Below are positions 1 through 40,420 of a stretch of 40,420 nucleotides of DNA, one piece after another. A program made the position numbers and the translations under genes. A model generated the notes under the pieces. It was not told the DNA's origin, did not search any database, and saw only the letters and a program-made list of their open reading frames with translations. This DNA is from a virus: the IMG/VR virus record IMGVR_UViG_3300027985_000369, positions 1 to 40,420 of that record. One strand, 5' to 3'. The stretch's first letter is position 1; each line of letters begins with the position of its first letter.

Positions 1-73
1 CTTTTGAATGTTTCACGGGGCAATAGTAGCACCGTTTGAAAAAGGCACTTATTCAAAAAAATCCACAAACGAG
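1..73. repeat. Terminal direct repeat, copy 1 (circle junction)
   Basis: Bases 1-73 match bases 40348-40420 at 72 of 73 positions; the only difference is G at 45 against T at 40392. The repeat lies between the HNH gene and the ribosome-binding site of terS. Genes on both sides belong to one leftward operon, so joining the ends restores a normal gene order. The simplest reading is an assembly overlap of a circular or circularly permuted genome. A true short terminal repeat is possible but less likely because of the mismatch. Confidence 0.9.
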
Positions 74-105
74 AGGGCGCGCGGTTTCCAGGCCGGTCCG
101 ACTTT

Positions 106-441
106 TCACTTTTCAGCCACCCCCCCGTATCCGTCACCAGACGACCTTTTCTCAGCCTCTGCGGCGCTCTTCTCTTGATGGTGCCTGTAGCAAAGCCACT
201 GCCGGTTCTCGTCGCTCTCATGGCCTCCTAGATGCAGCGGGACGATGTGGTCTAGCTCGTCACCGAATCCGACAAGGCCCTGACGCTTGCACTCGGCGCA
301 GACGCGCGGGTTGTCTCGCGTGAATTTCTTCTGCAGAGCGTATAGGCTGTTCCCAGTGATGCGCTTCGTCCCATGAACACTTCTCACCTTGTCTTGCTTA
401 AGCGATCCGACGCGCGGCTTGACTGTCTTCATTCCAGTCAT
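106..441 (-). CDS. HNH endonuclease next to terminase
   Basis: This 111-residue protein carries an HNH nuclease fold: an early Cys pair (C48, C51), the core DHIVPLHLGG with D64 and H65, N79, and a closing C84-x2-HH (H87, H88) with C84 as a further metal ligand. Its ATG overlaps the ninG stop as ATGA, so the two are translationally coupled. Across the circle junction the next gene is terS, about 115 bases downstream. HNH proteins beside the terminase are common in HK97-type phages and are known in some of them to assist terminase cutting at cos. That role here is inferred from family and position. Confidence 0.9.
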   Translation of the reverse strand: MTGMKTVKPRVGSLKQDKVRSVHGTKRITGNSLYALQKKFTRDNPRVCAECKRQGLVGFGDELDHIVPLHLGGHESDENRQWLCYRHHQEKSAAEAEKRSSGDGYGGVAEK

Positions 442-1016
442 TTCCGTTTCTTCATAATCCTGGTTTTCCTGCGAAACAAGGCGGCCAGCCTGATCAGGTA
501 TTCGTCGTCGTAGCGACGGCTTCGCGGAGCCGACTTGAGGAAATCAAGCCTTTCCTGGCCATACCGCTCGACGATTCCGCGCTCGTGCTCGGCAACCATC
601 CCGCCTTCTCGGTGATTGCACACCGAGCACTGCTTGTTGATGTTGCGTAAGTCGAAGCGCAGGAATGAACTACGGCCGCGTGGAATGAGGTGGCCGGCGT
701 GCCACTGACCGTCCCATGTCGCCGGCTTGTCGCAACTGATACACCCATGTTCATGGTCACGGACGCGAACGTAGGCGTTGATTGCGTCCTGAGCCTTGCT
801 TGCTAGATACCCAGGGCGAAGCCTGGCGAGCTTTGCTTTGACCGTCTTTCTGTCGGCTACCTCGGCGATGCGCTCGGCTTTGGCTCGCTGCTTGCGTTGT
901 TTCTCTATGGTTTCGAGCGCGAATGTCGTCTGGCACTCTGGAGAGTTGCAGACTCGACCGGGCTGCATTGAGCGGGATGGCTTGTAGAGGGTTGAGCAGT
1001 AGCGGCAGCGTGGCAT
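438..1016 (-). CDS. ninG: NinG (Rap-like) recombination protein
   Basis: The 192-residue protein matches the lambda NinG/Rap family, structure-specific nucleases that help resolve recombination intermediates. Visible features are an amino-terminal zinc-binding set (C4, C7, C23, C28), a basic helical linker, then an HNH-like carboxy half with a Cys pair (CISC), a GHLIPRG block and a CSVCN block. The start MPRCRYC at 1016 was chosen because the zinc motif begins there; upstream codons in frame look non-coding. It has no clear Shine-Dalgarno sequence, perhaps because its natural leader was displaced by the cassette array that begins about 56 bases upstream. Stop overlaps the HNH start. Confidence 0.85.
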   Translation of the reverse strand: MPRCRYCSTLYKPSRSMQPGRVCNSPECQTTFALETIEKQRKQRAKAERIAEVADRKTVKAKLARLRPGYLASKAQDAINAYVRVRDHEHGCISCDKPATWDGQWHAGHLIPRGRSSFLRFDLRNINKQCSVCNHREGGMVAEHERGIVERYGQERLDFLKSAPRSRRYDDEYLIRLAALFRRKTRIMKKRK

Positions 1017-1106
1017 GATGTAAAAGTTGGCTATCTCTGGTGTTATGCGGCGCGGGCGCCGTCTATCATGCGTTAGATAGCACTTCCGCTCTCCGTAAAA
1101 ATGTTC

Positions 1107-1134
1107 TTGAAATATCTTGTTTTGTGTGTATAAT
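1107..1134 (+). promoter_or_regulatory. Sigma70-like promoter inside cassette 1
   Basis: A TTGAAA -35 box (1107-1112) and a perfect TATAAT -10 box (1129-1134) are separated by 16 bases. It lies inside cassette 1, about 65 bases before the first plus-strand gene, and points against the surrounding phage operon. A cassette with its own promoter does not need an integron Pc promoter to be expressed. Confidence 0.8.
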
Positions 1135-1200
1135 ACAAGTAATGGAGTAAGCGCAATCGCGCAACTGGCACCTCGCAGGATCAGGGGTAAGGAGCAAAAA

Positions 1201-1380
1201 ATGGAACATGCGAGCGACGTTACCAAGGTCTACACCGTCACCCTCCCGAACGGAAAGCAGCAGATGTTCGAAGAAACCAAGGAAGGAGTTTTTTACGCCG
1301 CCACCTCCAACCGCGTCCAGAACTTCGCCGCAGGGCTTGAAAAAGTAAAAGCGATGGGCGGAACCGTCGAAATCAAATAA
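1201..1380 (+). CDS. Small cassette-borne protein of unknown function
   Basis: A 59-residue protein starting MEHASDVTKVYTVTL. The start at 1201 follows a strong AAGGAG ribosome-binding site at six bases spacing, downstream of the cassette promoter. It has no membrane segment or cysteine. The pattern of short beta-type stretches (VYTVTLPNG, GVFYAA, GGTVEIK) suggests a small alpha/beta fold. It is followed after 18 bases by the ribbon-helix-helix-like gene, so the two form a two-gene unit with the layout of a toxin-antitoxin or repressor-effector pair. No family was recognised. The long open frame on the opposite strand (1066-1791) competes for the same DNA but reads less like a protein. Confidence 0.7.
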   Translation: MEHASDVTKVYTVTLPNGKQQMFEETKEGVFYAATSNRVQNFAAGLEKVKAMGGTVEIK

Positions 1381-1398
1381 CTGTAAGAGGATGCGGCC

Positions 1399-1815
1399 AT
1401 GAACCATGACAATCGTGGCCGCCTTACCGTCGATCTCGGCGGTAATTGGCGGCTCTACGCAAACAACCTCCCTGTCTCTGGAAAAGCCATTGGCCTTGTC
1501 ACCAAAGACGGAATGACTGGAGCGTTGGTGCATATAGGGAGCACTGGCGTGTATGTCCGCCTCAATGCCGGAGCGATGGTTGCGCTTCCGCAGGCCAAAG
1601 TACATGCCGCAATTGATGCTGCCCGCGCCGGGTCGCACGGCGGCCCTGGTCGTGGGCAAGGTCTCAAAGCCGCCGACGGCGCAACGGGCTTGGAGCGTAA
1701 AAACGTCAGTCTCGACGCAGAAAGCATTGCAGTACTCACGGCCTTCGGTGGCGGTGAGTTGTCTCTTGGTATTCGTCGGGCTGTTGCTCATCTTAAGTCC
1801 TCCGGCGCTCTCTAA
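1399..1815 (+). CDS. Ribbon-helix-helix-like protein in cassette 1
   Basis: A 138-residue protein. The first 70 residues form a compact beta-rich region (GRLTVDLGGNWRLYANNL, TGALVHIGSTGVYVRLN). The last 40 residues resemble a ribbon-helix-helix DNA-binding unit: a short strand RKNVSLDAES, then helices around IAVLTAFGGG and LSLGIRRAVAHL. A ribosome-binding site AGAGG precedes the ATG by eight bases. The TAA stop lies inside the 1L box of attC-D (CTCTAAC), which is typical of canonical cassette genes. It could autoregulate the upstream promoter as an antitoxin or repressor would. The fold assignment is from pattern only. Confidence 0.7.
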   Translation: MNHDNRGRLTVDLGGNWRLYANNLPVSGKAIGLVTKDGMTGALVHIGSTGVYVRLNAGAMVALPQAKVHAAIDAARAGSHGGPGRGQGLKAADGATGLERKNVSLDAESIAVLTAFGGGELSLGIRRAVAHLKSSGAL

Positions 1816-1869
1816 CTATCGCTTCCAGCCGACGGCCCTGACGGGCCTCGGCTGAAGCTAGCGTTGGGC
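1810..1869 (+). repeat. attC-D integron recombination site
   Basis: A 60-base attC in plus orientation: 1L CTCTAAC (1810-1816), 5-base spacer, 2L CTTCCAGC, 21-base centre, 2R GCTGAAG, 5-base spacer, 1R GTTGGGC (1863-1869). 2L pairs with 2R perfectly except for one extra C in 2L, as in classical aadA-type attC sites. The centre folds further (CGA/TCG with another extra C, then GGCCC/GGGCC around a TGAC loop). It ends cassette 1. Confidence 0.9.
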
Positions 1870-2090
1870 GGCACAATCGGAGCGTCGCTCCACATCGCGT
1901 CATCGCTGGCATTCGAAAGCCAAAATCCATCCAAGTCATCCTCGTCCTCGTCGTGGCCAATCATGCCGAGCGTGTACATCAGCCCGTCAGCGCCGCCGTT
2001 GAATACAAAAACCGGCTGCAATGCCCACGAACCCGGAAGCTCATACCAATACCAGCCAGGCGCCACGGGTTTGTTCTTCGTCATTTTCAT
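1812..2090 (-). CDS. Cassette 2 protein, unknown function
   Basis: A 92-residue protein with an amino-terminal aromatic block PGWYWYELPGSW, a middle acidic run (HDEDEDDLDGFW) and a serine/glycine-rich tail. The start follows AAAGGAA at five bases spacing. The last 20 or so residues are encoded by attC-D itself and the stop falls in its 1L box, so the tail of the protein depends on which cassette lies next. It reads against the attC direction but with the phage early operon. The aromatic GWYWY start recalls small phage proteins that modify or display text-like short domains, but no family can be named. Confidence 0.7.
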   Translation of the reverse strand: MKMTKNKPVAPGWYWYELPGSWALQPVFVFNGGADGLMYTLGMIGHDEDEDDLDGFWLSNASDDAMWSDAPIVPPNASFSRGPSGPSAGSDS

Positions 2091-2115
2091 GTTGGTTCCT
2101 TTCCGGGCGTCATCC

Positions 2116-2183
2116 GCCCAACATTTCAGTCAACGCGGACCTTCGCGGCTACGCCGCTCGGCCCGTTACTGCCAGCGTTCGGC
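2116..2183 (+). repeat. attC-C integron recombination site
   Basis: A 68-base attC: 1L GCCCAAC (2116-2122), 5-base spacer, 2L AGTCAACG, 28-base centre with a GCGGC/GCCGC hairpin, 2R CGTTACT, 6-base spacer, 1R GTTCGGC (2177-2183). 2L equals the reverse complement of 2R plus one extra C. It ends cassette 2, whose first bases after 1863 exactly complement this 1L. Confidence 0.9.
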
Positions 2184-2184
2184 G

Positions 2185-2385
2185 TCACAGGTAGTAGGCC
2201 CGCTTGCACCGTAGCGGCTTACCAACACCGACAGCTTCGCCACGCCTGACTCGCTTCCAGAACTCGATCCCGTTGTCGTCATCCACCGAGAAGAGGATGG
2301 AGCGCGGCATGGCCTTGACTGCGGCCTTGACGGCTTCGATTGCCGCCGCTTCTTTCTCGGTGATGGTTACTTTTTTATTTGCCAT
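2185..2385 (-). CDS. Cassette 3 protein, unknown function
   Basis: A 66-residue basic protein: an amino-terminal helix rich in Lys, Glu and Ala (ITEKEAAAIEAVKAAVKAM), then SILFSVDDDNGIEFWKRVRRGEAVG. The ATG follows AAGGAA at five bases. The stop lies two bases from the attC-C 1R box. It occupies cassette 3 almost completely and reads with the phage early operon, against the attC direction. No known domain was recognised; size and charge would fit a small phage regulatory or nuclease-inhibiting protein, but that is only a possibility. Confidence 0.7.
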   Translation of the reverse strand: MANKKVTITEKEAAAIEAVKAAVKAMPRSILFSVDDDNGIEFWKRVRRGEAVGVGKPLRCKRAYYL

Positions 2386-2412
2386 TTCTTTTCCTTCTTA
2401 GTTAAAAGTGCC

Positions 2413-2498
2413 GCCGAACACAGCGGTCGATGTCGCGCCTTTCGGCGCTGGACCTTCGGCAACTGGCGTTGCCTCGGCCCATCACCTAAGCGTTAGAA
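2413..2498 (+). repeat. attC-B integron recombination site
   Basis: An 86-base attC: 1L GCCGAAC (2413-2419), 5-base spacer, 2L GGTCGATG, 47-base centre, 2R CATCACC, 5-base spacer TAAGC, 1R GTTAGAA (2492-2498). 2L is the reverse complement of 2R with one extra C at position 4. The centre holds the hairpin GGCAAC/GTTGCC with a four-base loop. Nearly identical to attC-A apart from the outer boxes and a few central bases. Confidence 0.9.
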
Positions 2499-2665
2499 GG
2501 CAAAGCCCTATCCCGCGCAAACTGGATCAGCACGCACATTGGCTCCATCGGAATGTTCTGCGGCTTCCGCTTGCCGTTGCAAATTTCGCTTATGACACGC
2601 TCAAGCTCATCGGCAAATTTCAGCGCCTCTTCATCTGTGGGCGAGTGTTCGCATCCAACTTTCAT
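2486..2665 (-). CDS. Cassette 4 protein, unknown function
   Basis: A 59-residue protein starting MKVGCEHSPTDEEALKFAD. The start at 2665 is preceded by AAAGGA at six bases; the frame stays open further upstream through attC-A but without a start signal. A central helix (DEEALKFADELERVISEIC) is followed by a basic linker and MEPMCVLIQFARDRAL. The last residues SNA and the TAG stop are encoded within attC-B. Same orientation as the phage operon and opposite to the attC direction. No family recognised. Confidence 0.65.
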   Translation of the reverse strand: MKVGCEHSPTDEEALKFADELERVISEICNGKRKPQNIPMEPMCVLIQFARDRALPSNA

Positions 2666-2697
2666 TTTTCGTCCTTTCTTTGTGTTGACCGCAGCAC

Positions 2698-2780
2698 TTC
2701 TAACACTCCGGTCGATGTCGCGCTTCGCGCTGGACCTTCGGCAACTGGCGTTGCCTCGGCCCATCACCTAAGCGTTGTGC
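2698..2780 (+). repeat. attC-A integron recombination site
   Basis: An 83-base attC: 1L TTCTAAC (2698-2704), 5-base spacer, 2L GGTCGATG, 44-base centre, 2R CATCACC, 5-base spacer TAAGC, 1R GTTGTGC (2774-2780). Same extra C in 2L as the other sites. It is the last site of the array. The 1R box continues directly into phage sequence, and the last codons of the methyltransferase gene are read from it. Confidence 0.9.
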
Positions 2781-3253
2781 CCCACTACCACGAAGCCGAG
2801 GCCGCTATGCCTGAGTGCGTCCAGGTTGTCGCTGCCGTAGGCCACCAGTGCTATCGGGGCGCCGCTGTTGAATGCCGCCCGCCGTCCGTCCACGTAGTGA
2901 AAGTGCGGGCGCCCTTTGAGGAACAGAACACCGTCTGCCGATCCCCATACCGTTTCGTAAAACATCGCCATCTCGGTGCGCGCCGGTATCAAAGCAACCC
3001 CGTTGCCGTGGTCGCGCATTTTCCGCAACCACTTCACCGACTCGCGCCCGAATGGCGGGTTGCACCACACCCGTCCAGCCCAGGGCAGCGCAAGTCCATC
3101 GTCCTGCACCGTGTAGTGCCGGGCCGCTGTTTCCCACGGCCGCACCACTGGAGCGCACGGGTCGAGGTCAAACGCTCCGAGCGCCCGCAGGATCTCCGGC
3201 GGCGTCAGCCATTCGTCGTGCCCGCCGTTCTTCTGGTGTGCGCTCAAACCCAT
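2768..3253 (-). CDS. Phage DNA N6-adenine methyltransferase (Dam-like)
   Basis: This 161-residue protein fits the phage Dam family that methylates adenine in DNA with S-adenosylmethionine. Visible features are the amino-terminal DEWLTPPEIL block, the FDLDPCA motif at 28-34 and the catalytic NPPF at 65-68 (the N/DPPY-type motif). In phages such enzymes commonly protect DNA from host restriction. A GAGGG ribosome-binding site inside the preceding gene lies seven bases before the ATG. The final residues HNA and the TAG stop fall in attC-A, so the cassette insertion may have replaced the original end of the gene. Confidence 0.88.
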   Translation of the reverse strand: MGLSAHQKNGGHDEWLTPPEILRALGAFDLDPCAPVVRPWETAARHYTVQDDGLALPWAGRVWCNPPFGRESVKWLRKMRDHGNGVALIPARTEMAMFYETVWGSADGVLFLKGRPHFHYVDGRRAAFNSGAPIALVAYGSDNLDALRHSGLGFVVVGHNA

Positions 3254-3256
3254 CTA

Positions 3257-3721
3257 TCAGCCCTCACCCACAAACGATTCCGCCATCTCAGCAATCTGCT
3301 CTTCACTGAGATTCGGCCAATACCGATCAGCAATCGTCCGGCAGATTCCCTTTGCCGCTTCCTGGTACTCGCCCTCGTCCAGCGACTCGAACGACAGGCT
3401 GCGCGGGATGAACTGGATCAGCATTCCGTAGCCAGGGACGTGAATGCCGATTTCCTCGCAAAACACCTTTCCCTCAATTTGCAAACGTTTAATTGCGCGA
3501 TGCGAATCGAGCCCTGAGAAAGCATCGATGTTCGCCACGACCAACTGACCGATGCGATGCACTAGCCGGTTGAACTTCGGATTGCGCGGCTTCACCAGCT
3601 CGGCAGCAAGCAAGTCGCCGACGTGGTAATTCCGCTCGCGCAGCTTCGACGCGGCATAGTTGTCCGCAGGGACGAGGCAGCCACGATCAACGCGGAGGTA
3701 GATGCGTTCGCGCTTGGTCAT
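3257..3721 (-). CDS. Conserved phage protein, DUF1367-like
   Basis: A 154-residue protein resembling the DUF1367 phage family: an amino-terminal LVPADNYAASKL segment, then the basic KPRNPKFNRLVHRIGQLV block that marks that family, and a carboxy region with IADRYWPNL. The family has no established function but usually sits near replication and recombination genes, as here. Its ATG overlaps the stop of the preceding gene (ATGA), placing it in the tightly packed early operon. Assignment is by motif recall and moderately sure. Confidence 0.75.
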   Translation of the reverse strand: MTKRERIYLRVDRGCLVPADNYAASKLRERNYHVGDLLAAELVKPRNPKFNRLVHRIGQLVVANIDAFSGLDSHRAIKRLQIEGKVFCEEIGIHVPGYGMLIQFIPRSLSFESLDEGEYQEAAKGICRTIADRYWPNLSEEQIAEMAESFVGEG

Positions 3722-4050
3722 TTCTCTCCCCTCGCAAGATCCTCTGCGATAAACGCCGCCAATTCATCAACTGTCGCCACCGTCCGCATTTCCTGGCCGA
3801 CGAACCCGATGTTCAACGGACGCTCGCCGAAGTGGTTTTCACACCACCATGATTCGAGCGTTCCAAAATCCCAGCCGATTTGATCCGCTACCTGGCGCGT
3901 GTAGGCGCTCATAAGCCCATAGACGGAATCACCGAGCGGGCTTTCGACCACCGGGCCGGCGACTGCTGCAAGCTGATCCATGCGCTCTTCGCAGAGCTGC
4001 ATTGAGGTCTGCCAGGCGGTCAGGATGTGGAGGATTTTTGTTTCGGTCAT
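3718..4050 (-). CDS. Phage early protein, unknown function
   Basis: A 110-residue acidic protein, mostly helical by composition, with a Trp-rich centre (GWDFGTLESWWCENHFGE). Both ends overlap neighbours as ATGA, which supports real translation and coupling between the helicase-loader region and the methyltransferase. No recognisable domain. Confidence 0.75.
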   Translation of the reverse strand: MTETKILHILTAWQTSMQLCEERMDQLAAVAGPVVESPLGDSVYGLMSAYTRQVADQIGWDFGTLESWWCENHFGERPLNIGFVGQEMRTVATVDELAAFIAEDLARGEK

Positions 4051-4325
4051 GCTTGGCCAGACTCTTCAATGCGCCGCTGCTTCCAGGCCGCTCGAACGTC
4101 ATCACGCAACCTGTCAGCCGCTTCCTTGCCGCGATTTTTCTCGACCTTGTCGAAATACTCTGCGGCCTTGTTCCCGTCCGGGTAATACCGGCGCATCACA
4201 GACTTGATTTCGTAGCTGTGAAGATCGTCGGCGGCCAGTGACTCGGCGTTATCGACGCCGGATTCCTGCATGATCGCCAGGCGCTCGGAATGGTGCTCGA
4301 CCATGGATTCGAAGAGGTCGGTCAT
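4047..4325 (-). CDS. Phage early protein, unknown function
   Basis: A 92-residue charged, probably all-helical protein (MTDLFESMVEHHSER...). The start at 4325 was chosen over 4349 because its ATG overlaps the stop of the helicase loader as ATGA, the pattern seen throughout this operon. It contains a segment VMRRYYPDGNKAAEYFDKV with regular aromatic spacing. No known family. Position directly after the helicase loader suggests a replication accessory role. Confidence 0.75.
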   Translation of the reverse strand: MTDLFESMVEHHSERLAIMQESGVDNAESLAADDLHSYEIKSVMRRYYPDGNKAAEYFDKVEKNRGKEAADRLRDDVRAAWKQRRIEESGQA

Positions 4326-5086
4326 GCCTTCCCCCGGTACGATTCCCAATTGAACGGAATAACATTTCCGCCATCCTCTTTCATGCGATCAAGGACGCGC
4401 TCGCCGAGGAAGGCAAAAACTTCGTCGGTCGATAGGTTCGATAGCAGCAGACATGATTTACGCTTCTCGTACCGCTCGTTGAGAATGTCGAACATGATCA
4501 GCTTTTCTGTTTCGCTACCGAACTGAACACCAACCTCGTCGAGGATCAACAGATCGGGCTCGACCAGCGCAGCTATCGCGCCACTTTCAGTCTGTCCGCG
4601 ATTTCCGCCCCACGTATCTTTTACACGGCGGATTGCCCGCATGACGGTGCAGAACAGAACTGAATAGCCGTTCTCCATCAAAGCAAGGCCGATACCGGCG
4701 GCCAGGTGGGTCTTTCCGGTTCCGGGTTTCCCGACAAACACCGCGGATTGGCCGGTGATGTACGCATGCTTTTCGAAGCCTGCCGCAAAGCTTTTGGCAA
4801 ATTCCAGCGCGCGCTTCTTGCCTTCGCTGTCGGCGACGTAATCGGACAATTTCCGGTCACGGAAACGGTACGGAATGCCAGATTCGCCAAGCTTCTGCTC
4901 CCAGCGACGACGGCGTTCTTCTCGGTCACGCAGCGACTTTTCGGCATCCTCCTTTTCTTTCCGAATCTGTTCGCACACCGGGCAGCGCGACCAAATCGAC
5001 CCGAATACATTGCGGCTTTGGTAGTCGCCGTGATGCTCGCAAGTCGCTTCCTTGGTCTGCAAAACAAGCTTGTCGATGGCGTTCAT
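4322..5086 (-). CDS. dnaC: DnaC-like replicative helicase loader (AAA+ ATPase)
   Basis: A 254-residue AAA+ ATPase of the DnaC/IstB type, which loads the replicative helicase at the origin. An amino-terminal zinc-binding element (C16, H18, with C35 and C38 in CPVC) is followed by a basic helix, Walker A GKPGTGKT at 119-126 and Walker B LLILDEVG at 179-186, then a sensor region LLLSNLS. The ATG overlaps the replication initiator's stop (ATGA) and has a GGAGG site six bases upstream. The pairing initiator-then-loader resembles lambda O and P in arrangement. Confidence 0.92.
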   Translation of the reverse strand: MNAIDKLVLQTKEATCEHHGDYQSRNVFGSIWSRCPVCEQIRKEKEDAEKSLRDREERRRRWEQKLGESGIPYRFRDRKLSDYVADSEGKKRALEFAKSFAAGFEKHAYITGQSAVFVGKPGTGKTHLAAGIGLALMENGYSVLFCTVMRAIRRVKDTWGGNRGQTESGAIAALVEPDLLILDEVGVQFGSETEKLIMFDILNERYEKRKSCLLLSNLSTDEVFAFLGERVLDRMKEDGGNVIPFNWESYRGKA

Positions 5087-5895
5087 AGCTTTCCTCCATT
5101 GCCGTAGTCACGGTCGGCAAAATTGTCTGGCGCAGGGGTCTTGCGTGACGACGGAGCGCCTTTTGGCGGCAATGCGGCGGCTAGCCACTCAAGCGGCTGC
5201 AGCGGCTTTTCCCGGATGCACTCCCGCAGCTTGTCGATCAGCGCCTGGTCGCCGTTGGCCTTGCGAAGCCCGCCAAGGAATGATCTGGCCTGCTTCTCAG
5301 CAGTGCCGGCATTGGTCAGCAAGGGGACGCCGTAGCCGAAAATGATTTCGTTCGGGTCAGTAATCTTTGGCGGCTCGCCGCCCGAAGCTTTAGCTTCGGA
5401 ACTAACCGAAGTAGAAGAAGAAGAAGAAGGGGGGGGTTCTTTGGGGGGTTCAAAAACCCCCCTTCCTGATTCGCAAAGGGGGGTTTCTTCGGTGGTTTTA
5501 TGTTTCGACGGACGACCGCCTTTTGATCCGAAAGAAGCCCCCTTTTCCCCGTGCTCCGCGCCAAATTGTCCGCCAGATGCGCGCTTGTTCCTTACCTCTT
5601 CATCGCGGACCATGCGCCGGCTATAAATGACGCCTTCTATTGTCTGAGAAGGAACTCCAGCATCAAACAGTTCGGCAAGCAGCTTCTTGCAATCCTTCTC
5701 GCTGACGCCCGCCAGGCGGCCGATCTGCGCTGCGGTCATCGCCTTGCCATTGACGACCAGATGCCCGTATGGCTCGCACTCATGGGCAATGCACATCATC
5801 TCAACCCACAGGCCGCGAGCCGCCAGAGAACAGAACTGAAGCGCTGTGTCTTTGCGCCAATCTGACGGGTAGAATTGAAAAGACGGGCGCTTCAT
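5083..5895 (-). CDS. Phage replication initiator-like protein (DUF1376-like N-terminus)
   Basis: A 270-residue protein. The first 100 residues match the phage DUF1376-type start: FQFYPSDWRKDTALQFCSLAARGLW, then HECEPYGHL and a winged-helix-like stretch AQIGRLAGVSEKDCKKLLAELFDAG. A flexible low-complexity middle (Pro and Ser runs from G- and AGA-rich DNA at about 5415-5485) joins a carboxy domain of 90 residues. By position before the helicase loader it is the likely origin-binding protein, comparable to lambda O. The G-tracts in the linker could be slippage-prone and might overlap the origin, as lambda ori lies within O. Confidence 0.8.
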   Translation of the reverse strand: MKRPSFQFYPSDWRKDTALQFCSLAARGLWVEMMCIAHECEPYGHLVVNGKAMTAAQIGRLAGVSEKDCKKLLAELFDAGVPSQTIEGVIYSRRMVRDEEVRNKRASGGQFGAEHGEKGASFGSKGGRPSKHKTTEETPLCESGRGVFEPPKEPPPSSSSSTSVSSEAKASGGEPPKITDPNEIIFGYGVPLLTNAGTAEKQARSFLGGLRKANGDQALIDKLRECIREKPLQPLEWLAAALPPKGAPSSRKTPAPDNFADRDYGNGGKL

Positions 5896-6107
5896 TGGTC
5901 GTCCCTAATGCGCGACTTCCCGCAGCAGTTGCAAACAAACCCAGCCTTTGTGTGATCTCCGGTCGCCTCAGTCCGCATCTTTTCGCACCGGATGCAGCGG
6001 CAGCGCTTTGGCGTTGATGTCACGCCGATCATCTGACCGGAACGGCGCTCGGTGTTTGCTCTGAATTGATGGTTTGCGACTGGCTCGCCGCGGGTGTAGA
6101 GGCTCAT
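5892..6107 (-). CDS. Small zinc-ribbon-like early protein
   Basis: A 71-residue protein with two Cys pairs arranged as a zinc ribbon: CRCIRC near residue 38 and CNCCGKSR near the end. Its start overlaps the stop of the upstream 42-residue membrane gene and its stop overlaps the replication initiator, both as ATGA-type overlaps. It probably binds one zinc ion and may contact DNA or another replication protein. No family name can be given. Confidence 0.75.
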   Translation of the reverse strand: MSLYTRGEPVANHQFRANTERRSGQMIGVTSTPKRCRCIRCEKMRTEATGDHTKAGFVCNCCGKSRIRDDQ

Positions 6108-6232
6108 ACCTCGTCATCCTCCTGCCCGGCCCGGTAGTTCTCGAAGAACTTGTCGGCAGCGATCAGCATGTAGATCACGGCACAGGCGCCGATGCCGCAC
6201 CAGAAAACGATGGCCAGTTTGATTTCATCCAT
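6104..6232 (-). CDS. 42-residue single-pass membrane protein
   Basis: A short gene MDEIKLAIVFWCGIGACAVI followed by YMLIAADKFFENYR and an acidic tail. Residues 5-25 form one hydrophobic membrane segment. The ATG overlaps the stop of the gene at 6232-6474 by one base, and its TGA overlaps the next ATG, so the coupling on both sides argues for a real gene. Early-expressed phage membrane peptides can act in superinfection exclusion or host takeover, but nothing specific is visible. Confidence 0.65.
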   Translation of the reverse strand: MDEIKLAIVFWCGIGACAVIYMLIAADKFFENYRAGQEDDEV

Positions 6233-6474
6233 CACTTCATCCCCATGAATTTGAGGTCTGCTTCGACCTCGTCAGCGGTTGCCGAGAATTCGTAGATTCC
6301 GACAAGATCAGCGGGGCGCTTCGTGAGTCGCTTCTCGCAGAGTGCTGTTCCGTGCATCGACCACTCAATGCTGTCTCGGTCAGGCGTGACGAAAACTGCT
6401 AGACGGATCGGCTTTGCGGCGCGCTCAATCTTGTCGATCACTTTTATTGCCGCGGCTTTTGCGGTGGTCTGCAT
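6232..6474 (-). CDS. Phage early protein, unknown function
   Basis: An 80-residue protein starting MQTTAKAAAIKVIDKIE, with a carboxy half containing SIEWSMHGTALCEKR and an acidic end. The ATG at 6474 has GGAAAG just upstream; an in-frame ATG at 6486 lacks a ribosome-binding site. The gene overlaps the end of the Cro-like gene in another frame. No known domain. Confidence 0.65.
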   Translation of the reverse strand: MQTTAKAAAIKVIDKIERAAKPIRLAVFVTPDRDSIEWSMHGTALCEKRLTKRPADLVGIYEFSATADEVEADLKFMGMK

Positions 6475-6671
6475 TTTTCTTTCCATAAAACGTGATTGTC
6501 AAATCCGAAGAAATTAGCCAGCGCCCTGATCTTGCTGTAGCCTGGATCGTTGATTTCTCGGCGCGCAATTTTGGAGATAGTCCGGTAAGACATCCCGGCG
6601 CTCGCCGCAACTTCCGGCCAATCGCCCTTCGTGTCCTGCAGGCGCTCCATAACGAATGTGTACATATCCAT
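6444..6671 (-). CDS. Cro/C1-type helix-turn-helix regulator
   Basis: A 75-residue protein with a Cro/CI-type helix-turn-helix: WPEVAASAGMSYRTISKIARRE spans residues 18-39, followed by the third-helix region SKIRALANFFGFD. It is the first gene of the leftward early operon, the position of Cro. No Shine-Dalgarno is visible, but the predicted promoter (-10 at 6679-6684) would start the RNA about at the ATG, suggesting a leaderless message. No partner CI-like repressor gene was found on the other side. The start at 6671 was chosen over 6707 on this basis. Confidence 0.85.
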   Translation of the reverse strand: MDMYTFVMERLQDTKGDWPEVAASAGMSYRTISKIARREINDPGYSKIRALANFFGFDNHVLWKEKCRPPQKPRQ

Positions 6672-6678
6672 GGCTCGA

Positions 6679-6707
6679 ACTGTAGTACCACTTAAGGGTT
6701 TTTGCAA
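6679..6707 (-). promoter_or_regulatory. Leftward early promoter (candidate)
   Basis: On the minus strand TTGCAA (6707-6702) and TACAGT (6684-6679) are separated by 17 bases. Transcription would start near 6671-6672, directly at the regulator's ATG. The boxes match the sigma70 consensus at four and four of six positions. Confidence 0.5.
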
Positions 6708-6716
6708 GCCTATAAC

Positions 6717-6732
6717 AAAATAAATTTATTTT
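6717..6732. promoter_or_regulatory. AT-rich 16-base palindrome, candidate operator
   Basis: The perfect palindrome AAAATAAATTTATTTT lies between the divergent promoter candidates. Its place and symmetry fit a binding site for the Cro-like dimer. No second copy was seen nearby, so the assignment is tentative. Confidence 0.4.
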
Positions 6733-6755
6733 TTTCACAGAACCCAAAAAAAGGC

Positions 6756-6785
6756 TTGACTGCACCCTGAAGCGGGTTCAATATT
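6756..6785 (+). promoter_or_regulatory. Rightward early promoter (candidate)
   Basis: TTGACT (6756-6761), 18 bases, then AATATT (6780-6785), on the plus strand. It would drive the rightward gene set starting at 7128, with a leader of more than 300 bases. Confidence 0.45.
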
Positions 6786-7127
6786 CACCCATCGACGCAG
6801 CAAACGCATCGAATGTTCTTTAGGCAGCATCAAGCGCCACCCAGCCGCAGAACAGCGCGGCGCGGTACAAGATGGTAGTAGCAAGACACGCAAAGCACAT
6901 CCACGATGCGGCCGAATGGGCGGTATTCCGGAGTGATTAACGCAGAGGACTGGACAAGGCGAAGCGTGTTGGAGAAGTAAGGCGCCTTGGCAACAGGGCG
7001 CACATTCAAACCGCCTCGAATAGACGAGACGGAAGCTAGCGCCTGATCGGACTGACATGCGTAACCGTGAGGCGGTTTGAATGTGATTGTGTGAGTTATC
7101 CGGAATTTCCGGACTACTGGAGCAGAC
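6786..7127 (+). other. Long untranslated leader with structured RNA elements
   Basis: No convincing gene is seen between the control region and 7128. A 22-codon frame at 6872-6940 lacks a ribosome-binding site. The segment holds a 10-base palindrome around 6979 (AAGGCGCCTT), the long 17-base inverted repeat at 7001-7085 and the symmetric TCCGGAA-T-TTCCGGA at 7099-7113 just before the ribosome-binding site of the first gene. It probably forms a folded leader that could regulate the rightward genes. Confidence 0.5.
7001..7085 (+). ncRNA. Perfect 17-base inverted repeat with 51-base loop
   Basis: Bases 7001-7017 (CACATTCAAACCGCCTC) are exactly complementary to 7069-7085, enclosing 51 purine-rich bases that can fold further. 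There is no T-run after it, so it is not a simple terminator. It may be a stable regulatory RNA or a leader structure; a double-sided protein-binding site is an alternative. Confidence 0.5.
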
Positions 7128-7295
7128 ATGAGAAATCCGAAAAAGCCGCGTGTCCGCTACGGAATCCTTGACGACTTCGGAGAGGTGATCCGCTGGTCGT
7201 GGGACAAGCCTGCAAAGTATTACAGGTTCATCACGGAGCGCGTGAAGCAGAAGCCGGTGGTGGATTGGGCGAACTTTGAACCGGCGTTGTTTTGA
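7128..7295 (+). CDS. Small conserved phage protein (RYGILDD type)
   Basis: A 55-residue protein, MRNPKKPRVRYGILDDFGEV followed by IRWSWDKPAKYYRFITERV and ending FEPALF. TGGAG lies five bases before the ATG. Similar small proteins with the RYGILDD...FITxxV...FEPALF pattern recur in phages of Burkholderia and Pseudomonas, by recall. Function unknown. It is the first gene of the rightward set. Confidence 0.75.
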   Translation: MRNPKKPRVRYGILDDFGEVIRWSWDKPAKYYRFITERVKQKPVVDWANFEPALF

Positions 7296-7334
7296 CAACG
7301 GGCTCTGACGAACAACCAAAACGCAGGAGAAAAC

Positions 7335-7622
7335 ATGGAGCAATTCGACAAAACCAAAGCAAAGGAGTTGGCCGATCGCATCAAGTCAGCGCAGGCCGAT
7401 CTTTCGCGCTACCTGAAAGAGTGTTTTCCGATTGGCGCTCCGTGCAGCGCCATGATCATGATGGGACAGAAGACCCCAACGCTCGGGGTCATCGCAGGCG
7501 TCCAGCCGAACATCTACGGCGGAGTAGTCACGGTAGAGCTCAAAGAATCGAAGGCGCGAGGAAGCCGCCGTTTTCGCAGCGTTTCCGCTCGCAGCGTTAC
7601 CGTTGTTGGCAGCGATCACTGA
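7335..7622 (+). CDS. Phage protein, unknown function
   Basis: A 95-residue basic protein: an amino-terminal charged helix (KTKAKELADRIKSAQADLSRYLKE), a middle part with GAPCSAMIMMGQKTPTLGVI and GGVVTVEL strands, and a basic tail. AGGAG lies five bases before the ATG. No family recognised. Confidence 0.7.
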   Translation: MEQFDKTKAKELADRIKSAQADLSRYLKECFPIGAPCSAMIMMGQKTPTLGVIAGVQPNIYGGVVTVELKESKARGSRRFRSVSARSVTVVGSDH

Positions 7623-7929
7623 CGATCAACCCAAGCCGCGTGACAGGCGGCTCCGATGGATCAACAGCACCCCATCATGGCGCAATGCAGATGCGCTCCG
7701 GCGAGGGGTAAATCGTCCGGCGACACCTACCGAAGCTGATCGGGATTTTCTGCACTCAGCAACAGCCAGCCCAGCCGGTGAAGTTTGCCGGGAGATCGCT
7801 TCGGCGGCGGACTATGGGTTGTGACACCGGAAATGACCGAACCGCGTATCGGTCTGGTCCATTGCATGGTTCGGCCTATAGCCGAAGCGTGACGACAACC
7901 CGCCCACAAGGGCGCAACTGGAGAGCGAT
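7623..7929 (+). other. Gene-poor stretch with inverted repeats
   Basis: About 300 bases without a convincing gene. A 27-codon frame (from an ATG near 7656) and a longer frame ending near 7952 have no ribosome-binding site or natural composition. The right half contains CCGAACC paired with GGTTCGG around a 25-base interval (about 7835-7875) and several shorter stems. It may be a folded leader of the next gene or a decayed gene. Confidence 0.4.
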
Positions 7930-8589
7930 ATGCCAAACTGGGTGACAAACAAAGTGCAGGCCCCGAGCCATGTGATCCGGGCCATGCTGAACGCCGATGG
8001 CCATGTGGACTTCGAGACCGCTGCGCCATTCCCTGGACCGTTCGGCAAGGACTGGGGCGGCTACTCCTGCGACGCCGAAGAGGCTGCGGAGATCATCTGC
8101 GGCGTACCAGCCGACAGCCACCCGCTGATTGCCGCGCTGCAGGCCAGCAACCGCGAGCGCTTCGACATCAAGAAGCTGTCCGAGGAATCTTTCGAGCAGT
8201 TCGTCGGCATGGTGCGCAACTGGCGCGCCTGCGGCTATCTTCACCCGATGGACTTCAACCGCAAGGTGTGGGGCACGGAGTGGAACGCCTGTCAGTCAAA
8301 GGCTGAGCCCGACGAAGGAAGGTGCGAGTTCGAGACCGCATGGTCTTGCCCGATGGGCGTGCTGGCTAAAATGTCGGAGCGCTTCCCCGACGACGCGATC
8401 ACCGTGACTTACGCAGACGAAGACATCGGCATCAACTGCGGCACGTTCACGCTAAAGGCCGGCGAGTTCGTGGAGCAGGACATTGCGCCGAGCTGGCGCG
8501 ACCTGGACGACGCTGGCAAGGCGAAGTGGAAGGCGTTTGCGTATCAGGTCAAAGGCTGGGAGCCAGAGACGGAAGACGATGAAGCCTGA
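7930..8589 (+). CDS. Api92-like / DUF1281 family phage protein
   Basis: A 219-residue protein with the diagnostic start MPNWVTNKV, the central block WGTEWNAC, then FETAWSCPMGVLAKMSERFPD and a YADEDIGINCGTF segment, the order seen in DUF1281/Api92-like proteins with a ferredoxin-like fold. These occur on phages and plasmids; the exact function is not established. Preceded by a modest GGAGAG site. A 39-codon gene overlaps its end. Confidence 0.85.
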   Translation: MPNWVTNKVQAPSHVIRAMLNADGHVDFETAAPFPGPFGKDWGGYSCDAEEAAEIICGVPADSHPLIAALQASNRERFDIKKLSEESFEQFVGMVRNWRACGYLHPMDFNRKVWGTEWNACQSKAEPDEGRCEFETAWSCPMGVLAKMSERFPDDAITVTYADEDIGINCGTFTLKAGEFVEQDIAPSWRDLDDAGKAKWKAFAYQVKGWEPETEDDEA

Positions 8590-8698
8590 GGCCGAACACA
8601 GAGTAGACAAAAAACTGTCCAATATTCTGTCGGAAGCCGGATTTTACGACACCCGTTCCTCCTGCCGGGTAATGCAGGAGGGCCAACACCGGAGGTGA
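8579..8698 (+). CDS. Possible 39-residue protein
   Basis: An ATG within the end of the Api92-like gene opens a 39-residue frame, MKPEAEHRVDKKLSNILSEA and on to RR, overlapping that gene by 11 bases. A helix KKLSNILSEAGFYD and reasonable codon use support it, but the only candidate ribosome-binding signal is weak. Function unknown. Confidence 0.45.
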   Translation: MKPEAEHRVDKKLSNILSEAGFYDTRSSCRVMQEGQHRR

Positions 8699-9187
8699 CT
8701 GCCTGTTACGGCGAACCGGGCGCTAGTGGTCGAGAGGCCCGCAGCCAGTCGCTTCCAGTGTTGGAACGAGAGTGCATTCGGAGTGATGCGGACGGAAACG
8801 GACGACAGAAGACGAAACGCAGCAGACGACCAACACCTAACCGCCTCCGGGTAAGAGAGGCGGAACACGAAAGGCGGTTGGCCTAAGTCGAAACGGATGG
8901 CATGGGAAACCATCGCAAATCCCCGCAGCCAGCCGCCTCACGTGTTGTCGGACACCGAAGGCCTTTTAGGTTAGGCACGAAGGCAACAGAAGCGGCCACC
9001 TCTGACCACAAGTCGGGGCGATTGATGGTAGCCTGATTCGCGCACCGGCAAGATCAATGGGGTGAATGCACAGGCTGATGTGAAAACTAGTATCTGGTGA
9101 CACTCGAAAGGCGCGTCCAGTTTAACCACTGGCAGCAAACTCGGTACGTACAGAAAGCCGGAGATCAGCGCCGGCCACCCCACCAAA
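8699..9187 (+). ncRNA. Candidate large structured RNA upstream of tRNA-Gly
   Basis: Nearly 490 bases without a plausible gene, rich in A and G on the plus strand and in local stem-loops: TTCCA/TGGAA at 8753-8766, CCGCCTC/GAGGCGG at 8841-8863 enclosed by CCAAC/GTTGG at 8830-8881, an ATGG-GAAA-CCAT GNRA hairpin at 8902-8913, ATTGAT/ATCAAT at 9021-9058 and CCAGT/ACTGG at 9117-9132. Long ornate phage RNAs of the GOLLD and ROOL classes also sit beside phage tRNAs; sequence membership in those classes cannot be judged by eye. Strand is inferred from the tRNA and gene direction. Confidence 0.5.
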
Positions 9188-9262
9188 GCGGGCATAGCTC
9201 AATGGTAGAGCCGCAGCCTTCCAAGCTGATGACGAGGGGTTCGATTCCCCCTGCTCGCTCCA
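9188..9262 (+). tRNA. tRNA-Gly(TCC)
   Basis: A complete cloverleaf: acceptor arm GCGGGCA paired with TGCTCGC (one G-T pair), D-arm TAGCTCAATGGTAGAGC, anticodon loop CTTCCAA with anticodon TCC reading GGA, T-arm GGGGTTCGATTCCCC and an encoded CCA end. It lies within the rightward gene set and is followed by a terminator. It may supply a codon that is common in the phage and less common in the host. Confidence 0.95.
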
Positions 9263-9274
9263 GTTTCTCCCCCC

Positions 9275-9295
9275 AAGTGGCCTAGCGCCACTTTT
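9275..9295 (+). terminator. Rho-independent terminator after tRNA
   Basis: Stem AAGTGGC (9275-9281) and GCCACTT (9287-9293) with a five-base loop, ending in four T. It lies 12 bases after the tRNA, so it probably ends the tRNA-containing transcript. The genes from 9410 on would need read-through or another promoter. Confidence 0.7.
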
Positions 9296-9409
9296 GCCAG
9301 TCGAGCCCGCTCCTGGCTTTTTTCTTCTCTGCCGCATCGCCTATCAGGAACGGGCGATGTGTTTTGCCGGCGGTCATCTGTCGGCGCTTTTTATTCCGGA
9401 GGTTTGATC

Positions 9410-9619
9410 ATGTTCAAGCTTTTGTTTTTGCACCTGCAGCGCCTGTCGATTTTGGCAACCGCGCAGGGCCAGATGGATGTTCTGGCGCTTCCGCTGGATG
9501 CGGAATACCGCGTGCGCGTTTCGATGGCGCACGCCAGCACTGAGGCGGCGCTGCTCAAGGTTGATGCCGAGATCCGCAAGCTGCAGCGCGGCAGCGGATT
9601 GCAAGCTGTCGGGGCGTGA
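9410..9619 (+). CDS. Small phage protein, unknown function
   Basis: A 69-residue protein, MFKLLFLHLQRLSILATAQG at the start and a helical second half (HASTEAALLKVDAEIRKLQRG). A strong GGAGG site lies seven bases before the ATG. The first helix is hydrophobic but short; a membrane role is uncertain. No family recognised. Confidence 0.7.
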   Translation: MFKLLFLHLQRLSILATAQGQMDVLALPLDAEYRVRVSMAHASTEAALLKVDAEIRKLQRGSGLQAVGA

Positions 9620-9621
9620 TC

Positions 9622-9945
9622 ATGGGAAACGCAAAGCATACGGCGGGACCGTGGAGCGTCGAAGGCTTTGGGATAAAGGCAATTGTTCGCGCCGCCAACG
9701 GCGTAATCGTTGCCATTCGCCATAGACTCGGCGCTGGCGAACATGAAGCCAACTCCAGCCTGATCGCCGCCGCACCGGAGTTGCTGGAGGCGCTGAATCA
9801 AATCATATGGAAGCTTGAGCGGAAAGAAGTCGTTGGCTCAAAGTTTGACGGCGGGGTTCGCTGCGAATTCGCAAAGATTGATCGCAACGATGCTGTGATT
9901 GGTCTTGCACGCTCCGCCATCGCCAAAGCCACCGGAGGTCAATGA
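9622..9945 (+). CDS. Phage protein of the KHTPGPW type
   Basis: A 107-residue protein with the amino-terminal KHTAGPWSVEG motif and the later EANSSLIAAAPELLEAL block. This pair of motifs defines a very common group of small phage proteins of unknown function. Start set at the ATG of MGNAKH (9622), just after the stop of the preceding gene. The stop overlaps the next start. Confidence 0.8.
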   Translation: MGNAKHTAGPWSVEGFGIKAIVRAANGVIVAIRHRLGAGEHEANSSLIAAAPELLEALNQIIWKLERKEVVGSKFDGGVRCEFAKIDRNDAVIGLARSAIAKATGGQ

Positions 9946-10337
9946 TGGAAGTCTGTGCCAACGAATCCGCGCTGCGTGTTCATCTGCGCACCATCGAACA
10001 AGAAGAACGCCGACTTGATGCCATCGATCAGCGCACCTCTGCACTGATGGACACCGACTACTCGATTCCGGAAATCGTCGGTGACCTCTTCCCGGAATTC
10101 AACTCAGCGGCCGTCGACGGAATCGCCCTGTTGATGTGCAGCATCAACGCTGAAATCAAGGCTAACCGTCCGGCGGTTGCTGATCGGGTTCGCGTCCAGT
10201 TGAGCCGGCTGATCGAAGGCATGACCGACAACTACCGGGCGAAGCTAGCCAGGAAAAAGGCCGAAGAAGAAATCAATAACGCGAGCTGCCAGCGGTGTTT
10301 CGATGCTGGTTGCCGGTTCTGCAGGGAGGAGTCATGA
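9945..10337 (+). CDS. Phage protein with C-terminal Cys cluster
   Basis: A 130-residue, mainly helical protein ending in CQRCFDAGCRFC, a probable zinc-binding knuckle. GGAGG lies six bases before the second of two adjacent ATG codons (9942 and 9945), so 9945 is preferred. The stop overlaps the next gene as ATGA. Function unknown. Confidence 0.75.
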   Translation: MEVCANESALRVHLRTIEQEERRLDAIDQRTSALMDTDYSIPEIVGDLFPEFNSAAVDGIALLMCSINAEIKANRPAVADRVRVQLSRLIEGMTDNYRAKLARKKAEEEINNASCQRCFDAGCRFCREES

Positions 10338-10951
10338 AAGAACGCCCAATTTTGTTTTCCGCGCCGATGGTTCGCGCGATCCTCGAAGGCAAGAAGACGC
10401 AGACGCGGCGGGTTGTACAGCCAATCCCTCAGATGGTCTCTGAAAAAAACATCGTGACATGGGACGGCGATGCCGCCGCCCTGATGCGCCTGTTCGATCA
10501 AGTCGGTCGCTCTTGCCCCTACGGCCAGACCGGCGACCGGCTGTGGGTGCGCGAGACGTTCCAGCCGATGTTTGCAGAAGGCGTCGAGAACCATTGGGAA
10601 ACCGATTGGAAGACCGGCAAGGGCTATTCGATCAGCTACCCGGCGACCGACGGTGTTCAAGAGTTCTTGACTATCGACGATGAGCTAAGCAGCGCCTGCA
10701 AGCCATCCATCCACATGCCCCGCTGGGCCAGCCGAATCCTGCTGGAAATTACTGCTGTCCGCGTAGAGCGGCTGCAGGACATCAGCGAAGCGGATGCGCT
10801 GGCTGAAGGCGTTACCGCTGACAAGTACTACGGCCTGGATCGAGCCAATGCACGCTCCTACAGCCACCTGTGGGAATCCATCAACGGCGCCGGATCATGG
10901 GAAGCAAATCCATGGGTCTGGGTCGTCGAATTTAAGCGAGTTTCAGCATGA
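10334..10951 (+). CDS. PUA/ASCH-like phage protein
   Basis: A 205-residue protein with the well-conserved phage start MKERPILFSAPMVRAIL and KTQTRRVV, a central DRLWVRETFQPMF block and the closing NPWVWVVEFKRV. These features are typical of a widespread phage family often annotated as morphogenetic protein and resembling ASCH/PUA RNA-binding folds (inferred). GGAGG precedes the ATG, which overlaps the previous stop. Confidence 0.8.
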   Translation: MKERPILFSAPMVRAILEGKKTQTRRVVQPIPQMVSEKNIVTWDGDAAALMRLFDQVGRSCPYGQTGDRLWVRETFQPMFAEGVENHWETDWKTGKGYSISYPATDGVQEFLTIDDELSSACKPSIHMPRWASRILLEITAVRVERLQDISEADALAEGVTADKYYGLDRANARSYSHLWESINGAGSWEANPWVWVVEFKRVSA

Positions 10952-11304
10952 CCTTACTCGATTACTTTTCACCAAAAACCTACCCCGCCCCGCCAATTGT
11001 CGATCCAGGCCAACACGGAAACATCACCCGCTTTGACCCGATGCGCGTTGCCAAGCCAATCGAAATCAAAGCGCCTGAGAAGAAGACCGTGTTCAGCGAC
11101 AAGCGCGGAAGACCTGGCAAAGAGGATGCTGTTTTTGAAGCCATCCAGCGCGGGCTCTGTACCTATCTCGACATCATGTCAGAGGTGGAAATCAGCCGGC
11201 AATGCCTGATCAGGCACATCCAGAACCTGGAATCAGAAGGCCTGATCACGGTTGATCGGAATTTGTCGCCGTATCAGTTTGATATTGCTGGGGTGAAAAA
11301 ATGA
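10948..11304 (+). CDS. Winged-helix-like DNA-binding protein
   Basis: A 118-residue protein. The first half is extended and Pro-rich; the second half reads as a winged helix: KEDAVFEAIQRG, YLDIMSEVEISRQCLIRHIQNLESEGLI, then a wing VDRNLSPYQFD. It could regulate phage genes in the rightward set. Coupled to both neighbours by ATGA overlaps. Confidence 0.75.
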   Translation: MTLLDYFSPKTYPAPPIVDPGQHGNITRFDPMRVAKPIEIKAPEKKTVFSDKRGRPGKEDAVFEAIQRGLCTYLDIMSEVEISRQCLIRHIQNLESEGLITVDRNLSPYQFDIAGVKK

Positions 11305-11825
11305 GCGTCAGTACCCACGAACATGAGGCTGTTGTCGCTGAACGCGATGAGTTGCGCAGGGAACTTGAAAACGAACGCGCCAGGGACATTCATTCGTGCG
11401 GGCCTACGTGCTCCAGAAATGGATGCGTGAATCGTCGGCTGCAGGATGAACTCGCTGAATTGCGGCAGCAGGTACTGTCATCAGATGCGCAGGCGCTGGA
11501 TCACTGGCAGCGACTCGCCTCCAGCCAAGCCCGCGAGCAGCAGTTGCGGGAGGCGCTTGAAACCTGCAAGAAGAAGCAGATTATTTATGAATGCCGACCG
11601 GCTCAGAACTACAAAACGTATGACTCCGACAAGGTAGATGCCGCACTCGCCATTCCGCAAGATACCTCCGCCCTGCAATCCATGATCGCCAAGGCTGGCG
11701 AGGTGATGCGCGGAAGCTGCGAAAACCACGCCAATTACTACAGGCGGAACTCCTCTGTTGCGCAGGCAATTTACGAAGAAATCCGCAACCTCCCCGCCAT
11801 CACCCTAGACGACATGAAAGGCTAA
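11301..11825 (+). CDS. Coiled-coil phage protein, paralogue of 17296-17934
   Basis: A 174-residue protein with an amino-terminal coiled coil (HEAVVAERDELRRELENER), a Cys/His cluster HSCGPTCSRNGC, and a conserved carboxy unit SQAREQQLREALE ... TSALQSMIAKAGEVM ... LPAITLDDMKG. The same carboxy unit recurs in the gene at 17296-17934, and the DNA is nearly identical over about 40 bases around the REQQLREAL codons, so one copy arose by duplication or shared exchange. Function unknown. Confidence 0.75.
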   Translation: MSVSTHEHEAVVAERDELRRELENERARDIHSCGPTCSRNGCVNRRLQDELAELRQQVLSSDAQALDHWQRLASSQAREQQLREALETCKKKQIIYECRPAQNYKTYDSDKVDAALAIPQDTSALQSMIAKAGEVMRGSCENHANYYRRNSSVAQAIYEEIRNLPAITLDDMKG

Positions 11826-11827
11826 CC

Positions 11828-12019
11828 ATGAGCTTTGAAATCCACATGAAGCCAACCGGAATGTCGAAGTTCAAGAACGGAGTTCGTCGCGTGGCCGAGT
11901 ACGTCGTCACTGTGACGACAGACGACAAAAACGAAGCAGCAGCAATCGCCAGAAGTCAGGCAGAGGCCGAAGGATTTGGCGGCTATGCGATTACGAAGAT
12001 CAAGGAGGTAACACAATGA
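11828..12019 (+). CDS. Small phage protein, unknown function
   Basis: A 63-residue protein, MSFEIHMKPTGMSKFKNGVR with a strand VAEYVVTVTTDDKNEAAAIAR and a final GGYAITKIKEV. The beta-beta-helix-beta pattern resembles small phage proteins placed before recombination genes. The stop overlaps the start of the annealing-protein candidate. Confidence 0.7.
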   Translation: MSFEIHMKPTGMSKFKNGVRRVAEYVVTVTTDDKNEAAAIARSQAEAEGFGGYAITKIKEVTQ

Positions 12020-13098
12020 ACGAACATTCCTCGCCTAACCAAAGTGGAAGCTTGACGCAGTCTTTTTCATCAACTACAGCGGTTTCTGTAGGCGTTGAGT
12101 CCGCATCATCTGCCGTCGCCGCCCAAGCAAAAGCCACTGTTGAAGCACGCTACATCATGGCGCTTCGCTCTCCGCGAAACTGGGACCAGGTTCGCCAAGA
12201 CATTCTGCGCGAATGCCGTCGCCCGTCTTTCGCAAATAACAAGAGTGCCTACTATCGCAAGCCAATTGGCCAGGGCGTCGAAGGACTTGGCATCCGTTTC
12301 GTTGAGGTTGCGTTTCGCTGCATGCGAAACGTGCTAATCGAATCTTCAATTGTATTCGAGGACGATACCAAGGAGATTCATCGCGTCACCATTACAGATT
12401 TGGAAAGCAACGTCACTTACCCGCTTGACGTTCGTGTGTCTCGCACTGTTGAGCGCTCAAAGCCCGAAGATGACGGATCGTACATTTCCGTCCGTAAAAA
12501 CAGCTACAACAAGAACGTCTATACCGTTCGCGCCAACGACGACGATCTTCTGAATAAGCGCGGAGCCCTCATTTCAAAGGCAATCCGCACGCTTGGGCTT
12601 CGCATCATCCCAGGAGATATGCAGGACGAGGCTGAAGCCATCATCAAGGAAGTGCGAATGAGCGACGCCGCGTCCGATCCTGACAAGAACCGCAAGATCC
12701 TCGCTGACCTGTTCGCTGAAATTGGCGTCAAGGCATCCCAGCTTGCCGAGTACCTAGGCCACGACCTGCAGGTATGTACGCCGAAAGAGATTGTCGAGCT
12801 AAAGGCAATTCACGGCGCAATTGCGAATGGCGAATCGACATGGATTGAGGTCATGGACAACAAGGCTCAACAGGGCGAGTCGACGAAACCAGGGTCTTCA
12901 GAAAAGCCTCTTCCTGCCATGAGTGCAGAAAAGTTCAACGAAGAGAGCCCGAAGTGGAAGGCGGCGATCAAGGACGGCAAGAGAACGTCGCAGCAAATCA
13001 TCGACACAATTTCAAGCAAATTTGCACTGACCGATGAGCAGAAATTCGCCATCGACGATCTATCTGAGCAGGTAAAACAAGAAGGAGATCAGCAATGA
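12016..13098 (+). CDS. Putative single-strand annealing protein
   Basis: A 360-residue protein with a Ser/Ala-rich start, a conserved core (EARYIMALRSPRNWDQVR, AYYRKPIGQGVEGLGIRFVE, then KRGALISKAIRTLGLRIIPG) and a carboxy region ending near KFAIDDLSEQVK. It is followed directly, with a four-base overlap, by the YqaJ exonuclease. Annealing proteins and exonucleases form such pairs in lambda (Beta/Exo) and RecT/RecE. The role is inferred from this context; it does not look like RecT, Erf or Rad52 by eye. A strong AAGGAGG site precedes the ATG. Confidence 0.7.
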   Translation: MNEHSSPNQSGSLTQSFSSTTAVSVGVESASSAVAAQAKATVEARYIMALRSPRNWDQVRQDILRECRRPSFANNKSAYYRKPIGQGVEGLGIRFVEVAFRCMRNVLIESSIVFEDDTKEIHRVTITDLESNVTYPLDVRVSRTVERSKPEDDGSYISVRKNSYNKNVYTVRANDDDLLNKRGALISKAIRTLGLRIIPGDMQDEAEAIIKEVRMSDAASDPDKNRKILADLFAEIGVKASQLAEYLGHDLQVCTPKEIVELKAIHGAIANGESTWIEVMDNKAQQGESTKPGSSEKPLPAMSAEKFNEESPKWKAAIKDGKRTSQQIIDTISSKFALTDEQKFAIDDLSEQVKQEGDQQ

Positions 13099-14783
13099 TT
13101 ACCCTGAAAGTAACTCAAGGAAGCCAGGAATGGCATGCCGCCAGAGCAAAATGCTTCAACGCCAGCGAAGCTCCGGCAATGATGGGAGTCAGTCCGTACA
13201 AGACCCGCTCTGCGCTAATCGCCGAGAAGGCGACCGGCATCGCTCAAGAGGTTGATGCCGCGACACAGGCCCGCTTTGACATGGGCCACGAAGTTGAGGA
13301 GCTGGCCCGTCCGCTGGTCCAGCAAATAATCGGCGAAGAGCTCTATCCGGTTGTGGCAACAGACGATAGCGGAAAGTATCTGGCCAGTTCTGACGGTGCC
13401 ACCATGCTGATGGATACCGGCTTTGAACACAAATCATGGAACGAAGGAATTGCTGCCGAGGTTCGGGAAGGAAATGTGCCGGAATCACACCGCTGGCAAC
13501 TTGATCACCAGTTCCTCGTCTTTGGCTTCGATAAAATCCTGTTTGTCGTCTCGAACGGCACCGCCGAAAAGATGGTTCACTGCTGGTACTACCCGCAGCC
13601 CGAACGCATCGCTGCGCTGATCGCCGGCTGGGAGCAGTTCGAAAAGGATGTCGCCGCCTACATTCCTGCCGAAGTAAAGCCGGCCGCCATTGCTGACGCC
13701 ATCGAAGACCTTCCTGCGCTGACTGTTTCGCTTGTCGGACAGGTTACGGCATCCAATCTTGAAACCTTCGAATCCGCCGTCAAGCGCCGCATTCAGGCGA
13801 TCAGTACCGACCTCCAGACCGATGCCGATTTCGTCAATGCCGACAAGATGGTTAAGTTCTTGGACGACGGCGAGAAGAAACTGGAACTGGTGAAGTCTCA
13901 GGCGCTGGCGCAGACGGCAAGCATCGATCAGCTTTTCCGCACCATCGACAGCCTCAAGGCAGAGATGAAGGCCAAGCGCTTGGCGCTCGACAAGCTTGTG
14001 AAGGCCGAGAAGGAAAACCGGAAGGCTGAGATTGTGCGCGATGCTGTCATGTCTATCAATAAACACTACTCTGATCTTTCTGTTCGCGTCGGATTTAAGA
14101 TGCCGGCATTCAATTCAAACTTCGGCGAAGCCATCAAAGGCCTGAAGTCGCTCGACAGCATGCGCGACAAGGTTTCAGTCGCCTTGGCAAACGCCAAAAT
14201 CGAAGCCAACGCCATCGCCGACAGGATCGACGCCAACCGCAAGACGGTCGAAGACATGAGCCTCTTCCCGGACTTCACCCAGGTCTGCACGAAGGCGCCG
14301 GAAGACTTCGCCGCTCTGCTGGCCATGCGCGTTGCACAGCGCAAGGAAGCCGAAGAAAAGCGTCTCGAAGCAGAGCGCGAGAAGATCCGCGCCGAAGAGC
14401 AGGCAAAGGCCCAACGCGAAGCAGAAGAACGCGCATCCGCAGAAAAGCGCGAAGCCGAAGCCAAGGCGGAAGCCGAGCAGGCAGAACGCAACCGCATTGC
14501 AGCCGAGGAAATCCGCAAGCTTGATGCAGAGCGCAAGGCTACTGCAACGGTTGAACTGCCTCAGCAAGCATTCACCGGACAGACCGTGAACCTCGGCCAG
14601 ATCAACTCAGCGCTTGGCTTCACGGTATCGGCAGACTTCCTGGCCTCGCTCGGCATGCTACCGGTGCGCCAAGAAAAGGCCGCAAAGCTCTACGACGCCA
14701 ACAAGTTCCCGATTATCTGCCGACTGATCCAAGAGCATCTGGCCAATGTGATGCTCAAGTCGATGGAACTGAAGGCTGCATGA
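13095..14783 (+). CDS. YqaJ-type viral recombinase/exonuclease with coiled-coil extension
   Basis: A 562-residue protein. Residues 9-130 carry the lambda-exonuclease/YqaJ fold: GSQEWHAAR, the ASEAPAMMGVSPY loop, GHEVEELA near 64-71, D100 and the ExK pair E111/K113, then the RWQLDHQFLV helix. The rest is a long helical extension with a strong coiled coil at about 410-490 (Glu, Ala and Arg repeats) and a final globular domain. Length is well above a minimal YqaJ nuclease. It probably resects DNA ends for the adjacent annealing protein. AAGGAG precedes the ATG. Confidence 0.88.
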   Translation: MITLKVTQGSQEWHAARAKCFNASEAPAMMGVSPYKTRSALIAEKATGIAQEVDAATQARFDMGHEVEELARPLVQQIIGEELYPVVATDDSGKYLASSDGATMLMDTGFEHKSWNEGIAAEVREGNVPESHRWQLDHQFLVFGFDKILFVVSNGTAEKMVHCWYYPQPERIAALIAGWEQFEKDVAAYIPAEVKPAAIADAIEDLPALTVSLVGQVTASNLETFESAVKRRIQAISTDLQTDADFVNADKMVKFLDDGEKKLELVKSQALAQTASIDQLFRTIDSLKAEMKAKRLALDKLVKAEKENRKAEIVRDAVMSINKHYSDLSVRVGFKMPAFNSNFGEAIKGLKSLDSMRDKVSVALANAKIEANAIADRIDANRKTVEDMSLFPDFTQVCTKAPEDFAALLAMRVAQRKEAEEKRLEAEREKIRAEEQAKAQREAEERASAEKREAEAKAEAEQAERNRIAAEEIRKLDAERKATATVELPQQAFTGQTVNLGQINSALGFTVSADFLASLGMLPVRQEKAAKLYDANKFPIICRLIQEHLANVMLKSMELKAA

Positions 14784-14880
14784 CGATCAACGGGGACAAA
14801 CGGCCGGCATCAAGTGGGTTTGCAGTATAGCCACCGGCCGCCCCACCTAACAACCAGTGTTTCTATGAAAAGGAAAGAGC
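14784..14880 (+). promoter_or_regulatory. Intergenic hairpin after the recombination genes
   Basis: The 97-base gap holds CGGCCGG paired with CCGGCCG around a 25-base loop (about 14801-14842), with no following T-run. It may stabilise the upstream mRNA end or influence the next gene. Confidence 0.35.
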
Positions 14881-15372
14881 ATGAAGATGGCAAAGGCCAG
14901 TACTGCCGACATGGAAATGGCGCTGAAACTTTGCAGCGCACTGGAAGCGATGGACCGCCGGTTTTTCCCCGAAGGAGCAGAAGGCGACAGCAACCCGGAA
15001 GATTTCGACCGGGACGACGACGAACACTGCGGCATGGCGCTGCGCCATGTGCTTGGCATTCTTGAGCGCGGCTCGATTAGCCGAGTGATCTGGGGCATGT
15101 ACGTGCTACTTGACCCGGAAAACAAGGTCGTTGATCCCGACGCTGACACTCTTGAAGAACACCCGGAAACGGTAGCTGCGAACGAAGACGCTGCGCGCTA
15201 CCGCTGGCTGCGCGCCAGGTTAATGGGTGCTGACTTTGACTGGAACGACAGCGGCACATCGGTACTGGTATTTGAGCTTCCGAAAGAGGCGCGGGTATCC
15301 GCGAACTGCGACAAGACCATTGACGACGCGATGGCACTGCTGTCGAACGATGGAGATAAGCGGGATGAGTGA
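14881..15372 (+). CDS. Acidic phage protein, unknown function
   Basis: A 163-residue acidic protein. The amino half includes an acidic run NPEDFDRDDDEHCG and the segment MYVLLDPENKVVDPD; the carboxy half contains NEDAARYRWLRARL, a motif common in small phage proteins, and ends DDAMALLSND. AAGGAAAGAG precedes the ATG. Function not known. Confidence 0.75.
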   Translation: MKMAKASTADMEMALKLCSALEAMDRRFFPEGAEGDSNPEDFDRDDDEHCGMALRHVLGILERGSISRVIWGMYVLLDPENKVVDPDADTLEEHPETVAANEDAARYRWLRARLMGADFDWNDSGTSVLVFELPKEARVSANCDKTIDDAMALLSNDGDKRDE

Positions 15373-15634
15373 AGCGCAGCGAAACGAGGCTCCGCTTGAC
15401 CGGCGTGTTCGCCGGCGGATCAAGACGTGGGTGCGTCCATTGGCAAAGATGCCTACATGGCAGGCGGTTGACTGGGTGCGCGAGTGCAAGCTGCGCACCC
15501 TGCGCAGTGCCGTTGCAGCAATGGAAGCATGCTCGCAGACCAACTGCTGGTGGGGCGACTACAACACCGCGCAGGCGTTGCTGCCGATCGCCCGCGAACG
15601 GCTGCCGGCGAACGCAGAGGCAAAGGGCGACTGA
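15365..15634 (+). CDS. Basic phage protein, unknown function
   Basis: An 89-residue basic protein, MSEAQRNEAPLDRRVRRRIK with a Trp-rich middle (KTWVRPLAKMPTWQAVDWV) and NCWWGDYNTAQALLPIAR. The start at 15365 overlaps the preceding gene by eight bases and follows GGAG. Upstream in-frame codons belong to the other frame. Function unknown. Confidence 0.7.
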   Translation: MSEAQRNEAPLDRRVRRRIKTWVRPLAKMPTWQAVDWVRECKLRTLRSAVAAMEACSQTNCWWGDYNTAQALLPIARERLPANAEAKGD

Positions 15635-15706
15635 CGGCGCAGCCGGCAGGCGTCCGCTTTCGCCGCCGGGTTCGGCGTCAGATTGAACGGGAAAAGGAAA
15701 GCCACG

Positions 15707-15964
15707 ATGAAACCAACAACGAGCATGTTTGCGACGGCTGAAGATTACAAGAAGGCGGTCGTCGAGCACCGCCTGAGGGAGCTGCAATCGCTTGGTGCCG
15801 GAGATGCCGACTGCGCCGAGTGCCTGGGCATGAATGTGCCGTCGATTGAGATTTGCAAGAAATGCATTGCTGACACGCCGGCATTCACCGAGTTGGTATG
15901 GCGCCTGATGCAACGCGCTGACCAGACGCCGAACGCCGCCTTAACCGAGCGCGGCGACCAGTGA
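15707..15964 (+). CDS. Small protein with two Cys pairs
   Basis: An 85-residue protein, MKPTTSMFATAEDYKKAVVE at the start, then CAECLGMNVPSIEICKKC, whose two C-x2-C pairs suggest a zinc-binding element. AAGGAAAG lies before the ATG. Function unknown. Confidence 0.7.
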   Translation: MKPTTSMFATAEDYKKAVVEHRLRELQSLGAGDADCAECLGMNVPSIEICKKCIADTPAFTELVWRLMQRADQTPNAALTERGDQ

Positions 15965-16039
15965 TTGATGAAACAACGGGCGTTTCACCGCGTCCGGTTG
16001 AATGGCACAGTTGGGCGTGACGCCCAGAAAGGAAAGATC

Positions 16040-16345
16040 ATGAATGTGCAAGACCAAGTGATGGCCGAATTAAGCCGAGCAACCGCCAAGTTTCCGACAT
16101 GGCCAACCGACCCGCTGCACGCACTGGCGGTGCTAGGTGAGGAGTTTGGCGAATTGACCAAGGCGATGCTGCAACACACCTACGAGCCGCATAAGGGCGT
16201 GACGCAGCAGGACATTCGAGACGAGGCTATCCAGACCGCCGCGATGGCGCTGCGCCTGGCAATGAGCCTTCCGTGCTACCAGTACCGGCAGGGGCCGCAG
16301 CACAGCCAAGGGAAAGACAACCTTCCAGATGACTACGAGGTTTGA
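16040..16345 (+). CDS. MazG-like nucleotide pyrophosphohydrolase
   Basis: A 101-residue all-helical protein fitting the MazG/PRA-PH superfamily, which hydrolyses nucleoside triphosphates to monophosphates. Visible motifs are EEFGELTKAM in the first core helix and DIRDEAIQTAAMALRL in the second, which would coordinate magnesium. Phage MazG proteins are thought to change nucleotide or ppGpp pools. The start at 16040 follows AAAGGAAAG; the frame is open further upstream without a start signal. Confidence 0.75.
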   Translation: MNVQDQVMAELSRATAKFPTWPTDPLHALAVLGEEFGELTKAMLQHTYEPHKGVTQQDIRDEAIQTAAMALRLAMSLPCYQYRQGPQHSQGKDNLPDDYEV

Positions 16346-16476
16346 CGCCCAACTCTAATTAAACGACACCATGTCGCATAACGTGTGAGCAATCGCCGTG
16401 ATCGGCCTTATTGCGAACGGTGCGCTTGACCTTATGGATCTGCGTCATTTCAGGAAAAGAGTGAGGTAAAAATAAC

Positions 16477-16740
16477 ATGAGCAACTACTACGCAGACGCA
16501 ATCAAAGTATTGGCCGACGACAAGACTGATTTTCGGGCATTGGCGTATGAAATTGCCAAGGCAAACCCGAAGGCGCTCGCATCGGCGGCGCGGCGCTTGG
16601 AATCTGGTTTCGGTTGGCAGCGTGAATGCCTGACGCTGATGCAAAGCGGATTGAAAATCGAGGCCATTAAGGCGTGCAGAGCGGCAACGAACATGAGCCT
16701 TGCTGATGCGAAGGCTGCGGTAGAAGCGCTGGCGCAATGA
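16477..16740 (+). CDS. Phage protein with L7/L12 C-terminal-like domain
   Basis: An 87-residue protein. Its carboxy half, LKIEAIKACRAATNMSLADA followed by KAAVEAL, strongly resembles the carboxy-terminal domain of ribosomal protein L7/L12 (IKxVRxxTGLGLKEAKxxVE). Small phage proteins with this module are known, function unclear. A GAGG site lies a little far from the ATG. Confidence 0.75.
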   Translation: MSNYYADAIKVLADDKTDFRALAYEIAKANPKALASAARRLESGFGWQRECLTLMQSGLKIEAIKACRAATNMSLADAKAAVEALAQ

Positions 16741-16783
16741 CGCCGAACTACGCGACAAAACGCGACACAAAGGAAATTCAGAT

Positions 16784-16906
16784 ATGTGGTTCAAGAATCT
16801 ACAAATCTACCGCCTGCCGGCCATTACTGAATCTCTTGGCGGGGAATTGATTGACTTGGCCGAGCAAGGTGGCGGCGCCGCCGGGCAGATGAAGGAGGCA
16901 GCATGA
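16784..16906 (+). CDS. RdgC N-terminal fragment-like mini-protein
   Basis: A 40-residue frame opening MWFKNLQIYRLPAITESLGG, which matches the amino terminus of RdgC, a ring-shaped DNA-binding protein of about 300 residues that modulates RecA. After about 15 residues the similarity fades and the frame ends at KEAA. AAAGGAAA lies before the ATG. Nothing else of RdgC is visible downstream; a 19-codon frame (16903-16962) and an unrelated gene follow. It is either a decayed rdgC or a retained short peptide. Confidence 0.6.
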   Translation: MWFKNLQIYRLPAITESLGGELIDLAEQGGGAAGQMKEAA

Positions 16907-16951
16907 GCGAAACCTTTGAACAGATGGCGCTGCAATGCAAGGAGAAACGAG

Positions 16952-17299
16952 ATGAACATTGAACAGATTGCGGTAGGCATCAAGGATGCGCACGGGCTGG
17001 ACATGTCGGACGAAGCGGCAATCACGTTGCTGCGTCATGCACTGTCGAAGCTGGCAGAGCAGGCCGGTAATCCGGCGGCGTGGTGGGCACCTAAAGCAGA
17101 GCAGTTTGCAATCATGGACAAGCCAGGGACGAGACCGTTTGCGAAGGCTTTTGAACCGCTCTACACCGAAACCCAACTCATCGCCGCGCAGCAGAAGGCG
17201 GCAGAGGCTTGTGCGAAGGTTTGTCAAAATAGCAAATGCGCATGGATTGCAGATGTGATGATCGCCATCCGAAACGGCGACTGGAGGAAATGCCTGTGA
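16952..17299 (+). CDS. Phage protein, unknown function
   Basis: A 115-residue protein starting MNIEQIAVGIKDAHGLDMSD. Mainly helical, with a typical phage phrase AITLLRHALSKLAEQ, a central AAWWAPKAEQFAI and a Cys-containing end (EACAKVCQNSKCAWIADVM). AAGGAG precedes the ATG. The stop overlaps the GTG start of the next gene. Confidence 0.7.
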   Translation: MNIEQIAVGIKDAHGLDMSDEAAITLLRHALSKLAEQAGNPAAWWAPKAEQFAIMDKPGTRPFAKAFEPLYTETQLIAAQQKAAEACAKVCQNSKCAWIADVMIAIRNGDWRKCL

Positions 17300-17934
17300 C
17301 CGACATAATTCCGCGACTGAAAGAGCCAGAAACGCACTATCCAGGCAATTTCGACACGCCAAAGCGTGCAAACGCAATGCTGTCGTGCTTGTGCCAAGAG
17401 GCTGCAGAAGAGATCGAATCACTGCGCCAGAAACTCGCAGGCCAGAATGAGTATTACGAGAATGTGATGCAGGATGGCGGTAATCGCATCAAAGCACTGC
17501 GCCAGCAACTCGCCGAGAAGAATGCGGAGATTGAGCGGTTGAAGTCGACGCCACCAGAGAAGCGCGAAGACCTGCGCTGCGTAATCAGCGACCTTTGCGA
17601 TCAGGTGCGCGAGCGTGACCAGCAACTCGCCGCCAGCCAAGCCCGCGAGCAGCAGTTGCGGGAGGCTTTATCAAAGTGTGAGTCAGTGCTTTATAACCGA
17701 GATCGTTTTGCCGACGATGTTGAAGCGCATAAGGCGGCAGTTATTGCCCTTTCCCTTCCGGCCGATACAACCGCCCTGCAATCAATGATCGCCAAGGCTG
17801 GCGAGGTGATGCTGGAGCGGTGTGCATCGGAGTTCAATCAGCAGCACGTTGAATACTTCGGCGACACGATTCAACTGGCAATCCGCACCATTCCAGCGGT
17901 CACCATCGAAGACCTGAAAGGCGGTGCAGCATGA
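17296..17934 (+). CDS. Coiled-coil phage protein, paralogue of 11301-11825
   Basis: A 212-residue protein starting with GTG (VTDIIPRLKEPETHYPG), which overlaps the previous stop as GTGA and has GGAGG eight bases upstream. Most of residues 20-130 is coiled coil (EEIESLRQKLAGQ, IKALRQQLAEKNAEIERLK). The carboxy unit SQAREQQLREAL ... TTALQSMIAKAGEVM ... IPAVTIEDLKG is shared with the gene at 11301-11825. Function unknown. Confidence 0.75.
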   Translation: MTDIIPRLKEPETHYPGNFDTPKRANAMLSCLCQEAAEEIESLRQKLAGQNEYYENVMQDGGNRIKALRQQLAEKNAEIERLKSTPPEKREDLRCVISDLCDQVRERDQQLAASQAREQQLREALSKCESVLYNRDRFADDVEAHKAAVIALSLPADTTALQSMIAKAGEVMLERCASEFNQQHVEYFGDTIQLAIRTIPAVTIEDLKGGAA

Positions 17935-18080
17935 AGCAAGGCATGCGCATCACCATCAACGCCGTTTCCTACACCGTCGATCTTGTCGGTCCGGTAACAA
18001 CGCTGCTTATCCGCGGCGATGGCGCGTTTGTTCATGCTTCGACGGCGGCGTTGAACACCATTGCCGCGGAAAAGGAGTGA
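17931..18080 (+). CDS. 49-residue phage protein
   Basis: A small gene, MKQGMRITINAVSYTVDLVG and a tail AALNTIAAEKE, beta-rich at the start. The ATG overlaps the preceding stop (ATGA) and the stop is four bases before the next ATG. Codon use matches the neighbours. Function unknown. Confidence 0.65.
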   Translation: MKQGMRITINAVSYTVDLVGPVTTLLIRGDGAFVHASTAALNTIAAEKE

Positions 18081-18084
18081 ATCT

Positions 18085-18534
18085 ATGGGAATGACTAGAG
18101 CACAATTAAGACACGCTTCGGCCTGCCAGCGATACAAGGAAGAAAGAAAAAAGCCGCCGACCAGAAAGCAGGCTAAGGCATGGCTGGCGCCGATCCGAAA
18201 TGCAATTGCAGAGATTCGTACCGGCGAGGTGGCGGCATTCCGCGGCTACCCAATCACGAGAATTCACCATGCAGATGATGATTTCGCGCGCATCGACCAT
18301 GCAATCAACGGATTCGTTGCGCTGATTGATCGGCTTATTCCGGACATCGACACTGGACCAATGAAGCGCATGTCGAAGAAGCTTGAGGCCGGCGTCTTGA
18401 TGACGCTTGAAGAAGTAGAAGAATGCTCCGCGCTGCTTTGTCGCGTCGAAGACAGGCTGATTAAAATCCCGCGAGAGACGCTGGTAGATGCGGCAAATAC
18501 GGAAATGATTCTGATCGAGCTTGAAAGAGACTGA
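18085..18534 (+). CDS. Phage protein, unknown function
   Basis: A 149-residue basic-start, helical protein (MGMTRAQLRHASACQRYKEE ...) with a later amphipathic part DHAINGFVALIDRLIPDIDTG and TLEEVEECSALLCRVEDRL. AAAGGAG lies seven bases before the ATG. It is the last gene of the rightward set and ends two bases from the convergent lysis operon. Confidence 0.75.
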   Translation: MGMTRAQLRHASACQRYKEERKKPPTRKQAKAWLAPIRNAIAEIRTGEVAAFRGYPITRIHHADDDFARIDHAINGFVALIDRLIPDIDTGPMKRMSKKLEAGVLMTLEEVEECSALLCRVEDRLIKIPRETLVDAANTEMILIELERD

Positions 18535-18535
18535 T

Positions 18536-18667
18536 TTATTTTTTCATGCCGTATATTCTCTGAATTAGAGACAACCACGACCAGCAGCAGTCCCGCCAGG
18601 CGATGAAGCACCGCACAGCCGGCCCGTGCGTCCGGCGGTATTCGGCAATGTCGGTAACCGTGCCCAT
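18536..18667 (-). CDS. 43-residue protein at the end of the lysis operon
   Basis: A short frame, MGTVTDIAEYRRTHGPAVRC with FIAWRDCCWSWLSLIQRIYG and a final MKK. The ATG overlaps the Rz1 stop by one base. The Trp- and Cys-rich second half may associate with a membrane. Its tight coupling to Rz1 supports a real gene. Function unknown. Confidence 0.6.
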   Translation of the reverse strand: MGTVTDIAEYRRTHGPAVRCFIAWRDCCWSWLSLIQRIYGMKK

Positions 18668-18927
18668 CACTCACTCCGGCCATCCGGCGCGGCAGGTAAC
18701 GGCATCGGCAAAATGTCCGTCAGCCGCATCCGCCACGCCTCTATATTCCGCGACGCACGCGTCGAATACGCCTCGGAGGGTGCGGGCTGAAGCAATGGCG
18801 GCTTCTCGGGTAGCGCCATCGAGGCGCCGGTCGAAATCGTCAATGGTGTCGCGCATCCGGCGATCAGCAGCGCCGGCAGAAGCACGCGCAGCGTCGCGCT
18901 CGGCCTGCAGTTTTTCGGCAGTTTCAT
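18667..18927 (-). CDS. Rz1: Rz1-like outer-membrane spanin lipoprotein
   Basis: An 86-residue protein with a signal peptide ending in the lipobox LLIAGC (Cys near residue 25) and a Pro-rich mature part (LPEKPPLLQPAPSE). It is encoded entirely inside the Rz gene in another frame, the arrangement seen in lambda Rz/Rz1. It would be anchored in the outer membrane and pair with Rz to disrupt that membrane at lysis. The mature region is longer than in lambda Rz1. Confidence 0.85.
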   Translation of the reverse strand: MKLPKNCRPSATLRVLLPALLIAGCATPLTISTGASMALPEKPPLLQPAPSEAYSTRASRNIEAWRMRLTDILPMPLPAAPDGRSE

Positions 18928-19159
18928 GGGCGTTCTCCATCCGTCTGAAATTGTTCATCTCGCGCAGGCGCTGGTCGGACTGCGCCTTTTCCTCAGCCGC
19001 CCGGTGCTCGGCCAGCGATCGCTCGTAGCCGATGCGCTGCTGCGCCGCGTTGTGACTGTTCCACCACCACAAGGCGGCCAGCACGGCAAACGCAACACCG
19101 GCCACCTTGAGCAATCCGGAATACCGCACCAGCACGGCTGGGATGGCCAGCGGGATCAT
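18671..19159 (-). CDS. Rz: Rz-like inner-membrane spanin
   Basis: A 162-residue protein with one amino-terminal membrane segment (GLLKVAGVAFAVLAALWWW) and a long charged, helical periplasmic part typical of i-spanins, ending with two Cys residues that could form disulphides. The ATG overlaps the endolysin stop. With the embedded Rz1 it forms the spanin complex for the last step of lysis in Gram-negative hosts. Confidence 0.85.
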   Translation of the reverse strand: MIPLAIPAVLVRYSGLLKVAGVAFAVLAALWWWNSHNAAQQRIGYERSLAEHRAAEEKAQSDQRLREMNNFRRMENAHETAEKLQAERDAARASAGAADRRMRDTIDDFDRRLDGATREAAIASARTLRGVFDACVAEYRGVADAADGHFADAVTCRAGWPE

Positions 19160-19644
19160 GACTCGTTCCTCGATACTGGCCAGGCCGCCGCCATTACCGG
19201 CAAGGCTGGGTTATCCGGCAGCGGAACGCCGGCCGGCCAGAAGAAACCAACCACCCGCGAACTTTCAAACGGCGCCATGCTCACCCGGTTGCCCTGGTTG
19301 CCACCCAACACCATCAGCAGGTTTGCCGGCGTCCGCCCGACCACGAACCCGACATGACCACCGCCCTGCCGCTCGAAAACAACGACGCAGCCCGGCACCG
19401 GAGAGCGCAAACGCACGCCCCACTCCGCCCAGGCCTTGGCCCGCATCCAGAACTTCGGCAACGGCAGGCCGGCGGCATCGATGCATGCGGCCACAAAGAC
19501 CCCGCACCACGGCGTTTCGTCGTCGTTCCACCAGGCCTTGAGCCGGTGCAGCAAACCCTGAATAACCGGGCTGTGTTTCGGCCCGGGAATCTCGGCAACG
19601 CCGATATGCCGCCTCGCCTCAACCATCCATTGCGCTTCGCTCAT
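19156..19644 (-). CDS. Endolysin-like cysteine peptidase (TIGR02594 type)
   Basis: A 162-residue protein of the TIGR02594/CHAP-NlpC type that cleaves peptidoglycan. Order of features: EARRHIGVAEIPGPKHSP, DDETPWCGVFVAAC with the probable catalytic Cys, PKFWMRAKAWAEWG, then GGGHVGFVVGR with the catalytic His and GGNQGNRVSMAPF. The start MSEAQW at 19644 follows GGAGG at seven bases; the longer frame upstream overlaps another gene. No signal peptide, so release should depend on the holin. Confidence 0.88.
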   Translation of the reverse strand: MSEAQWMVEARRHIGVAEIPGPKHSPVIQGLLHRLKAWWNDDETPWCGVFVAACIDAAGLPLPKFWMRAKAWAEWGVRLRSPVPGCVVVFERQGGGHVGFVVGRTPANLLMVLGGNQGNRVSMAPFESSRVVGFFWPAGVPLPDNPALPVMAAAWPVSRNES

Positions 19645-19754
19645 TGAATATCCTCCGGAAGTTTTCCCGCCTTCCGATGCCGGCAGCGGGTCGAATCCCA
19701 TGCGCCGACCACGGCGCAAACCAGACAGAAAACGACGATCAATCCAGTTTCCAT
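19641..19754 (-). CDS. 37-residue membrane peptide in lysis cassette
   Basis: A short frame METGLIVVFCLVCAVVGAWD followed by a basic tail. Residues 4-19 form one membrane segment. GGGGG lies before the ATG, and the stop overlaps the endolysin ATG. Position between holin and endolysin suggests a second holin or antiholin-type peptide; this is an inference. Confidence 0.6.
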   Translation of the reverse strand: METGLIVVFCLVCAVVGAWDSTRCRHRKAGKLPEDIQ

Positions 19755-19756
19755 CG

Positions 19757-20053
19757 TTACCCCCGCCCCTGAATCACACGTTGGAACAACCGCTCAAGCC
19801 CGGAAGTGCCAAGGCTGGCCAGCGCCGCGGCAATCCCCATGCCGGCCAGCAACGGCAAGTCGGGAATCCAGACAATGACGGCACCGGACGCCATCGCAAT
19901 GCCCCCAGTTGAAAGCGACCGGCCGACCACGATCCGCCAGGTCAGCACCTCATTGCTAGCCAGTAGTTGGCCAACGCCGATCGCAATGCCGATCACGGAA
20001 AACAGCGCGGCCTGCGCCAGTTGCTCCCACCACGTAATCAGTCTTTCAGGCAT
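19757..20053 (-). CDS. Phage holin
   Basis: A 98-residue membrane protein starting MPERLITWWEQLAQAALFSV. Three hydrophobic segments (about 12-30, 44-65 and 66-82) and a charged tail ERLFQRVIQGRG fit a three-segment holin of the LydA/phage-holin-3 type. TGGAG lies five bases before the ATG at 20053; the in-frame ATG at 20071 has worse spacing. It should form the inner-membrane holes that let the endolysin out. Confidence 0.85.
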   Translation of the reverse strand: MPERLITWWEQLAQAALFSVIGIAIGVGQLLASNEVLTWRIVVGRSLSTGGIAMASGAVIVWIPDLPLLAGMGIAAALASLGTSGLERLFQRVIQGRG

Positions 20054-20074
20054 GGCATCTCCACATGGCATCTC

Positions 20075-20267
20075 CTAAGCCGGCGCATTGTCGTCATCCT
20101 CAAAAATACTCTCGTCGTAATTCGCCGCCTGAACCTTGGCCTTGTACAACCCGTCCGGTGCCACCGACGCCACCACGGCGCGGTGGGAAAGGCCCAGGTA
20201 CTTGCCGAAGTAGGCGTGCGGCGGCTCCTGCCGGCGCCGAGGCATAGACGGTGGCGAGAACGGTCAT
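20075..20267 (-). pseudogene. Probable frameshifted small gene resembling the J-protein end
   Basis: An ATG at 20267, coupled to the fibre stop as ATGA, opens MTVLATVYASAPAG, but that frame soon becomes Arg/Gly-rich and ends at 20100. Another frame (ATG 20245, stop 20075) gives natural sequence YFGKYLGLSHRAVVASVAPD and ends YDESIFEDDDNAPA. That ending resembles the end of the host-specificity protein (KYDSRMYDDDDNSPS). Joining the two frames by one base change in the GC-rich 20205-20240 region would give one gene of about 60 residues. A working 56-residue gene from 20245 is the alternative. Confidence 0.55.
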
Positions 20268-22957
20268 GGCAGGTTTTCGTAGCCGACCGGCAAGTAAAAA
20301 GCTACGCACCAGTTGTGCAACGGGTACGGCTTATCAACTAGCGAGGCGATATTTTCGCCAGCGCTCATTCCGTCTTCCGGTCGATAAATGTAGTTGTCAA
20401 GAGCGACCGTTGAATCACTGTCGCGCAAGCATCCGTTACCGTTGTGCACAGTTTTATCTGCGTACCAGACATAAGCAGATCCTGTTGTATCTCGGCTAAG
20501 CGAAATCCTGACGATTGTATCAGCAACTATTGACACAGAGCTAATCGCTACAGTTCCAGCGTCATCTGTGACATTGAATCCTTTATTAGGATAATCGGTC
20601 GCTGTCTGAATTACATACGGCATACCAAACACAAGCGGTGGCTCTGGTACGTGAAAATCAACGTCGATAGTGCGCCCGCTTTGTGTAATTAAAATCGGGC
20701 GAAGCGGCTGCCATTCTTTACCTTGGCGCACAACCCGATGAAATATTTTTGCGATCTGGTTCGCGAACCATCGAGATCCATTGGACGTTAGGTGACCCCC
20801 TTTGTCCGTGTACGGATACACAGGCCCGACCATCCAGACGTTTTCTTTTTCAAGCGTGACTTCGAGCTGCGCCATTCCGACGTGAAGACCTGGATCGCCA
20901 GCGCTATCAACATCGCGAGTGTACGCGGCTCCCGTCTGGTATGTGAAGAATGCAGGCGGTATAGCCTGACCCGTGATGGCCATCACGTCATCAACCATGT
21001 CGGTGATGAGCTGGTTGAATAGTGTCTTGTATGTCGACTTGTTCCACGAACCACCGTTGTCAAAATAGTTATATTCGCCCTGCATCCACATGATGCCATC
21101 AACGACGTGCGTGTCTGATCCCGTCGCTGTTTCGATTTTCGACAACCCGTCAGTAAATCTGCTGTACCGATTAACGCCATCCTGAGTGTTAACTTTCGAC
21201 AGCTGCTCGATGGTCTTGCCAGACACGGACGGGTTGAAGGTGACGAACAGTCGCGAGGCGTCGTTCTCGGCCAGCGCCTCCTGGTTGTGGAGATACTTCG
21301 CAAAATTTACCCAGCCGTGGTTCACAGGCTCGCCGAAGGCTCCTGCAGGCTCGTATCCATAGTCATAAACCGTTGCGCCATCAACTGCTTGAGCAATCAA
21401 CGGGTAGAGAGACGCAGAAGTAAAAGGCGAATATGTCTCGCCGTCGCCTGTCGTGGGCAGGACATTTGATCCGAGAGACAGATTTCCGAACCTATTAATC
21501 CTCGACAAAGATGGCGAAGTCTCTTGTCCTCGCGCCAGCGATTGGCCATATACGACTTTGGTATTATATTTCGCAGTAGGACGCTGAACGCTCGTAACAA
21601 TTTTTTGTTTAAAAGCATTAGAAAATGCAATATTAAAAGCATTTCTCGAATCAATGCTTTCAATACTTTCTGAGTCCGCCGAAGGATAGTCACTTAGATA
21701 TATGCCTTCTACTAGATTTTCAGAGCAGCTAAATTGAACGCCTGTTATTTTTACCTTCGCAGACAAAGCCTGCGTTTCTGATCCAACATAAAAATAAGAA
21801 ATATTTTCATCAGACGGTAGCGGGTCAATCAATACGCTGTATCTCGCCGCGAACGGAGATAGTTTCTTTTCTAGAACTGCGTTATAAAAATAAAATGATC
21901 CAGTCGCAGTCCATAAATAAACTCGTGGAGACCCGAATATATCTGCAGTATCTGATTCAATATAAAACCTGAAAAATCCAACGCCTTTTGGAAAGAAAGT
22001 CTCGAAGTTGTCCCCGAAGTACGGCCGATTACTTGCCGTTAAATCAGAAGCTCCGCGCAAAAAACCGAGTGAAATTAACTCTGCGCTTGTGATATCTACA
22101 ATGCTTGTATAACCGAAACGCCGTGGCATTTTATCGGCTAGCTTGCCGAATTTACATTGATTTACGCCAAACAATTGACGAGGGTCTTTGAAATTAAAAG
22201 CACTTCGAATTGATCTATTGTCCCAGAACTCAGCAATAATAAAAACCTTGTCTGGCGTTGATGCTTTTATATCTACAGAACCGCTGCTTATAATGTTCCA
22301 CTCGTATTGCTGAGTTAAATCGTTATATAACAATGCGGAAACCGAAGTTAAAGGAGTTGGCCTAACAAGTTTCACATAGCCGGGAAGCTCGCTTGACTCC
22401 GTCATTAAATTGCTGCGATTTATTACAGAAGTTCCGCGCTGAATATAAATATTCCTCGAAACGTAAACAGCATTACCGCCGCCGAGATAACCAGACGGAT
22501 CATAAATAAGGCGGCGATTGAAACTTATTACGGTTGGCCATCCAATTTTCGCCGACGCTGCAGACGGCAAAGCAGGTCCGACCGGTGTGGCGACTGGGCC
22601 AGCGTCGTGCCTGTATCGCTGCACACTCAATCCGTCTGCTGAAGGAACCTGAAATTGCTCGCCTTCAGCCGTCCCTGCAAGACCGAGCGCAGTTGTCGAA
22701 TACAGGTCTGCATTGACATAAGCGGCGTCGCGTGCGGCTTCGGCCTGAGCCTGAGCAGCTTGAGCAGCAAGCGATGCTTCCACCGCCGGCACGCCGGTAG
22801 CGAGAGATTCAAGCCCGGCCATCGTATATACCTGGTCTCCGACACGGTTAGTTGCCGTTTCACCGGCTCCGTTCATGACCTGATCGAATGTTTCTGCGTT
22901 GTCTGCAAAGTCTCTCGGGTCTGTACTTCCAACAGGGTTTCCGGTGTCGTATGGCAT
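20264..22957 (-). CDS. Tail fibre/tailspike with SGNH-type esterase domain
   Basis: An 897-residue protein. The start (MPYDTGNPVGSTDPRDFADN, then an Ala-rich helix to about 80) is a typical virion-attachment region. Residues 460-740 carry SGNH-hydrolase-like blocks: GQS at 471-473 (probable nucleophile S473), WMQGE at 624-628 and DKGGH at 718-722 (D718/H722). This is the pattern of sialate/acetylxylan-type O-acetyl esterases. A carboxy beta-rich domain follows. It probably binds and deacetylates surface polysaccharide. The centre (about 21570-22540) is much richer in A and T than neighbouring genes, suggesting transfer. Confidence 0.82.
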   Translation of the reverse strand: MPYDTGNPVGSTDPRDFADNAETFDQVMNGAGETATNRVGDQVYTMAGLESLATGVPAVEASLAAQAAQAQAEAARDAAYVNADLYSTTALGLAGTAEGEQFQVPSADGLSVQRYRHDAGPVATPVGPALPSAASAKIGWPTVISFNRRLIYDPSGYLGGGNAVYVSRNIYIQRGTSVINRSNLMTESSELPGYVKLVRPTPLTSVSALLYNDLTQQYEWNIISSGSVDIKASTPDKVFIIAEFWDNRSIRSAFNFKDPRQLFGVNQCKFGKLADKMPRRFGYTSIVDITSAELISLGFLRGASDLTASNRPYFGDNFETFFPKGVGFFRFYIESDTADIFGSPRVYLWTATGSFYFYNAVLEKKLSPFAARYSVLIDPLPSDENISYFYVGSETQALSAKVKITGVQFSCSENLVEGIYLSDYPSADSESIESIDSRNAFNIAFSNAFKQKIVTSVQRPTAKYNTKVVYGQSLARGQETSPSLSRINRFGNLSLGSNVLPTTGDGETYSPFTSASLYPLIAQAVDGATVYDYGYEPAGAFGEPVNHGWVNFAKYLHNQEALAENDASRLFVTFNPSVSGKTIEQLSKVNTQDGVNRYSRFTDGLSKIETATGSDTHVVDGIMWMQGEYNYFDNGGSWNKSTYKTLFNQLITDMVDDVMAITGQAIPPAFFTYQTGAAYTRDVDSAGDPGLHVGMAQLEVTLEKENVWMVGPVYPYTDKGGHLTSNGSRWFANQIAKIFHRVVRQGKEWQPLRPILITQSGRTIDVDFHVPEPPLVFGMPYVIQTATDYPNKGFNVTDDAGTVAISSVSIVADTIVRISLSRDTTGSAYVWYADKTVHNGNGCLRDSDSTVALDNYIYRPEDGMSAGENIASLVDKPYPLHNWCVAFYLPVGYENLP

Positions 22958-22969
22958 TTTGTGCTCCGT

Positions 22970-25900
22970 TTAAGATGGCGAATTGTCGTCGTCGTCGTAC
23001 ATTCTGGAATCGTATTTTACCGCCGACACGCTTACCGTGTCGCCGTCAGGCTCGATGTCTGTAATGAGCGCATGGTAGCTCCACGTTGTGACCGTCCCGA
23101 AGATGACGTGTGTCGGTTCTTCCGGGCCGTCGATCACAAGGTCGAAGTCAAGGTCTTCAGCGATCACGATCTCGTACTCGTCGGCGCCCTGTGTCGCCGC
23201 CATTGGTCCGCACGCTGTGCCGTCCGGCCGGCGCAGTGCAACAACGTGGTCAGCGCCATCTACCCACTGCATCGGCTCGCTGACGGTCAGCACGCCGCCA
23301 ACGGTGTCAGGCTCCCAGCCGATGACAACGGACGATTGGCCGTATCCAGGTACATCGTCTGACAGCGCGCAGTAGCTGAGATATCGGCTGTTGAGCGCTG
23401 CAAGTTCGGCCTGGAAGCTGTAATCCTGGCGGCGGTACAGGTGGCCACGCCGGACGCGCATGCCGATTCTCCATGCCTTCGTTCTGTCTGTGACCCCGTC
23501 AATCCTGATCTTCTCGACCCGAGTTCCAACGTCGCCTGGAAGACGGCATTCGACGGTTTCCTGTTTCCAGGTCTCGGCGCTGGTGAATTCGACATCAACG
23601 CCGTCGTAGTCATCCGGGTCTTGAGTCTTGAACTTGCGAACCAGTGCCGTTCCGATCAGCATTGCCTGTGGCGTGTAGAGGTGTTCGAACTCTGTTCTAG
23701 GCTCATCACGCACCGGCCTAATCTGGCCGTTGTCGATTGTTGCTTCAGCGAACCCTGCGCGCAGCGTCTGCGCCAGTTCGTCCTTGACAGTTGTCTGATC
23801 AACAAGCGCGTTGTCGTAGGTATCGCCGCGCGATTGCCAAACTGTATCAAGCGCGTCGAGTTCTGCCTCGTTGATGTCGCCGGATCCATATCCAACGTCA
23901 GACGTGACGTAGCGCACCCAAGATGCGATTGACCGATCAGCAACGCCGTCATGCTTGCGCGTGACGATCATGTTGATCTTGTTTTCCGTCTGCGCTGCCA
24001 GCTTGTCCGATCCGGTGATCGTGATCGCAGCAGTCGTCACGCCTTCGTAACTCGTCTTGCCCGTGAGCAGCGCCTTTGCGCCATACCATTCGCAGCGTGC
24101 CATGTAGTTTGAATCAGTCGGCTCTGCACCGATTCTGCGAAAGCGCATCAGGACATTCTTCGATCCTGAAGGAATGTCGAATCCGAACGTAAATCCAAGC
24201 TGATCAATGGTTGCATCGCGGAATGTGTAAAGCACGCTCTCTGCCGATCCGCCGTCAATAGTGTATTGGCCTTCGACTGAGAATCCGTAGCTGCGCAACT
24301 TACCTTCCCGGTTGAACCGTCCAAGACCGGCAGGCAGGAAAAAGTCATTCTCGATGCGCGTGGCTGTTTCTGCGCCAGGTGTCAGCGGGAACCATTCCGT
24401 CCAGCCGCCGACGATTTCTGAAGCGAACAGCATCTCGACTTCACCTGTCGTCGTCTCTGGGTAGAACCCTGTCCATCCTGAATCGTCTGTTCCGTCAGGA
24501 TTCAGTCGCTGGAATTCGAAGCCAACTGTTCCAGTTGTTGCGTCCGGTAGCGTTCCAGACACCAGAGCCGTAATTCTATACTCGGTTGGAAAGTAATCCG
24601 TTACCGTAGTCAGGAAAACTGTCACATCCTTTATTCTCGGCTTCTGCAGGCTGACATTCGAGAACGTGCCGACTTGAAGACTTCCGGCGAGCACATACCC
24701 AGTCGTGATGTTCCCGTCGCCATCCGGAGGCGTCTCAGTCCATCGATCAAGCGTCAGCTCATCATAACTGCGACTGGCCGTCCCGGCGACGAAGTAAGGC
24801 GTTGCACCAAAAACCGGCGCGTAGTTTCCAGATAGTGAAATGTTCTGGCCGTCATACGGCGAATCATCTGTGACCGTGATGATTCCGCTGCTATCTGCTG
24901 TCACAGTGACGCCAGCAACCTGGCTTTCGATGTCGGCGGCAAGTGCGTCAGCGTCAGAATAATCGGCATCAAGCAGACATGTCTGACCGGCGATGAAGAT
25001 CGTTACCGGCGAAGAGCCGTAGCTCAATTGAGCTACAACTGATCCAGTGATATAGCTCGCTGATCCAGCCTCAGTTACGCCTGTCGTAACCGTGACAACC
25101 TTGTATCTCCCGTCGTTCGATCCGGTTCCGTCAATCGTGATCACATCATCAACCGACAGCGGCATTCCGGTTAGGTCGCATCTGACAATATCGCGGTTCG
25201 GCGACCACAGCGAGCCGCCCCCATCGACGACCTCAATTGTTGCGGTGAATGTGCGGATAGAAACGACGGTTCCAACTTCCCAGTCTTGAGGCAATGCGCC
25301 CGCTCCGGGAAGAACAACGATGCTATCGCCGGTAATCGTGTAAGCGTCTGCCTCGGCATTCACTGTCCCGGCAACGCCAGAAGTCAAACGTATTCCGGCG
25401 CTTCCGCGTGTTCCTCCAACGTTCTGGCAGTTGTGCCAGTTTCTGTGTGCCAGGTGTCCTGACACATCAGCGCCAGGTCCGAACACGTCGTAATCGACGC
25501 CATCGAAGCTATCAAGATCGGCGTCGCCAATCCTAGCCGCATCAATTCTGAATTCCCCGACGCCGATGCACAACATCAGGTCGATTGCCTGCGTTTGCTT
25601 ATCGACGAAGTAGCGGCGCGGCTGGCACAGGTAGTCAGGAAATACTCGATACTGACCGGCGATTTCAGGAATCACGCCGTTCAATCGCGGCGTATTTGCC
25701 TGAATGTCTGCGGCCTTGAGTTCAAGCGCCGTGCGCGTGCTCGACTTCGGGATATTCGGGCGAAGCAAAAAGGCAACTGCAACCGCACCAAGCACCAGCG
25801 CACCGATTACCCAGAGCGATACGCCGTCGCGTGGAACAGCGATTACCTTTACCGTAGAATACTCAGACAGCATCAGTTCCGGCCAGTCTTTCGGCGGTAT

Positions 25901-26059
25901 GACGATTCCGCCACGGATGACCATGACCGGCTGCCAGTCAGCCAATGGATCATAGCTAGGGCAGTTTTCCGATAGCCAGTCGTGCAGCGAACACCCGGAA
26001 ACGTCGTGGCGCTCTACCGGCTCGCTGTCCAGAAGTATGCTGCTATAAATCTCGATCAT
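22970..26059 (-). CDS. Host-specificity/tail tip protein (lambda J-like)
   Basis: A 1029-residue tail-tip protein. After MIEIYSSILLDSEPVERHDV a hydrophobic segment (SLWVIGALVLGAVAVAFLL) follows near residue 80-100, then a long set of beta-rich domains including YRVFPDYLCQPRRYFVDKQT and the GEFRIDAARIGDAD part, typical of the J-like proteins that follow NlpC/P60 tail proteins. The start at 26059 overlaps the preceding gene by 17 bases; the longer frame to 26143 only shadows that gene. It should form the tip that contacts the receptor. Confidence 0.85.
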   Translation of the reverse strand: MIEIYSSILLDSEPVERHDVSGCSLHDWLSENCPSYDPLADWQPVMVIRGGIVIPPKDWPELMLSEYSTVKVIAVPRDGVSLWVIGALVLGAVAVAFLLRPNIPKSSTRTALELKAADIQANTPRLNGVIPEIAGQYRVFPDYLCQPRRYFVDKQTQAIDLMLCIGVGEFRIDAARIGDADLDSFDGVDYDVFGPGADVSGHLAHRNWHNCQNVGGTRGSAGIRLTSGVAGTVNAEADAYTITGDSIVVLPGAGALPQDWEVGTVVSIRTFTATIEVVDGGGSLWSPNRDIVRCDLTGMPLSVDDVITIDGTGSNDGRYKVVTVTTGVTEAGSASYITGSVVAQLSYGSSPVTIFIAGQTCLLDADYSDADALAADIESQVAGVTVTADSSGIITVTDDSPYDGQNISLSGNYAPVFGATPYFVAGTASRSYDELTLDRWTETPPDGDGNITTGYVLAGSLQVGTFSNVSLQKPRIKDVTVFLTTVTDYFPTEYRITALVSGTLPDATTGTVGFEFQRLNPDGTDDSGWTGFYPETTTGEVEMLFASEIVGGWTEWFPLTPGAETATRIENDFFLPAGLGRFNREGKLRSYGFSVEGQYTIDGGSAESVLYTFRDATIDQLGFTFGFDIPSGSKNVLMRFRRIGAEPTDSNYMARCEWYGAKALLTGKTSYEGVTTAAITITGSDKLAAQTENKINMIVTRKHDGVADRSIASWVRYVTSDVGYGSGDINEAELDALDTVWQSRGDTYDNALVDQTTVKDELAQTLRAGFAEATIDNGQIRPVRDEPRTEFEHLYTPQAMLIGTALVRKFKTQDPDDYDGVDVEFTSAETWKQETVECRLPGDVGTRVEKIRIDGVTDRTKAWRIGMRVRRGHLYRRQDYSFQAELAALNSRYLSYCALSDDVPGYGQSSVVIGWEPDTVGGVLTVSEPMQWVDGADHVVALRRPDGTACGPMAATQGADEYEIVIAEDLDFDLVIDGPEEPTHVIFGTVTTWSYHALITDIEPDGDTVSVSAVKYDSRMYDDDDNSPS

Positions 26060-26435
26060 GATATGTAACAAGCCTGTAGCGTTTTTCAAAGTCTCCGATG
26101 CGTAACCAACGCGGGCCGCCGCGCGAAGTAGTCTCGAGAACAACCAGCCGGCCTTCTGCCTCTATCACGATACCGACGTGGACGCAGAAACCAGATCGCC
26201 AGACGCATGCTATCGCGCCGGAATGAGGATCAACTTCTTCAAATCCACCAGACAGCACATCAAGCGTCGCCGCCGTCATCGCTGGCTTGTCATCTGGATC
26301 AACTTCAGAATGTGATGAAAGATCGTCGCCACGCAGAGCATGGCGCACCATTCGAACCAATCCCCAGCAGTCGCATCCGTCCTTGTCTCGGCCTTGCGCG
26401 ACATACGGAATGCGCAGGTAATCGACAATCTTCAT
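26043..26435 (-). CDS. NlpC/P60-type tail assembly protein
   Basis: A 130-residue protein with the cysteine-peptidase core: DCWGLVRMVRHAL carrying the likely nucleophile Cys and HVGIVIEAEGRLVV carrying the His. It corresponds to the peptidase part of lambda K, which sits in the tail tip and may open peptidoglycan during injection. The ATG overlaps the DUF1833 gene stop (ATGA). Confidence 0.82.
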   Translation of the reverse strand: MKIVDYLRIPYVAQGRDKDGCDCWGLVRMVRHALRGDDLSSHSEVDPDDKPAMTAATLDVLSGGFEEVDPHSGAIACVWRSGFCVHVGIVIEAEGRLVVLETTSRGGPRWLRIGDFEKRYRLVTYHDRDL

Positions 26436-26923
26436 GACGAGAACCAGCGAACGCCAGGCGCGAAGTCGGCAGTGTAGAACCGGCGCGGCCATGCTGTGTT
26501 GATCATGTCGAAGAACGATGCCGTTACCTTGATTTGACTGCCCTCCATTTCGCCGCCCTTGATCACGAACTTCAGAGGGTTCTCAGCCGGCTCTGTCTTG
26601 TTGCTGGCCAGGTAGTGTCGGAAAGTCAGGCGAATCATCTCGCCGGCATCAAGCGCCTGGTCGATCAACTGCTGCGCCTCGCCGGTAACGTTGTCGATTA
26701 CGAAGTTGAGTTTCTGCGTCCCGGAAGTGTCTCGCCTCGGAAGCGAAACGCCGATGGCCGCTGCCTTGAAAGTCAGCGTGCGCGCGTCTTCGGTGATGCA
26801 GGTGTGGTCTTCGTAGCCGTTCGTCAGCAGGATCGGCGCCGCCCATGCATCGCAGGTGATTTCCAGCGTCGGGATAACAACGTCGGTACCGGCTGACGCG
26901 AAGACGCGCTCTAATATCGTCAT
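26432..26923 (-). CDS. Tail tip protein, DUF1833-like
   Basis: A 163-residue protein with the DUF1833 pattern: an early ITCDAWAAPILLTNGYEDHT, then TFKAAAIGVSLPRRDTSGTQ and FVIDNVTGEAQQLIDQA. Its place between the previous tail protein and NlpC/P60 corresponds to lambda L/M positions. Coupled on both sides by short overlaps. Confidence 0.8.
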   Translation of the reverse strand: MTILERVFASAGTDVVIPTLEITCDAWAAPILLTNGYEDHTCITEDARTLTFKAAAIGVSLPRRDTSGTQKLNFVIDNVTGEAQQLIDQALDAGEMIRLTFRHYLASNKTEPAENPLKFVIKGGEMEGSQIKVTASFFDMINTAWPRRFYTADFAPGVRWFSS

Positions 26924-27378
26924 GCTGTCGGCCAGTTCTGGTTGATTGCAATATCGATAATCGCTTGGTACAACACAAATTCCGGAAACTCATCGAGGCC
27001 GCTCATAATCGTCTGCCTTTCCATGATTTCAAGTTCTGCCGAAAACTTCCATCGGTCAATTCCAACGAGGTCCGGGCCTTCGTACATTCCGGCGAACCGA
27101 CATTCGTAGTCCTGCAGACCCAGCGGAGTTCTCAGTCGAGCGTTGAACCACTCTGTTCCATCGGACAGCGTCCAGCGGAACCATCCTTCGAACAACTGTG
27201 CCTGAACCTGCGAAAAGTTCCAAGAAACCGACGCGATGCTTGGCACGCTGGTGTATTTGCGGCGCTGTATTGCGCGACCAGTGGCAAGTTCGGTTCGCTG
27301 CAGCGGCGACAGGTGGTTGATGCCGTAGCCTGAGCGCAGCGGCGGCGGAAGGTCTGCCGGGTAGTCGATCGCGGCCAT
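26920..27378 (-). CDS. Minor tail protein
   Basis: A 152-residue protein (MAAIDYPADLPPPLRSGYGI ...), with a central WNFSQVQAQLFEGWFRWTL block and a beta-rich WKFSAELEIMERQ. It directly follows the tape measure gene, with no gap, in the position of distal-tail or M-like proteins. Function inferred from order only. Confidence 0.72.
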   Translation of the reverse strand: MAAIDYPADLPPPLRSGYGINHLSPLQRTELATGRAIQRRKYTSVPSIASVSWNFSQVQAQLFEGWFRWTLSDGTEWFNARLRTPLGLQDYECRFAGMYEGPDLVGIDRWKFSAELEIMERQTIMSGLDEFPEFVLYQAIIDIAINQNWPTA

Positions 27379-29631
27379 TTAATACCCCTTGTTTCTCAAG
27401 CCAAACCGGCGGGCGATGGCTTTTGCGCGCGGCCCATCGCCCATCAGGTCAGCGACGAACACGTCTATCTCCTGCCTCCCGTTGTCTGCGACGCGCTCTT
27501 GCGTCTGGCCTGCGCGGCGCTTGTCCTCGATCAGATTGATCGTCGGGCTGCCGGGACCACCAAGGGCGCTATTCGGCAGCACCTTTCCGGCAGTGTTCGG
27601 CACAAAGAGTTCCGGTCCGCGCTCGCCAATCAGGTAAGGCATATCGGCGGATACTGGGCCGCCGGTTGCGCGAGCGCCAGCCGCAGCAGCGCCGAGCGAT
27701 GCAATGGTGGCAACAAACGGCGATGTGGCGGCGAGCGCAGCAGCTGCAGCGGCAGGAGCCATTGCCGGGCCGATCAGAGGAATCGCGGCAGTCGAGGCAA
27801 ATGCATTAATGGCAGCCATCTGTTGAGCCGCCATCGCCTCAAACGTCTGCGCTGTTGCTGCGCTTGCCGCTGACGTTTTGCCGATAGCCGCCTGGATCAG
27901 TTGATAAGCCATCCATTGCGCTGCCATCTGGCCGAGCGCATTGATTACAGAACGAGCCATTCCTTCGGCCATCATCGATGCCTCCTCGCCTGCGTCTCCA
28001 GCATCGAAAATCATCTGCTCGAAAAAGTCGCCGAACTTCGACGACATATTATCGACGACAGAACCAGCAAGCTCGTCGAAACTGGTCAGCGATTCTTCAG
28101 CACCTTCAAGCCATTTCTGCCAGTATCCGCCTTCTTCGTCATCAAGACCAAACGCAGACCGGATACCTTCCTCGAATTGCTCGACGGAAATTCTTCCGTT
28201 ATTAAATGCCTCAGACAGAAGCGTCATATCAGATATTTGCTGCTGCAACTTTGCTTCGCCGATCAGCTCATTAAGTCGCTCAGTCTGCTTGTTGTACTCT
28301 TCTGTTTTCTTCGCCGACTCTTCGATTGCGATTGCCGACTCTGCGGCTGAAACAATCGTCGCTTTCCACGAATCAGGCATTGCAAGGAAGGCCGGATCGG
28401 AAAACAGCTCAATCAGGCGCTGCTGCGTCGCCGTGAGTTCCATTCCGCTGGTCTGCGCAGAAATCTGAGCCTTGTCGATTGATTCCAACGCCGAGGCATA
28501 CAGCTTTGCCGATTCAGCGAGCGGGTCGGTGTAAGTTCCAGCAGGCTTCTTCGCGCTTGATCCAGCGCCAGCAAGAACCGGTACAGCCGCTCTTGATGCA
28601 GGCGAAGCAGTTGCCATCAGTGTCGGATTGAAAATCCGCTTCTCGAAAGCGTCAAGCTCGGCGCGCGCCTTCTGCGCATCCTCCTTCATCATGTCGCCGA
28701 TGTCGGAGAACGCCTTGAAATCAAGCCGAGCAAGAGCGGCCATCTGAGCAGCCACACCGCCAATTTCCCGGCCAACGCCAGCAAAGACAAACGCCACATT
28801 GGCGCCGACGATTGCCAGGGTCTCGATGGTAGTTTTCGCAGCGCCAGCAGCCAGGTCAAACAGCGCAGTCTCTTTGCTTGCCCCGAGAATTTCCTTTGCC
28901 ACCTCATTCAGCGCCGGAACAGTAGCCAGCGCAAGCGTTGCCGCGAATGTCTGCTGTTGTGTATTCAGACGGGTGATGTTGTCGTTCAACTCGACAGAAA
29001 ACGGCGCCAGCTTCTCCATCGTCTTGCCGAGCAATTCGGCTTCCTGCGCCATCGAATTCAGGCCATCGCGGCCGTTGTTCAGCATCGGGATCAGGCGAAT
29101 CCCGGCTTCCTCCATCAGCTTGTTTGCGATTGCCGATTTTCCGGCGCCGTCCTCAATTTTCGCAAATGCTTCTGCGACATCGAGTAAAACGGCATCGACG
29201 CTGCGCAACGTTCCGTCGCTTTTCGTGACGCTGATCCCGAGCGCGTCGAACGCCGCCGCAGCTTCCTTGCTGCCAGACTGCGCGGCGAGCATCTTGTTAG
29301 ATAGCCCTTTGATACCGTTGCCGAGTTCCTGGATCGAAGCATCGTTGAGCGAAGCGGCATAATTCAGCGCCGAAAGACTCTGAACTGTGACGCCGGTTCT
29401 CTGTGAAAGTTTGCTCAATTCGTCAGCGGCAGCCGATGCATTCTTTACCATGAGCGCCATTGCGCCGGCAACGACAACGCCAGCGCCAGCGGCAGCAGCA
29501 GCGGCTTTATTTACCGATTCTTCGATCCCCTTCATGCGCTGCTTCATGAGCTTTTCAGCGCGGGCGGTATCGGTCTCGAATGCGCCTGTTCGCATCAAGA
29601 GATCGACGACGATTGAGCCTGCTGTTGCCAT
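27379..29631 (-). CDS. Tape measure protein
   Basis: A 750-residue, mainly helical protein with high Ala and Lys/Glu content. The amino end (VVDLLMRTGAFETDTARAEK) resembles other lambda-type tape measures and is followed by a hydrophobic Ala/Gly-Val stretch near 45-65. The carboxy part contains a long Ala-rich hydrophobic region and the GPVSADMPYLIGERGPELFV phrase typical of tape measures. At the usual 1.5 angstrom per residue its length implies a tail of roughly 110 nm. Preceded by the G/T chaperone genes. Confidence 0.92.
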   Translation of the reverse strand: MATAGSIVVDLLMRTGAFETDTARAEKLMKQRMKGIEESVNKAAAAAAGAGVVVAGAMALMVKNASAAADELSKLSQRTGVTVQSLSALNYAASLNDASIQELGNGIKGLSNKMLAAQSGSKEAAAAFDALGISVTKSDGTLRSVDAVLLDVAEAFAKIEDGAGKSAIANKLMEEAGIRLIPMLNNGRDGLNSMAQEAELLGKTMEKLAPFSVELNDNITRLNTQQQTFAATLALATVPALNEVAKEILGASKETALFDLAAGAAKTTIETLAIVGANVAFVFAGVGREIGGVAAQMAALARLDFKAFSDIGDMMKEDAQKARAELDAFEKRIFNPTLMATASPASRAAVPVLAGAGSSAKKPAGTYTDPLAESAKLYASALESIDKAQISAQTSGMELTATQQRLIELFSDPAFLAMPDSWKATIVSAAESAIAIEESAKKTEEYNKQTERLNELIGEAKLQQQISDMTLLSEAFNNGRISVEQFEEGIRSAFGLDDEEGGYWQKWLEGAEESLTSFDELAGSVVDNMSSKFGDFFEQMIFDAGDAGEEASMMAEGMARSVINALGQMAAQWMAYQLIQAAIGKTSAASAATAQTFEAMAAQQMAAINAFASTAAIPLIGPAMAPAAAAAALAATSPFVATIASLGAAAAGARATGGPVSADMPYLIGERGPELFVPNTAGKVLPNSALGGPGSPTINLIEDKRRAGQTQERVADNGRQEIDVFVADLMGDGPRAKAIARRFGLRNKGY

Positions 29632-29635
29632 GAAG

Positions 29636-29941
29636 TCAGTTCCTGTTGGTAATCCCTAACGCGCGCAACGTTGATACATCAGTTGCGCTCATTCCTTCCT
29701 GCCACGCAGGAGGCTGAAGCCATTCTACCAGCGGCTGTATTTCTCCGCCGCCCATCTGTCTCGCAATCAACGCCGCCGGGCGGTGGTAGCGGTGCAGGTC
29801 GTCAAATGGATACAGCCGGTAATACTCCCGCCAATCGTTTAATTCTCGGCGAGTGATTTTTTTCTTCAACTCGCCGACCGTTTTGCCGAGCGCCAGGGCT
29901 AACGTGTGCCAGAACCAGTCTTCCCCGCGCTCGGCGAGGCG
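29636..29941 (-). CDS. Tail assembly chaperone T region, made by -1 frameshift
   Basis: The -1 frame after the GGGAAAC site (29947-29941) continues without stops as RLAERGEDWFWHTLALALGK and on to NDWREYYRLYPFDD, with a total of 101 residues to the stop. That sequence matches lambda T-type domains, which occur only as a G-T fusion. The fusion would have about 202 residues. A start at the TTG 29869 would make a shorter, less natural 77-residue product. The fusion recruits major tail protein to the tape measure. Confidence 0.82.
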   Translation of the reverse strand, partial: RLAERGEDWFWHTLALALGKTVGELKKKITRRELNDWREYYRLYPFDDLHRYHRPAALIARQMGGGEIQPLVEWLQPPAWQEGMSATDVSTLRALGITNRN

Positions 29942-30243
29942 TTTCCCGCTGCGCCCTCCCCGTTCAGTTCCATGATCACACGGAAAATCGCATTGAACGG
30001 AGCGTTCTTCAACTGCGCCGCTCGCTCCGCTGTGATTGCCGGCGATCCGTCAGGATTGCGCAGGCTTTTGGAAATCAGCAAGGCAGGTGACAAAACCTTA
30101 AGCGCGCTGTCTTCTTGATCTACAAAGCACTCCTGGAACTCGACGGCAGGAAGCTCACGAAAATGCATCGTGACTTCCTTGCCGCCGATATTCAGCTTGC
30201 GCTCAACAACTTCGCCGCATGCGAAAAGATCAGCGTCGAGCAT
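29899..30243 (-). CDS. Tail assembly chaperone G
   Basis: A 114-residue protein starting MLDADLFACGEVVERKLNIG, with the G-type core HFRELPAVEFQECF and FNAIFRVIMELNG. It lies between the major tail gene and the tape measure gene, like lambda G. The end of the frame is low in complexity (AGNASPSAGKTGSG), as expected where most information lies in the overlapping -1 frame. AAGG is found before the ATG. Confidence 0.85.
   Translation of the reverse strand: MLDADLFACGEVVERKLNIGGKEVTMHFRELPAVEFQECFVDQEDSALKVLSPALLISKSLRNPDGSPAITAERAAQLKNAPFNAIFRVIMELNGEGAAGNASPSAGKTGSGTR
29941..29947 (-). promoter_or_regulatory. GGGAAAC slippery site for -1 ribosomal frameshift
   Basis: Read on the minus strand the heptamer is G GGA AAC in the zero frame, the canonical X-XXY-YYZ form and one base from lambda's GGGAAAG at the same place. 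The T frame is open right after it. Confidence 0.85.
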
Positions 30244-30246
30244 GTT

Positions 30247-30717
30247 TTATGCCTTCCAGTGCATCGTGACCGGACCGGAGCGCTGCAGCGTCAGCGTGCC
30301 ACGGACGATTTCGTTAGTCGCGACGTCGATCACGACATCAGCCACGAACGCATCGAATCCGGCGCAGGTGCGGTCAGTCGGTGCATTGATGACGCCAGAC
30401 GTGATTGTCGTCGGAGCCGTCGCTCCATCGGACAGGCCGAGCAGCCAATTGATGACGTCCTTTCCGGCCTTGAGGTCGAAAAGAGTCTGCTGACTGACTT
30501 CGGACGGCTTGAAGTTGAACGGCACGGAAACCTGACCCGGAGTGCCAAGGCCGGAAACGAAAGTCTTGTCTTCCGTGGCGTCAAGGTCGGTAGTTTCGAT
30601 CTGGTCGGTGGCTCCGCCAAGGCCAGAAACGCCAGTCGGCGCAGAGAGCTTGACGATGGACGATCCATCCACAAAATAGAGCGCAGTGCCTTGTGTCTTC
30701 ACGGTATCTTCAGCCAT
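30247..30717 (-). CDS. Major tail (tube) protein
   Basis: A 156-residue beta-rich protein (MAEDTVKTQGTALYFVDGSS ...) with the phrases SAPTGVSGLGGATDQIETTD and GTPGQVSVPFNF that are typical of lambda-type tail tube proteins. It sits just before chaperone genes G/T. GGAG lies eight bases before the ATG, directly after a strong terminator-like hairpin, which suggests its own promoter or antitermination. Confidence 0.88.
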   Translation of the reverse strand: MAEDTVKTQGTALYFVDGSSIVKLSAPTGVSGLGGATDQIETTDLDATEDKTFVSGLGTPGQVSVPFNFKPSEVSQQTLFDLKAGKDVINWLLGLSDGATAPTTITSGVINAPTDRTCAGFDAFVADVVIDVATNEIVRGTLTLQRSGPVTMHWKA

Positions 30718-30729
30718 TTTTACTTCTCC

Positions 30730-30755
30730 AAAAAACCCGCAGGCGCGGGCGGGTT
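30730..30755 (-). terminator. Rho-independent terminator before the major tail gene
   Basis: On the minus strand AACCCGC (30755-30749) pairs with GCGGGTT (30740-30734) around an eight-base loop and runs into six T. It lies between the tail terminator gene and the major tail gene, inside the late operon. Confidence 0.75.
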
Positions 30756-30765
30756 AAAAAACATC

Positions 30766-31125
30766 CTACCGGGAAAGCCAGTAGTCAATCTGAATTGCAA
30801 TACGATACAGCATCGTCTCCGGCTCGCGGCCATTGATTGGCACCGATATTACATGCGCGTGTTGCTCGATTGCGTCACGAACAGCCATGGCAAGATCGAC
30901 AACGCCTGAGCTTGTATCAGACCAGCAGTCAATCTGCGCAGAGCAGCGATCAACTGATGGCGTATCATCGAGTTCGTTTTCCGGGAGGCCGGAAACCAGA
31001 AACCACGTTACATAAGGCTTAAAAACGCCTTCTGGAGCATCACCATGCGGATAAATCCGATCACCAACCAGCGTTGAGACTGAGCTATCGGAAGACAAAA
31101 TCGAGTAAATCGGCGGCAGCATCAT
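30766..31125 (-). CDS. Tail terminator/completion protein (DUF3168-like)
   Basis: A 119-residue protein with MMLPPIYSILSSDSSVSTLV, then RIYPHGDAPEGVFKPYVTWF and a middle CSAQIDCWSDT, the DUF3168 order. These proteins cap the tail tube and join it to the head. The ATG overlaps the HK97 gp10-like stop. Confidence 0.85.
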   Translation of the reverse strand: MMLPPIYSILSSDSSVSTLVGDRIYPHGDAPEGVFKPYVTWFLVSGLPENELDDTPSVDRCSAQIDCWSDTSSGVVDLAMAVRDAIEQHAHVISVPINGREPETMLYRIAIQIDYWLSR

Positions 31126-31661
31126 CTGATCCTATTCTTCGCGGCGAGCTTCTTCACGATTCGCTCAACGCCAACCACAAGCTCAGACTCGATCACGGAG
31201 ATTGCCTCTGCGGCTTTCTTCTGAAATGCCGGGCGAATCCAAGGATGCGGTCGCATGCGGCTGGTTCCGTATTCGAGAAACCGGCCGTAGAACTGTGGCG
31301 GCTCTTTTTCGTACTCAAGCCCAGCCTTCATCGATCTGACGTTTCGCTTTGTATTGGCGAATTTTCCAGACGACTTTCCGAGCCAGACGAGATACCGCTC
31401 GCCTTTGATGCTCGTAAGTTTTTTCCGGCTGACGCGAATCGCCTTTTCTAGCGCACCCGTGCTTTTCGTAGGCCGCCCGTCCTTATTCGGCTCGGCGACG
31501 ATGGCGCGAACGTTTGCCTTTGCTTCATCGGCGATCAATCGGGCGCCCTTGGCTAGCGCGCGGCGAACCGGGCCGCCGCGCTTGCTGACAAGCTCAGGCG
31601 GTAAGCTGCGCAGCGTATCGAGCACTCCGTCAAGTCCAGTAAGTTTGACTTCGATCTTCAC
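31122..31661 (-). CDS. HK97 gp10-like head-tail protein
   Basis: A 179-residue basic protein with an amino-terminal VKLTGLDGVLDTLRSLP, an arginine-rich middle and the family phrase FYGRFLEYGTSRMRPHPWIR. HK97 gp10 relatives act in head-tail joining. The start is coupled to the preceding gene. Confidence 0.85.
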   Translation of the reverse strand: MKIEVKLTGLDGVLDTLRSLPPELVSKRGGPVRRALAKGARLIADEAKANVRAIVAEPNKDGRPTKSTGALEKAIRVSRKKLTSIKGERYLVWLGKSSGKFANTKRNVRSMKAGLEYEKEPPQFYGRFLEYGTSRMRPHPWIRPAFQKKAAEAISVIESELVVGVERIVKKLAAKNRIR

Positions 31662-31957
31662 AGTTCAAGGCTCATGTTTCGCTCAGACGGAACAGGGTTC
31701 CCGTCAAGATCAAATGCCTGTAGCGGCTCGTCTTCTTCCTGTGCCAACGCTTCAAGCAAGGCATCAAGCTTCGCCTCGATGCGATCAAGCTGGTCAGGAG
31801 AAATACTTGCCACAGTGGCACCTCCGTCTAGCACGAGGAAGCGACGATCCGGGAATTGCGCAGACAGCGAATCGCGTATGTTTTTCATTTGATCGATCGA
31901 CAGGATATTGTTAAACATGACGGCCACGTCACCTTCATGAAGTGTTTTTTTATCCAT
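31658..31957 (-). CDS. Head-tail region protein, unknown function
   Basis: A 99-residue protein starting MDKKTLHEGDVAVMFNNILS. A long helix QLDRIEAKLDALLEALAQEE precedes the acidic end. The start at 31957 follows TGGAG at six bases and overlaps the head closure gene by eight bases. It contains FPDRRFLVLDGGATVASISP, which could be a small alpha/beta unit. Not a recognised head-tail family. Confidence 0.7.
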   Translation of the reverse strand: MDKKTLHEGDVAVMFNNILSIDQMKNIRDSLSAQFPDRRFLVLDGGATVASISPDQLDRIEAKLDALLEALAQEEDEPLQAFDLDGNPVPSERNMSLEL

Positions 31958-32276
31958 AACTAACTCCAGTCTCACACATCAGATTGATATGCCGCGCCAG
32001 CGTAGGATCAGGAAGCACGGCCTTAATATTGTAGATCACGCCACCGTGATTTACTCGCATCGTCGGATCAACGTCACAGAATCGAATCATGATTCTCGTC
32101 GTCACGCCGGACTGTACAGCCTGGGCGGCAACGAACTGTCGCCCAGACATCGGAACAATCTCCGCCGGCACATCCTCGAATACAGCAGACCACGATTCAA
32201 CGATGCCGCCAATGGCGTCTCTCGTCGTCTGGAGCTGCTCAATGTCGATTCGATGGCGAAGTCGATACGATGTCAT
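31950..32276 (-). CDS. Head closure/head-tail joining protein
   Basis: A 108-residue protein of the phage head-tail joining family (SPP1 gp16 / HK97 gp7 type): MTSYRLRHRIDIEQ, WSAVFEDVPAEIVPMSGRQF, then RIMIRFCDVDPTMRV and VIYNIKAVLPDP. It should seal the connector after packaging. The ATG overlaps the preceding stop by one base. Confidence 0.87.
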   Translation of the reverse strand: MTSYRLRHRIDIEQLQTTRDAIGGIVESWSAVFEDVPAEIVPMSGRQFVAAQAVQSGVTTRIMIRFCDVDPTMRVNHGGVIYNIKAVLPDPTLARHINLMCETGVSYG

Positions 32277-32587
32277 CAGATGCCAATCTCCCGGTAAGGC
32301 ATCAGCAGTTGCTCCGCCGCTGCTCTGTACATCGTCCGCTTGTCAGGCGGCGCATCGTAGTCAGCAGAAACTAGCAAAACAACAGCCTGAAAATGATCCG
32401 GCGGAACGATCAGATCATCAATAGTCGTACTGCTCGAAAAACCATCGAATCCGCTACTCGACAGGACGCCTGTATCTAGAAAATTGAGCGCTTCGTAGCT
32501 GGCAGACTGCGCCAGACGAAGCAGCATAGCGTCGTCTGAATTATGCGTTACCCTCAACGCGGCCTTGATGTCGTCAAGCGCACTCAC
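32276..32587 (-). CDS. Head-tail connector (HK97 gp6-like)
   Basis: A 103-residue helical protein with the adaptor pattern: DDIKAALRVTHNSDDAMLLR, SASYEALNFLDTG, and LIVPPDHFQAVVLLVSADYD. Such adaptors form a ring under the portal. Overlaps the 32584-33189 gene by four bases. Confidence 0.85.
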   Translation of the reverse strand: MSALDDIKAALRVTHNSDDAMLLRLAQSASYEALNFLDTGVLSSSGFDGFSSSTTIDDLIVPPDHFQAVVLLVSADYDAPPDKRTMYRAAAEQLLMPYREIGI

Positions 32588-33189
32588 TCTTGTCTCTCTT
32601 CCCAGATTGCAGAAAACACAACAGTCGCCGTTAAGTTTCCTGCGTTGGTCATTTCGTAGTAATACGTTCCCGGAGAAACACCGCGCTCCGAAAGCGCCTG
32701 ACTGATATTGCTCTGTCTGTTTCCTGCCTGAATCCTGATCAAGTCAATCAGCGTTCCGCCGCTGTGCGCTCCATCATAGTCGAGCGTTACACCATTCGCA
32801 ATTACCGGCGCCGTCGTCATGTTGTTTAGCCGAAAAACCGGGATCGGAGCCCAAGGGCCGTCTGCCGTTCCGCCGGCATAAAGCCCTACTTCAAGCGTCG
32901 AGTTCTCGGTGGTCCATGACGTGTCGTGCAGGATTATGTTTCCAGGAACAGTAGCTCTTACCGTTGCTGATTGACCAGCCCCAAGTGTCGTCTTCAAAAA
33001 CGTCCTGAACATCCTGCCAGCCCAGAATCCGGTTTGCGAAACATCAACGCGCATCCGTGCGTGATCGCCGTCGTTGTCCGTCATCAATACTTTCGGCGGG
33101 TATGCCTCAACCCTCTCGGCAAATGTTCCGTCGAGACGATCAACGAGTAACTTCCGCAACTCCTGCCAGAACGGGAAAGGCTTATTCAT
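32584..33189 (-). CDS. Putative virion structural protein
   Basis: A 201-residue protein. The amino-terminal 40 residues are charged (FWQELRKLLVDRLDGTF); the rest is beta-rich with SGGTLIDLIRIQAGNRQSNI and a final GTYYYEMTNAGNLTATVVF. It sits between the connector and the sugar/methyl transfer genes. The fold could be a head decoration or a neck protein, but there is no firm family match. Confidence 0.65.
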   Translation of the reverse strand: MNKPFPFWQELRKLLVDRLDGTFAERVEAYPPKVLMTDNDGDHARMRVDVSQTGFWAGRMFRTFLKTTLGAGQSATVRATVPGNIILHDTSWTTENSTLEVGLYAGGTADGPWAPIPVFRLNNMTTAPVIANGVTLDYDGAHSGGTLIDLIRIQAGNRQSNISQALSERGVSPGTYYYEMTNAGNLTATVVFSAIWEERQE

Positions 33190-33865
33190 AAAGCGCCGCG
33201 TCCTCCCCTATCCATGCGCGAAGAATCGACCCATCAGGATCGCTCTCGCCGCGAAAATCCGGCTTGTGTCCCATACCGATCCCGCCACGTCCAGGCATGC
33301 CCTTGATACCGACGACGCGACCACCGGAGAATAGCGTTTTCTTGCCGCGAAAGTTTCGCCAAAGGTTCATGTCGATGAACTGAACGCCAGAAACGCATTC
33401 ACGGCGAAGCGCGTCAATTGCGACGCCACGAAGACCAGTGCTGCACAGGCTTGAGTGCATGCAGTTCGAAAGCTTTCTGGCGCGCCTCAACTTGATGTTG
33501 TAGTAGCGCGCCATCGTTTCTCCGACAAGTTCGGCGCTGTCAAGCTTATAGCTTACGATTTGCAGCCAGTCATCTGAGTAATAGTCGTCGTCTTCCCAGA
33601 CAACCAGCTTCGCGCCAGGCGTGACTAGCTTCAGTCCTTCGGCAAGGTTGCGTGCCTGAGTGTTCTGGCCAGGCTTCCAGAACGGCTCAGGGCGAACAAT
33701 CACAAGCTCCCATCCTTCGCGCTTGAACGTGATCGGCTGCGCTTCCTCGCCGTCATCTACGATGATCCAGCGAACCGGGCCGGCGTAGGTCTGAGCTGCG
33801 GCAAGTTTTTCAGTGATTGCCCATGCTTCAGGTCGGCATCCTGTGGCGGTCAGCAACGTCAGCAT
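33182..33865 (-). CDS. Glycosyltransferase, GT-A (family 2-like)
   Basis: A 227-residue protein with the GT-A start MLTLLTATGCRPEAW, the nucleotide-binding strand VRWIIVDDGEE at 31-41, the EDDD metal motif at 91-94 in LVVWEDDDYYSDDW, and a later NLWRNF segment. TTGGAG precedes the ATG. It lies inside the head-tail operon beside a methyltransferase, so it may modify a virion protein or act on host sugar; DNA-base glycosylation is less likely. Confidence 0.8.
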   Translation of the reverse strand: MLTLLTATGCRPEAWAITEKLAAAQTYAGPVRWIIVDDGEEAQPITFKREGWELVIVRPEPFWKPGQNTQARNLAEGLKLVTPGAKLVVWEDDDYYSDDWLQIVSYKLDSAELVGETMARYYNIKLRRARKLSNCMHSSLCSTGLRGVAIDALRRECVSGVQFIDMNLWRNFRGKKTLFSGGRVVGIKGMPGRGGIGMGHKPDFRGESDPDGSILRAWIGEDAALYE

Positions 33866-34416
33866 TGGCCGACTCCAAAAACGTGCATCGGGATATTGCG
33901 CGGCTGAATTCCAGGCTCGCCGTGGTCATTCAAGCTAAGGTATATACCGCCAGCGTATTCTGTATTGATGTTATTGAATCCTGCATCTTCAAGCAGGAGG
34001 CGCAGACCGGATTGCGTGTATCGGTAAAAATCGTCCGGGAATCCATGTTCAGGGAAGGCAAAAAGCGTTGTGATGATGACCCATCCGCCTGGCCGAATCA
34101 CCTTGCGAAGCTCAGGTAGCGCTTTCCATGGGCGGGCGACGTGCTCCAAGACCTCGGAGCACAAGACACCAGAGAATCTTCCGATCCACTCCTTCGGCAG
34201 ATTATGGATGTCGGCGACAAGATCCACTCCGGCGCCGTCCTGCATGTCTATTCCGGTCCATTGGCCTTGAGCGAGGTCGCGGTTGTTCATCCACCACGCG
34301 CGCGCATCTGTCATTTTCGAACCAACCTCAAGCACATCATCGCCGAGCAACGTAGCGTGACGCTCGATATAGTCACGGACTCGGCCGCGAACGGAGGTCA
34401 TTGGCATCTTCAGCAC
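33859..34416 (-). CDS. SAM-dependent methyltransferase (class I)
   Basis: A 185-residue enzyme with a Rossmann-type SAM fold: DDVLEVGS (motif I), GVDLVADIHNLP, then SEVLEHVARPWKALPELRKV and RPGGWVIITTLF. The start is a GTG at 34416 with GAGG seven bases upstream, overlapping the previous stop. The sequence resembles small-molecule or sugar methyltransferases of the Methyltransf_11 type more than DNA methylases. Its neighbours suggest it modifies the same glycan as the glycosyltransferase. Confidence 0.82.
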   Translation of the reverse strand: MLKMPMTSVRGRVRDYIERHATLLGDDVLEVGSKMTDARAWWMNNRDLAQGQWTGIDMQDGAGVDLVADIHNLPKEWIGRFSGVLCSEVLEHVARPWKALPELRKVIRPGGWVIITTLFAFPEHGFPDDFYRYTQSGLRLLLEDAGFNNINTEYAGGIYLSLNDHGEPGIQPRNIPMHVFGVGQC

Positions 34417-34808
34417 AACACATCCTCAAGATTTGCTCTCGGCCAGCACGTCAGCGCCGTTTCGCGCGAGCAGTTGATGATTTCGATTTCGGTCAGCTCT
34501 TCCGCCATCTGCCTAAACTTCCCGATCCACTTGTCTGCTCCGTGCGCGTTTCCCATTCCGCGCGGGTGATCGGAATGCCAATGAGCCTTGCCTCCGGTAT
34601 GCTGGCAATCGAACCCCAGAAGAACGATCCGTGACGCCCCTCCTTCCGCCGCCATGCGAATGGTCGCGGCGCCAGAATTTCCGTAATTCTTAAAACCGTC
34701 ATTCAGCTTCGTGACGTTGAACTTTTCCGGCTGCTGGTTGTTGCTGTAGCGATGAATTCCGGTCATCAGAACTTCGTCTCCGTAATTCCGCCACCATTGG
34801 CGGTCCAT
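34410..34808 (-). CDS. MptE/DUF115-like glycan-associated protein (5' end uncertain)
   Basis: The ATG-started frame gives 132 residues with the phage-conserved phrases DRQWWRNYGDEVL and LLGFDCQHTGGKAHWHSDHP, then INCSRETALTCWPR. However, the same frame stays open to 35051 and upstream codons encode natural sequence, YTVVCIASGPSLTADDCEKV and FRAAPWADALFA, the usual start of this family. No ATG, GTG or TTG is in frame there. So the true protein is about 185-190 residues and its start has been lost by a frameshift, or it is made by frameshifting from the upstream gene. DUF115/MptE relatives act near sugar-transfer steps. Confidence 0.75.
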   Translation of the reverse strand: MDRQWWRNYGDEVLMTGIHRYSNNQQPEKFNVTKLNDGFKNYGNSGAATIRMAAEGGASRIVLLGFDCQHTGGKAHWHSDHPRGMGNAHGADKWIGKFRQMAEELTEIEIINCSRETALTCWPRANLEDVLC

Positions 34809-34861
34809 CGCAAAAAGTGCGTCAGCCCACGGCGCCGCCCGAAACGTTGTGTTTGCTACGA

Positions 34862-35134
34862 TTACCGCTTTCGAATCCGACGACTTGCGCCAGGCTCTGA
34901 CTTTTTCGCAGTCGTCTGCGGTGAGGCTTGGGCCGGAAGCGATGCAGACGACGGTGTATCCTCGCCAACGGCCACGGAGGGGCGATCCTGAGATTCCTTG
35001 GTCTCGAACGCAACAGCATCGCCGCGCTCGATCAAAAACCTGCCAAGCTGATCAGGAACATCGACAGGAACGTCTTTCCTGAGCCTGCCCATCTGCGTCA
35101 AAACCGGCTTCGCTGAGGTAACAACAATTTTCAT
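34862..35134 (-). CDS. Small protein following the capsid gene
   Basis: A 90-residue protein starting MKIVVTSAKPVLTQMGRLRK, with DQLGRFLIERGDAVAFETKE and a Ser/Ala-rich tail. AAAGGA lies six bases before the ATG at 35134. The tail from about residue 55 overlaps the conserved -1 frame of the DUF115-like gene, so it may itself be an out-of-frame extension caused by an indel. Confidence 0.7.
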   Translation of the reverse strand: MKIVVTSAKPVLTQMGRLRKDVPVDVPDQLGRFLIERGDAVAFETKESQDRPSVAVGEDTPSSASLPAQASPQTTAKKSEPGASRRIRKR

Positions 35135-35147
35135 GATGCGTCCTTTG

Positions 35148-35174
35148 AAAAACGGGGCCGCCGAAGCGACCCCG
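35148..35174 (-). terminator. Terminator after the major capsid gene
   Basis: On the minus strand CGGGG (35174-35170) pairs with CCCCG (35157-35153) and is followed by five T, seven bases after the capsid stop. Terminators are frequently placed after strongly expressed capsid genes to lower downstream expression. Confidence 0.65.
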
Positions 35175-35180
35175 CTATCA

Positions 35181-36323
35181 TCAGGCGGTGAAGTCGCCGT
35201 AACGGATGCCGGATGCACGCTCGACGCCGAGGCCGAGACGCTCTTCAGCACGGATCGTGATCAGGTTCTTCGTGAAGTCGTCGTTCACGTAGCCCATGTC
35301 GATCACGGCGCCAGCGCGGTTGTACAGCACCGTCGAAGCGCGCAGAGCGCCGACGAGGAACTTGCCGGACGCCATGTTGTTCGACAGCACGATACGCAGG
35401 CCGAACGGGTTCATGCCGGCGTTCATGCCAGGCATACCGTACAGATACTGGCCGGTGCCAGCGCCTTCACGCGTCCGTTCCATCGCGCCCCAGTCGGCCG
35501 GATTGACGATGACGGTATCCGGCATCCGTCCGATTGCCCACAGCGCATACTTCGCGCGGTTGATCGCATCGACAAGCAGGTCGTCGGAGGTCGGCGAGTA
35601 GGCGGTGAAGTTGCCGGTATCGGTCAGCCCGGACAGATTCGGCGACGTTCCATTGCCGTTCAGCAACTGGGCGTCGATCTTCTGAGCCAGGCCGTCACGC
35701 AGGCGAGTTTCGATGTAGGCAACAACAGCCGGCGCGTCAGCGAGCAACTGGTTGCTGATCTTGATCCAGTGAGCGACTGTCGTGATCGGCACGTTGTACT
35801 GTTCGAACTCGATGTCCGATTCCGGCTTCGCAGCGCCTTGCGAGACTTCGGCGGCCGAGTTCGTCCAGGACGATTCGCGCAGCGAATTGACCATGTTCGA
35901 ACTGACGGCGATGCTCGGAATGACGTCGCGAATCGTCAGCGGCGCGAAATCGCCGCCGATGATGCCGGGCTTCTGCATCGGAAATACCGTTGTCGTGCCA
36001 GATGTGACGGTGTTCTTGACCTCGAAGCGAGCGCGCTGGACGTTTCCGCCGACCAGTTGCTTGAACTGCTCGGACTCGACGAACTCTTGCGCGGCGGTCT
36101 TCTTATCGACCGGGCCGGCGATGATCGTCTGTTGCTTCTGCGCCAGTTCGTTCAGCGCGGAGCTGATCGACTTGTACTGCTCCGACAGTTCCTTGACCTC
36201 GGCCTTGACTTCGGAATCGACAGAATCCTTGTCCTTCAATTGGCCCTCGAACTTTTCGATTGCGGCCTGCAGCTTCTGCTCTTGAGCCTTCAAGCCGGCC
36301 TCGATGATGTCTTTCAGTTCCAT
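35181..36323 (-). CDS. Major capsid protein, HK97 fold
   Basis: A 380-residue protein of the HK97 capsid family. Residues 1-70 form a charged coiled coil (delta/scaffold domain, MELKDIIEAGLKAQEQKLQA), presumably removed by the protease encoded upstream. The mature part includes TTVFPMQKPGIIGGD, VPITTVAHWIKISNQLLADA, RLRDGLAQKIDAQLLNGNG and the final FTKNLITIRAEERLGLGVER, in the usual HK97 order. AGGAG lies seven bases before the ATG at 36323; the longer frame overlaps the protease gene. Confidence 0.95.
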   Translation of the reverse strand: MELKDIIEAGLKAQEQKLQAAIEKFEGQLKDKDSVDSEVKAEVKELSEQYKSISSALNELAQKQQTIIAGPVDKKTAAQEFVESEQFKQLVGGNVQRARFEVKNTVTSGTTTVFPMQKPGIIGGDFAPLTIRDVIPSIAVSSNMVNSLRESSWTNSAAEVSQGAAKPESDIEFEQYNVPITTVAHWIKISNQLLADAPAVVAYIETRLRDGLAQKIDAQLLNGNGTSPNLSGLTDTGNFTAYSPTSDDLLVDAINRAKYALWAIGRMPDTVIVNPADWGAMERTREGAGTGQYLYGMPGMNAGMNPFGLRIVLSNNMASGKFLVGALRASTVLYNRAGAVIDMGYVNDDFTKNLITIRAEERLGLGVERASGIRYGDFTA

Positions 36324-36333
36324 TTTTCTGCTC

Positions 36334-36987
36334 CTAGATGGTGATTGCGAGTTGGCGTTTCTGGAAAAGTGCAAGCAATTCTGCCTTCACTTTTTCTTCC
36401 TCGGCAACTTGCTCACCAAGCGCCAGGCGTCGAGCGCGACTTACCAGAGCTGTCGCGTCCGATTTCGAGAAGCCAGCGGCATCGCGCAGCAAGCCCTCAA
36501 TGTCTTTAAGTGTCGTGCATGTGTCAATCATCGACTTGACTGCGCCGACCAGTGCATGGCGGTCTGCAGGTTCTTCGACCACGCTGATTTCAATCAGCTT
36601 GATCTCTTCAAGCAGGCGGCGTCCGTCTTCAAGATTGCTCGACCGAACCGGAATATAACCGATGCTCATTCCATCGACGGCGCCATGCTTCAGGCTTGCA
36701 TACACGTCGATTGCGGTCGAATGACCGGGGGTAAGCTCACCTTCGACAAACAGTCCTTTTTCATCCGTGAAAAGATTGACCCATTTCCCGATCACCGGCC
36801 CCCAGTGGTTCCAGCGCATGCGGATAGGCCTGTCGCGGTTTGTAAGCGTCGCATCGTAGGCCTTTGGGTCGATGGTGTCGCCATATGAATCGACCATTCC
36901 GAATACAGAGGCATAGCCGGAAAACTTCATTTCCTCCCCGGCGAACTTCAATTCGAGCGCGTCAAATGCCAGTCGTTTCGTTTCCAT
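36334..36987 (-). CDS. HK97-type prohead protease
   Basis: A 217-residue serine protease of the U35/HK97 family. The core shows FSGYASVFGMVDSYGDTI, the catalytic His in RMRWNHWGPVIG (H61) and the Ser in GAVDGMSIGY (S108), then IKLIEISVVEEPA. It should cleave the scaffold domain of the capsid protein. GGAGG lies six bases before the ATG, inside the end of the portal gene. Confidence 0.93.
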   Translation of the reverse strand: METKRLAFDALELKFAGEEMKFSGYASVFGMVDSYGDTIDPKAYDATLTNRDRPIRMRWNHWGPVIGKWVNLFTDEKGLFVEGELTPGHSTAIDVYASLKHGAVDGMSIGYIPVRSSNLEDGRRLLEEIKLIEISVVEEPADRHALVGAVKSMIDTCTTLKDIEGLLRDAAGFSKSDATALVSRARRLALGEQVAEEEKVKAELLALFQKRQLAITI

Positions 36988-38197
36988 TTCCTACCTCCGA
37001 TGTTCCAATCTTCTGGCCAGCCATTTCAATCGGCACCATCGCGCCTTGGATCAACAATTTGTCGCCACCCGGAAGCGCCGGCCTGTTTTCCTCGGCGCGG
37101 GCTTCGTTCGGCGTGAGAATACCACCTGCAATACCGATGCGGTACGACTCAAACCTGCTCTTTGCATCTGATCGCAGAAGGGCATCGAAGTCAAATTCGA
37201 CCTCGTGCCGGCCAGCATCAACCGGCGTCATCAGGTTCGTACGGATACTTGCTTCGATCTTTTCAAGCAGCGGGCGCAGGGTTAGCTTGTAAAAGCCCTG
37301 CATGATCTGCTCGATGCCGCTTCCCCATGTCGTACTTCCGTTGTTGTCATTGACCATGACCGAAGGTACACCGTACCACCGGCAAATCTCGCTGATCTGG
37401 AATTGGCGCGACGAGAGAAGCTCGATGTCTTGAGGGCTTAAGCTGATCGCGTCGAACTTCATGCCGCCTTCTAGCACGATCAGCCTGTCATCGGTCGTCG
37501 TCGTCAGCGTTGCGAATGACTGGCGAACCTGTTCGCGCTGCGCTGCGTTCAACACTCGATCAATCGAAAGCACGCCGGAAGGCTTCGCTCCGTTGCGGTA
37601 AATCTTCGTTGTGGCGCTCTCGGCGGCCTGAGCGATCCCAAGAGTGTTGCGCTGATAGGCAAGAGGGCTCATGCCGACAGTGCCGCTTCCCATCAGCTTA
37701 AGATGCCAGATATTTTCCGCAGCAATGACGCTTACCCCGGCGTCGTTTGTGTAGTTATATACGAGCGTTCCGTCAGAAAGCAGCATCGGCTCAACCTGGC
37801 TCGACATTATCGGCAGCAGCGAATTGATGCGGCCACCAGCCCTTCCGATGACGCAATAAGCGTTCCCATGCGTGACAAGATTTAGCAGCACCGTCTCGAA
37901 AAACTCGATCTTGTTTTGCCAGCGATTTACCTTGCCGGAAAACAGCAAGGTAAGAGGATGGTTTTCCGCAACCTCTCTGCCGTCTTCTGTCTTTCGGTAG
38001 ATCGCAAGTGGCAGGCTTGATACCGTCTCTGCAAGCAATTTCACGCACGCCCACACGGCAGACAACTGCATCGCAGTGTCGAACGTTACCGGCGCAGCTG
38101 CTTCCTCGGTATATCCCATCGGCGTCGAGTACTGAACGCCGATTGCTCGACGAAGACCGCCGAGAATCCAGTTTCCAATCGGTGTGAATATGCTCAT
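36962..38197 (-). CDS. Portal protein (HK97 type)
   Basis: A 411-residue portal with the HK97-type order: SAVWACVKLLAETVSSLPLA, HPLTLLFSGKVNRWQ, LVTHGNAYCVIGR, GMSPLAYQRNTLGIAQ, EICRWYGVPSVMVND and LTPNEARAEENRPAL. It forms the ring for DNA entry at one capsid vertex. The ATG overlaps the large terminase stop (ATGA). Confidence 0.95.
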   Translation of the reverse strand: MSIFTPIGNWILGGLRRAIGVQYSTPMGYTEEAAAPVTFDTAMQLSAVWACVKLLAETVSSLPLAIYRKTEDGREVAENHPLTLLFSGKVNRWQNKIEFFETVLLNLVTHGNAYCVIGRAGGRINSLLPIMSSQVEPMLLSDGTLVYNYTNDAGVSVIAAENIWHLKLMGSGTVGMSPLAYQRNTLGIAQAAESATTKIYRNGAKPSGVLSIDRVLNAAQREQVRQSFATLTTTTDDRLIVLEGGMKFDAISLSPQDIELLSSRQFQISEICRWYGVPSVMVNDNNGSTTWGSGIEQIMQGFYKLTLRPLLEKIEASIRTNLMTPVDAGRHEVEFDFDALLRSDAKSRFESYRIGIAGGILTPNEARAEENRPALPGGDKLLIQGAMVPIEMAGQKIGTSEVGNGNETTGI

Positions 38198-39876
38198 GCC
38201 CGCATTGCCAGTGGGTTGAAAATGAATCCGTCGAAGTCTCCCTTCGACGCCGGGTTAAGGCTCATCAGCGTGACAGCGTTAAAAAGCGCCATGAGCGGGT
38301 CAATTTTAGCATTTCCAGACGCCTGTTTCGTGATGATGATCGCGTTACCTCTCGGCTCGACTCGCGCGTTTCCAACACACCAGGCCATCATCGAACTTCC
38401 GTCATGACTCATCGACGCCTCGGCAAGCTTCCTCTCGGCAGTCTTGATGGCACCAGTCATTCGCCACCCCTGCGATACACCGACGATGATCTCATTCGGA
38501 ACGCCCTCCGCTTCGATTGACTCAACGATCAGCCCAAGGCCAGATGGATCGACGCCGATCTTGTCTAATAGGCCAGCGTTATAGACCATTGCAACGGTTC
38601 GCGCAACCTCTAGCACATCCTGGCCTATATTTTCAACTATAGTCAGGCTTCCTTCTGTCTCGAAATCGTGAAGCCGCGAAGCCTCCTGCTTGTGGCGCTC
38701 AAGCACAGAAGGATGCGCCCACGCATGATGCCACGCGATCCATTCTCCAGACTCGGACGCGCGGCCAAGAACAGACAGGCCAAGCAAGTCATCAAGGCCG
38801 CCGCCGTCGATCCCGATATCGATCACCTCGCAATTCTTCAGCATCCAGTCAAGTGTTACGTGATTCTTTCCGGCTCGCTCCCAGTAATCGGCGCCGGCCC
38901 AGCGATCAGAGCGCAGGACCATTCCTATCTCGACGTTCGCGTGCTTGGCCATGAATCCACGGAAAGATTCTTCACCGGATGCCTTTGCCTTCCTGTATTC
39001 CCTCTCGAGAAATTCCTGATCGACAGAAAACCCGAGATTCGGATTCACCATCGAAAGATTCTTCTCTTCAAGATGCTGCCGAGATTCAACCATCTCTGGA
39101 GGGTGCTCGAAGATCACAGGAACGAAGCGCGGATCGATTATTTTTCCGTCGCGCACGTCGCGGGCGTACTGCAACTTCTGCTTGAACACGCCCGCTGGCT
39201 GGTCGTCTGACTGCGTGGTCAGGTAGATCACGAAACCTTCCGGGCGAGACGCCAGGCCGCCGATTGCCTCGCGCAGCATGTTCTCTGCGTTGGCTTGTTT
39301 TCCAAACAACCATAGCTCATCGACAAGCGTTCCAACCGACTTCTTCCCGCCGACGGTGTTCGAGTCGGCAGCAACAACCTTCAGCGTCGCCTCTGTCTGC
39401 CGGTTGGTGATCGTCCGGACGTGTGTCTGCACTTGCATCAACGCATCAAGGTCTTCGTCGTGGCGCACCATGTCGCGCGCCGGGGTAAAGGCATTCCCGG
39501 CGACTTCAATCGTCGGAGCCAGAACAGTGAATTCAGCCGAGTTCCGCCAATTCAGAATCAGCGCAGTCATCATGACAGCAGCGGCGATTGTGCTCTTGCT
39601 GTTCTTCTTCGGGATTAGAACAAACCATTCCGTGATTAATCGGCGCCCGGTTTCCGCGTCATATGCACCGAAGATAGATGCAGCGAGATCGAAAACCCAA
39701 GGCGCGCAAGACTCGCCGATGGTTGGGCTTCCTGGCGCATCAACAATTTTCAGCTCACGGAAAACAGAAAGACCACGCTCGGCCTCTTCTGGAAAAATCG
39801 GCGGCGGAATGATGCTATTTCCTGATCGTAGGCGGTCCGCCCAATCAGAGCAGGAGGTAGTCCATTCCGGAGTCAC
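38194..39876 (-). CDS. terL: Terminase large subunit
   Basis: A 560-residue packaging motor of the HK97-like Terminase_1 family. The ATPase part has the adapted Walker A LIPKKNSKST at 88-96 and Walker B GTLVDELWLF at 182-191, with a LTTQSDDQPAGVFKQK coupling region. The nuclease half contains IDIGIDGGGLDDLLGL and GVDPSGLGLIV. It cuts and translocates DNA with TerS. The start overlaps the terS stop. Confidence 0.96.
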   Translation of the reverse strand: MTPEWTTSCSDWADRLRSGNSIIPPPIFPEEAERGLSVFRELKIVDAPGSPTIGESCAPWVFDLAASIFGAYDAETGRRLITEWFVLIPKKNSKSTIAAAVMMTALILNWRNSAEFTVLAPTIEVAGNAFTPARDMVRHDEDLDALMQVQTHVRTITNRQTEATLKVVAADSNTVGGKKSVGTLVDELWLFGKQANAENMLREAIGGLASRPEGFVIYLTTQSDDQPAGVFKQKLQYARDVRDGKIIDPRFVPVIFEHPPEMVESRQHLEEKNLSMVNPNLGFSVDQEFLEREYRKAKASGEESFRGFMAKHANVEIGMVLRSDRWAGADYWERAGKNHVTLDWMLKNCEVIDIGIDGGGLDDLLGLSVLGRASESGEWIAWHHAWAHPSVLERHKQEASRLHDFETEGSLTIVENIGQDVLEVARTVAMVYNAGLLDKIGVDPSGLGLIVESIEAEGVPNEIIVGVSQGWRMTGAIKTAERKLAEASMSHDGSSMMAWCVGNARVEPRGNAIIITKQASGNAKIDPLMALFNAVTLMSLNPASKGDFDGFIFNPLAMRA

Positions 39877-40337
39877 TTGGTGTTATTCGCAACGAGACGA
39901 GGCGGCGCAGATTGTGCGAACTTCCCGCCGATCTTAGCGGCAGCTTCCTTGCGCTGCTCCTTCTTTCCGATGGCCGCCGTTGCTCGCAAGTCGGCAGTGA
40001 GCAAAGCCTTTGCCGCGTCAACCCGAAGCCGAAGATCAACCTCGTCATTCTCGACAAGGTTCTCGAGAAAAACGCGATGCGATTGCTTCCCTTCTTCAGC
40101 AGAGCAGCTGATGGACGGCTGCTTCTCTTGCGGCTTCGCTGCAACCGTCTCGCTCTTTAATTCAGTCTTCCGCTTCTCCGGCGTCAGTTTTTTACTCTGG
40201 TCAGGCTTGGCAACAACCTGTTCCGCTGGATCAGGCTTTTCTTCCAGCGAGCACTTCACGCTGACAAGAATCGGCTTTGATCTTGGCCGACCAGCCCCCG
40301 GCCTCTTTCCGCCGCTCCGTCCTTTTACGCCAGCCAT
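39873..40337 (-). CDS. terS: Terminase small subunit
   Basis: A 154-residue protein starting MAGVKGRSGGKRPGAGRPRS, the basic opening typical of many small terminases, followed by a Lys/Pro-rich linker and a helical end VDLRLRVDAAKALLTADLRA. The start at 40337 has AAGGAG seven bases upstream; the GTG frame to 40379 runs into the repeat and lacks a site. It should recognise the packaging site and hand DNA to TerL. Across the junction the HNH gene lies upstream. Confidence 0.9.
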   Translation of the reverse strand: MAGVKGRSGGKRPGAGRPRSKPILVSVKCSLEEKPDPAEQVVAKPDQSKKLTPEKRKTELKSETVAAKPQEKQPSISCSAEEGKQSHRVFLENLVENDEVDLRLRVDAAKALLTADLRATAAIGKKEQRKEAAAKIGGKFAQSAPPRLVANNTK

Positions 40338-40347
40338 GGCGCTACTC

Positions 40348-40420
40348 CTTTTGAATGTTTCACGGGGCAATAGTAGCACCGTTTGAAAAAGTCACTTATT
40401 CAAAAAAATCCACAAACGAG
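40348..40420. repeat. Terminal direct repeat, copy 2 (circle junction)
   Basis: Second copy of the 73-base end repeat, with T at 40392 where copy 1 has G. Its first bases overlap the AAGGAG ribosome-binding site of terS, read on the minus strand. The unit also contains a 6-base inverted pair (TTTGAA ... TTCAAA), but I see no convincing cos or pac signature. Confidence 0.9.

Follow-up and report, generated by a model that had tools for sequence, protein, structure and literature searches.

Clusters of integron attC sites without an integrase gene (CALINs) have already been described from phages, namely TJE1, H101/PH101 and P12002L (Qi et al. 2023, PMC9892861), which answers a question that the sequence-only reading of the DNA studied here had left aside. 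Five of the six virulent-phage attC sites tested recombined with IntI1 and attI1 (PMC9892861). The PH101 cassettes are given as facing the same direction (PMC9892861); the IntI1-tested CALIN of this phage (Pseudoalteromonas phage H101, record L375, 26529-27384) apparently holds an inverted gene between two sites, and the genes of TJE1 are canonical in our geometry scan. A phage-specific intI clade, a phage-specific attI and a systematic inverted orientation are not described for these phage CALINs (PMC9892861). Complete integrons are known from temperate phages, i.e. Vibrio p16/p42, a P1 isolate and Shewanella M16-3; the Vibrio cases were regarded as fragments of host chromosomal integrons, while class 1 integrons were recognised in the P1 isolate (PMC9892861). 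These resemble the phages discussed below in carrying intI in the phage genome, but the lineage considered here spans unrelated phages and has its own IntI clade. Similarly, the sedentary chromosomal integrons of Burkholderiales share with it the attC family, the IntI family and the order intI-attI-attC, but their genes are canonical with respect to attC (42:5, see below) whereas the phage genes are inverted, and the phage attI and IntI clade are separate.

The window, i.e. the whole stretch of DNA analysed, is the complete viral record IMGVR_UViG_3300027985_000369, a linear contig of 40,420 bp that may be incomplete. It belongs to a tailed phage, with a large terminase identified by protein similarity and lambda-like early genes (NinB, NinG, a DnaC loader and a RecE-like exonuclease), and DNA searches gave no similarity to plasmids or known phages. 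Elsewhere the window contains a tRNA-Gly gene (TCC anticodon, 9188-9262, plus strand) and, at 20264-22957, a gene for an 897-aa protein of the tail region that weakly matches SASA-type carbohydrate esterases. Two cassette arrays are present (Table 1). Pfam yielded no function for the cassette genes tested, and any benefit of these genes to the phage is presumed.

Table 1. Features of the two cassette arrays in the window (scores from the attC covariance model)
Feature	Position	Strand	Remarks
Array 1, left crossover edge	1072..1073	+	G|TTAGATAG, read from sequence
Cassette 1	1073..1863	+	genes 1201-1380 and 1399-1815 on plus (canonical); attC1
attC1	1809..1869	+	35.1 bits; geometry scanner 1810-1869
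Cassette 2	1864..2177	+	gene on minus, start 2090, passes through attC1, stop 1812
attC2	2115..2183	+	45.8 bits; geometry scanner 2116-2183
Cassette 3	2178..2492	+	gene 2185-2385 on minus (inverted)
attC3	2412..2498	+	20.3 bits; geometry scanner 2413-2498
Cassette 4	2493..2774	+	gene on minus, about 2665 to 2486 (inverted), stop within attC3
attC4	2697..2780	+	13.2 bits; geometry scanner 2698-2780
Dam-type DNA methyltransferase (MTase)	2768..3253	-	stop inside attC4
Far-edge gene of array 2	14881..15372	+	role like that of the MTase in array 1
attC7	15342..15414	-	28.8 bits
Array 2, cassette 3	15348..15612	-	gene 15365-15634 on plus, inverted
attC6	15607..15677	-	29.1 bits
Array 2, cassette 2	15613..15933	-	gene 15707-15964 on plus, inverted
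attC5	15928..16017	-	23.2 bits
Array 2, cassette 1	15934..16352	-	gene 16040-16345 on plus, PHROG 2831, inverted
attI remnant, phage type	16347..16387	+	GCCCAACTCTAATTAAACGACACCATGTCGCATAAC; attI profile; edge GTTGGGC on minus strand

Array 1 had been recognised from the letters alone as four sites of attC geometry, and a geometry scanner recovered all four on the plus strand, where that reading had placed them (scores 9.5-12). Each has the structure AAC-N5-3 bp-extra C-5 bp ... 5 bp-3 bp-N5/6-GTT; the same geometry is found by the scanner in class-1 plasmid attCs, which score alike, and in the three published TJE1 sites. Two further details of the sequence-only reading were confirmed: 2L pairs with 2R and leaves an extrahelical base, the extra C, on one arm, and the starting heptamers of cassettes 2, 3 and 4 are exactly complementary to the 1L of their own attC (6/7 in cassette 1). 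AAC and GTT cores occur in 7/7 attCs of the window, some cores being one base off RYYY/RRRY (e.g. GTTCGGC). Strict sites number six in the window against a mean of 1.2 in 40 dinucleotide shuffles of it, and heptamer-chained neighbours number four against none in all 40 shuffles.

A covariance model built from 28 bacterial and plasmid attCs, phage sequence excluded, was then run over both strands of the whole record. Its seven top matches are the four sites of array 1, as the check proposed in the sequence-only reading would have it, and the three of array 2; at none of these seven does the opposite strand score above 7.5 bits. The weakest site by this model alone is attC4 (E=0.28, with a long centre), whose right half is identical to attC3 over 50 nt, and its identity rests on the heptamer chain together with this near identity. 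A reversed assignment, with the attC top strand of array 1 on minus, where gene stops overlap the sites, was rejected: the top strand is plus by the class-1 plasmid attCs, by TJE1 and by the strand-specific model alike. By sequence and model, the seven sites are integron attC sites. With four and three attC sites and no intI nearby, both arrays are CALINs by definition (two or more attC, no intI nearby), and the view of array 1 as integron attC sites with circle-type cassette ends, lacking intI and set within a phage operon, is upheld. An IntI match was found nowhere in the record (a linear contig that may be incomplete), so that neither array is accompanied by an integrase and the intI gene of a complete integron is absent.

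The left edge of array 1 gave no match to the covariance model, hence no attC, and none to the attI profile; it is a secondary G|TT site or else an attI that has diverged strongly. Cassette 1 carries its own sigma70-like promoter (TTGAAA..TATAAT, about 1107-1135), and the promoter-gene module recurs in the records L248/L249 beside a 52.6-bit attC. This two-gene module (window 1098-1815) combines a strong conserved TATAAT promoter with a short C-terminal domain (KNVSLD..LSLGIRRA), and recurs in L250-L253 as well as in L248/L249, i.e. in phages with and without attC nearby.

Array 2 (15342-16353), with attC on the minus strand, was overlooked by the sequence-only reading, as was its attI edge. 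Its heptamers are chained exactly, as in array 1. The stop of the gene at 14881-15372, for which no homologue was found in the phage collection, and the start codon of the gene at 15365-15634 both lie within attC7, and other phage attCs hold an RBS and ATG within their central loop (read in the sequences), so the attCs are built into the operon. Next to the first cassette of array 2, a profile of 13 phage attI sites built without the window matches 16347-16387 with E=2.5e-4 (next match 0.57), while the same search finds no attI next to the first cassette of array 1. The matched site has an internal deletion relative to intact phage attIs and no intI behind it, and tblastn for IntI relics downstream gave none (E 0.3 or worse). 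About 90 bp past the attI, close to the position of intI in other phages, lies a gene (16477-16740) for a small protein with a stretch resembling the ribosomal L7/L12 C-terminus, just below the Pfam cut-off.

This attI is of a type otherwise known from phage integrons. Contig C13 of a Sulfuricella MAG (G054), a host-chromosome contig, has a prophage-like end in which a phage integrase is followed by IntI and then by six or more inverted cassettes, the MTase among them, and the phage record G031 has its array and IntI in the same order. The motif GCATAACTTAAATT(C/T)AACGACACC stands directly before intI in both, and its counterpart at the edge of array 2 is GCCCAACTCTAATTAAACGACACC. Among viral contigs the motif occurs in 16, of which 14 are apparently real (the matches in L402 and L404, with neither attC nor intI, were set aside as spurious), and among 399 Burkholderiales genomes in one, which is the C13 prophage. 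In most of the 14 records the start of a phage-type intI lies 59-66 bp beyond the motif, and the edge of the attI is complementary to the first 1L; G002 has an attI match without IntI, an apparent loss of intI. The phage attI profile matched none of 80 bacterial IntI loci, in agreement with a regular-expression search upstream of bacterial intI, which found nothing.

The integrases of these phages, at 55-57% identity to IntI1, likewise stand apart. In one tree, 11 phage IntIs group together (UFBoot 100, SH-aLRT 98) as a clade separate from about 60 bacterial IntIs, and in a larger tree 65 of 76 viral rows fall into a group without any bacterial row (SH-aLRT 98; a quick tree with midpoint root), the viral rows having been chosen for their similarity to phage IntIs and the bacterial ones for similarity to a small seed alignment led by IntI1. 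Compared with the 399 Burkholderiales genomes, the G031 IntI matches the prophage copy best (67%), other full-length matches reach at most 66%, and phage copies reach 81%. The intI-bearing records have TerL, portal or tail genes from different phage types. Chained attCs are present in at least 32 of the 58 viral contigs that have an IntI relative and sufficient space on the side of the array, and such arrays are therefore not peculiar to one genome; most array records are without IntI, many of them being fragments. The Sulfuricella denitrificans MAG (G054) contains three IntI genes, on C13 (the prophage end), C33 and C23. Virus Rctr41k (L085, KX853513), a phage from a DAMO enrichment, has a divergent IntI-like integrase (4680-5678, 45% to IntI1) outside the main phage clade and two attC-like sites (about 8415-8815) about 3 kb from it.

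The arrays of the window share a second feature with this lineage. With the attC top strand set by the covariance model (plus for array 1 and minus for array 2), every gene of array 2 runs opposite to attC, as do the MTase and the genes of cassettes 2-4. The window counts five inverted sites and one canonical. Among heptamer-chained sites, the bacterial IntI loci show 42 canonical and 5 inverted (5/47 scored sites), bacterial genomes found through an attC pattern 17 and 2, and plasmids 6 and 0. By contrast, viral contigs found through that pattern and a second one show 13 canonical and 110 inverted sites, or 1 and 33 by record, a difference from the pattern-found bacteria that is significant by site (Fisher p=4e-12) and by record (3.6e-7); an IntI-centred viral sample gave 11 and 96 sites (1 and 30 records, with two ties). 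Counts by record are the safer ones, because the calls use ORFs with RBS-like starts, roughly 25 to 33% of the sites are ambiguous, and sites inside one array are not independent. Two isolate genomes, L331 and L303, were treated separately in the count on account of their canonical arrays and, for L331, of a bacterial-type IntI in the record. The window thus has the phage-type attI and the inverted genes of the phage lineage, and no phage-clade IntI in its record.

Evidence for exchange comes from the MTase. At 93-80% protein identity it is followed by attC sites in three phages (G001, G002, G007) and accompanied by single attC sites in two others (G006, G008). G001 and G002 have only the MTase cassette in common, DNA similarity extending from G|TTGTGCC to inside the next attC; homology to the complete MTase cassette of the Sulfuricella prophage (G054 C13), which lies beside a phage-type intI, begins at the same G|TTGTGCC, and this prophage holds the only close copy in the 399 Burkholderiales genomes. 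Unlike these complete cassettes, the MTase of the window has no attC at its 5' side. The array-bearing records checked have terminase, portal or tail genes of differing types, and homology between otherwise unrelated array phages ends at attC in 70 of 256 cases against 26.9 expected. Whole-cassette turnover is visible in the pair L401 and L408. A stretch of 3.6 kb that includes attI and intI is 99.9% identical between the two, and past the array the identity is 98%. When divided at G|TT, their arrays comprise five common cassettes (99.5-100%, in the same order), one further pair that is 77% alike, and cassettes without counterpart, four in L401 and two in L408; by sequence comparison this is recent gain and loss of whole cassettes within a phage lineage. 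The sequence-only reading would have been contradicted by sites that the attC model misses or by related phages without turnover: the model matches its sites, and turnover is present in related integrons. For this phage itself, no close relative came to light in which the site is either filled or empty, and its terminase relatives (up to 79% identical) have no chained arrays in the available sequence up to about 10 kb away.

Our verdict is that the array is genuine, was built by an IntI and has since lost the integrase; the building enzyme we infer. Very probably both arrays, with their seven attCs, were built by a phage-specific integron integrase within a phage operon as outlined below, although cassette 1 is canonical and array 1 has no recognisable attI. 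The suggestion that the phage acquired its cassettes inside an integron-bearing host holds as far as integron cassettes are concerned, while the evidence favours a phage-specific lineage as their source, because the attI of array 2 otherwise adjoins phage intI genes, because the inversion of the genes matches other phage arrays and departs from bacterial integrons, and because the MTase cassette recurs in unrelated phages.

As a special case of this reading, the arrays may have two origins, array 2 being a decayed phage-type integron and array 1 a later product, formed when IntI recombined at a secondary G|TT where the MTase gene ends. We hold this to be conceivable, with some reserve: attI is confined to array 2 and the left edge of array 1 is by the models neither attC nor attI, but that edge may be an eroded attI, and four other phages (G013, G023, G026, G027) likewise have two arrays on opposite attC strands in divergent operons, so the pairing may be old. 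One of them, G027 (L370-L372), is a 58-kb record whose 22 attC sites form several clusters that alternate in strand. It is unlikely that the arrays are an ordinary host-derived CALIN, in which cassettes of a bacterial chromosomal integron entered the phage by recombination of attC with a secondary site or by illegitimate recombination, an origin put forward in the sequence-only reading and, in general terms, by Qi et al. 2023. The attCs are of bacterial (betaproteobacterial) type by the covariance model, array 1 starts at G|TT without an attI, and its joined flanks restore the MTase end GHNA*, but this origin does not agree with the phage-type attI of array 2, with genes inverted as in phage integrons, or with a close MTase cassette copy found, among 399 bacterial genomes, solely in a prophage. 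Finally, it is extremely improbable, and already contradicted, that the repeats only look like attC and serve the operon as hairpins for termination or mRNA processing: the sites do lie at gene ends, where hairpins are common, but have chained complementary heptamers, the extra base on the same arm every time, strand-specific model matches, whole-cassette indels in relatives and an adjacent intI in phages.

The phage-specific integron would work as follows. In its intact order, a phage operon promoter would be followed by cassette genes running opposite to attC, then by attI and, downstream on the same strand, by intI. The promoter would transcribe the cassettes and then intI, while IntI would recombine attI with attC in its folded, single-stranded form, and cassettes would thereby enter beside attI and intI, presumably at the promoter-far end. 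In bacterial integrons, the promoter is placed in attI. Since a promoter in attI would here read away from intI, the genes would have to be inverted relative to attC for the phage operon to read them in sense. Phages could in this way exchange accessory genes, e.g. a DNA methyltransferase, cassette by cassette. In the window, array 2 would have retained its attI and lost intI, array 1 has neither, and further shuffling would depend on IntI supplied in trans by another phage infecting the same cell, by a prophage or by the host.

We consider it likely that phages possess an integron lineage of their own, with a distinct integrase clade and attI and with inverted genes expressed by the phage operon instead of an integron promoter, and that it is widespread and maintains a gene pool exchanged cassette-wise among unrelated phages, which may be a source of bacterial cassettes. 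Phage CALINs as such are already published, and what appears new is this lineage: the literature searched, which left most subscription papers and preprints outside, describes neither an integrase clade of phages that has an attI of its own nor inverted cassettes in phages, and priority is accordingly not certain. The reversed orientation together with an integrase on the same strand allows a direct test of whether expression explains how cassettes are oriented, and bears on where integron cassettes originate and why bacterial ones nearly always face one way. Phages would shuffle accessory genes by site-specific recombination, beyond random mosaicism, and would be both a route and a reservoir for cassettes.
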